IMG/VR virus record: IMGVR_UViG_3300048597_000066
Span: 1 to 35,701 of that record
Reading direction: 5' to 3' (one strand)
Length of the DNA stretch: 35,701 nucleotides
From: a virus
A program made the translations under genes and the position numbers. This document shows positions 1 through 35,701 of this stretch, one piece after another (position 1 is the stretch's first letter; each line of letters begins with the position of its first letter). The notes beneath the pieces were generated by a model that had not been told where the DNA came from, did no database searches, and saw only the letters and a list, made by a program, of their open reading frames with translations.

Positions 1-251
1 GGCGTCGAAAGTGTAGGTGAACGTCCCGCCCGACTCGTCGCCGATCGTTACCAGCGTTTCGGTTCCAGCTTCGACCAGGCATACCCGCGTGCCAGTCTCA
101 AGGCCGGTTAGCTGGATTGTCGGAACGACCAAATCTTGCACGCTCATCGTCATCGCGAAGTCGAACGATGACCAGCCGGACACCGGCACGGCGGTTGCCG
201 CCGTCGCAAGCTCGGCCGCGCTGCATAGCCCGATCGCCTCGCCCGGCCGCA
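1..251. repeat. left copy of near-identical terminal overlap
   Basis: These 251 bases match 35451-35701 at 243 positions. The differences are at 127, 132, 133, 142, 148, 157, 160 and 163; the flanks are identical. The reading frame of the minus-strand structural gene is the same in both copies and every difference is synonymous. The simplest reading is a circular or circularly permuted genome whose contig ends overlap but come from two variants. A fixed direct terminal repeat would be expected to be identical. Confidence 0.9.
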
Positions 252-1293
252 CAATGATCGGATCGGCTTCGCGCCCGCCCAGGATGTTCGCGGCGCGATT
301 GTTCAGCCCGGTCAGGTTCCGACTGCCGAGCGTGCCCGCCGTCGCGCCATAGCCCGCCGTTTCGGGGAACATCAAGCGGTATGCGGGTCCGAGAAAGTCT
401 TTCGTGCCAAGGTAGTTAAAGCCTTTCGGCGTTCCGGCCGACGCATCCGACAGGTAATTAACCGGAATGCCGTTCGCCGGAGCGACCGCCGCGTCGGAAA
501 TGATGAATCCGGGGAATGCCGCGTCTGCCGTGTCAAATTTGACAATCGGCATGCGCTTGCTTGTGTCCTCGAGGGACGCCGGGTCAAGCAAGACGGAAGC
601 AAGCTGCAGGTATGGGCTATCGAAAGTCCCGATTTCGTGCACGTCGATACTGATTAGCCGCACAACGTCGGACGCGCTGTCATTGCGCAGGACAAGCGGG
701 CCGCCTTGCTCGCTATCCGCCCGAATGTATTGCGTGCACGAATAGAAGCCGCCGCCGACTACCTTAAACGTCAGCGTTGCCTTATAGACCTGGCTCGCGT
801 TGATCGCCGCAACGTACAGGCCAGCCGACTCACCGGCCCGAATGACGATCGTTTCAAGGTCGGCGTCGCGCGGCGGATTCAGGGCGCCGAGAATGGCTCG
901 CGCGCTCTTGAGCCTGCCATGCGGGCCAAACATGGCCGCAATGGCCGGCGCGGCGGCCGGACTCCACCGCTTATATTGAATCCACGGAATCAGCAAATCC
1001 GGCGTCGCGGTCCACGATACGTCGCGGTATAGCCCGATGCCGGTTGTCGGCGTGTACGTCGAATCGTATTCGGCGACCGGGACAAGTTCACCGCCAGTCG
1101 ACGCGCCGCGCGCCACGGCAAAGGTCGCATAGGACGTTGCGACCGACGATGCCGAGCGCGTCGCGTTGACGACCTCTACGGAATGGACATAGATCGCCTT
1201 GTTCGAGTCAAGCGGGTTATATAGGGCAACGGCGGCGTTACCTGACGCGCCGACCCATTGCCCCTGCCCGTAGGCTCGATAACGACGCGGCAC
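1..1293 (-). CDS. beta-rich virion/tail structural protein, N-terminal part (cut by window edge)
   Basis: This is the first 431 codons of a minus-strand gene that runs off the left edge and continues at 35450-34305, giving about 812 residues when the ends are joined. The start is taken as GTG at 1293, preceded by AAGG at a 7-base spacing; the stop of the 172-residue gene lies just before it. The sequence is rich in Thr, Ser, Val and Ala with no catalytic motif. Two beta-rich blocks carry a recurring signature (ETIVIRAGESAGLYV and DPIIVRPGEAIGLCS) that also ends the 172-residue protein. The position between portal and scaffold genes suggests a virion or tail-appendage component; the exact role is unknown. 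I do not recognise a named family. Confidence 0.75.
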   Translation of the reverse strand, partial: MPRRYRAYGQGQWVGASGNAAVALYNPLDSNKAIYVHSVEVVNATRSASSVATSYATFAVARGASTGGELVPVAEYDSTYTPTTGIGLYRDVSWTATPDLLIPWIQYKRWSPAAAPAIAAMFGPHGRLKSARAILGALNPPRDADLETIVIRAGESAGLYVAAINASQVYKATLTFKVVGGGFYSCTQYIRADSEQGGPLVLRNDSASDVVRLISIDVHEIGTFDSPYLQLASVLLDPASLEDTSKRMPIVKFDTADAAFPGFIISDAAVAPANGIPVNYLSDASAGTPKGFNYLGTKDFLGPAYRLMFPETAGYGATAGTLGSRNLTGLNNRAANILGGREADPIIVRPGEAIGLCSAAELATAATAVPVSGWSSFDFAMTMSVQDLVVPTIQLTGLETGTRVCLVEAGTETLVTIGDESGGTFTYTFDA

Positions 1294-1302
1294 TGACCCG
1301 CC

Positions 1303-1821
1303 TTACGTCCGCGTGATGAGAAAGATCAAATCAGCGTTGCCGACGGCGGTCGATCCGACGTGCCGGATATTGCAGCCCTCGCCCTCACGCAGAACGATCG
1401 GCTCGAGGTTACTGTCGCCGGTCGCATCGTAGACATTCGCCAGCACCGGGATGGTTTCGGTTTCGTCCGAGGTCAGCGCCGACGCGGCCGGTTCGTCATT
1501 ACTCCACATCCACCGCATAAAGTCGGGATCGGAGGTATCCGTCGCGGTCGCGCCCTGCGCGATTAGCACCTGTGCCGGCAGATTCGCGCTTGTCGTGTCG
1601 TGTTTCGTGGCGTTCACCGCAGTGCCGCCAGATTGCGCGGATGTTCGGCGCAGCGCCATTGTCGTGATGACGCCCGTTACGCCGGCCGTTTGATTGTTCA
1701 GCATCCAGGCGCGATACACGCGCAGGACGACGCCGGAGCCGACGCCGTTAAAGATGGCGAGCATTGACTTACCGGACGCAAACGTCACGCCCGGCGCGCA
1801 GATTGAATAGGTCGCGGCCAT
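1303..1821 (-). CDS. small beta-rich structural protein related to the neighbouring 812-residue protein
   Basis: 172 residues, starting one base after the portal stop codon, so probably co-translated. Composition is typical of a phage head or appendage beta-sandwich: Ala, Thr, Val and Gly rich, no signal peptide, no membrane segment. Near the C terminus the motif EPIVLREGEGCNIRHVG resembles two blocks in the next gene (ETIVIRAGESAG and DPIIVRPGEAIG). This suggests that the two proteins share a fold and arose by duplication. The location just after the portal, in a packaging and capsid operon, supports a virion role. Function beyond that is not visible from the sequence. Confidence 0.75.
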   Translation of the reverse strand: MAATYSICAPGVTFASGKSMLAIFNGVGSGVVLRVYRAWMLNNQTAGVTGVITTMALRRTSAQSGGTAVNATKHDTTSANLPAQVLIAQGATATDTSDPDFMRWMWSNDEPAASALTSDETETIPVLANVYDATGDSNLEPIVLREGEGCNIRHVGSTAVGNADLIFLITRT

Positions 1822-4146
1822 TTATACCCCCTCGGTTTGAGTGACGACGCCCTCGTAAACGGCGCCGGACGGCGACCGAAGGGCAATGGTTTTCTGCACG
1901 GTTCCTTGCTTGGCGTCCACGTTGACGACAAGCGTCGAAGGCGTCGCGTCCTGCACTGGCCGCTGATTCACCTGCGCCGACAGTTGCGCAAGCTGCGCGG
2001 CCAGCGCGTCAAGTGCCTGCGCGACTCCATCGTCGGATGATTCGGGCGGTTCCATCGCTTCGGACTGCGCGCGGATGATTTCCGCCTGCGCCTTTGCCTG
2101 CGCTTCGATGCGCTTCGCGTCCGCCTCGATTAGCCTGGCGTCGGCCTCTTTTAGCTTCGCCTCGGCCTCTTTGTCATTGACGATGTTCGCGTCTGACTTG
2201 AGGACAAGTTCGCCTTGCTTGTCGCCTAGCTGCTGCTTTAGCGCCGCATTCTCTGCGGCTAGCCTTTCCATGTCCGCCGTCATGCCCTGCAAAGCCTGAT
2301 CCATGCCTTGCACCATCGCCATTACTTGCGGGTCCGGCTGCGCGCCCTGCCCCGGCTTGGCGTCGGCCAGCCCTGGCGGCAATGTCTTTTCAAGCCGCGT
2401 CGCTAGTTCCTCAGCCATCGGGAAGTCAGCCGCCCGCATAATCAGATCACCCGCGACTTGCAGCAGTTGCGGATTGCGCGCGCTCATTTCGGTCAGCGTG
2501 GCGAATGCCTCTTGCCGCTGCGTCTGGAATGTCGGCCCGGTGTTGATTACCACGTCATAGCGGCCAACCAGTGGGTTAAAGATGCGCTCGATTTCCTCGG
2601 CGCCTTCGATTTCCTGATACGCGCCCGGCATTTCAGGATCAAGCACGGCGGTTTCCTCTTTGCCGTCAAGGCCGAGGATGCGAACGACGCGCTTTGTATC
2701 GTAGACCTTCTGGATAAGGTCTATCACTACCTTGGCCTCATACTGCAGCGCGCGGCGCAGATTGTCGGGGAAGTGAAAGGTCGCAATCTCACCCTGCACT
2801 TTGAGCCGTTCAATGCCGACGCCGCTTGAGGCTTCCGACCGGATGCCGAAATTCGCATTCTGCTGGCCGGACGCGGCGCGCATTTGCTCGGTCGACAGGC
2901 CAAGCAAGCGGACTTGCGCCTCCGGCATGATCGGCGGCGGCTGGCGCTGCGGCTGCGGAATCGGCGTGCCGTCATCGCGCAGCGCATTCCAGGGCAGATA
3001 CGGCCGATTCTCAAGGTTGGCCGATTTCCAGATTTCCTCGTAGCCCTCTAGCGCCTCGGCCGCGGCAAGGTACGGCACGCGATTTTGCAGCGCGAGCGTT
3101 TGCACCGTTTCCGAGTAGGCATAGTTCACCATGCGCGCCGGGTCTTTCAGATCGCGCACAAGCCCTTTGCGGACGATCTGCCCGTTTACGTTCAGTTCCT
3201 TGCCGACCACGGTAATGATCGGAAGGTATTGGCCCGGCCACTCGCGTTTGTCGATCGGCTGATCTTCGCCGCCGACAAGCTCGCACCAATACCAGCGGCG
3301 CCGCTCGGTGTCGCGTTCCTTGAACACGGCGACCATTTGGCCGTCCGGCATCGTCAGCGACCCCGGCGCGTCGCCCTGCGGCGCGACATAGCGCACGTTT
3401 TCGGGAAGCGCGCTCTTTAGCATCGTCTGCCCGCCCGCGAGCAACAATGCCTTGTCTTTCACGTCCTCGCAATAGAAGTATTCCGCGCGCCGCACCGTGT
3501 CTTTGCTGACCCACGACGAATCCGTCGGGCCTGGCACCCAATTGGCCGGGTCTATGTTCGGGTAATCGCGCTTGAATTGCTCGCGGCTGATGTCCTCGAA
3601 CACGAATCCCCACCGCGCGTCCGACTTGTCCAGTTCCTTCGCGTCGGGGTCGATAAAAATCAAGTTTGGATTCGGGCATGGGCCAATACGGATGACCTGA
3701 TTAAACGACTCCGGCGTTTCGTATTCGGTGTAAACCCGCCAATAGCCCTCGCCGCCATAGATGGCATGCTCCGCGGCTACGTCGTGCGCGTCGTCCGCGT
3801 GGCTGCTGATCTGCACATTGCGCAGCAGTCCGCCGAGGATTTCCGCCGTTTTCTTGTCCGCGCCATTGTCGACTGGCGATACCTTCGCGCTCGGCTTGTT
3901 GATGCGGATTTGATTGATGATTTGATTGCAATGCTGCGCGGTCATGTTGACAGTCAGCATGACTCGGCGATCCGCAGTGCGGCGGTTGCGAATATCCATC
4001 GGCCATTGCCAGCCGTTATCGCTGTCGCCCATGACAAACTGCGTATCGGCAATCGCCTGCTGCCGCAACGTGCTGTAAAAGTTCTCGGCGCGCTTGAACC
4101 GCTTGCGCGCTTCCTCAACGATGCTGCCTGGCGTGTCGTCTGTCAT
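1822..4146 (-). CDS. P22-type portal protein
   Basis: About 774 residues, close to the P22 portal (725). It forms the dodecameric ring at the capsid vertex through which DNA is packaged and ejected. The N-terminal third (RAENFYSTLRQQAIADTQFV, then a Trp- and Asp-rich stretch around residues 35-45) is typical of P22-like portals. The C-terminal 150 residues form a strongly charged Ala/Glu/Lys coiled coil (AENAALKQQLGDKQGE and KEADARLIEADAKRIEAQ), as expected for the barrel. A start at 4170 is possible, but ATG at 4146 lies just after the TAA of the ADP-ribosyltransferase-like gene and avoids an overlap. Order terminase - portal - (two structural genes) - scaffold - coat fits P22 relatives. Confidence 0.92.
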   Translation of the reverse strand: MTDDTPGSIVEEARKRFKRAENFYSTLRQQAIADTQFVMGDSDNGWQWPMDIRNRRTADRRVMLTVNMTAQHCNQIINQIRINKPSAKVSPVDNGADKKTAEILGGLLRNVQISSHADDAHDVAAEHAIYGGEGYWRVYTEYETPESFNQVIRIGPCPNPNLIFIDPDAKELDKSDARWGFVFEDISREQFKRDYPNIDPANWVPGPTDSSWVSKDTVRRAEYFYCEDVKDKALLLAGGQTMLKSALPENVRYVAPQGDAPGSLTMPDGQMVAVFKERDTERRRWYWCELVGGEDQPIDKREWPGQYLPIITVVGKELNVNGQIVRKGLVRDLKDPARMVNYAYSETVQTLALQNRVPYLAAAEALEGYEEIWKSANLENRPYLPWNALRDDGTPIPQPQRQPPPIMPEAQVRLLGLSTEQMRAASGQQNANFGIRSEASSGVGIERLKVQGEIATFHFPDNLRRALQYEAKVVIDLIQKVYDTKRVVRILGLDGKEETAVLDPEMPGAYQEIEGAEEIERIFNPLVGRYDVVINTGPTFQTQRQEAFATLTEMSARNPQLLQVAGDLIMRAADFPMAEELATRLEKTLPPGLADAKPGQGAQPDPQVMAMVQGMDQALQGMTADMERLAAENAALKQQLGDKQGELVLKSDANIVNDKEAEAKLKEADARLIEADAKRIEAQAKAQAEIIRAQSEAMEPPESSDDGVAQALDALAAQLAQLSAQVNQRPVQDATPSTLVVNVDAKQGTVQKTIALRSPSGAVYEGVVTQTEGV

Positions 4147-4150
4147 TTGC

Positions 4151-5134
4151 TTACCGTGAAAGGGCATCAACCAGCGGATTTCCGTTGCGCTCCAGAATCT
4201 TTAGCATCCCCTCCTCGCCGGGGAAGACGACGAAGTTGCTAGTCGCGGTCGGCGCGGTCAGCTTCCCGCCAATGTGCGCGAGAGCCTTTTTCGCCTCTCG
4301 CTCTGTCGGGAATGCCCTGACCATGCCTGTAGGGCCAGTGACAAGCCATTGATTTGAGTTGCCGCCCCGCGATCCGCCGTCTAGGTAGCGGATGCCGGGG
4401 ATGCCTGCGGATCGCAAACTCTCAGAAAGCGCAGCCCTAGCGTCAACTCCGGCGCGAGTATTCGGGGCAAGTTCGTTGAACCAGCTTCCAAGCGGAGCGT
4501 GTTCTAGCGCACCGTTTTGGCTCCATGTCTCATATAACTTAGGCGACTTCGCCTGCAGCTTTTGGCGAATGATCGCTTGTGCCTCCGGCGTCTGCTGACT
4601 CAGCGGCTTATCCCAATCCAGCATCTTGGCGACTGCGGAGTCGGGGAGGTCTACTTTGTAGAGGTTGCCCGCTGGACGCTGAACCCCGTCTGTCATTTGC
4701 AACGCAGTAAGGCGCTTTCCTCCGCTGTATGACGACGCCACTTCCGGCGCTTCTGCCAAATACAACCCATGCCCATAAGCCTGCGCGCCTTCGCCCGTGC
4801 CAATCTTGCTGCTATCGAACTTGTCAAACTTGTGCGGGCTGCCGTGGTAAGTGATGATGTTGCGGATCGGAGCCGGCAGGCGCGAACCGACAGCCATCGC
4901 GGTCATGTCGGACAGGGACTTGGCGCCTTCCGTTGGGTCGGCCTCGCCGGTCAGGTATTGCGCGCCAAGCGCGGCCCCTCCAAGCGCGGCAATCAGCGGA
5001 TTAGGCGAGTAGGACATCGGTTCGCCGACCGCCTTTAGCAGCCCGCGCGATCCGCGTTGCTTGCGCAACTGGTCGGCCGCATAGCGCGTCGGGCCGGGAT
5101 TCATTAGCCCCGCCTCGAGCTTGTTAGCTTCCAT
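4151..5134 (-). CDS. polyvalent-type ADP-ribosyltransferase-like protein
   Basis: 327 residues. The centre and C-terminal half carry the pattern of the ART domain found in phage polyvalent proteins. There is an H-containing strand YHGSPHKFDKFD (residues 96-107), a GHGLYLAE motif (121-128), a block AGIPGIRYLDGGS (243-255), and a final strand FVVFPGEEGMLKILERNG (301-318) that would supply the catalytic acidic residue. Such enzymes move ADP-ribose from NAD to host targets. The N-terminal 90 residues (GGAALGAQYLTGEADPTEG) look like a linker or packaging region. The gene lies 3 bases after the TerL stop and 4 bases before the portal start. A late, virion-associated effector is therefore plausible by analogy with T4 Alt; that is inference. 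An insertion at about 262-298 splits the last ART elements. Confidence 0.75.
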   Translation of the reverse strand: MEANKLEAGLMNPGPTRYAADQLRKQRGSRGLLKAVGEPMSYSPNPLIAALGGAALGAQYLTGEADPTEGAKSLSDMTAMAVGSRLPAPIRNIITYHGSPHKFDKFDSSKIGTGEGAQAYGHGLYLAEAPEVASSYSGGKRLTALQMTDGVQRPAGNLYKVDLPDSAVAKMLDWDKPLSQQTPEAQAIIRQKLQAKSPKLYETWSQNGALEHAPLGSWFNELAPNTRAGVDARAALSESLRSAGIPGIRYLDGGSRGGNSNQWLVTGPTGMVRAFPTEREAKKALAHIGGKLTAPTATSNFVVFPGEEGMLKILERNGNPLVDALSR

Positions 5135-5137
5135 CGC

Positions 5138-6484
5138 TCATCCCATCCAACTCAGCTCGCCCGGCATCGCGTGAATGCCCGCCTTTTCCTCGGCCGCCTT
5201 CGGCGCTTTCTCGCCCTTGACCATGCCGGGGAACAGTTCGGCTAGCACCCAAATCCAGGCGTCGGCGCGGTTCGGACTGCCCTTGCCGGTATAGCCCGCG
5301 GTGCTAAAGGCGGTCAATTCGTCCTCAAGGTCGCGGAATACGCCCGCATGGCGAATCTTGCCCGATTCGTAGAGGGATGAAAACGGCTCGGCGCGGACAG
5401 CCTTGCCGCGGGTCGCCTTGACCGCCTTGTAAGGCGTGCGCGGCCGTGCTGTCTGGATTGTAAAGCGCACCATTTCGCCGCCGAAATTGTCCTCGCCGAC
5501 TACCAGGTCGGCCGCGTGCCGCTCAAACGCGCTGGTCGCCACCTTGCCCCATGTTCCGGGGCCGGCTTTTACGGTCACGTCCTCGAGCAAATAGGCATTG
5601 CCGTCTGTGCCCAGGCCGCCAACGACGATCCCGATCGCGTCATTGTCCGCGTTGTCAGTGTCGCCCGATCCGCTCGGATCAACGCCCACGCAAATCCGCA
5701 CCATGTCGGGCAGCTTCCCATCGGTCACGCGCCAGCGGTCGATTATCTCGTCAGCAAATAGCGCATTCGGCGTCGCGTCGGCAAACTCGCCGCGCAGGAA
5801 TCGCTTTTGCAGCCGGCCGGACAAGCTGCGCAGCGCGTCCAAGTAGCCGGCCGCCAAGTTCTCGGCGTTGTCCTCGGGGTTGATCTGGAAATGCGCGTAA
5901 TCGTCGGGGTGCGATAGCGGCGCTTTCGTGTCCGGGTCGCGCTTCTCGACGAACAGGCGATATGACCAATGCGCCTTACTCGGCGGATTGCAGTCGTAAT
6001 ACATGCGCGGCCGCAATGGCGCCTCGCGTCCGTCAATGATCTGCGTCGCGCGCTGCGCCAGTCGAGTGACCGCAATGTGCCGCGATCCCTGCGGAATCTG
6101 GCTGCACTCGTTTAGGTAGATCGTGCCGTGTTCCTGGCCGAGAATCTTCTCGGTGCGCTCTTTGTCATCAAGGCCGCCGAACCATATTTGCGAGTCGTTG
6201 CTGAACCGCGCGAACCAATCCGTTTTGTCGACGTGGTAGTCGATTTGCGGGAAGCACAATTCCATGACCTTCGGGAAGGTGTCCAAAACAATCGACGCCT
6301 TCACATGATTGAACCGGAACCGCAGGATTGCGTGCCGCGACTTGGCCGCCTTGATTGCGCGCATGGCGACGGCGCGCGTCAGCAGAAACGTTTTGCCGCT
6401 GCGGCTGCCGCCGAAAAGCATTATGTGCGTCGCGTCGCCAGCGAGGATGCGTTGCGCCTCTTGCTGGCGAGGCGTGAGCTTCAC
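5138..6484 (-). CDS. terminase large subunit (ATPase/nuclease)
   Basis: 448 residues. This is the motor that pumps DNA into the prohead and cuts the concatemer. A Walker A-type loop GGSRSGKT lies at residues 25-32 and a Walker B with catalytic Glu (TIYLNEC, E126) at 121-127. The nuclease half begins with VGVDPSGSG (267-274, first metal-binding Asp269), followed by VVGEDNFGGEMV, which fits an RNase H-like nuclease. The length is normal for P22-like or Terminase_6-type subunits. The start overlaps the small subunit stop by 4 bases (6481-6484), giving translational coupling. P22-like packaging would be headful from a pac site; no pac site was identified here. Confidence 0.95.
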   Translation of the reverse strand: MKLTPRQQEAQRILAGDATHIMLFGGSRSGKTFLLTRAVAMRAIKAAKSRHAILRFRFNHVKASIVLDTFPKVMELCFPQIDYHVDKTDWFARFSNDSQIWFGGLDDKERTEKILGQEHGTIYLNECSQIPQGSRHIAVTRLAQRATQIIDGREAPLRPRMYYDCNPPSKAHWSYRLFVEKRDPDTKAPLSHPDDYAHFQINPEDNAENLAAGYLDALRSLSGRLQKRFLRGEFADATPNALFADEIIDRWRVTDGKLPDMVRICVGVDPSGSGDTDNADNDAIGIVVGGLGTDGNAYLLEDVTVKAGPGTWGKVATSAFERHAADLVVGEDNFGGEMVRFTIQTARPRTPYKAVKATRGKAVRAEPFSSLYESGKIRHAGVFRDLEDELTAFSTAGYTGKGSPNRADAWIWVLAELFPGMVKGEKAPKAAEEKAGIHAMPGELSWMG

Positions 6485-6756
6485 AGGCGCTCATCCTCAG
6501 TAGTCGCCTTGACGATGATCGCGCCGCCGTCTTTGCCGGTCAATTCTGTGCGCGCAAGCTTCGGCGCTGCGTACTCGGCCAGCTTCGCGACCAAATCAAG
6601 CGCCTTGCCCGGATCGTTGCTCGCAACGTCCGCTAACCAAGTCGCGTAATTCTCGCGGTTCGCGTCCAGCAGGCTCGTAATGACCTGTCGAAACTCGACG
6701 GTCACCTTGTTGACGCTGCCTGGCCGGCGTCCGCCCGTTTTCCGTCCTTTAGCCAT
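6481..6756 (-). CDS. probable terminase small subunit / DNA-recognition protein
   Basis: 91 residues, highly basic at the N terminus (KGRKTGGRRPGSVNKVT). A helical middle (VITSLLDANRENYATWLADV, then DPGKALDLVAKLAEYAAPKLARTELTGKDGG) follows. This form recurs in short phage proteins encoded directly before TerL and is usually taken as the DNA-recognition subunit of the packaging complex. It overlaps the TerL start by 4 bases and the GIY-YIG gene by 8 bases. It is shorter than the P22 gp3 small subunit (about 160 residues), so assignment rests on position and the family pattern rather than on a diagnostic motif. Confidence 0.75.
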   Translation of the reverse strand: MAKGRKTGGRRPGSVNKVTVEFRQVITSLLDANRENYATWLADVASNDPGKALDLVAKLAEYAAPKLARTELTGKDGGAIIVKATTEDERL

Positions 6757-7030
6757 CTTTCTTAATCTGTCTTAGACAAACCGCGGACGGTCGCGGCTCG
6801 ATTTTCGGAATCTTTTCGTTCAACAAGCGGCCCTTCTTGCTCATTGCAAAGATGAGAGCCCTTTCCATTTCGCCTGAAATCATGTCTGGAATGCGCGTCA
6901 TCAACACAACCAGTTTAAGGTGCGGCCATTTCCTGGCGTGTTCTTGCGCTCGCAAAATAGGAGTTTTGGTTTTGCCGACATACCAGCAAACCCCGGCAGA
7001 GTCCCTCAGCGAATAAATGATGCTGTGCAT
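6749..7030 (-). CDS. small GIY-YIG nuclease-domain protein
   Basis: 93 residues forming little more than the catalytic core. The first signature strand is IIYSL (4-8), the second WYVGKT (16-21), then Arg27 and His31 (LRAQEHARKW). A Glu lies in SGEMERALI (about 54-56) and Asn71 in GRLLNEK. These match the usual order of GIY-YIG active-site residues. The family cuts DNA in homing endonucleases, UvrC and restriction enzymes. No separate DNA-binding domain is present. It overlaps the terminase small subunit start by 8 bases, so it may be a free-standing homing-type enzyme or an accessory to packaging, like the HNH proteins beside some terminases. The substrate cannot be read from the sequence. 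Confidence 0.82.
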   Translation of the reverse strand: MHSIIYSLRDSAGVCWYVGKTKTPILRAQEHARKWPHLKLVVLMTRIPDMISGEMERALIFAMSKKGRLLNEKIPKIEPRPSAVCLRQIKKDG

Positions 7031-7070
7031 CGCATCGCCCTACTTTGGGGTTCCGCCGCCGAGCTTTGCC

Positions 7071-7415
7071 TCAGTGCGTGCCATTTGCTGCGGCGCGAGG
7101 CGAGCGCGCCATGAGGGTTATCGGGTCCGACTGAATCGCCCGGAAGCCGTAGCGGCGATACCAAGCGGCGAGCGCGTCGTCATCAAGCGGGCCATCTGCG
7201 TAGGCTTTCGGCTCGATTACCAGCACGGTCGCGGCAATGTCGGCTTCGATACACAAGTCGCGCAGAAGCCGGCCGGCGTCGCCCTGTCGGCGTGCGCCTT
7301 CGTCCGTATGCAGCCTGACGATCTGGCGCAACTGGCTATCCGGCAGCGCCTCAAACTCCCGCAGCCATGCGGAAGCCGCGCCATGCTGCCGCAGGCCGGT
7401 TTGCATCGGGGTCAT
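7071..7415 (-). CDS. GNAT-family N-acetyltransferase
   Basis: About 114 residues from ATG at 7415, which lies 3 bases after the pilin stop; an upstream ATG at 7445 inside the pilin gene is also possible. The acetyl-CoA loop ARRQGDAGRLL (41-51) matches the GNAT motif A pattern R/Q-x-x-G-x-G/A. The family C-terminal motif AWYRRYGFRAI (84-94) follows. The enzyme would transfer an acetyl group from acetyl-CoA to a protein N terminus, Lys side chain or small molecule; the acceptor is unknown. It follows the type IV prepilin directly and precedes GIY-YIG and terminase genes. It could modify a host protein, or the pilin itself, but nothing in the sequence fixes this. Confidence 0.78.
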   Translation of the reverse strand: MTPMQTGLRQHGAASAWLREFEALPDSQLRQIVRLHTDEGARRQGDAGRLLRDLCIEADIAATVLVIEPKAYADGPLDDDALAAWYRRYGFRAIQSDPITLMARSPRAAANGTH

Positions 7416-7417
7416 GC

Positions 7418-7873
7418 CTAGAATCCGGTCGTTGCCTTTGTGCATCCCGCGGCGGCCGTAGTCGTGTGAACCCACGTCAGTTGCGCGTCGGTCAGGGTCG
7501 GCGTGGCGGTCACAATGCAGCCGTTGACTGCGGCGCTGCCCGTAATGACAAGCGCGGCCGTGCCGGTTGTAAAGGTGACGGTGCCGAACTTAGGAACCGG
7601 AAGCGCGGCGATGTCAGTAAACCCGCCCGAAGTCAGTTCGGCCAGCGAGTCACAGGCGGCGACGTTGTTGCTGTTGTTCTGCAGGCATTCGGCAATCGAG
7701 AGCTTGAGCGCGCCGAGCGATGACACGTTGTCCGCCCACCTGGCGCGGGCCGTGTATTGCTGATACTGCGGGATGGCGATTGCGGCGAGGATCGCGATGA
7801 TCGCAACGACGATCATCAATTCAATCAAGGTAAATCCGCGCGAGGTTTGATGCGTAATGCGTTGATGTTTCAC
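7418..7873 (-). CDS. type IV prepilin (major-pilin-like), phage-encoded
   Basis: 151 residues from GTG at 7873, with GGAG 8 bases upstream. The leader [13 protein letters not shown] is short and basic and ends in Gly13. It is followed by the canonical prepilin motif with Phe14 as mature +1 and Glu18 as the conserved Glu5 (GFTLIELM). A 20-residue hydrophobic helix follows ([17 protein letters not shown]), then a globular part with four Cys (63, 74, 119, 144). The last pair is placed like the C-terminal disulphide loop of major pilins. PilD-type peptidase would cleave and methylate it, and it would enter the inner membrane or host pilus. No other pilus genes are present, so it must rely on host machinery. 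A longer ORF starting at 8059 runs back through hairpins and is less likely. Confidence 0.9.
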
Positions 7874-7881
7874 GTGAAACG
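7866..7881. promoter_or_regulatory. parS-like ParB-binding palindrome over the pilin start codon
   Basis: The plus strand reads TGTTTCACGTGAAACG, matching 15 of 16 bases of the bacterial chromosomal parS consensus TGTTNCACGTGAAACA; the inner 14 bases form a perfect palindrome. The central CACGTG contains the GTG start codon of the prepilin (7871-7873), and the site covers the whole RBS-to-start spacer. No ParB or ParA gene is visible in the window, so binding would have to come from host ParB. One such near-match is expected by chance about 4 in 10,000 times in 35 kb of random sequence. Confidence 0.75.
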
Positions 7882-7888
7882 CTCCGAA

Positions 7889-7915
7889 GTTAAGAAAATG
7901 CCCGCCGAAGCGGGC
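7889..7915 (-). terminator. UUCG-loop intrinsic terminator or attenuator before the pilin gene
   Basis: On the minus strand a perfect 6-bp stem GCCCGC/GCGGGC (7915-7910 and 7905-7900) closes a TTCG tetraloop. It is followed by ATTTTCTTAAC (7899-7889). The C(UUCG)G loop and T-rich tail are typical of rho-independent terminators. It lies only 4 bases before the pilin RBS, so there is no room for a promoter after it. The pilin must be read by read-through, antitermination or an attenuated leader. Confidence 0.7.
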
Positions 7916-7924
7916 AAAGCCGAA

Positions 7925-7938
7925 CGCGCCGAAGCGCG
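7925..7938 (-). other. second UUCG-loop hairpin in the pilin leader
   Basis: A 5-bp stem CGCGC/GCGCG closes another TTCG loop on the minus strand (7938-7934, loop, 7929-7925), 9 bases upstream of the terminator-like hairpin. It has no T-tract of its own. Two UUCG hairpins in a row make the leader unusually structured. Confidence 0.55.
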
Positions 7939-7961
7939 CCGGCAGCGGAGACACCGGGCGA

Positions 7962-7990
7962 AGTCTGCGCGTCGTCAGTTTCGCTGTCAA
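7962..7990 (-). promoter_or_regulatory. possible sigma70-type promoter for pilin leader
   Basis: On the minus strand a perfect -35 box TTGACA (7990-7985) is followed after 17 bases by CAGACT (7967-7962), which matches only three of six bases of TATAAT. The -35 box overlaps the stop codon of the VRR-NUC gene. If used, the transcript would start near 7955 and pass through the twin UUCG hairpins before reaching the pilin. The weak -10 makes this tentative. Confidence 0.3.
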
Positions 7991-8337
7991 TCTTTGGCCG
8001 CCATCAAATACCCGCGAATTTCGGCGATTGCGTCCTCGGCCGAACGGCAGACAACGCACTTGTTGCCTTGCATCATAAGCGCCGCAATCGTCTGCCGCTG
8101 TTCCATCGAAAGCACGCCGGCGCTGGATTTCATTTCGATGCGCAGGCTATGCCAGCCGCCGCGGGCGACAGGCAGGCACAGATCGGGGATTCCCGGCCGC
8201 AGACCTTCGGCGCGCATCCGGTTGGCGTGCTTGGCGGCGGCGATCCGGTCTTTGCCGTAATACGAGCCGTTCGGGATCGCGTACAGGGTCAGCAGTTCCG
8301 GCCACTGGCGGCATGCCAGCGCCGCCCAGGCCACCAC
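7987..8337 (-). CDS. VRR-NUC domain nuclease (start uncertain)
   Basis: This encodes a single VRR-NUC domain of the PD-(D/E)XK nuclease superfamily. It has a helical N-terminal part ([22 protein letters not shown]), then [28 protein letters not shown] with the catalytic Asp and the Glu-x-Lys of the EMK motif. [29 protein letters not shown] follows as the usual C-terminal half. Stand-alone phage versions are proposed to cut branched or replicating DNA. The coordinates use GTG at 8337 (AGG at a 5-base spacing), but the family-like helix [11 protein letters not shown] is already readable from 8361. The true start may therefore be an unusual codon upstream, or the whole open frame back to 8577. 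The stop overlaps a candidate promoter for the pilin. Confidence 0.8.
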
Positions 8338-8347
8338 GGTTGCCTGT

Positions 8348-8572
8348 TCATGGTGTTCCGACGCCGCGCGGATTCTTGACCGGCTTGTAGCGCCCTTCCG
8401 GCCCTTTGATGAGGGTGCCGCGCTCGATTCCTCGAGCAAAGGCGAACAGTTCGGATCGGGATGCGGGGTATTTTGCGACGAATTCGCGGGCGAGGCGGTC
8501 GCCCTGTCCGGTTGCCCATGCTTCGGCAGCATGGACGAGGGCACGAAAGATGGGACGCGGATCGGTGAGCAT
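8348..8572 (-). CDS. small hypothetical protein
   Basis: 74 residues, starting 1 base after the stop of the winged-helix gene. The composition is normal for a folded helical protein (FRALVHAAEAWATGQGDRLA, then AREFVAKYPASRSELFAFAR) and ends in a basic tail KGPEGRYKPVKNPRG. The family is not recognised. Its stop TGA overlaps an ATG in a third frame, and its 3' end overlaps the region from which the VRR-NUC domain is readable one frame away. A +1 frameshift would be needed to fuse the two proteins. The rival longer frame over the same DNA (VRR-NUC ORF to 8577) has a Pro/Ser/Arg-rich shadow-like composition, which favours this gene as the real coding frame here. Confidence 0.6.
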   Translation of the reverse strand: MLTDPRPIFRALVHAAEAWATGQGDRLAREFVAKYPASRSELFAFARGIERGTLIKGPEGRYKPVKNPRGVGTP

Positions 8573-8573
8573 G

Positions 8574-8852
8574 TCATTCGGCCACCTGTCGGCGCAGGCG
8601 CGGGTGCAGTCGGTAAAGGGCGGCTGTCTGGCCGCGGATATGGCCCGGCCTTCGTTCCTCGCGGCCAGCCTTTTCCACTAACTGCGACTCGATAAGGTCG
8701 TCAAGCCGCATGCGAATGGCACTTTCGTTGCGGGCGGTGCGCTTGGCAAGCTGGATCGCGCTGGCGGCCGGCGTTTCGGCCAGCACGCACAGGATGTCGA
8801 TAACGACGCGCGAACGCTTGTCGGCGCGGTATGTGCAGGGCGGGCGGTCCAT
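8574..8852 (-). CDS. small winged-helix DNA-binding protein
   Basis: 92 residues from ATG at 8852, just after the methyltransferase stop codon (TAA at 8858-8860). The central part reads like a winged helix of the MarR/ArsR class. A first helix (SRVVIDILCVLAETPAASAIQLAKRT) is followed by a recognition-helix-like ARNESAIRMRLDDLIESQLVEKA. Then comes a basic wing (GREERRPGHIRGQT) and ALYRLHPRL. It may regulate the leftward operon or help the replication genes around it. A longer frame to 9023 exists, but its N-terminal part would overlap the methyltransferase and is Arg-rich noise. Confidence 0.7.
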   Translation of the reverse strand: MDRPPCTYRADKRSRVVIDILCVLAETPAASAIQLAKRTARNESAIRMRLDDLIESQLVEKAGREERRPGHIRGQTAALYRLHPRLRRQVAE

Positions 8853-8857
8853 GATTC

Positions 8858-9751
8858 TTATTGCGTCACTTCGTCGTAGGCTTTGATGAAGGCCGCCCCG
8901 AGCTGCGGCACAATGGCGTTCCCGAAGGCGCGCAGTCGTCCCACTCGGCCGGGTATCCCATAAGCCAGCGGGAAAAGGCCGGGTTGAGTTGGCCGCGCTT
9001 TTCCATCGGAGCAGGCGAGCCATTCGAGTTCAGCCCAAGGGTTAGCTTCACCTGCGAGCCCAACATCGCTTGCATCTTCGCGCCCGGCAAGCCCGCCGCG
9101 TCCTCGTTCGCGCTCGGTGTGAGCCATGACGCCAGTGTTGCTGCCATGCCAAGCGTCAGGCCAAATCCGTTGCCGTTGATCCGCTTCGCCTTCACTTCCT
9201 CCCGCCGTTCCTGCCATCGCATATCGGTGTCGTTCTGCGGCCCGCTGTTGGGCGTCGGCCATCCACCACAGCCGCTGCCGTCGGTGGGGAGCGCCGACGC
9301 TGCAAGCCGGCAAATCTGCCGCCGCAACGGCGTAGCCTGCGCCTTCCAGGTCAGCACAAACATGGTCGAGCCACGCGAGGCCAGCCGCTCCTGCAACCTG
9401 TTCGCCAAAGACTGTTGCAGGGCGACACTCGCGGATGAGGCGGAAGAACGCAGGCCATAGGTGGCGCTCATCTTCTGAGCCACGCTGCTTGCCTGCGGTG
9501 CTGAACGGCTGACAGGGGCAAGAGCCTGTCCAAACAGGTCGGTCGTCAGGCCATCCGGCGAGGCGCAGGGCGAGGGACCATCCGCCGATTCCTGCGAAGA
9601 AGTGGCATTGGGTATAGCCGCGCAGGTCGTCGGGGCCGACATCGACGATGCTGCGCTCGTCAACATCCCCGGCGGCGATGTGTCCTGCGGCGATGAGGTT
9701 TCGGAGCCACTGGGCGGCATAAGGGTCGATTTCGTTGTAATAAGCAGACAT
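8858..9751 (-). CDS. C5 cytosine DNA methyltransferase
   Basis: 297 residues from ATG at 9751, with GAGG 7 bases upstream. It transfers a methyl group from S-adenosylmethionine to cytosine C5. Motif I FFAGIGG lies at 51-57, motif [11 protein letters not shown] at 77-84 with catalytic Cys80, a variant motif VI GEQV at about 116-119, and motif VIII HRRQRLW at 156-162. Motif X FGNAIVPQ comes close to the end (276-283). The target-recognition region between VIII and X is short, so this is a compact phage-type enzyme. No cognate restriction enzyme is beside it, so protection from host restriction or epigenetic control is more likely than an R-M pair. A second long frame is open inside the same DNA (see 8866-9774). 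Confidence 0.93.
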
Positions 9752-9774
9752 TCGGGAGCCTCGGCCGTCGTCAT
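8866..9774 (-). other. overlapping open frame inside the methyltransferase gene
   Basis: An uninterrupted 302-codon frame lies on the same strand, shifted relative to the methyltransferase and covering almost its whole length. Its translation contains a pattern I recall from many phage annotations. The pieces are [42 protein letters not shown] and [19 protein letters not shown]. Aligned with the methyltransferase frame, these blocks are the shifted reading of motif VIII and flanking conserved DNA. The conservation could therefore be a by-product of methyltransferase constraint. It is listed as an open frame, not as a proven gene. Confidence 0.3.
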
Positions 9775-10359
9775 TGCAGCCGGCGCGGTCCAGAAGCCGC
9801 CAGAAGCGCCGAAACCTTCGGGTGGATGTCTGACCCGTCCGGAAGTTGCAAAGCGTACAGCGCGGCTGTACGGGCCGGCAAAAGGCCAATTTCGACGGCA
9901 TGGGCCAACGCCGCCGACCGGCCGCGCTCATCCCACCCCCAGGACGGCCATGCGTGAACCGGAATCCCGGCCGCCCGGTTCCGCGCCACTTCGGACTGGT
10001 AGCGGTCGATAAAGGCCCGCCGCGCCGCAACCGGGTCGCCATGCTCGAGCAGCGGCGCCGCGATGCCGTAAGCCTTGGACATTTCGTCAGTCCAGATGAC
10101 CGAGGCGTTTTCGTCCCGCGGGATCATGGACCAGGCTTCGTCGGCGGTCGGGCGGCCGTCTTTGGCGGTCAGGATGGCGATTATGTCGGCCGGCGTCGGC
10201 GCGAACTTGCCAAGCGTGACGTGTTCGGCGAGGGCCGCCTCGACCGACTCAAGCTCGAAACGCTGCATGACCTTCCACCAAATCGCGACCGCCACGTCCG
10301 ACCGCTCGCGGCCATACAGGCCCATGACGCCGGACACGATGTCGACGAACCGCCGATAA

Positions 10360-10373
<14 letters not shown>
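9771..10373 (-). CDS. replication protein, probable helicase loader-like
   Basis: About 200 residues from ATG at 10373, chosen because AGGAGG sits 7 bases upstream. The N-terminal 75 residues are typical of small helical phage replication proteins encoded after a DUF1376-type gene: [18 protein letters not shown], then [22 protein letters not shown], then [13 protein letters not shown]. They resemble helicase-loader or lambda-P-like N-terminal domains. The rest ([27 protein letters not shown]) is less informative. No Walker motif is present, so it is not a DnaC-type ATPase. It overlaps the upstream replication gene by 14 bases, which supports co-expression. The phage has no visible DNA polymerase or helicase and would recruit the host replisome. 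Confidence 0.6.
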
Positions 10374-11175
<802 letters not shown>

Positions 11176-11271
11176 GCGCCTCCTGCAAGGTTAGAAAGGG
11201 TGCCGGTAAGTCCCGTACAGGCGGGGCGCGGTAGCTAGCCGATGTCCCGGCAAAATGAATCTGTCATTGTC

Positions 11272-11475
11272 TCAAAGCGCGACCGTCCGCGGCTGGCCGT
11301 CCGTCGCCAGTTCGTCCGGCTTTAACCACGCCGTTTCGCTCGGCGTCGGGAATGTCTCGTCAGGGTAGATCGCTACCTTTGTCAACTCGCCGCGCATCGT
11401 CTTGGTCGGGACGTAGCAAAAGCCGGCATACGGGCCGGAGCGGACGATGAAACGGCGAGGGCGGGGGGCGGTCAT
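11272..11475 (-). CDS. small hypothetical protein
   Basis: 67 residues from ATG at 11475, which overlaps the stop of the XF1762-like gene (ATGA). It contains RRFIVRSGPYAGFCYVPT and IYPDETFPTPSETAWL, a pattern of short beta strands without a recognised domain. No membrane segment or Cys cluster is present. The 96 bases after it (11176-11271) hold no gene and lead to the AGGAGG of the DUF1376 gene; I see no convincing promoter there. The gene belongs to the chain of short accessory ORFs expressed early in the leftward operon. Confidence 0.6.
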   Translation of the reverse strand: MTAPRPRRFIVRSGPYAGFCYVPTKTMRGELTKVAIYPDETFPTPSETAWLKPDELATDGQPRTVAL

Positions 11476-11930
11476 GTCATCGCCTCCCAAAGTAACTTTT
11501 GCCCTTGCAAAACCTCTGCGGTATCAATGCGCGGTCGCGTCTTGACGTTCCAATTCCCGCCGCCGCGCTCGCCGACAAGCGTGAACCCCGCGCCGCGCAG
11601 GCTTGCGCCGCCCTCGGCTGGCAATGTGTAGGTAATGAGGCGCCGAAACCCAAGCGCAGCAGCTGCGCGCCATGCGGCCCGATAAAGCATCGAGCATGCG
11701 TTTTTAGCGCCGTCTGTGCAGCAGCGATTAACCTCGAGCGTCCATCCGTCGTCGAGGAATCGCGCCACAGGCCGCCCGACGATCGCCACGCCTCGCACGG
11801 CGTCCTCCTCGTCCGACACTGCGACGCAAAACTTGCAACCAGGAACCGGCAAATGGTGGCGATGGCGCGCCGCGACGAAGGCGTTTGCCTCGTCCAATGC
11901 GATCGGCGTGATTCGCAGTCGTTCAGTCAT
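11472..11930 (-). CDS. XF1762-family (acetyltransferase-like) protein
   Basis: 152 residues from ATG at 11930. The pattern is that of the phage/prophage family first named from Xylella XF1762. It runs NAFVAARHRHHLPVPGCKF, VGRPVARFLDDGWTLEVNR, then NACSMLYRAAWRAAAALGFR, then LITYTLPAEGGASLRGAGF and GGGNWNVKTRPR. The alternation of strands and helices, with a final ASLRGAGF segment, resembles a GNAT fold. Acetyl-transfer has not been shown for this family to my knowledge, and no clear GNAT motif A is present. It overlaps the small membrane ORF upstream and the next gene downstream by 4 bases each. Its function in phages is unknown. Confidence 0.72.
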   Translation of the reverse strand: MTERLRITPIALDEANAFVAARHRHHLPVPGCKFCVAVSDEEDAVRGVAIVGRPVARFLDDGWTLEVNRCCTDGAKNACSMLYRAAWRAAAALGFRRLITYTLPAEGGASLRGAGFTLVGERGGGNWNVKTRPRIDTAEVLQGQKLLWEAMT

Positions 11931-12058
11931 CGCCACCGCTTCACATTGCCGCCGCGATCCCGCCACCCGCGCCAAAGGCGGAACGTATCGCACGCCAGCT
12001 TGATCGCGATCAATGCCGCGACAATGATTAGCCATTCCGTAGCGGTGAGGATGCTCAT
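11927..12058 (-). CDS. 43-residue single-span membrane protein
   Basis: A short gene linked on both sides by 4-base overlaps (ATGA). Its start at 12058 overlaps the stop of the Cro-like regulator gene, and its stop overlaps the XF1762-like start. The product has one hydrophobic segment (EWLIIVAALIAIKLA, about residues 8-22) followed by a basic tail (RLWRGWRDRGGNVKRWR). This predicts a small inner-membrane protein with its C terminus inside. The precise overlaps argue that it is translated. The role is unknown; small membrane proteins in early phage operons are often involved in host takeover or superinfection exclusion. Confidence 0.6.
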   Translation of the reverse strand: MSILTATEWLIIVAALIAIKLACDTFRLWRGWRDRGGNVKRWR

Positions 12059-12285
12059 TTGCGGCGCCTGCGATCGGGGACGACTTCAACGCGATGCCCG
12101 AAGTGCCGCAAGACTGCCTCAAGGTTCTGAATCCCCGGCTTAGGGATCGCGCCTGGCACGCGCATGAACTCGAGCCAGCGCTTCGACAGGCCGGTCGCCG
12201 CGGCAATCTGCGCCATCGGCTGCCCGGAATTACAGAGCTTGTCGCGGACGAAAACGACAATCGGCGATTCGGTTTCGGTTTTCAT
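12055..12285 (-). CDS. Cro/CI-like helix-turn-helix regulator
   Basis: 76 residues. The central helix-turn-helix reads MAQIAAATGLSKRWLEFMR (24-42), followed by a helix IQNLEAVLRHFGH and a basic tail DRRRRK. The domain layout is that of small XRE-family Cro-type proteins, with no C-terminal protease or dimer domain like that of CI. It is the first gene of the leftward operon and lies opposite the rightward operon across a 175-base intergenic region. It is therefore the best candidate for the switch protein that binds there. As no second repressor or integrase is visible, a classical lambda-type lysogeny switch is not supported. Confidence 0.75.
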   Translation of the reverse strand: MKTETESPIVVFVRDKLCNSGQPMAQIAAATGLSKRWLEFMRVPGAIPKPGIQNLEAVLRHFGHRVEVVPDRRRRK

Positions 12286-12460
12286 GCCCGAAATATACGC
12301 GCAATTGCTTTCGTTCGCCTAGTCCGCTTCCGCATTGTGATAAGCGGCAGGAATCCGGCGCTTTTCGCTTGCATCGCGCAGAATTTTGCTTGACAGGCGA
12401 TTTGATGGCGCGTAATGTTCTTCGCGTGGACACGACGAACAACCAAACCGGAAAAGACAA
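12286..12460. promoter_or_regulatory. divergent control region
   Basis: This is the only clear divergent intergenic region in the window (175 bases). It separates the leftward Cro-like gene from the rightward operon. It holds a strong rightward promoter (12390-12418). A short palindrome GCAATTGC (within GCGCAATTGC, near 12300) and a TATATT stretch lie close to the leftward ATG. The leftward promoter is less clear. It contains no ORF of note. Confidence 0.65.
12390..12418 (+). promoter_or_regulatory. sigma70-type promoter of the rightward operon
   Basis: A perfect -35 box TTGACA (12390-12395) is followed by a 17-base spacer and TAATGT (12413-12418), which matches TATAAT at four of six positions. 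Transcription would start near 12425, 35 bases before the first rightward gene. This is the best promoter match noticed in the window. Confidence 0.7.
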
Positions 12461-12829
12461 ATGACGAACGACGCGACCGACTTCGAGGTTTACCAAAGCG
12501 GCGGCGGATGCACCGCGATCCGCTTCTTTGAACCGGAAGCGCAGACGGTCTTCGCGCTTGTCACTGACGAAGGCGACGCGACCGCGCCCGACATGACGAA
12601 GGATGACTTCGCGTTTGACCTCGGAATCTACAACGAGGAAACCGGCGACGATCTTTCGCTTTGGACGATCCACAATCGCAAGGAACTTAACGACGAATAC
12701 GAGAAGTTGCTCGGCTATCGGCCGGACGACGAAGCCGATCGCGACGGGTTCGACCGCATCGCGTATTCGGAACTGATCGAACTCTTTGCGGGCGCGCTTC
12801 TGTTCCGCGCGCACGCCGACGCGAAGTGA
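12461..12829 (+). CDS. acidic hypothetical protein, first gene of rightward operon
   Basis: 122 residues, strongly acidic (many Asp and Glu, e.g. DLGIYNEETGDD and YRPDDEADRDGFDR). It starts about 40 bases after the strong rightward promoter, with GGAAAAG upstream of the ATG. No known domain is recognised. Acidic small proteins expressed first in a phage operon often mimic DNA or bind host proteins; here that is only a suggestion drawn from charge and position. A later stretch IELFAGALLFRAHADAK is helical. The gene is followed after 29 bases by a 37-residue ORF with a good RBS. Confidence 0.75.
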   Translation: MTNDATDFEVYQSGGGCTAIRFFEPEAQTVFALVTDEGDATAPDMTKDDFAFDLGIYNEETGDDLSLWTIHNRKELNDEYEKLLGYRPDDEADRDGFDRIAYSELIELFAGALLFRAHADAK

Positions 12830-12858
12830 AACCAACACAACAAAACGGAGAACCGAAA

Positions 12859-12972
12859 ATGTCCTTGCAAGAAAAACTCGACCGCGCTTACACGCAAAAC
12901 CTCGCAGCCGAAATCGCGCTGCGCCGGTTGCTCGCAAAGACTCGCGCCGCTCTCGCCAAGGTGCAGGCATGA
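12859..12972 (+). CDS. 37-residue helical small protein
   Basis: Begins MSLQEKLDRAYTQNLAAEI and continues as an amphipathic, Ala/Leu/Arg-rich helix to its end (LLAKTRAALAKVQA). GGAG lies 8 bases before the ATG, and the stop codon overlaps the next gene's start (ATGA). The sequence looks like a short coiled-coil helix. No family is recognised, but the RBS and overlap make translation likely. Confidence 0.6.
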   Translation: MSLQEKLDRAYTQNLAAEIALRRLLAKTRAALAKVQA

Positions 12973-13109
12973 ACGACATCGAAACCGAAGACGACCTCGC
13001 GCCATCGCGCGGCATCCTGACCGGAATCATCCTCGGCGCATTCATTATCGCGGCCGTTGCGCTTGCCGCCATGACGCTTGCATTCGTCGCGGCAAAGGTG
13101 CTGGCATGA
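12969..13109 (+). CDS. 46-residue single-span membrane protein
   Basis: Starts MNDIETEDDLAPSRG, an acidic N terminus. One long hydrophobic segment follows (ILTGIILGAFIIAAVALAAM, about 16-35) and the protein ends soon after. It is linked by 4-base ATGA overlaps at both ends, so it is part of a tightly coupled chain. A small inner-membrane protein with unknown role is the best call. An antiholin-like or exclusion function is possible, but there is no specific motif. Confidence 0.65.
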   Translation: MNDIETEDDLAPSRGILTGIILGAFIIAAVALAAMTLAFVAAKVLA

Positions 13110-13423
13110 ACCGCCGCGCCGTCATTGATGATGACTTGCGCCTTGAGGCGTGGCGCGCAATGCGGGCCGACGATCTGCATTCCGACGTCAACATGCTTGC
13201 AGACGCGGCCGATGGTTGGTTCCCGCGCGGCACTCACGGCCTGCTGTGCGACTTGCTTGCGGCGCTAACGATGCGCGACAAAGACGCTGCGGCGCTGGAT
13301 AACGTCATCCTGCAGCACAACGCGGCGATGACTGTGATTGACCGCGCCGTGCAGGCGATCGTCAGCGCAGAAGAAAAGCAAGGGGAGTGGCCGCGCGATA
13401 TGGAGGATTGCGGCAATGGATGA
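13106..13423 (+). CDS. hypothetical protein in early operon
   Basis: 105 residues, overlapping its upstream neighbour by 4 bases and its downstream neighbour by 8. It is helical, with LRLEAWRAMRADDLHSDVN, then GLLCDLLAALTMRDKDAAAL and NAAMTVIDRAVQAIVSAEEK. No catalytic motif, membrane span or Cys cluster suggests a function. The balanced composition and tight spacing support a real gene. Confidence 0.7.
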   Translation: MNRRAVIDDDLRLEAWRAMRADDLHSDVNMLADAADGWFPRGTHGLLCDLLAALTMRDKDAAALDNVILQHNAAMTVIDRAVQAIVSAEEKQGEWPRDMEDCGNG

Positions 13424-13514
13424 GTCAGAGATTTGCGACCACGTGATTTTTGTCCTTGCAGTAGCCGTCTGGCTATTCCTCGCCGCCATCGTTGCCGCCG
13501 AGTATTTGCTATGA
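13416..13514 (+). CDS. 32-residue membrane peptide
   Basis: Starts MDESEICDH and continues as a hydrophobic helix (VIFVLAVAVWLFLAAIVAAE) to its end YLL. It overlaps both neighbours by a few bases, with GGAGG upstream of the ATG. It looks like a minimal single-span membrane peptide. Its function is unknown. Confidence 0.55.
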   Translation: MDESEICDHVIFVLAVAVWLFLAAIVAAEYLL

Positions 13515-13693
13515 ACGCATCCGATCTGCTGCGGCAGATTTCCGCGCCGCCGTCCGAAATCGTACTTGTCCGCATTGATCCCGATCCGGCGCAAGTCGAT
13601 CGCATTCGCGCGAAGGTCGAAGCGGCGAAAGCTGCGCTCGGCGATAAGTACCTGTGTCATCAATCTAACCGCATCCAAAGGAAAACAGCGTGA
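13511..13693 (+). CDS. 60-residue hypothetical protein
   Basis: Starts at ATG 13511 inside the stop of the membrane peptide (ATGA) and ends by overlapping the GTG of the RecT-like gene. It contains DLLRQISAPPSEIVLVRIDP, then VDRIRAKVEAAKAALGDKYLCH, a beta-alpha pattern without a recognised motif. Its place directly before the recombination genes could hint at a helper role, but nothing in the sequence shows it. Confidence 0.6.
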   Translation: MNASDLLRQISAPPSEIVLVRIDPDPAQVDRIRAKVEAAKAALGDKYLCHQSNRIQRKTA

Positions 13694-14409
13694 GCAACAT
13701 CATTCCATTTCAGCAGCAGCAAGCATTGGCGGACGCATTCGTTAAGTCCGGCCTGTTCGGCATCAAAGACACGTCGCAAGCTCTTGCCCTGATGGCGCTA
13801 TGCGAGGCGGAAGGCTTGCACCCGGCAAAAGCGGTGCAGGAATATCACATTATCCAAGGCAAGCCGGCGCGCAAGGCTGATGCGGTCCTCGCGCGATTCC
13901 AGGCGGCCGGCGGTCGCGTGCAATGGGGCGCATACAGCGACACAGAAGTCGCCGGCACGTTTTCGCACCCGCAAGGCGGCAGCGTCGAAGTTCGATGGAC
14001 GATCGCCGACGCCAAGCGCATTGGACTGGCGGGTAAAGACAACTGGAAAAACTACCCGCGGGCGATGCTGCGCGCTCGCTGCATTAGCGAAGGCGTCCGC
14101 ACGGTTTTCCCCGGCGTCACGGTCGGAACATACACCGTCGAGGAATTGCAGGACATGACGCCCGCCCAGGTGCGCGACATGGGCGCGGTCGAAGTTGTGA
14201 CGCCGCCCGATCCTTGGACCGACGCGACGCGCGAAGCTGCCGCAGCGGCGGCCGGCGCCGGCATGACGGCATATACGCAATGGTGGAAAGCGCAGCCGGA
14301 AAGCTTCCGCGAGGCCGCTGTCGGCACCAGCACTCACGCGGACATGAAAGCCAAGGCGTCCGAGGCGACCAAAGCGGTACAGGAGGCCAGCGCCAATGCT
14401 AATGATTGA
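13690..14409 (+). CDS. RecT-type single-strand annealing protein
   Basis: 239 residues from GTG at 13690, overlapping the previous stop. The pattern is one I associate with RecT-superfamily recombinases. It has a helical N-terminal part with EAEGLHPAKAVQEYHIIQGK, then ARKADAVLARFQAAGG. Next is the conserved core TIADAKRIGLAGKDNWKNYP, RAMLRARCISEGVRTVFPG and TVEELQD. These proteins coat single strands made by a partner exonuclease and anneal homologous DNA. The exonuclease gene follows with a 14-base overlap, giving a Red-like pair. The C-terminal 70 residues are Ala-rich and variable, as usual in the family. Confidence 0.75.
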   Translation: MSNIIPFQQQQALADAFVKSGLFGIKDTSQALALMALCEAEGLHPAKAVQEYHIIQGKPARKADAVLARFQAAGGRVQWGAYSDTEVAGTFSHPQGGSVEVRWTIADAKRIGLAGKDNWKNYPRAMLRARCISEGVRTVFPGVTVGTYTVEELQDMTPAQVRDMGAVEVVTPPDPWTDATREAAAAAAGAGMTAYTQWWKAQPESFREAAVGTSTHADMKAKASEATKAVQEASANAND

Positions 14410-15016
14410 CCCTGCGTCACCTGAATGGATCATGTCGCGGAAAGGTTGCCTTACCGGCTCGCGCATGGCCGCGGCGATGAGCTTCCGCAAAGACGGCAAG
14501 GAATCCGCCGAGCGCGAAAAGCTGAAAATCGAACTTCTCGCCGAGCGCATGACCGATATCGCCGTCGATCATTACGTTACGCCCGCGATGCAATGGGGAC
14601 TTGACCACGAAGCCGACGCGATCCGCGCCTATGAGTCAGTCAGCGGCAACATTGTTGCGCCGGCCGGCTATATCCCGCATCCGCACATTGAACATTTCGG
14701 CGCGACACCCGACGGCCTAATCGACGATGACGGCGTATTCGAGGCAAAGTGCCCGACTACTCCGACGCATTTGCGCTGGATTCTCGCTGGCGAAGTGCCT
14801 GGCGAATACCGGCCGCAAATGATCGTCGAAATGCTGTGCGCGCGGCGCCGGTTTGCGGACTTTGTTTCATACGATCCGCGCATGCCTGCGAAGCGGCGGC
14901 TATTCGTCCGGCGCTACGAACCGAAGGCCGAGGAAATCGCCGCGGTCGAATCTGCGGCGGTTAAATTCCTTGCGGAACTTGATGCAATGTTTTACGCTGT
15001 CGTGGAGGGCAACTGA
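14396..15016 (+). CDS. YqaJ/lambda-type 5'-3' exonuclease
   Basis: 206 residues. It begins with the typical region SPEWIMSRKGCLTGSRMAAA (family R..-.-GxTxS). The middle has AMQWGLDHEADAIRAYE. The active-site block FGATPDGLIDDDGVFEAKCP follows, with the Asp of PDG and Glu-x-Lys of the FEAKCP motif, and then EYRPQMIVEMLCA with the family Gln. It belongs to the PD-(D/E)XK class and would digest one strand of duplex DNA to feed the RecT-like protein. An alternative start is ATG at 14402. It overlaps both neighbours, and its stop touches the next ATG. Confidence 0.9.
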   Translation: MLMIDPASPEWIMSRKGCLTGSRMAAAMSFRKDGKESAEREKLKIELLAERMTDIAVDHYVTPAMQWGLDHEADAIRAYESVSGNIVAPAGYIPHPHIEHFGATPDGLIDDDGVFEAKCPTTPTHLRWILAGEVPGEYRPQMIVEMLCARRRFADFVSYDPRMPAKRRLFVRRYEPKAEEIAAVESAAVKFLAELDAMFYAVVEGN

Positions 15017-15246
15017 TGGCCGCCGAAGTTCTGAGCGCGTTTTACTGGCGCGAGCAAATGGCGCCGATTACCGGCCGGCCTGAATATCGGCCGAAGCCGC
15101 CAGCGCGGCGTAAGTCTGCGGAGGCGGAAGCGTTGCGGCGGCGCGTTGTGGCGTTGATCGGTGCCGGGATATCGACGGCGGACATAGCGCGCGAGATTGG
15201 ATGTTCGCAGAGGTATATCCAGGTATTAGCCAAGGGGAAGCCATGA
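15016..15246 (+). CDS. small helix-turn-helix protein
   Basis: 76 residues. A basic N-terminal arm (RPKPPARRKSAEAEA) precedes a clear helix-turn-helix of the resolvase/HTH_38 kind (LRRRVVALIGAGISTADIAR, then EIGCSQRYIQVLAK). There is no further domain, so it is probably a DNA-binding regulator rather than a recombinase. It starts at the last base of the exonuclease stop and ends by overlapping the next gene's ATG. It could control the array of related genes that follows. Confidence 0.7.
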   Translation: MAAEVLSAFYWREQMAPITGRPEYRPKPPARRKSAEAEALRRRVVALIGAGISTADIAREIGCSQRYIQVLAKGKP

Positions 15247-15893
15247 CCGCCCACATCAACCGCAACCCCGAGGCTATCGCGCGCGTCCTTGGCGATGAGC
15301 TTCCGCCGCTGCCAAACGCTCCGCATCGGTTCGCCGTGCAAATAACGAACTCGGGCGAGCGGATGGACTACACCGCAAAAGACATGCGCGAATACGCCCT
15401 CGCCGCCGCCGCTCCTTACAAGGCGAGGGTCACGGAGCTGTTGCGCAGCCTTGAGGAGCTGCGGGAATTGCGGCTTAAATACAAACCTTACACGGACGCA
15501 TTTGAACGCGCCGAGAAAGCCGAAGCCGAAGTCGCTCAACACAAGGCGAGGATCAAAGAGTGGGAGGAAAAAGCCGCAAACTGGCTCGCTTCGCCAGAGG
15601 CAGCAAAGCAGTTTGCTGGATACCGCGAACTGGCGTCGCGCGCCAAGCGTGCCGAGGCCGAAGTCGAGCGGCTGTGCTCGCAGCTACCTGCTGAAATGCA
15701 GGAATGCACAATCCGATTTAAGGAGTGCGAGAAGGGGCACGGCTGGCTGACCGCTGACAACTGGATACAGCATGGTTGCCCGACGTGTGAAGTCGCCAAG
15801 CTGCGGGAGTTGCTGCGGGAAGTTAGCTGCCGAGCAACATTGCCGGATGGAATGATCGAGCGGATTCGCGCCGCACTCGTGGAGAAGCCATGA
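15243..15893 (+). CDS. coiled-coil protein with Cys pair
   Basis: 216 residues from ATG at 15243. A short N-terminal domain (INRNPEAIARVLGDELPPLP) is followed by a long charged coiled coil (ERAEKAEAEVAQHKARIKEW, then AKRAEAEVERLCSQL). A Cys-rich region comes last (CTIRFKECEKGHGW and HGCPTCEVAKLRELL), which may bind zinc. The end ERIRAALVEKP resembles the module ends seen in the following genes. It overlaps the next gene by 4 bases. This kind of mosaic, Ea22-like accessory protein is common in temperate proteobacterial phages; its function is unknown. Confidence 0.7.
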   Translation: MTAHINRNPEAIARVLGDELPPLPNAPHRFAVQITNSGERMDYTAKDMREYALAAAAPYKARVTELLRSLEELRELRLKYKPYTDAFERAEKAEAEVAQHKARIKEWEEKAANWLASPEAAKQFAGYRELASRAKRAEAEVERLCSQLPAEMQECTIRFKECEKGHGWLTADNWIQHGCPTCEVAKLRELLREVSCRATLPDGMIERIRAALVEKP

Positions 15894-16183
15894 CCTCACG
15901 CGATGAACTGCCGCAATTGATTGAGCGGCTGGAGGCGCATGCAGAATTACACGACAGCCTCGCGCAATACGATCTTGAGCAAGCACAGTGGGGAAACGAC
16001 TTGCGCAAAGCCGCCGCCACCCTCCGCAAGCTGGCAGAGCAGAAGCCGGTGGCGACCGTCGTGGACAACAATCAACCTGGCTGGCGAAACATCGTTGTGA
16101 CTGATCCGCACGTCACGCTCGATGTCGGAATGAAACTCTTCGCCCTACCAGTCGCCGCGCCAGCGCAGGAAAAGAAGCCATGA
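15890..16183 (+). CDS. modular accessory protein, array member 1
   Basis: 97 residues. It starts with MTSRDELPQLIERLEA, followed by a helical segment (KAAATLRKLAEQ). The short beta module is KPVATVVDNNQPGWRN, VTDPHVTLDVGMKLFALP, and the protein ends VAAPAQEKKP. The KPVA-to-(L)(F/Y)A-x-P module recurs in phage Ea22-like accessory proteins. The first 30 bases are nearly identical to those of the genes at 16180, 16742 and 17575, which shows duplication. The stop overlaps the next ATG. No enzymatic motif is present. Confidence 0.7.
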   Translation: MTSRDELPQLIERLEAHAELHDSLAQYDLEQAQWGNDLRKAAATLRKLAEQKPVATVVDNNQPGWRNIVVTDPHVTLDVGMKLFALPVAAPAQEKKP

Positions 16184-16749
16184 CCTCACGCGATGAACTG
16201 CTGCGGCTGGCGGAGCGGCTTGAGGCGGCTGCTGGAGGAAATGAATGCAGCCTTTGGGCAGAAGCCGCCACCGTGCTCCGAGAGATGCTAGAGCAGAAGC
16301 CGGTGGCGTATGTGAGGCGTCTAGATGAGCCAAGCCCGCACTGCATTACCGATATGAAATATCGAGCATGGAAAGACGCAGAAGATGGAGTGCAGTATCA
16401 GCAACTCTACGCCTTCCCCGTCGCCGCGCCGGCGACGTGGAAGTTCGACAAAACGTACTGCTCACAATGCGGCGGCGAGTTTGGGCCGGGGAATCATGGG
16501 TATTCGCATTGCGCGGGCCACGCGCCAGCGCAGGTACAGGCCATCGCAGACGGCGCAGACCTCTACGCCGCCCCTGTTCCTGCCGTCGATCTTGAGGCAA
16601 CACCAACGGCAGACGAACTAAAAGAACTGGCGATGCAGTACGCGCGCACAAAGAATCCCGAAGATTGGGACCGATTCGCAGAGAAAGCGCACGCAGTAGG
16701 TGCCGCCTTTGCCGCTCACTTGGACAAGCTAGGAGGGAAGAATGACTGA
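16180..16749 (+). CDS. modular accessory protein, array member 2 (zinc-ribbon-like)
   Basis: 189 residues. The N terminus MTSRDELLRLAERLEAAAGG and the segment AATVLREMLEQKPVAYV repeat those of member 1. A longer module ends YQQLYAFPVAAPA. It adds a Cys/His cluster TYCSQCGGEFGPGNHGYSHC that could bind zinc, then a second end module QAIADGADLYAAPVPAV. An acidic C-terminal helix domain (ELKELAMQYARTKNPEDWDR) follows. It overlaps member 3 by 8 bases, with GGAGG before the next ATG. It looks like a fusion of one copy of the common head with extra domains. Its function is unknown. Confidence 0.7.
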   Translation: MTSRDELLRLAERLEAAAGGNECSLWAEAATVLREMLEQKPVAYVRRLDEPSPHCITDMKYRAWKDAEDGVQYQQLYAFPVAAPATWKFDKTYCSQCGGEFGPGNHGYSHCAGHAPAQVQAIADGADLYAAPVPAVDLEATPTADELKELAMQYARTKNPEDWDRFAEKAHAVGAAFAAHLDKLGGKND

Positions 16750-17578
16750 CCGCGATGAACTGCTGCGGCTGGTTGAGCGCGGAACCGCCTACCTATCTGG
16801 CGGCGGGCTGTTCAACCCGGAGCTTGCCGACCATCAAGCGGTCAGCGAACTTGTGCGTGAATGTCGAGACGCACTCCGCGCGATAGCGGAGCAGAAGCTA
16901 GCGCACGATAACAGCGTTCAAGTTACCGTGCCGCATCCGATGTTAAGCCCGACGCACTACTGCAAGGACTGTGGCGCGCTCTGGCGGCAGAATGACGATT
17001 TTTCAGTATCGCTGCGATCTTCGCATCCATGCGAGGCGTGCGACAACGCGCCGGTTGGCGGGCAGTTATTCCCGCTAACCGAGATTCCGCTTCCTAGCAT
17101 GCCTCCCGTGAGCGTGCGGCCGTTCGGCTATCTCAAGCAAACATCGACCGAAAAGAACCCGCCGCACGGGTGGTCTGTTTGCTTCAAGGGCGGCGATGTG
17201 CCGATATTCACTGCACAGCAAATGGATCAACTGCGCAAAGAAGCAGAGCGCGCGTGGCGCGAAGTTGATGCCATCGCCAAAGAACGCGACGAGCACCACC
17301 GCTGGCGTAAGGAATTAGCAGACGATCTAGGCGAAGTCGAACGGCTGCGTGACGTGCTGGCGCGCACAGTAAACGCGCAAGAAGCGGAATTGCAGGCGCT
17401 TCGCAAGTTAGCGCATGCTTACGAAACGCTGCGCGCCGAAGCCGAGGAGTGGGAGTGCGACGGTCTAGGACTATGGGCGCAGCATGGATGGTGGGAACCA
17501 GTAGACGACGCGATGGAAGGACTTGACGTGCGGCAAGAGCCGACCCCGATGGAACCACATCAATCTGGTTTGTTATGA
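16742..17578 (+). CDS. modular accessory protein, array member 3 (Cys cluster and coiled coil)
   Basis: 278 residues. The head MTDRDELLRLVERGTAY is a variant of the common start. It is followed by ECRDALRAIAEQKLA, then a Cys/His cluster (HYCKDCGALW and HPCEACDN), likely zinc binding. A segment RPFGYLKQTSTEKNPPHGWS follows, which resembles the KPVA/FGY display module. The second half is a long coiled coil (QLRKEAERAWREVDAIAKER, then EVERLRDVLARTVNAQEAEL). A strong RBS (GGAGGG) precedes the ATG. It overlaps member 4 by 4 bases. No known enzyme motif was found. Confidence 0.7.
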   Translation: MTDRDELLRLVERGTAYLSGGGLFNPELADHQAVSELVRECRDALRAIAEQKLAHDNSVQVTVPHPMLSPTHYCKDCGALWRQNDDFSVSLRSSHPCEACDNAPVGGQLFPLTEIPLPSMPPVSVRPFGYLKQTSTEKNPPHGWSVCFKGGDVPIFTAQQMDQLRKEAERAWREVDAIAKERDEHHRWRKELADDLGEVERLRDVLARTVNAQEAELQALRKLAHAYETLRAEAEEWECDGLGLWAQHGWWEPVDDAMEGLDVRQEPTPMEPHQSGLL

Positions 17579-18303
17579 CCTCACGCGATGAACTGCTGCG
17601 GCTGGCCGAATGGTGGGAGTCTTGGGGCACTCAAAGGCTTGGAACCACAGACGGACAGATGGCAGACAAGACCGCCGCCGCGATCCGCTCCCTGCTGGCG
17701 CAGAAGCCGGTAGGCAGGGTAAGAGTGTGGAACCGTGGCGGCTCCGGCGAGTTCAAAAGCGTCGAAGGGCTACACGCCATCGCAGATGGCACAGACCTCT
17801 ACACCGCCCCCTTTCCCGCTGTCGAGCAAGCTGCCCGAGCAGCGCCAGCGCAGGACGATGAGCCCGACATTGACGACTTGTCCCGCGCGAGCGCGCCGCT
17901 GAAAGTAACCGGGCATCTTGTGACAACGCGAGCAGCACCAGCGCAGCCAACCGATGTATTGCGCGATCACCGCGTTTTGCTCGCCACTTGCTTGCTTCAC
18001 CCGCTGCCGCTATCGCTTGCGAATGCGATCAAAGAAACGTTATCAGCGCCAGCGCAGCAGAGCGTCAGCGACCCGGACTGCAACTATCTGATGACTGCCG
18101 GGAATGTCTGTAACAAGTGCGGCCGCATTCACAGGGCAGCGCCAGCGCAGCCAGAGCCCTATCAGGTCGTCGCGGCTCAACGCGCCGAGCGAGAGAGAAA
18201 GAAGCTGAGCGACGTGATTGAGTATCAGATCCCAGCGACAGAAATGGATGCGCCCGTAGTTCACGTTGGGCCGGCGCAGCAGAACGGAGGAAAGAATGAC
18301 TGA
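17575..18303 (+). CDS. modular accessory protein, array member 4 (AAPAQ-linked)
   Basis: 242 residues. It starts again with MTSRDELLRLAEWWESWG, then AAIRSLLAQKPVGRVRVW and the end module HAIADGTDLYTAPFPAV, nearly as in member 2. The rest is a chain of short segments separated by AAPAQ-type linkers, five in all. One segment holds a Cys cluster (DPDCNYLMTAGNVCNKCGRIH). The mosaic build suggests repeated recombination at the linker DNA. No good RBS precedes its ATG, so it may depend on coupling to member 3. Its function is unknown. Confidence 0.7.
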   Translation: MTSRDELLRLAEWWESWGTQRLGTTDGQMADKTAAAIRSLLAQKPVGRVRVWNRGGSGEFKSVEGLHAIADGTDLYTAPFPAVEQAARAAPAQDDEPDIDDLSRASAPLKVTGHLVTTRAAPAQPTDVLRDHRVLLATCLLHPLPLSLANAIKETLSAPAQQSVSDPDCNYLMTAGNVCNKCGRIHRAAPAQPEPYQVVAAQRAERERKKLSDVIEYQIPATEMDAPVVHVGPAQQNGGKND

Positions 18304-18586
18304 CCGCGAACAGTTCGAGGCGTGGGTTAAATCTCGCGGCGGGGATTGCATGAAGAAAGGCACGCCGGGGGAGCCGATGTATCTATCGTCGATGACGCGA
18401 GAGTGGTTGGCAGCATGGCAAGCCGCCCGAGCAGCGCCAGAGCATCCAGCGGAGCGGGTGCTGTTGACGCGCAACACGTTGCGCGATGAGTCTGCGTGGC
18501 GAGAAAGCCGCCTGCCGTCGCCCCCAGAGAGTCTGCAGCGATACGGCCGCGAATACGCATGGGCCACCATCGAGCGGATCGAATGA
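18296..18586 (+). CDS. modular accessory protein, array member 5
   Basis: 96 residues from ATG at 18296, preceded by GGAGGAAAG. The head MTDREQFEAWVKSRGGD is a more distant form of the common start and matches the phage pattern in which a short domain ends WLAAWQAARAAPE. It ends with YGREYAWATIERIE. It is the last gene of the rightward operon and faces the leftward lysis operon tail-to-tail. Its function is unknown. Short proteins of this kind (FExW...WxAWQA) are frequent in proteobacterial phage accessory regions. Confidence 0.7.
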   Translation: MTDREQFEAWVKSRGGDCMKKGTPGEPMYLSSMTREWLAAWQAARAAPEHPAERVLLTRNTLRDESAWRESRLPSPPESLQRYGREYAWATIERIE

Positions 18587-18590
18587 TGCG

Positions 18591-18605
18591 GCGGCGCCTG
18601 GCCGC
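18591..18605. terminator. candidate hairpin between convergent operons
   Basis: A 5-bp stem GCGGC/GCCGC with a 5-base loop lies in the 18-base gap between the last rightward gene (ends 18586) and the last leftward gene (ends 18605). It is followed by TATCCTT on the plus strand. It is well placed to stop both transcripts, but the stem is short and there is no real T-tract. Confidence 0.35.
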
Positions 18606-18817
18606 TATCCTTCGACCGCCGCACCGGCCGGCAGAATCGTCAACTTGACCCGGACGCAGTATTTGCGCCCGCGAATTTCTACCGGCCGGTAAAGGTCAAT
18701 CCGGCCGCGCATCGGCTCGAGCGGGTGCGCGGCGACAAGTTCAGCCGCAGCAGTTTCGCAAAGCTGGCGCACCGTGAACCAATCGACCGCCGAATCGGGG
18801 TCAATGATTTTCGGCAT
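18605..18817 (-). CDS. small hypothetical protein after the spanin genes
   Basis: 70 residues. It has a helical first half (DWFTVRQLCETAAAELVAAH) and a beta-rich second half (MRGRIDLYRPVEIRGRKYCV, then RVKLTILPAG). It overlaps the Rz stop region by 17 bases and is the last gene of the leftward operon. It is not recognised. The composition is normal and the overlap supports translation. Confidence 0.65.
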   Translation of the reverse strand: MPKIIDPDSAVDWFTVRQLCETAAAELVAAHPLEPMRGRIDLYRPVEIRGRKYCVRVKLTILPAGAAVEG

Positions 18818-19337
18818 GGGTGCGTGGCCATGCCTTCAGCAAGGCGTTTACTTCGGCGGCCCGCTCGTCGTGAGCGCGCGCAGCTTGTCGATATAGGTCT
18901 GTGCCCTCTGCGAGTAGTCCAGCGCCTTCGGCAAGTAAGTCTGCGAGTGAGCCGGCGCGCTGCTGACAGGCGGCGATGGAATCTTGACTTCCGGCGCCGG
19001 AGGCATAAGCGGCGAGTTTGTCGCGCAGCCGGCCAGCATCAAGGCTAACGCGCACAATCTTGGCGTCACGGTCGGCAATTTCGGCTTTGGCATGGGTCAA
19101 ATCCTCGCGGGCGGTGTCAATCGTCAATTGCAAGGCTTGCTGCCGCCTCAGAGCCGCCGCAGCCGCTTCGGCCGATAGTCGCTGCCATTCCGCCACTTGC
19201 GCGGCGTGGCTGGCCTTTGCGCGAGCCAGATCGGCGCGCGCGCCGCTTCCGCCCAAGCGGTAGGAAAAGGCGGCCAGAATGACGACGCTAACGCCGACCA
19301 GGATCAACCGCCAATTGAGCAGGAGCCAAACGGGCAT
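18801..19337 (-). CDS. Rz-like inner-membrane spanin
   Basis: 178 residues. One N-terminal membrane anchor (LILVGVSVVILAAFSYRLGG, about 11-30) is followed by a long periplasmic Ala/Arg/Glu coiled coil (QVAEWQRLSAEAAAAALRRQ and DLTHAKAEIADRDAKIVR). This is the layout of i-spanins, which reach across the periplasm and fuse the two membranes with Rz1 at lysis. It directly follows the endolysin gene (overlap of one base) and contains the Rz1-like gene in another frame. This nested arrangement is diagnostic and marks a Gram-negative host. Confidence 0.85.
   Translation of the reverse strand: MPVWLLLNWRLILVGVSVVILAAFSYRLGGSGARADLARAKASHAAQVAEWQRLSAEAAAAALRRQQALQLTIDTAREDLTHAKAEIADRDAKIVRVSLDAGRLRDKLAAYASGAGSQDSIAACQQRAGSLADLLAEGAGLLAEGTDLYRQAARAHDERAAEVNALLKAWPRTHAENH
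18848..19093 (-). CDS. Rz1-like outer-membrane lipoprotein spanin, nested in Rz
   Basis: 81 residues read in a different frame inside the Rz-like gene. A basic start and hydrophobic h-region (LCALALML) end in a lipobox LAGC with acylated Cys23. The short mature part is Pro-rich (NSPLMPPAPEVKIPSPPVSS), as in Rz1 proteins. It would be sent to the outer membrane as a lipoprotein and bind Rz there. It is somewhat longer than lambda Rz1 (60), with a C-terminal helix LPKALDYSQRAQTYIDKLRA that could pair with Rz. Confidence 0.85.
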   Translation of the reverse strand: MPKPKLPTVTPRLCALALMLAGCATNSPLMPPAPEVKIPSPPVSSAPAHSQTYLPKALDYSQRAQTYIDKLRALTTSGPPK

Positions 19338-19987
19338 TAGGCGGTTAGAACTTCGATAAGGTCGAAATAGATGCGGCGGCGCTCATCGGCTCCCACGGCT
19401 ACCTTGTTCGGGTTGCCGCGGTTGACTAGCCCGCTAATGCAGTCGATCAATTCGTCATCGGCGAACTGGTTAAGGGTTGATCCCGCCCACCGTTGATCTG
19501 CCCACCACCAGGCGGACGCCAGCGCCGCGTCCGGCATCTGCAGCAGCAATTCCGGCTCGCCGACGTAATCGACTTTAAGCCCTTCGGACGCGCGGGCATA
19601 GTTTCGCCGCCCCGTAAGCTGGATCAAGCCGCGGCCAATGTATCGCGCGCCGTCGCCCGGTTCGGTGTTGCCCAAATCCTCGCGGCCTCCATAGACGGCC
19701 TCGGCCAGCGCCTTCGGGTTGCGCACGAACGGCGCGGCGTCGGCGATTGTCGGGAAGCGGCGGCGGCCGAAAACATCAACGATGCGCTGCGGACTTGTGT
19801 AAGTCAGGTTTTCTGACCATCGCGTCAGAAAGGCTGATTCGTGCGCGCACTGAGCAAGGAATGCTGCAGCGCGGCGCGGGGTGTCAATCTCAAATGCCTC
19901 TAGCGCCTCGTCTAGCAAGGGCGCCCATCTTTCCGCCCGCTCGGCCGGTATTTTCAGGCCGGCTGCAAGCTGGCTGGCGTCCAACAT
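19337..19987 (-). CDS. endolysin, glycoside hydrolase family 19
   Basis: 216 residues. It contains the GH19 catalytic block AAFLAQCAHESAFLTRWSE, with Glu50 and Glu59 as likely catalytic acids. Next comes LTYTSPQRIVDVFGRRRF and the substrate-binding stretch GDGARYIGRGLIQLTGRRNY (111-130). GH19 phage enzymes cut the glycan strands of peptidoglycan. No signal peptide, SAR segment or cell-wall-binding domain is seen, so it should need a holin for release. The gene lies between the holin-like gene and the spanins, as expected. Confidence 0.93.
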   Translation of the reverse strand: MLDASQLAAGLKIPAERAERWAPLLDEALEAFEIDTPRRAAAFLAQCAHESAFLTRWSENLTYTSPQRIVDVFGRRRFPTIADAAPFVRNPKALAEAVYGGREDLGNTEPGDGARYIGRGLIQLTGRRNYARASEGLKVDYVGEPELLLQMPDAALASAWWWADQRWAGSTLNQFADDELIDCISGLVNRGNPNKVAVGADERRRIYFDLIEVLTA

Positions 19988-20001
19988 GGTGCGATCCTTG
20001 G

Positions 20002-20439
20002 CTATCGAATAATCGAGCTTTTCTTTGGCCGCGCTGGCGGCCTTTCCTCGTCCGTTCCAATGATATCGCCATGCGCATCGTCAGGCGCGCGGCGCTGCTG
20101 GCTAAAGCGATCGACGGCTTGATTTGCCGCCCTGCCGATAACAAAAATTCCTAGGACGCCGAGGACCAGGTTACTAACGGCCGGGTCAATGCGATTCGAC
20201 AGGACGGCCAGCACGGTTAGCCATACGGCGAGTGCCGCGAATACCAGCAACGTGAGCTTGTTAACGCTGGCCTTCGGCGGGTTGCCCTCTAGCAGCAAAT
20301 CGACGAGGCGGAATTGATTTGCGTCACGATTGATTCGCCACATGCTGACAAGGAAAAACACGATTCCGCAGCCTGCCGTGATATAGATCAAGACGCGCTG
20401 CCAGCCGGCAGTGCTGATGCAGGCCAGAAAATCCGCCAT
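20002..20439 (-). CDS. holin-like membrane protein (three spans)
   Basis: 145 residues from ATG at 20439, overlapping the previous stop by one base; an upstream start at 20454 is possible. Three hydrophobic segments lie at about 15-34, 62-81 and 88-104. An amphipathic loop sits between the first two, and a charged C-terminal tail follows (RFSQQRRAPDDAHG). This is consistent with a class I-type holin, though longer than most. Position directly before the endolysin supports the role of releasing the enzyme to the periplasm. No sequence family is recognised with certainty. Confidence 0.6.
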   Translation of the reverse strand: MADFLACISTAGWQRVLIYITAGCGIVFFLVSMWRINRDANQFRLVDLLLEGNPPKASVNKLTLLVFAALAVWLTVLAVLSNRIDPAVSNLVLGVLGIFVIGRAANQAVDRFSQQRRAPDDAHGDIIGTDEERPPARPKKSSIIR

Positions 20440-20825
20440 CAATGCCCAGACCAAATCGCGGTGTTGATTTCTTCAGGCCGCACAATCCCGGCTTTGACGC
20501 GGCGCAGTTCGGTTTGCATTTCACTGATGATTTTGCGCTTGACGCTGTTTTCGCGCTCAAGCTCAAGGATGCGGGCATTTGCCTGCGTCATCATTTCGCG
20601 CATCACTTGCATGTCATTGCGGATGCGCTCTAGTTCGCGGTCTTGGCGCGCAATGACTTTCTGATGCCAGTCGTTCGCGTACCGCTCCGCGCCGTCGGCG
20701 GCGAAGTCCCGGCGCAGCTTGCGTAAGCCGTAATACCCGGCCGTCACCGATGCGAGCATAGACGCCGCAATGGTGCCGAGGATTGACAGCCAGTCGGAGC
20801 CGTTCACGGTTGATGCTGCCGGCAT
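20439..20825 (-). CDS. membrane-anchored coiled-coil protein of lysis cassette
   Basis: 128 residues. The N-terminal hydrophobic segment WLSILGTIAASMLASVTAGYY (about 12-32) is followed by a long charged coiled coil (DRELERIRNDMQVMREMMTQ, then ARILELERENSVKRKI). It sits between the tail fibre gene and the holin-like gene, overlapping both. Small proteins like this are found in many phage lysis regions and may act as a second holin, an antiholin or an anchor. It could also be a virion protein at the end of the tail operon. Confidence 0.6.
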   Translation of the reverse strand: MPAASTVNGSDWLSILGTIAASMLASVTAGYYGLRKLRRDFAADGAERYANDWHQKVIARQDRELERIRNDMQVMREMMTQANARILELERENSVKRKIISEMQTELRRVKAGIVRPEEINTAIWSGH

Positions 20826-21943
20826 TAGTAGAGAAGCGCGCCAGAGAAGCGGCTATATGCCTGCGTATCCAAAACAAAAAGCCCCGACAGCGCAGAATTT
20901 AGGATGACTTGCACGGTTTCCCCGGCATTTAGCCGGACAACTACGGAAGTCGAAACGCTGAACGTAACGCCGTTGGCATACAGGAACGAACTGCCGGCAA
21001 CGTCGCCCGCGCTCGAGCATTGGATACGCATCTGCGCGCCGAGGTTTGCGCCGGTCGAATTCGTGAACTGTGCGGACGCGCTAAACGAATAAATTCCGGC
21101 GACCGGAGCGGTAAACACGCCGGTTGATGCGTTGTAATTGCTGCCGGTGTCGAATTGCTCGGTGTTGAATATCAGCGTTGTGCCGCTCGTCTGCTGCGAC
21201 GTTGCGCGGAATGCGGCAAACGCCGGCTGCGTCGTTCCATTGTTCAGCAGCCGCCCGGTGCTGTCGATATTCCAGGCGGCGGCCGTTGCGTTGTCCGCAA
21301 AGCCGCGGCTCGCAAACGTTCCGCCCGCAACCGTCGTGTTGCCTGTGATCGTCGTTGCGCCGGTAATCGACGTGGTGCCGCTTGCGGTAATGCCGCCCGT
21401 GGTGACGGTCAGGCCGCCCGCCGCAACCGTTAGCCCGGTCGAGAACTTGCCGGCGCCCACAACATCAAGCCTCACCGTCGGCGACGCGATGCCGATTCCG
21501 ACATTCTGCGATGCGTCGATCGCCATAGCATTTGCGCCGGCCGTCGCCACGCCCAACACGTTATTCGAGATGCGATAAAACCCCATCCCGGTCGAGTTGA
21601 GGAACGAAATCGACGGCGCGGCAACGGTGCCGTTGCCAAACAATCCGGTCGCGCCGCCGCCTGGCGCGGCGTTGATGTTGTCTACGGTCCAAATCAGGTT
21701 ATCAAGCGCGTCATGCAACGCGAACTTGTACGCGACGCCTTGCTCGAGCCATACGTTCGCCTCGCCGCGCGCATCCAACACGACAGGATTCGCGTTTGCA
21801 ATCGTTCCGGTTTGATCCGTATACGTTGCATACGGCGTCGAAGTTCCCGCGAGGTAGGTATAAAGCAGGCCGCCCACCAGCGGAGCGCCGAGGATGTCGC
21901 TTGACGAGAACTTAGCCGGCGGCGAAATAGTTACATCTGGCAT
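20825..21943 (-). CDS. tail fibre with C1q-like tip
   Basis: 372 residues. The N-terminal part (GAPLVGGLLYTYLAGTSTPY, then LDARGEANVWLEQGVAYKFA) is a common head-binding domain of podovirus fibres and spikes. A middle Thr/Gly-rich repeat region (TVTTGGITASGTTSITGATT) would form a trimeric beta shaft. The C-terminal 130 residues (GTTLIFNTEQFDTGSNYNAS, then GIYSFSASAQFTNSTG and RLNAGETVQVILNS) have the C1q/TNF-like jelly-roll pattern often used for receptor binding. It is probably a receptor-binding appendage. No adjacent chaperone gene or self-cleaving chaperone domain is seen. Confidence 0.82.
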   Translation of the reverse strand: MPDVTISPPAKFSSSDILGAPLVGGLLYTYLAGTSTPYATYTDQTGTIANANPVVLDARGEANVWLEQGVAYKFALHDALDNLIWTVDNINAAPGGGATGLFGNGTVAAPSISFLNSTGMGFYRISNNVLGVATAGANAMAIDASQNVGIGIASPTVRLDVVGAGKFSTGLTVAAGGLTVTTGGITASGTTSITGATTITGNTTVAGGTFASRGFADNATAAAWNIDSTGRLLNNGTTQPAFAAFRATSQQTSGTTLIFNTEQFDTGSNYNASTGVFTAPVAGIYSFSASAQFTNSTGANLGAQMRIQCSSAGDVAGSSFLYANGVTFSVSTSVVVRLNAGETVQVILNSALSGLFVLDTQAYSRFSGALLY

Positions 21944-22020
21944 GCTAGACCCCTATGGAACCTGTTGAGCGTTGGCTAGCGACTGCGCTAGGCATTGCGG
22001 TATGGGCATTCATCGCGTCG

Positions 22021-24138
22021 CTACTGTCCGAGCGCACCGGCCATCGAGCCGGCACTAACGGCGGCCGGCGCTGCGAGGTAGCGCATCAACGCATTACGCA
22101 TTTCGGGCGGAAGCTCGGCCGCCTGCTGTGGCACCTGACCCGACAGCGCGTCCCGCGCAAATCGTTCATTGCCATAGTTGCGGAACGTGTTGCGTGCGAT
22201 GTTGACAAGCGGCAGCGAGCCGAAGCCGCCGACCGATCCCGAAACATCTGAAAGCAGATTCATAACGGCCGCGGCCGTGTTGGAATTGTTAACCGTCGCC
22301 TCGCCTGGCTGCGCTTTCATGTAAGCGGCAACGCGGCCGATCTGCTGCAATTGCTCTGCGCCCTCATCGCCGAAGATCGCGCGCAGTTTGTTCTTGCCGA
22401 TTGCTGCAATCGCGCGATTGAACCCGGCTTGACTAAATGACCCATCGCCAGCGGCGTTGACGGGGAAAGCCTTGTCACGCAGATACGCCGCCACCTGAGA
22501 GCGCGCCAGCGTCGCAGCGTCCTCGTCACCGCCAAGGGTACGCATTAGGTTGTTGACGGACTTAACGTAGCCGCCGATCAAATATTTGCGGACGAAAGCA
22601 TCCGGCGTTTCATCGTCAAGCGCGGCGCGCAGTCCCGGCGTTTCCTCGATTGCCTTAAAACGCGCCCGCGCCATGCCGCGCGCCTTGTCGAATGCGCCCT
22701 TTGCCTGCTGCCCGGCCGCGCCTTCGATGTCGGCATTATTCAGCGCGTCGCGGACGACACCGATAGCCCGCTGCACCGCAGGTTCGCGCGCCGCCGCCCG
22801 TTGCGCCTGCGACAGCACAGAATCGACTTGCACCAGGTTATTAACGTTTAGCGGGATATTGCCTGCGCTGATGTCGTTCAGCAGGCCGCGCACACTTTCG
22901 GGCAGGAACCGGCCGAGCATTTGCGAATCAAGCGCATCATTTGCCGCATTGCTGAATCCCGGCACGTCGACCGCCGCTGCCCGCCCGCTGCTGTCCCGCG
23001 CGGCTTGATACGCCTGCCCGACGCGGCGCTGCACAGGTTCGTCAATCGCCCGCAATGATTGCATCAACGCATTGCCGGCCTCGTCAGGCTCGAGCGCGCC
23101 GGCCGCGCGCTGATTCAGCAATTGCAGCAGCCGGTTATTCTGTTCCTGAAACCGTTGCGTCAGCGGTTCGCCTGCGCCCTCCACGCCGCGCAAATTGCGC
23201 TCGCGGGCGAATTGCACCGGGTCGCGGGTGATTTGGCCGCGGGTCGGCGTGATGCCGACGGCGGCGAATTCCTCTGCCCTGGCGATCGCGGCCGGGTCGA
23301 ATTGGCGCCCGCTGCGCAGAGCTTCGGCGACCTTGGCCTGCACATTGGCGCGGATGGACGCCGGCACGTCGGCGAGGTCGGCGCCCGCCGTCTGCTGCAA
23401 ACTGGCCGCCCAATCGTCCACCATCCGCGCCGCCTGCGCTTGCACGTCGGCATCCCGCGCCCCGACAAAGCGCCGCCCGAGGCTTTGCACGCCCTGCGCA
23501 AGCGACGTTGACGCCTTGGCAATAGCAGGAGTCAGGACCGCGCCGCCGATCGCCCCTGCGCCCGCCTGCAGCGCCTTGTTGCCTAGAAAGTCGGCTTGCT
23601 GTGGTTCCCCGATAACCGGCTGCGCGGCGCCGCCAATGGCGCCGGCCGCTGCGCCGCGCGCTGCAAGTTGGCGCAGGGTATTGGCGCCCGCGACCAGGCG
23701 ACCGCCCGCAAGGTTGACCGGGTTTGCAACGTTGCCGCCAATCCGCGCAACGTCAATCCCCTCGCGCCCGGCCATTTTGCGCGATGCGTCATATTCTGCA
23801 TTGGCCTCGTTGACGATCCTGTCAACGTTCGCCACGTCCGGCCGCGGCAAATTCAGGCCGGTTACACGATTCAGGCCGCCGACGGCAGCGTCGACCCCGC
23901 GGGCGAGTAATTGCGCCCCGGCGTCGATCGGATCGCGCAGGCCCATGACGACGCCGCCAGCGATCCCGCCGCGGCCCGCACTGGCGCCTGTGGGGACTGG
24001 CTGCGCGGCCGGCGCCGCTTTTTGCATTGCGGCAATCTGCTGCGCCGCCGCAGCCTGCACCTGTTCCGGCGTCGCGTCGTCCGGCGCGTTCAAAATGAAC
24101 GACTGACCGTCCGGGCCGTTGATCTTGAATTTAGCCAT
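22021..24138 (-). CDS. large ejection-type internal virion protein
   Basis: 705 residues. The first 40 residues (FKINGPDGQSFILNAPDDAT) match a small domain seen at the start of many phage virion proteins. The rest is Ala/Arg/Gln-rich and helical, with amphipathic stretches and a Gly-rich region (GAAAGAIGGAAQPVIGEPQQ, near 170). This fits the ejection proteins that P22-like phages release to form a channel through the periplasm (gp7, gp16, gp20). It is the largest of three such genes in tandem (25374, 24148, 22021). I cannot say which P22 protein it replaces. No muramidase motif is visible. A gap of 77 bases before the next gene holds nothing recognisable. Confidence 0.7.
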   Translation of the reverse strand: MAKFKINGPDGQSFILNAPDDATPEQVQAAAAQQIAAMQKAAPAAQPVPTGASAGRGGIAGGVVMGLRDPIDAGAQLLARGVDAAVGGLNRVTGLNLPRPDVANVDRIVNEANAEYDASRKMAGREGIDVARIGGNVANPVNLAGGRLVAGANTLRQLAARGAAAGAIGGAAQPVIGEPQQADFLGNKALQAGAGAIGGAVLTPAIAKASTSLAQGVQSLGRRFVGARDADVQAQAARMVDDWAASLQQTAGADLADVPASIRANVQAKVAEALRSGRQFDPAAIARAEEFAAVGITPTRGQITRDPVQFARERNLRGVEGAGEPLTQRFQEQNNRLLQLLNQRAAGALEPDEAGNALMQSLRAIDEPVQRRVGQAYQAARDSSGRAAAVDVPGFSNAANDALDSQMLGRFLPESVRGLLNDISAGNIPLNVNNLVQVDSVLSQAQRAAAREPAVQRAIGVVRDALNNADIEGAAGQQAKGAFDKARGMARARFKAIEETPGLRAALDDETPDAFVRKYLIGGYVKSVNNLMRTLGGDEDAATLARSQVAAYLRDKAFPVNAAGDGSFSQAGFNRAIAAIGKNKLRAIFGDEGAEQLQQIGRVAAYMKAQPGEATVNNSNTAAAVMNLLSDVSGSVGGFGSLPLVNIARNTFRNYGNERFARDALSGQVPQQAAELPPEMRNALMRYLAAPAAVSAGSMAGALGQ

Positions 24139-24147
24139 TGGCGGCGC

Positions 24148-25374
24148 CTATTCGTTAACTGGCTCGATCGAGAAGCCTGGCGGCAGTTGTGCGGCTGGCG
24201 GGGCGGCGCCGGCTTTCCGTTGCGCCATCGGTGGCGCTTTGAAACTCGGCCCGGCGCCCAACAGAAGCGCATCCGTCGCGGTTTTTCTGAGAGCGCGCTT
24301 TTGCTCGATAACTCGCTGATCGGTTTCGCCAATCTGCGGGAAATACGTTTCAATTTCTCGGTCCATTTCGTCTGTCGGAATAGCGGCGCCAGACTCTTTC
24401 CGAAGTTTCGCGCGCACCCATTCTTCTTGCGCGTTGCGGGTCATTTGCCGATCCGGTGACCTCACAAAATTGGCCGCCTTGTTGCCAACAAACGGAACTC
24501 CACTCACAACCGTTTCGGCAATGCTTGGCGTTTCCTGCGCTGCCGCGCCTTGTCCGGTAATGATGTTTTCTGCGCCGATCATCCGCGTTACAAACCCTTG
24601 CGCGCTTGCTTGCCCTTCCGTCGGAACTTGCGGCTTTCCGGCTAGCGGCTTCCCATCGGCCCCCATGACCGGACGCGCCGGCCCGCGCCCGCGAGGATCG
24701 ACCAAAACCGGCCCGGTTGCGGTTTCTGTCACCGCCATTACCGGGAACTCCCGATCAAACGCCAGCCGGTCGCGCGCAACGCTGAGGTTGCCTTGCGCCA
24801 CGCCAAGCTGACCACGCGCCACGCGCTCGCGCTCTTGATTGGCCCGCGTCGTTTCGCCGAATTGCCGCTCCGCAAGCGCCTGATCTATGCGTTTCGCCGC
24901 GTCGATCGCCTGTTCGGTCGCATAGCGCACGCCCTGCGCGTCGAATTGCGCCGGGAAGGCCGCAACGTCAATGCCCTGTTGCTGCAGGAATGCGCGGCCT
25001 TGATCCCAAGTCGATTGATCCCGCGACGCGCCTAGCACCTGGCCGATAAGGTTGATTCGCTTGCCGGCCGCCTCTAGTTCCTTCGCCTGCTGTTCGGCCG
25101 CCGCCTTGGCGGCCTTGGCCCGCGACTCTGCAAGATTGGTTGACTCCGTAATGAATCCGCCGCGGAGCAATTCTTGCTCGCCCGCGCCGCCCGCTAGCAA
25201 TTGGTCTAGCCGGTTCTGCCTGTCTCGAGCGCGTTCCTTTTCCTCAAAGGCCATGTCATTCGCGCGGGTGCGCTGCATCGCGCCCTGCACTTCGATCGCG
25301 CGCATAAGCGCATTGCTCTGCGGCTCGATCTGCGGACCGCGGAAGCCTAACGCGATGTTCGAGTCGATAGCCAT
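24148..25374 (-). CDS. ejection-type virion protein
   Basis: 408 residues from ATG at 25374, preceded by GGGGAGG. It is helical with many charged residues (DMAFEEKERARDRQNRLDQL, then AKAAKAAAEQQAKELEAAGK). A region with VMAVTETATGPVLVDPRGRG follows, then a C-terminal helical segment (EEWVRAKLRKESGAAIPTDE). The last part resembles internal virion proteins of podoviruses that assemble below the portal. Overlap with the upstream gene stop (TGATG) and 9-base spacing to the next gene show a single late operon. The exact P22 counterpart is unclear. Confidence 0.65.
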   Translation of the reverse strand: MAIDSNIALGFRGPQIEPQSNALMRAIEVQGAMQRTRANDMAFEEKERARDRQNRLDQLLAGGAGEQELLRGGFITESTNLAESRAKAAKAAAEQQAKELEAAGKRINLIGQVLGASRDQSTWDQGRAFLQQQGIDVAAFPAQFDAQGVRYATEQAIDAAKRIDQALAERQFGETTRANQERERVARGQLGVAQGNLSVARDRLAFDREFPVMAVTETATGPVLVDPRGRGPARPVMGADGKPLAGKPQVPTEGQASAQGFVTRMIGAENIITGQGAAAQETPSIAETVVSGVPFVGNKAANFVRSPDRQMTRNAQEEWVRAKLRKESGAAIPTDEMDREIETYFPQIGETDQRVIEQKRALRKTATDALLLGAGPSFKAPPMAQRKAGAAPPAAQLPPGFSIEPVNE

Positions 25375-26186
25375 CAATCCTCCCCGCCATAGCCTGCCCA
25401 CGGACTACGGTAAGCGCCGCTGCCGTATTGGCTAGTTAGGTTGCCGCCCACAAAGCCGCCGCCGCGATTGCCGGCGCCGATCCTGCGCAATAGCTCGTTG
25501 TCCTGCCATGCGTTATATGCCTGGCCGATTCCGCCTGCGATCGCATTCGCGCTGCCGATCGTGCCGGCCGCGGCAGCGTTGCCCGCGCCGGTCATCAAGT
25601 TTCCGGCATTGTTGCCATACCACTGATCGGCCGCATTGGACTGGCCGACCGCATTTTGTCCAAGTCCGGCAGTCGCAAAAAGCTTCTGAAAGTTGCGATC
25701 CTGCGTATTGGTAAAGCGGCCATACGCGCGGTCGAATTCGTTGCTTGCGAAGCCTTGGCCGTACTTTGCAAGTGCCTTGGCCGCCGCACCGGACAGCAGG
25801 CCGCCACGCGCTGCCGCGCCGCCTTCGACTGCCCGCGTGCCTTCGGCCATGCGCCAGTCATAGCCGGGGTCTTTGACGAAATCGTCATTCGTAAAGGCGC
25901 GCGTTAGCGAGTTGTCCCGCAAGCCGCGGCCAAGCATTTCCGTCGCCGTCTGCCCGGTGCCCAGGTATGGCATAAGGCGATTCTGCATATCGCCGCGCAG
26001 CTGCCCTTGCAGGGCCATCGCATCGCGGGCGGCCTGCTGCTGCTGCTGCGCAGCGCGGCGCGAGGATCGCGAGCCGAGTAGCCCGCTTATACCTCCAAGC
26101 GCACCGCCGACAGCGGCGCCCCACGGTCCGAGCGCGGAGCCAGCCGCGGCGCCTTGCGCGATACTTGAGAAAGCGTCATTTGCCAT
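25374..26186 (-). CDS. small ejection/DNA-transfer-type virion protein
   Basis: 270 residues from ATG at 26186. The N-terminal part is hydrophobic and Gly-rich (AAAGSALGPWGAAVGGALGG), typical of ejection proteins that insert in membranes. A Gln-rich helix follows (AAQQQQQAARDAMALQGQL), then a low-complexity Ala/Gly/Asn region. The last part (GFVGGNLTSQYGSGAYRSPW) is disordered. It is placed first in the group of three ejection-type genes, after the fibre genes. Upstream in-frame starts (TTG at 26204) exist, but this ATG has the better context. Confidence 0.68.
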   Translation of the reverse strand: MANDAFSSIAQGAAAGSALGPWGAAVGGALGGISGLLGSRSSRRAAQQQQQAARDAMALQGQLRGDMQNRLMPYLGTGQTATEMLGRGLRDNSLTRAFTNDDFVKDPGYDWRMAEGTRAVEGGAAARGGLLSGAAAKALAKYGQGFASNEFDRAYGRFTNTQDRNFQKLFATAGLGQNAVGQSNAADQWYGNNAGNLMTGAGNAAAAGTIGSANAIAGGIGQAYNAWQDNELLRRIGAGNRGGGFVGGNLTSQYGSGAYRSPWAGYGGED

Positions 26187-26204
26187 TTCACTGCCCCTAG
26201 TCAA

Positions 26205-27730
26205 TCACACGGCGCGTGCAAAATTCTGATATCGCCTGTAAATTAAATTGGCCGCAGTCTGCAGCGGCGTTCCGGCAACTGTGTTGCTGACTACGGCGTA
26301 AAACGTCGCCGCTTCTTGCATCTTTCCGGGGAAAGCGAGCGAACTTGTCGCTAGCGCGCCCACGCAATCAACCCCCGAAAACCCGGTCGCATTTGTCGTT
26401 GCGACGTGAACACAAATGCCGTTGACAAAAAAGTAAAGTTGACTCGCGGCCTTGCTCCAAGCCATCGCAAGATATTTGTTCCCGGTTCCGAGCGCGAAAC
26501 CCGATCCGAAATAAGAGTTTCCTTGCTGCAGCCCGACAAAATTATTCCCGGCCGCGGCAAAGGTCGTTGTGCCCACGCCCATCGCAAAATTTTTGCCATC
26601 CACCTGGACCGAAAACATACACCCATTAATGCTAGTGCCGCTGATGTTGACGATCGCGTCAAAAATTACCAAGGCATTCGCATCAAGCGAACCAGTCAAG
26701 CCGCCCGAAAACGTCATGCTTTGATTGCTAGCATTGAACAAGACCGCAGCCCCGGCGCCAGAATAAAGCATCGAGGTTTGGTTTAGCGTAGGACTATTGT
26801 TGTATGTTCCATTGCTTGCGGCGGCTGATGAATCCGTCGCCGTCGACCCGCTCGTTTCGTTTAGCCGGTAATAGCGCGTCGGACCGTCGGATAGAACAAT
26901 GTCGTTGTAGGCTGCGCTGCTACCGCCTCCCGTGACGCTGACGGTTACTGTATTCCCCGACCTTGATGCCGCCACTCCCGACCCGGTAAAGTCAACCGTG
27001 TCGACGGTCCCCGATGAGCCTAGATTTGTTCCCTCGTCCTTGAACTGGATAGCGGTTTGTCCGCCGCCGCCAGTGCCAAGCGGACCGACAGTGCCGCCGT
27101 TGATGCGAACGTAGATACCCGCGGTCGTCGTCCATACGTCGCCGTCGCCCGGAGTTGTCGGCGCCGTGCCGTGCGGTATGTTGATACTGGCGTATCCCGT
27201 TGCCGTCGCTGCAAAGTTCGCCTTTGCGCCGGCCACCGTCAGCGCCGTTACGTTCGTGCCGTCGGACGTGAGATTTGTAATCCCTCCAAACGCGCCGGCA
27301 TTGTTAAATTGCACTGTGCCGCTACTTCCCCCGGGACTGCCCGCCGCGGCCCACTTGACGCCTAGCGGCTGCGTCGAGTCGGCGACTAGTGCATATCCAT
27401 TTGTCCCCGCAGCAAGTCGCTGCGCCGTGCCGGCCGCGTCTGCGACGGCTAGATCGCCCTTGACTTGCCATATCGGGTCGATAGCGACGCCGGGAATATC
27501 AACCGTGACGGTATCGGCAAGGCGCGTTGCGCTTACTCCGTCGCCGACAAAATCGACTTCTTCGACAGTCCCTGGCGTGCCTAGGTCTAGGCCCTCGTTC
27601 TGAAACTGAATCGGCGCTTGCGTCAGCGCGGGAACCTGCGACCATCCTTCGCCGTTCCATTCCCATGTCCGGCCAAAATAGGTGTATTGCTGACCTATCG
27701 TTGGCGAGATTGGAAAGTTGATAGTAGTCA

Positions 27731-27731
<1 letters not shown>
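26205..27731 (-). CDS. tail fibre/adhesin with LamG-like C-terminal domain
   Basis: 508 residues. The start MTTINFPISPTIGQQYTYFG with WEWNGEGWSQV is a short N-terminal domain common in phage fibres. Two copies of a beta segment occur, QFQNEGLDLGTPGTVEEVDF and QFKDEGTNLGSSGTVDTVDF, followed by Gly/Thr repeats. The C-terminal 230 residues (YYRLNETSGSTATDSSAAAS, then VLFNASNQSMTFSGGL) match a concanavalin/LamG-type carbohydrate-binding sandwich. It is likely a receptor-binding fibre. The stop overlaps nothing, and the start directly follows the Gly-rich adhesin stop. Confidence 0.78.
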
Positions 27732-29137
<1,406 letters not shown>

Positions 29138-30589
29138 TTAGGTTGCCCCGGATTCCAGCATCAAAACGGCGTTGATGATGACCGCCTTTATCGGATCGGT
29201 GACGCGGACCTCATAAACGCGATCGCGCGCCATGCCCATGCGGAGCCAGCGCGCTCGAGCCTTGTAGCGTCCGGCCATGCCGATCGAAGTCCAATGCTCG
29301 TTACCCCACGTCGACCCGCCGTCGTCCGACCATCGCAGCATCGCTTGCGGGTCGCGCCCCTGCCCGGTCTGTAGGCCGACGCCTGGCTCGAAGGCGACTT
29401 GCAACTCGTTGTAACGAACGTCGCGGTATTCGCTCAGAATGTGCGGGCAACGCCGAATGCGCGCGATCGCCTCGCCATTGTCGGTGTAAACCTCGTCGGT
29501 GTAGTCATAGACGAGGCCGTTTGACGCATCGCCTACCAGCACCTTTCCGCGGTAGTTGACTGCGCAGTTTGCGCGATGGCGGTGCAATTCGCCTTTGTCG
29601 TCAAGGCTGGCGCGTTCGTGCCAAAGCTGCGTGCTGATGTCGAATACCCACGTTTTGTCGGCGGTCGGGAAGGTCAGTTGATAGAACTCATGGCCGCCGC
29701 CGCGGTAGGTAAACGCGATCGCATCTGTAATGGTTTCGTATGTCGAAAACTCAAAGTCAAGCGCCTGCGTGCTGATCTTCTGTAGCCCCTGACCGGAAGC
29801 CATGACAACCATTGCCGACCCGCGTTCGTCAGTCGCGAGAAAAGCAAATGTTTCGCCCAGGCGCGAAACGCTGAAAGGCGCTGCGCAACCGTGTTGCATG
29901 AATGCGCCCTGATTGCGCTCGAAAGCGCCATCAACATTGCCGGTGTTGTACCAAATTTCGGACGTTTGGGCGCCGAGTAGCCATAGCTGCCGATGCTCTG
30001 ACCATACCGTCACGATGTCATCGGGCCATGCCTCTTTAGTGGCGAAGTCAAGCGCGTCCCACGTCAGCGCATACAAGCCGCTCCAATAGAATTGCGCGGT
30101 GCCCGGCTTGTTCAGGACGAAATAGCCGTCAAGAAAGATCGGCCGCCCGCCAAAAAATGCCGGGTCACTGATGCGCGCAAACGCCAGTGTCGCGATGTTC
30201 AGCGAGTAAACGTTCGGGCCGTCTGAAAACAGAATGTCTGTTCCGTTGTCTGCCGCCACCATCGGGCCGACCGACGTTGCTAGAACTTGCGTCGTTACGG
30301 TGTACGAGGCGCCGTTAGGGACCGCAGTGCACAAGCGGTTGCCAATGCACGCGATTAGTAGTTCCTCGCGCGTCGGCGGCGAATACAGGCATCGCACAGG
30401 CGCCGCAGGGATGCTGGCAAGCGTCGGGAAGTCAATGAACAGGCGCAGCCCAGGCGTCGGCAAAAGCGCCATGACCGAGGCAGCGCCCGGCGTCGGATCA
30501 ACTTCCGGATACCAGTTGATCGACCTTTGTGCGTTCTGATACCGGGACCGGGTTTCGTAAGCCGGACCGACGAAGCCGCCGAACAGCAT
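29138..30589 (-). CDS. P22 gp10-like packaged DNA stabilisation protein
   Basis: 483 residues (P22 gp10 is 472). The start MLFGGFVGPAYETRSRYQNA with QRSINWYPEVDPTPGAA is the characteristic N terminus of the family. A beta-propeller-like body follows (VAADNGTDILFSDGPNVYSL, then EHRQLWLLGAQTSEIWYN). In P22 the protein forms the second ring below the portal and seals the packaged head. It directly follows the gp4-like gene (stop and start share one base), as in P22. Confidence 0.92.
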   Translation of the reverse strand: MLFGGFVGPAYETRSRYQNAQRSINWYPEVDPTPGAASVMALLPTPGLRLFIDFPTLASIPAAPVRCLYSPPTREELLIACIGNRLCTAVPNGASYTVTTQVLATSVGPMVAADNGTDILFSDGPNVYSLNIATLAFARISDPAFFGGRPIFLDGYFVLNKPGTAQFYWSGLYALTWDALDFATKEAWPDDIVTVWSEHRQLWLLGAQTSEIWYNTGNVDGAFERNQGAFMQHGCAAPFSVSRLGETFAFLATDERGSAMVVMASGQGLQKISTQALDFEFSTYETITDAIAFTYRGGGHEFYQLTFPTADKTWVFDISTQLWHERASLDDKGELHRHRANCAVNYRGKVLVGDASNGLVYDYTDEVYTDNGEAIARIRRCPHILSEYRDVRYNELQVAFEPGVGLQTGQGRDPQAMLRWSDDGGSTWGNEHWTSIGMAGRYKARARWLRMGMARDRVYEVRVTDPIKAVIINAVLMLESGAT

Positions 30590-31308
30590 TACAGCACCCG
30601 GAAATCGGCGTAACCCATGCCGGCATTATTCACGACAGCATCCGGCAAGCTCATGCGCAAGTCCGGAAGATTCTGCCGCTTGATGTTGCGGCGGGCCGAT
30701 GCGGCAGTGCGGACCAGCGTGCGCGGCGGCTCGAAGCCGTATGCCGGCGAAAGTTCCTCGGCTAGCGAATACTCGAGCGCGCGCTGATAGCCTGGCGGCA
30801 TGACAAGCGGCGTCGTCAGCGTGGCGAATTGCGCTAGCTGCTGCTGACTGTAAAGGTACAGCACGGTCCCCGCAGTCGGCACGGGCCAGAAATACAGCGT
30901 TCCGAGCGGGTACGTCGTGTCGTAGAACATGAACAGCGGCAGCGGCGAAGTCGGCTGCGACTTGTCGACGATCGCGCGGTATTGAGCCGGCGCGAGAATC
31001 GTGAGTGGGTAATCGGCGCCGTTCAGGCGGATAAAACTGTCATCCTGCACCGACAGCGGGCGCGCAGTGACCGTCAGGTCAGGCGTCAGCGTCGACGGCC
31101 CGATCGTGTACGAGGCTTGCCCAGGCGTCAGGGTAAGCACGTCCTGCGTGATGACGTAGATCGAAAGCCGCTCGGTACTCCACGAATCAAGCATCGTGTT
31201 CAGCACGATGAGCGCGTCGTTTACCTCGTCCGATGTCGGGGTTTCTCCGAGCGCGGTCGCGCCGATCAAATACAGCGCACGTTTGCAGATATCCAGCGCA
31301 GTAGCCAA
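30589..31308 (-). CDS. P22 gp4-like tail accessory factor
   Basis: 239 residues. The start MATALDICKRALYLIGATAL with LNTMLDSWSTERLSIY is typical of the P22 tail accessory factor family. LTPGQASYTIGPSTLTPDLT and the later PPGYQRALEYSLAEELSPAY follow. The protein forms a ring on the portal and joins it to gp10. P22 gp4 is 166 residues and has a muramidase activity; the extra length here lies in the middle and C-terminal part. It is preceded by a terminator-like hairpin and a gap of 59 bases after the decoration-type gene. Confidence 0.9.
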   Translation of the reverse strand: MATALDICKRALYLIGATALGETPTSDEVNDALIVLNTMLDSWSTERLSIYVITQDVLTLTPGQASYTIGPSTLTPDLTVTARPLSVQDDSFIRLNGADYPLTILAPAQYRAIVDKSQPTSPLPLFMFYDTTYPLGTLYFWPVPTAGTVLYLYSQQQLAQFATLTTPLVMPPGYQRALEYSLAEELSPAYGFEPPRTLVRTAASARRNIKRQNLPDLRMSLPDAVVNNAGMGYADFRVL

Positions 31309-31325
31309 AGCGGCCTCCTAGAAAG

Positions 31326-31347
31326 CCCGCCCCGGTTAAGGGGCGGG
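31326..31347 (-). terminator. hairpin terminator between capsid and tail genes
   Basis: An 8-bp perfect stem CCCGCCCC/GGGGCGGG with a 6-base loop lies in the 59-base gap after the leftward decoration-type gene. On the minus strand it is followed by CTTTC, a weak T-tract. It probably ends or reduces part of the transcripts after the highly expressed coat gene. Complete stop is unlikely as the tail genes follow. Confidence 0.6.
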
Positions 31348-31367
31348 GTTACTGCTGCGCTTGCCGC

Positions 31368-31745
31368 TTAGGTCAGCGGATTCAGTAGCTTCCAATCGAA
31401 CACGACGGCGGCCGTCGCGTTCGCGTTGCCGAACACTTGGAACGAACCGGCCGACGGAACGACGCGAACGATGCTCGTCAGGGTCGTGTCAGCGGTGCCT
31501 TGTGCCAGCACTGCCTCGATAACTGACGACGCATTGACGAGGTTGTTCGTGATGACGACGTTGCCTTGACCGGCAGCGATTGACGCGCGACCCTGATTCT
31601 GATTCGCGGTCGCTGCGCCAGTCGTGATCGTGCCGCCTGCGGTCGCCAGCCGTTGCGCTACAAGCGCATCCTCCGTCGACTTTTCAAACTGCGCGACCTG
31701 GCCGGCCGGATAGCCGCCATACGCGCGAAGGAGAGTAACAGCCAT
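31368..31745 (-). CDS. small virion (decoration- or completion-type) protein
   Basis: 125 residues, Ala/Thr/Val-rich and beta in pattern (SFQVFGNANATAAVVFDWKL). An N-terminal part reads YGGYPAGQVAQFEKSTEDAL. The position directly after the coat gene is that of capsid decoration or head-completion proteins. The motif YPAGQVAxF...A is found in short phage capsid-associated proteins. It is followed by a strong hairpin. A structural role is likely but not proven. Confidence 0.65.
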   Translation of the reverse strand: MAVTLLRAYGGYPAGQVAQFEKSTEDALVAQRLATAGGTITTGAATANQNQGRASIAAGQGNVVITNNLVNASSVIEAVLAQGTADTTLTSIVRVVPSAGSFQVFGNANATAAVVFDWKLLNPLT

Positions 31746-31775
31746 GATGATTTCCTTTCTGTGCGTGTCGGCGGG

Positions 31776-32996
31776 TTAGATGGCGGCGATGCGGCAAGCG
31801 AGCTGCGGATAGGTCGCCGCCCACCCGAACAGCACATCAAGACGCATATTCGATACGTCGTTCACGCCGTCATAGTATTCGGTGACCTTGATCGTGAAGC
31901 CGTCGTCAGAGACCTGCGACACCTTCGCGTTCTGATCCTGCGGCACGAACATCGGCACCATCGCGAGGGTAAAGGCGTCCTCGTGATAAGCAAGGTTGCA
32001 TTCATAGTCAAGCGACGTGTTGCCGGTGATGACGTAGGGCTGCGCGGTTGTGGGCGAGGCGGTGACGTTCTGGAATGCGCCGGAGGTCACGATCGCCGGG
32101 CTAACGTTGATCGTGGTCGCACCGACGAGCGCATCGGCAGTCACCACGAACTGCTGCAGAGCACCGGTCGACTGGCGCGTTTGCGGGTTGACCGCAAAGC
32201 ATCCCGGCAGAGTGATGACCGTGCCAGCCGTCAGCGTGCCGCCAGCAACGGCCACAACGGTGATCGCCGAGCCGGTTTGGCCGGCGCCGTTGATGTTCGT
32301 TGCGGTCGCGGCGCCGTTCGTATGCCGCGCGACGTTCTGCGACATGCCGATATTGAAGCCTAGCGAGTCCACCACCAGGCCGGTGCCGTATTGCTTGCCG
32401 AGCATGCTGGCATTGTTGAACAGGCCCGCCAAGCCTTGCACCGAGGTCGAGTTCAGCGCGGGGCCGAGGACGACGTTACGCATGCCGTCGCGCGGCGCTG
32501 CGTTTTCGTCAAGCTTGCGACCGGCTGCGGTGAACAGGCCGAGCGCTTCCGCCTGCGTGGTCGGCTGCGGCAGCGTGGTCAGGTTGACGCTAACCGAATT
32601 GCCGACGGCGCTACGGGCAAGCTGCAGCCCTTGGCGGTCGATTTCGTTCGCAACCGTTGCCACCGCGGCGCGGATCGCCTTTTGCAGATCGGGGTCGCTG
32701 ATGCTGACGGTGCGCTCGACCAGCGGAAAGTTAATATCGCAGCCGCCCTGCGAGAGCGTCAGCGGCACGGTCGGGAACGTGGTTGCCTGCGGAACAGCGA
32801 CGCGACCGGCGCGATAGGTGTAGCGCGGCGGTTGCTTGATGTTGATCGTTTGGCCGACGGCATAGCCGCGCGCCATGTTGGAACCGTACTCGCTTTGCCA
32901 TTGGCGATTAACGCCTTTGGAAAAGACAAGCATGTTTTTCAGGATCGCCAGCGATTCGCGGGCGACTAGTGCGGTTGTTGCGAGGGTGTTAGCCAT
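31776..32996 (-). CDS. major capsid protein (P22 coat-like)
   Basis: 406 residues (P22 coat is 430). The start MANTLATTALVARESLAILK with LVFSKGVNRQWQSEYG is typical of P22 coat-type proteins. GYAVGQTINIKQPPRYTYRA, then VERTVSISDPDLQKAIRA and the late NLAYHEDAFTLAMVPMFVP are further family-like stretches. It forms the icosahedral shell with the HK97 fold. The gene lies 15 bases after the scaffold gene, and AAGGA precedes the ATG. It sits just before the strong hairpin of the late operon. Confidence 0.93.
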   Translation of the reverse strand: MANTLATTALVARESLAILKNMLVFSKGVNRQWQSEYGSNMARGYAVGQTINIKQPPRYTYRAGRVAVPQATTFPTVPLTLSQGGCDINFPLVERTVSISDPDLQKAIRAAVATVANEIDRQGLQLARSAVGNSVSVNLTTLPQPTTQAEALGLFTAAGRKLDENAAPRDGMRNVVLGPALNSTSVQGLAGLFNNASMLGKQYGTGLVVDSLGFNIGMSQNVARHTNGAATATNINGAGQTGSAITVVAVAGGTLTAGTVITLPGCFAVNPQTRQSTGALQQFVVTADALVGATTINVSPAIVTSGAFQNVTASPTTAQPYVITGNTSLDYECNLAYHEDAFTLAMVPMFVPQDQNAKVSQVSDDGFTIKVTEYYDGVNDVSNMRLDVLFGWAATYPQLACRIAAI

Positions 32997-33011
32997 TTAG
33001 GCCACTTCCTT

Positions 33012-33794
33012 TCAAGTCGGGTTGTGTCGCGCCCAACTCGCCCCGTTTTTCGCTCGCCATGCTTCGTATTCCTTCTGGCTCATGTTTGACGGGTCGCCGT
33101 TCGGCGCACCTCCCCGGTTCCCGATCGGCTTGATCGGCGCCGGGGCGCTGCTCATCTTCGGCGCATTGGAAAGCTGCGATTCCAGCTTTGCCAGCGCGCG
33201 CACCTGTTGCCGTTCGGGAAGCGAAACAAGGTCGGCCGCTTCGTCAGGATGAGCCCCGAGGTAATACAGGACTTCGGCAGGACGCTCGCAGTCAAGGACC
33301 GTTTCGAGGAATTGCCGGCGCTCGGCCGGTTCCAACGCTAACGATCGCAACTGCTCGAGCTTGCTATCGAAGTCCTTGAATGCCTTGCTGCCTTGCTCGA
33401 AAACGTCGTTGCTTTTGGCATTGAAGCTTTGTTCTTGCACAAGGCGGCGGGCGATTTCGTGCGGGTCTTCCTGGCGTTGCTGTGATTCCTGCGGTTCGGC
33501 CGGCTGCAGTTCGTTGAGCCTTGCTTTCAGTTCCTCAACTTGCCGCATTGCCATTTCAGCCTGCGCGCGAGCTTCCGCGCGCTGTGCAATGGCCCGGTCG
33601 ATCCGGCGCTGCACTCCCCGCGGGATTTCCTGCGGAGCCTGCGGCGGTTTTTCCGTTTCCTGTTTCTCGTCCTTTGGCGTTGCCGGGTCGGACTCGGCGG
33701 CTTCTTTCTCGACAGGCGCTGCGTTTTGCTCTGCCGGTGGAGGGGCAGGCGCGGTGAGCGGGGCCGACAGTGATTCAGTGTTTTCGGTCGTCAT
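33012..33794 (-). CDS. scaffolding protein
   Basis: 260 residues (P22 scaffold is 303). It is very acidic and rich in Glu, Gln, Pro and Ala. The N-terminal part is disordered (AEQNAAPVEKEAAESDPATP). A helical core follows (RAEARAQAEMAMRQVEELKA, then RQFLETVLDCERPAEVLYYL). The C-terminal end is short, with MSQKEYEAWRAKNGASWARH as the likely basic coat-binding segment. This fits P22-like scaffolds. Its start has no clear RBS, but its place directly before the coat gene is decisive. The 71 bases before it carry only small hairpins. Confidence 0.85.
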   Translation of the reverse strand: MTTENTESLSAPLTAPAPPPAEQNAAPVEKEAAESDPATPKDEKQETEKPPQAPQEIPRGVQRRIDRAIAQRAEARAQAEMAMRQVEELKARLNELQPAEPQESQQRQEDPHEIARRLVQEQSFNAKSNDVFEQGSKAFKDFDSKLEQLRSLALEPAERRQFLETVLDCERPAEVLYYLGAHPDEAADLVSLPERQQVRALAKLESQLSNAPKMSSAPAPIKPIGNRGGAPNGDPSNMSQKEYEAWRAKNGASWARHNPT

Positions 33795-33865
33795 GTGATT
33801 TCACACGATGGACGCGGGAAACCGCCCGCTGCGGGTGACGTTTTTGGTCACAGTGATTGATTCTG

Positions 33866-34312
33866 TCACTCGTCCAAGAGTAATGCAACTAAAAACATCG
33901 AAATTGCCTCATCTTCGGCCGCAATTGCCGCCCTTTTCGCGGCTTCGGCGCGGCCTTGCAGAATTAGCGCCTCATACAGCGCGACAAGTTCGGCCGTCGG
34001 CTCGATTCCGCGGCGGTCCAGTTCGCGGGTGAACAGGGATAGCCCTTGCTCCCGGTCGGCGTCGGCAATGACAGCATCGGCGGCGATTTCGGCGACGGCA
34101 TCTTGCGGCGCAACAAGCGGGCGCGGCTGCTCAAGCGTGCGCCAGTCAAGCTCGCGATCATCGTCGCGCCGGGTGCGTCCTGGCGGCGTGCCGAGGAATC
34201 CCGGCGTGTTCGGGGTCGGCGGCGGCGGGGGAGGCGGGGCGCCGTCGAAGTCCCATGCAAGGGACGAAAAAGCCGTGTCCTGACCGAAGGCGGCATTGCT
34301 AAAGCTAGCCAC
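33866..34312 (-). CDS. small hypothetical protein with poly-proline segment
   Basis: 148 residues. The first 30 residues (FSNAAFGQDTAFSSLAWDFD) lead into a run of seven prolines, then GFLGTPPGRTRRDDDRELDW. The rest is helical and acidic (DAVAEIAADAVIADADREQG and AEAAKRAAIAAEDEAISMFL). It overlaps the large structural gene by 8 bases. The N-terminal motif AFxxxAF.FD with Pro-rich linker is common in small phage proteins encoded near capsid genes; its role is unknown. Confidence 0.65.
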   Translation of the reverse strand: MASFSNAAFGQDTAFSSLAWDFDGAPPPPPPPTPNTPGFLGTPPGRTRRDDDRELDWRTLEQPRPLVAPQDAVAEIAADAVIADADREQGLSLFTRELDRRGIEPTAELVALYEALILQGRAEAAKRAAIAAEDEAISMFLVALLLDE

Positions 34313-35701
34313 GCCACAAGTCCCCGGCCGTGCCTGTGCCTAGCACGGCGGCGCTGTTCATTAGCCGCACGTTGACATCGGCGCGGTTCGCCACGGTGAA
34401 TGTCAGTTGATCCGTTTTCGCCTGAATGGCCGCGATGCCGGCGTTATCGGGCACCGTATAGCTGACCGTCGCAAGCCGGCTCGAGACGGTCACGTCAAGG
34501 TTGGCCGCGACCGTCAGTCCGATAGCCGCAATTCCGGCATTGTCCGGCGCCGTGTAGCTCGCCGCGGCAAGGCGACTGCCGACCGTCGCGTTTAGGTTCG
34601 TGCCGACGATATAGCCGGCCGTGCCGATGGCATAGGCGCCCGGCAGCGGCGTTACCCACGGATCGCCCGCGGTGCCGGCTGCGGCCAGTGCGGCGCCTGC
34701 GCTGCCGACCGTTGTATGACCGGCTAGCAGTTCATCCCAAACGCCGTCCGCGATTTCAGCCACGGCAGAGGCGGCAAGCGTGGCGGCGTCGACCGCATCG
34801 GCTACCAGGTCCATCGAATCGCCCGGCCGCGCGAGCGTCGGCGTCGCGCTCGGCGCGCTGGCGCTGCCGTCAATGCCAAGCCGGTTGCGAATCTGCTCTT
34901 TCTCGGTAGTCGTCCAATCCCCGCCGCCGCCACCGCCTCCGGTGCTGACCGTGATGGCCTGCACCGGCTGCTGGAACAGGATGCGAACAACGTAGCTGCC
35001 GAGCGTGTTAACGAACGGATCGCCGCCGCCGTCGACCAGCAGAATGCCATCCGTCACCGTCAGCGTGTGATTCGCCTCCTGCGGCCGGACGCGCCAGCCG
35101 TTCACCAGATAGCAATAGGCCGGGATGAACGTGCCCGCGCCGCTGTCAATGACCGTCCCGCCCTGATTCTCAAAGGCGATCAAGAACCGCAGATTGTTCG
35201 AGAGCATCGCCCAGTCGACCCATTCGCTATACGTCGCCGGGACGTTCAGCGAGGTATTCCCGGCGTCGCAGACAATGCGCTTTGTCGCGGCGTCGAAGGT
35301 CACGGCCTCCGAGAGCGCGCCGTCATAGATCGGGTCGACCGCCTGCGTTACCGGGATCGTCTGCACCGACGCGACAAGTTCAACGTTCGGGATTTGCAGG
35401 AACACAAAGCCGGGGCAGAGAATGTTGATATCGACGAAATCGCCCGGCGAGGCGTCGAAAGTGTAGGTGAACGTCCCGCCCGACTCGTCGCCGATCGTTA
35501 CCAGCGTTTCGGTTCCAGCTTCGACCAGGCATACCCGCGTGCCAGTCTCAAGGCCGGTTAGCTGGATTGTCGGAACAACCAGGTCTTGCACACTCATGGT
35601 CATCGCAAAATCAAACGATGACCAGCCGGACACCGGCACGGCGGTTGCCGCCGTCGCAAGCTCGGCCGCGCTGCATAGCCCGATCGCCTCGCCCGGCCGC
35701 A
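34305..35701 (-). CDS. beta-rich virion/tail structural protein, C-terminal part (cut by window edge)
   Basis: The frame is open to the right edge and continues, after removing the 251-base overlap, into 1-1293, giving about 812 residues. An in-frame GTG at 35639 is not the true start. This part has a beta-rich domain (GFVFLQIPNVELVASVQTIP, then TYSEWVDWAMLSNNLRFLIA). A run of seven glycines and helices come next (EKEQIRNRLGIDGS and ATLAASAVAEIADGVWDELL). Near the C terminus two 33-residue repeats each contain SRLA-x-x-SYT-x-PDNAGIAAI. Such repeats are common in phage virion proteins of this kind. The role is probably in the tail or as a head appendage. The stop overlaps the next gene by 8 bases. 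Confidence 0.78.
   Translation of the reverse strand, partial: RPGEAIGLCSAAELATAATAVPVSGWSSFDFAMTMSVQDLVVPTIQLTGLETGTRVCLVEAGTETLVTIGDESGGTFTYTFDASPGDFVDINILCPGFVFLQIPNVELVASVQTIPVTQAVDPIYDGALSEAVTFDAATKRIVCDAGNTSLNVPATYSEWVDWAMLSNNLRFLIAFENQGGTVIDSGAGTFIPAYCYLVNGWRVRPQEANHTLTVTDGILLVDGGGDPFVNTLGSYVVRILFQQPVQAITVSTGGGGGGGDWTTTEKEQIRNRLGIDGSASAPSATPTLARPGDSMDLVADAVDAATLAASAVAEIADGVWDELLAGHTTVGSAGAALAAAGTAGDPWVTPLPGAYAIGTAGYIVGTNLNATVGSRLAAASYTAPDNAGIAAIGLTVAANLDVTVSSRLATVSYTVPDNAGIAAIQAKTDQLTFTVANRADVNVRLMNSAAVLGTGTAGDLWRG
34424..34601 (-). repeat. two degenerate 99-base coding repeats
   Basis: Two copies of a unit of about 99 bases, each coding SRLA-x-x-SYT-x-PDNAGIAAI preceded by NL(N/D)xTV, lie near the end of the large structural protein. 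They are clearly related but not identical in DNA, so the duplication is old. Confidence 0.75.
35451..35701. repeat. right copy of near-identical terminal overlap
   Basis: Partner of bases 1-251, with eight synonymous differences at 35577, 35582, 35583, 35592, 35598, 35607, 35610 and 35613. Removing one copy gives a circle of about 35,450 bp in which the gene interrupted at the left edge is completed. Confidence 0.9.

Follow-up and report, generated by a model that had tools for sequence, protein, structure and literature searches.

Mosaicism in phages is usually told as gene swapping at gene boundaries, and where module exchange at flanking sequences has been considered, the modules are chiefly whole genes. 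Recombination at short conserved flanking sequences as a route of module exchange is mentioned, by way of citation, in PMC2327257. Red recombines genes diverged by 22% and RecET is reported to work with 5-13 bp of homology (PMC2327257), and Rad52-like recombinases, RecT included, drive mosaics (PMC3945230). The Ead/Ea22 genes are reported to be mosaic, with several variants per genome (PMC10834534, PMC8614690). Exchange below the level of the gene has been surveyed for fragments of at least 50 residues in well-specified functional classes (Smug et al., 2023, PMC10684548). Here, we describe an array in which the exchanged unit is a cassette of 25-45 residues within a gene. In our judgement, this array has quite probably arisen by duplication and cassette replacement, with crossovers in short near-identical joints.

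The stretch of DNA analysed, referred to as the window, is the viral record IMGVR_UViG_3300048597_000066, positions 1-35,701 (35,701 nt). Five adjacent frames (A-E; 15890-18586) lie on the + strand with overlaps of 4-8 bases and are probably early, translationally coupled accessory genes (Table 1). They are preceded on the same strand by genes for RecT, YqaJ exonuclease, an HTH protein and g0, in this order, such that a RecT/exonuclease pair upstream of a five-gene array, as given in a preliminary description, is indeed present. The “five shuffled paralogues” of that description are an overstatement: A, B and D are paralogues in full, C has just the head in common with them, and E has little past MTDRE. 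The MT[SD]RDEL start is found in A-D (four of five) but is reduced to MTDRE and no more in E. Similarly, the KPVA...LYxxP module holds for A, B and D but not, by profile, for C and E, and the recurring linker DNA is present as six copies in A, B and D but absent from C, with 25 of 27 bp of a D linker kept in E. The Cys clusters and coiled coils hold for B, C and D as a set: all three have Cys clusters, and C has a coiled coil. C has EQKLA only in place of the KPVA module.

Table 1. Features of the array and its upstream neighbours in window coordinates.
Feature	Position	Strand	Match or basis
RecT-like single-strand annealing protein, upstream of array	13690..14409	+	phrog_561 E=4.7e-24; Pfam RecT
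YqaJ-type exonuclease	14396..15016	+	Pfam YqaJ E=3.7e-20
Small HTH protein	15016..15246	+	phrog_6831 E=1.5e-5; HTH_23 under its cut-off
g0: ELPPLP...YTAKDM + predicted coiled coil	15243..15893	+	
Gene A: head, KPVA module, AAPAQ end	15890..16183	+	
Gene B: head, KPVA module, finger flanked by 2 linker copies, D-like ADGADLYAAP block	16180..16749	+	
Gene C: array head fused to NPELADH cassette, Cys cluster, FTAQQM + predicted coiled coil	16742..17578	+	
Gene D: head, diverged KPVG module, 4 APAQ linkers, CNYL..CNKCG.IH cassette	17575..18303	+	
Gene E: start MTDRE only	18296..18586	+	phrog_343 match; 25/27 bp of a linker as in D
Head DNA block, copy 1	15890..15927	+	repeat search
Head DNA block, copy 2	16180..16217	+	repeat search; 89% to L111, 44 bp at 16176-16219
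Head DNA block, copy 3	16742..16779	+	repeat search
Head DNA block, copy 4	17575..17612	+	repeat search; 87% to L111, 39 bp
KPVA 5´ module edge, A	16008..16054	+	repeat search
KPVA 5´ module edge, B	16262..16308	+	repeat search; 82% to L111, 49 bp
KPVG 5´ module edge, D	17669..17715	+	repeat search; 86% to L111, 43 bp
LFALPVAAPAQ 3´ module edge + linker, A	16136..16169	+	94% to L111
LYAFPVAAPA 3´ edge, B, immediately 5´ of finger	16405..16434	+	repeat search; L111 comparison
ADGADLYAAP block, B	16535..16589	+	85% to D 17771-17825
ADGTDLYTAP block, D	17771..17825	+	counterpart of B 16535-16589
Linker GCGCCAGCGCAG	16157..16168	+	
Linker GCGCCAGCGCAG	16522..16533	+	
Linker GCGCCAGCGCAG	17842..17853	+	
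Linker GCACCAGCGCAG	17935..17946	+	
Linker GCGCCAGCGCAG	18046..18057	+	
Linker GCGCCAGCGCAG	18139..18150	+	
Gene-end/gene-start joint B/C GGAGGGAAGAATGACTGACCGCGA	16732..16755	+	23/24 bases same as D/E
Gene-end/gene-start joint D/E GGAGGAAAGAATGACTGACCGCGA	18286..18309	+	repeat search
Cys finger cassette, B (FDKTYCSQCGGEFGPGNHGYSHC..H)	16440..16516	+	many other phages, 74-92% DNA identity, 38-76 bp
NPELADH cassette, C	16769..16876	+	separate genes in other phages
CNYL...CNKCG.IH cassette, D, between APAQ linkers	18079..18132	+	L130: 40% aa, E=0.003

Comparison of A-D shows blocks of 80-97% DNA identity interspersed with unlike intervals. Of 12 comparisons of such intervals, 11 gave alignments no better than those of shuffled DNA; the exception, an interval of A compared with L111, scored above the shuffles. 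The heads of A, B and D begin ATGACCTCACGCGATGAACTG, and that of C (MTDRDELLRL) is 93% identical to B across 29 bp. Heads have identical codons at 6-10 of 9-12 shared residues, with 4.0-4.9 expected. Across the whole window, the linker occurs as five exact copies and one variant, all inside A, B or D, and its prolines are encoded by CCA in six of six cases, a codon used for 10% of prolines in the rest of the phage.

L110/L111 is the sole relative of the array that was found, and the head gene is single-copy there. Its DNA matches the window significantly only in the shared blocks and in pieces of g0 (15509-15534 and 15545-15567, 96%), the counterpart of which (tblastn, E=1.5e-5) sits upstream of the head gene. 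A DNA search of the array against annotated phages gave no match, a scan with gene D gave no relative, an alignment of the heads gave no genome relative, and tblastn with the head and module of B gave none in phages at E 10. Used as a free-standing DNA motif, the linker had 5 phage and 32 genome matches; those beyond L110 were rejected as chance in appearance, judged by reading frames. The earlier view that the array is more than simple duplication is borne out by the relative, alike in blocks only, by the mostly unalignable intervals and by the finger placed between linkers. Likewise, breakpoints fall where they had been predicted, in shared heads and linkers, both within the window and in the comparison with L110/L111. 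Since the array has this one relative, the strong statistics below were obtained on cousins whose heads and linkers differ from those here.

The cassettes of the array have homologues in other settings. Homology of the finger is bounded by linker copies, one ending near 16435 and the next beginning at 16522. The NPELADH cassette has 55-67% amino acid identity to L235-L239 and 40%, over a longer stretch, to L234. In L130, the CNYL...CNKCG.IH cassette is found ahead of EQEPVAW within one protein.

Outside the window, the PVA...LYxxP module was found in at least 120 stretches of phage contigs, and prophages from three bacterial families also carry it. A profile of 74 members (A4), with window sequences left out, matched B (1.1e-6), A (2.9e-4) and D (1.7e-3), and found the module absent from C (0.33) and E (0.19). 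The families phrog_60 and phrog_660, both without assigned function, match 20 and 8 of the 74 module sequences, but the window's own genes fall short of both. At 141 sites, similarity of the inner part was uncorrelated with that of the head (r=0.03) or the tail (r=0.075). Among 20 pairs with similar inner parts, 18 have homology that begins at the 5´ edge and 18 have homology that ends at the 3´ edge, in keeping with the predicted breakpoints, although these are placed only to ~30-50 bases because BLAST alignments are helped over the edges by the conservation of the protein there. L165 and L008 have 137 bp in common at 96% between unrelated flanks, and L183/L201 (5´ edge) and L197/L238 (3´ edge) have the look of single crossovers. 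In L190, L213 and L187, neighbouring paralogues have their own joint DNA in common, as do the repeated modules within L217 and L166. The edge codons are CAG AAG CCG GTG GCG in A and B, and have diverged in D. At 93 sites in the family, GAG was observed 87 times (46 expected), GTG 88 (27), GCG 77 (21) and CTC 56 (14), the expectation being a crude background computed over the long open reading frames of a six-frame translation. The same trend was seen in a second sample picked by protein profile. This fixation, far above the prediction from codon background, is near-complete over phages of 34-66% GC; a conserved RecT motif is less codon-biased (top shares 0.43-0.61 at Y, P, R and A sites).

For the module of the window itself, the structural model (pLDDT 66) was too poor for use. 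That of a relative (pLDDT 84, pTM 0.40) is predicted to form a helix hairpin, three strands and a second helix hairpin. It had no match below E 1 in the PDB, and its convincing matches were uncharacterised phage proteins only.

Taken together, the block structure, the breakpoints at edges, the uncorrelated inner parts and the near-fixed edge codons argue for cassette exchange at short DNA joints, which is well supported for the module family as a whole and likely for this array. The pattern is broader than this phage, and that related phages swap whole cassettes between otherwise unrelated genes is well supported. The pieces from which the array appears to be assembled are a helical head, a PVA...LYxxP module rich in beta structure whose inner part is hypervariable, Cys fingers and coiled coils. 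It would have grown by gene duplication followed by cassette replacement, with crossovers in heads, module edges, APAQ linkers and gene-end/gene-start joints. These may be made by RecT and exonuclease annealing recombination during co-infection or with prophages; published work on Red, RecT and RecET makes the neighbouring pair a plausible agent. The map position suggests that the proteins could be early host-interaction or development factors, like lambda Ea22.

Tandem duplication and divergence, with heads, KPVA and APAQ kept by functional constraint while the remainder drifted, would fit adjacent genes on one strand with common heads in order, and a single-copy cousin exists. Yet protein constraint leaves the codon identity unexplained, the DNA likeness to L110/L111 is confined to blocks, the finger is lodged between two linker copies, and near-identical inner modules occur with unrelated heads and tails. 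We therefore consider duplication and divergence alone disfavoured and unlikely. Of similarly small probability is a dedicated diversity generator, in which the phage's own RecT and exonuclease shuffle the array within a population and the joints are maintained for it. The position of RecT and YqaJ directly upstream, the repetition of joints within one operon and the divergence tolerated by Rad52-like recombinases (PMC3945230) speak for such a device. However, the tie to RecT is loose, because a module gene is present within the DNA taken from each locus at only 7 of 80 RecT-anchored loci, though always on the same strand and within ~3.2 kb.

The joints could instead be a functional DNA or RNA site (a hairpin, a binding site or a site-specific recombination site), with shuffling as a by-product. 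Codons fixed at both edges over so wide a GC range, and edges that are in part complementary, would be expected of such a site. When GGTGGCGTGG and CCACCCCACC were compared as a hairpin or inverted repeat, true partners barely beat shuffled ones (5.79 vs 5.72 of 10 paired; 26 of 500 shuffles as high) with no clear covariation, and the candidate was rejected; the complementarity stems from codon choice. No recombinase tied to the edges was found, and we regard this explanation as a little less probable than either of the preceding two. It is very improbable that the array encodes Ead/Ea22 proteins as in lambdoid phages, despite the same map position 3´ of annealing protein and exonuclease (bet, exo, orf60a/63/61, ea22 in lambda) and reports of mosaic, multi-copy Ea22 genes (PMC10834534). 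Lambda Ea22 matches PF13935 (1.1e-28) and phrog_250/368, whereas A-E gave nothing with PF13935 at E<=1, no match to those phrogs, and no blastp hit under E 0.1.

Intragenic cassettes with codon-fixed edges make it directly testable, for a question of long standing, whether annealing recombinases reshuffle domains of early proteins, presumably the first to meet the host, via short joints. A more general proposition, that module edges are dedicated joints of near-constant coding DNA across GC, at which annealing recombinases swap small domains of early proteins as a general currency of temperate Proteobacteria phages, is one we hold to be doubtful, a shade below tandem duplication in probability. 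Through the edge sequence and the cassette types, a large group of phage genes without names also becomes accessible.

Compared to known systems, the array resembles the Ead/Ea22 genes of the lambdoid exo-xis region in its place and operon direction relative to the recombination genes and in its multi-domain proteins with coiled coils. It differs in that the related copies, three to four in number, are adjacent and in overlapping frames, and in a swapped unit of ~25-45 residues with fixed edge codons. Diversity-generating retroelements also present a variable inner part in a constant frame, but here whole cassettes are replaced, rather than altered by adenine mutagenesis, and a scan of early-region and selected other proteins revealed no reverse transcriptase. 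As in phage domain mosaicism (Smug et al., 2023), fragments are common to otherwise unrelated phage proteins; the present units are shorter, the proteins unnamed and the breakpoints mapped on DNA. Finally, in contrast to the module exchange described at flanking sequences, the joints here are intragenic, at the edges of modules and in linkers.

Genes A–E, the five overlapping genes of the array, form a mosaic whose parts have probably been exchanged at short DNA joints. The head, an MT[SD]RDEL-type gene start, is encoded by 38 bp in four near-identical copies (82–92% identity to the B copy), with the same codon at 6–10 of 9–12 shared residues where 4.0–4.9 are expected. All six copies of the APAQ linker encode proline as CCA; in the rest of the phage, CCA accounts for 10% of proline codons. 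A, B and D have a KPVA block in common (diverged to KPVG in D). An ADG.DLY.AP block (85% over 55 bp) and the joint between gene end and next start (23/24 bp) are common to B and D. The preliminary description extended this sharing to all five genes, which holds in outline only, since C has just the head and E an MTDRE start, the joint preceding it and 25/27 bp of a D linker. In the intervals between blocks, 11/12 pairwise alignments score no higher than those with shuffled sequence.

Scans of IMG/VR, which may have excluded very close relatives of the window, found one relative of the array, a 17.7-kb contig (L110/L111) with a single array-type gene downstream of a g0-like gene. Exchange at heads and linkers had been proposed, with relatives as the place to look for it, and the comparison agrees with this: the architecture differs, and significant DNA similarity is limited to the head (89% over 44 bp), KPVA (86% over 43 bp), LYxxPVAAPAQ (94% over 34 bp) and fragments of g0. 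The B finger (CSQCGGEFGPGNHGYSHC) belongs to a mini-module found across numerous phages with unrelated surroundings (28 loci; 74–92% DNA identity over 38–76 bp). Its homology spans 16440–16516 and is flanked by two linker copies, one that stops near 16435 and one that begins at 16522, as would be expected for insertion into a linker. In contig stretches L002–L029 this mini-module, CSQCGGEFGPG..GYSHC..H, reaches up to 92% DNA identity in very different phage gene contexts. The NPELADH stretch of C is a separate gene adjoining PVA...LYxxP-type genes in L234, L236 and L238, and the CNYL..CNKCG.IH stretch of D lies upstream of EQEPVAW in L130 (a weaker match, E=0.003).

The PVA...LYxxP module is widespread, with at least 120 matches to EQEPVAW among phage contigs and occurrences in prophages of three bacterial families (6/301, 21/295 and 10/298 genomes by profile search, some matches being weak). 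Across 141 sites, similarity of the inner part is uncorrelated with that of the head (r=0.03) or tail (r=0.075). In DNA alignments of 20 pairs, each drawn from different contigs and alike in the inner part, homology began 3–26 bp upstream of PVA in 18/20 and stopped 15–55 bp past LY in 18/20, at a resolution of ~30–50 bp. The flanks of L165 and L008 are unrelated and enclose 137 bp of 96% identity; the pairs L183/L201 and L197/L238 each resemble the outcome of a single crossover at one edge. Module genes are adjacent in L190 and L213, and several modules lie within one gene in L217 and L166; each of these has its own joint DNA in repeated copies, mostly 82–100% identical. Gene-end/RBS/next-ATG joints (e.g. 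GAAGCGGCCCACGGCATTAAGGAGTAAGACATG) recur between successive genes of L190 (760–2100) and L213 (6572–6628, 6958–7014), so that entire genes may be exchanged at these points as well.

Codons at the module edges are nearly fixed. At 93 sites, from contigs of 34–66% GC and a search pattern open at all P, V and A third positions, we counted GAG at 87 (46 expected), GTG at 88 (27), GCG at 77 (21), CTC at 56 (14), TAC at 82 (54) and the final CCA at 83 (32), the expectations being approximate because the background was a six-frame set of long open reading frames. The core bias is repeated in a sample picked by protein profile only (GAG 19/21, GTG 24/35, GCG 23/34; CTC 18 versus 5.5 expected). In a control, the RecT motif WKNYPRAM, top codon shares are 0.43–0.61 at Y, P, R and A, and K and N are biased as well (0.82, 0.90). 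Two readings of the edges remain, namely that they were spread and homogenised by recombination, or that they are constrained by a function of the DNA itself. A hairpin between the edges was tested and is unsupported.

Features of the 35.7-kb virus record, in which most structural genes are on the minus strand
Feature	Position	Strand	Remark
ADP-ribosyltransferase-like stretch	4151-5134	-	ART-PolyVal E=2.3e-5, below curated cut-off; adjoins portal-sized gene
Terminase	5138-6484	-	among structural genes
Type IV pilin-like ORF	7418-8059	-	amid phage genes; _methyl profile 3e-9, TIGR02532 above cut-off
C-5 cytosine methylase	8858-10042	-	partial Pfam profile match (66-164 of 324)
Apparent C-terminal part of methylase	8866-9774		overlapping frame
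DUF1376 protein	10360-11175	-	QN simple repeat (QNQNQNQNQ...)
RecT	13690-14409	+	
YqaJ exonuclease	14396-15016	+	
HTH protein		+	between YqaJ exonuclease and g0
g0	15243-15893	+	predicted coiled coil
Genes A–E	15890-18586	+	after g0

Each gene from RecT onward overlaps the next by a few bases, suggesting that their translation is coupled. We infer annealing recombination as the route of exchange, by which crossovers would form at the joints. Red recombination works between genes that have diverged by 22%, RecET reportedly uses homologies of 5–13 bp (PMC2327257), and mosaic formation is driven by Rad52-like recombinases, RecT included (PMC3945230). A module gene lies on the same strand within about 3.2 kb in 7/80 RecT loci, a suggestive but loose sign of a link. 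Elsewhere in the window, the pilin-like ORF is possibly a phage-carried pilin, the QN repeat is a candidate site of length variation, and the methylase gene may be frameshifted or split, given its partial match and the C-terminal-like part in an overlapping frame.

The structure predicted for a relative's protein, a helix hairpin, three strands and a second helix hairpin (pLDDT 84; pTM 0.40, domain arrangement undefined), had no match in the PDB below E 1. By analogy, the likeliest guess is that the array genes have an early host-interaction or developmental role. In lambda, Ea22 is reported to favour lysogeny. Although A–E are not members of the Ea22 family by Pfam, PHROG and blastp comparison, their map position matches that of ea22, downstream of an annealing protein and exonuclease, and ea22 is likewise reported to be mosaic (PMC10834534).
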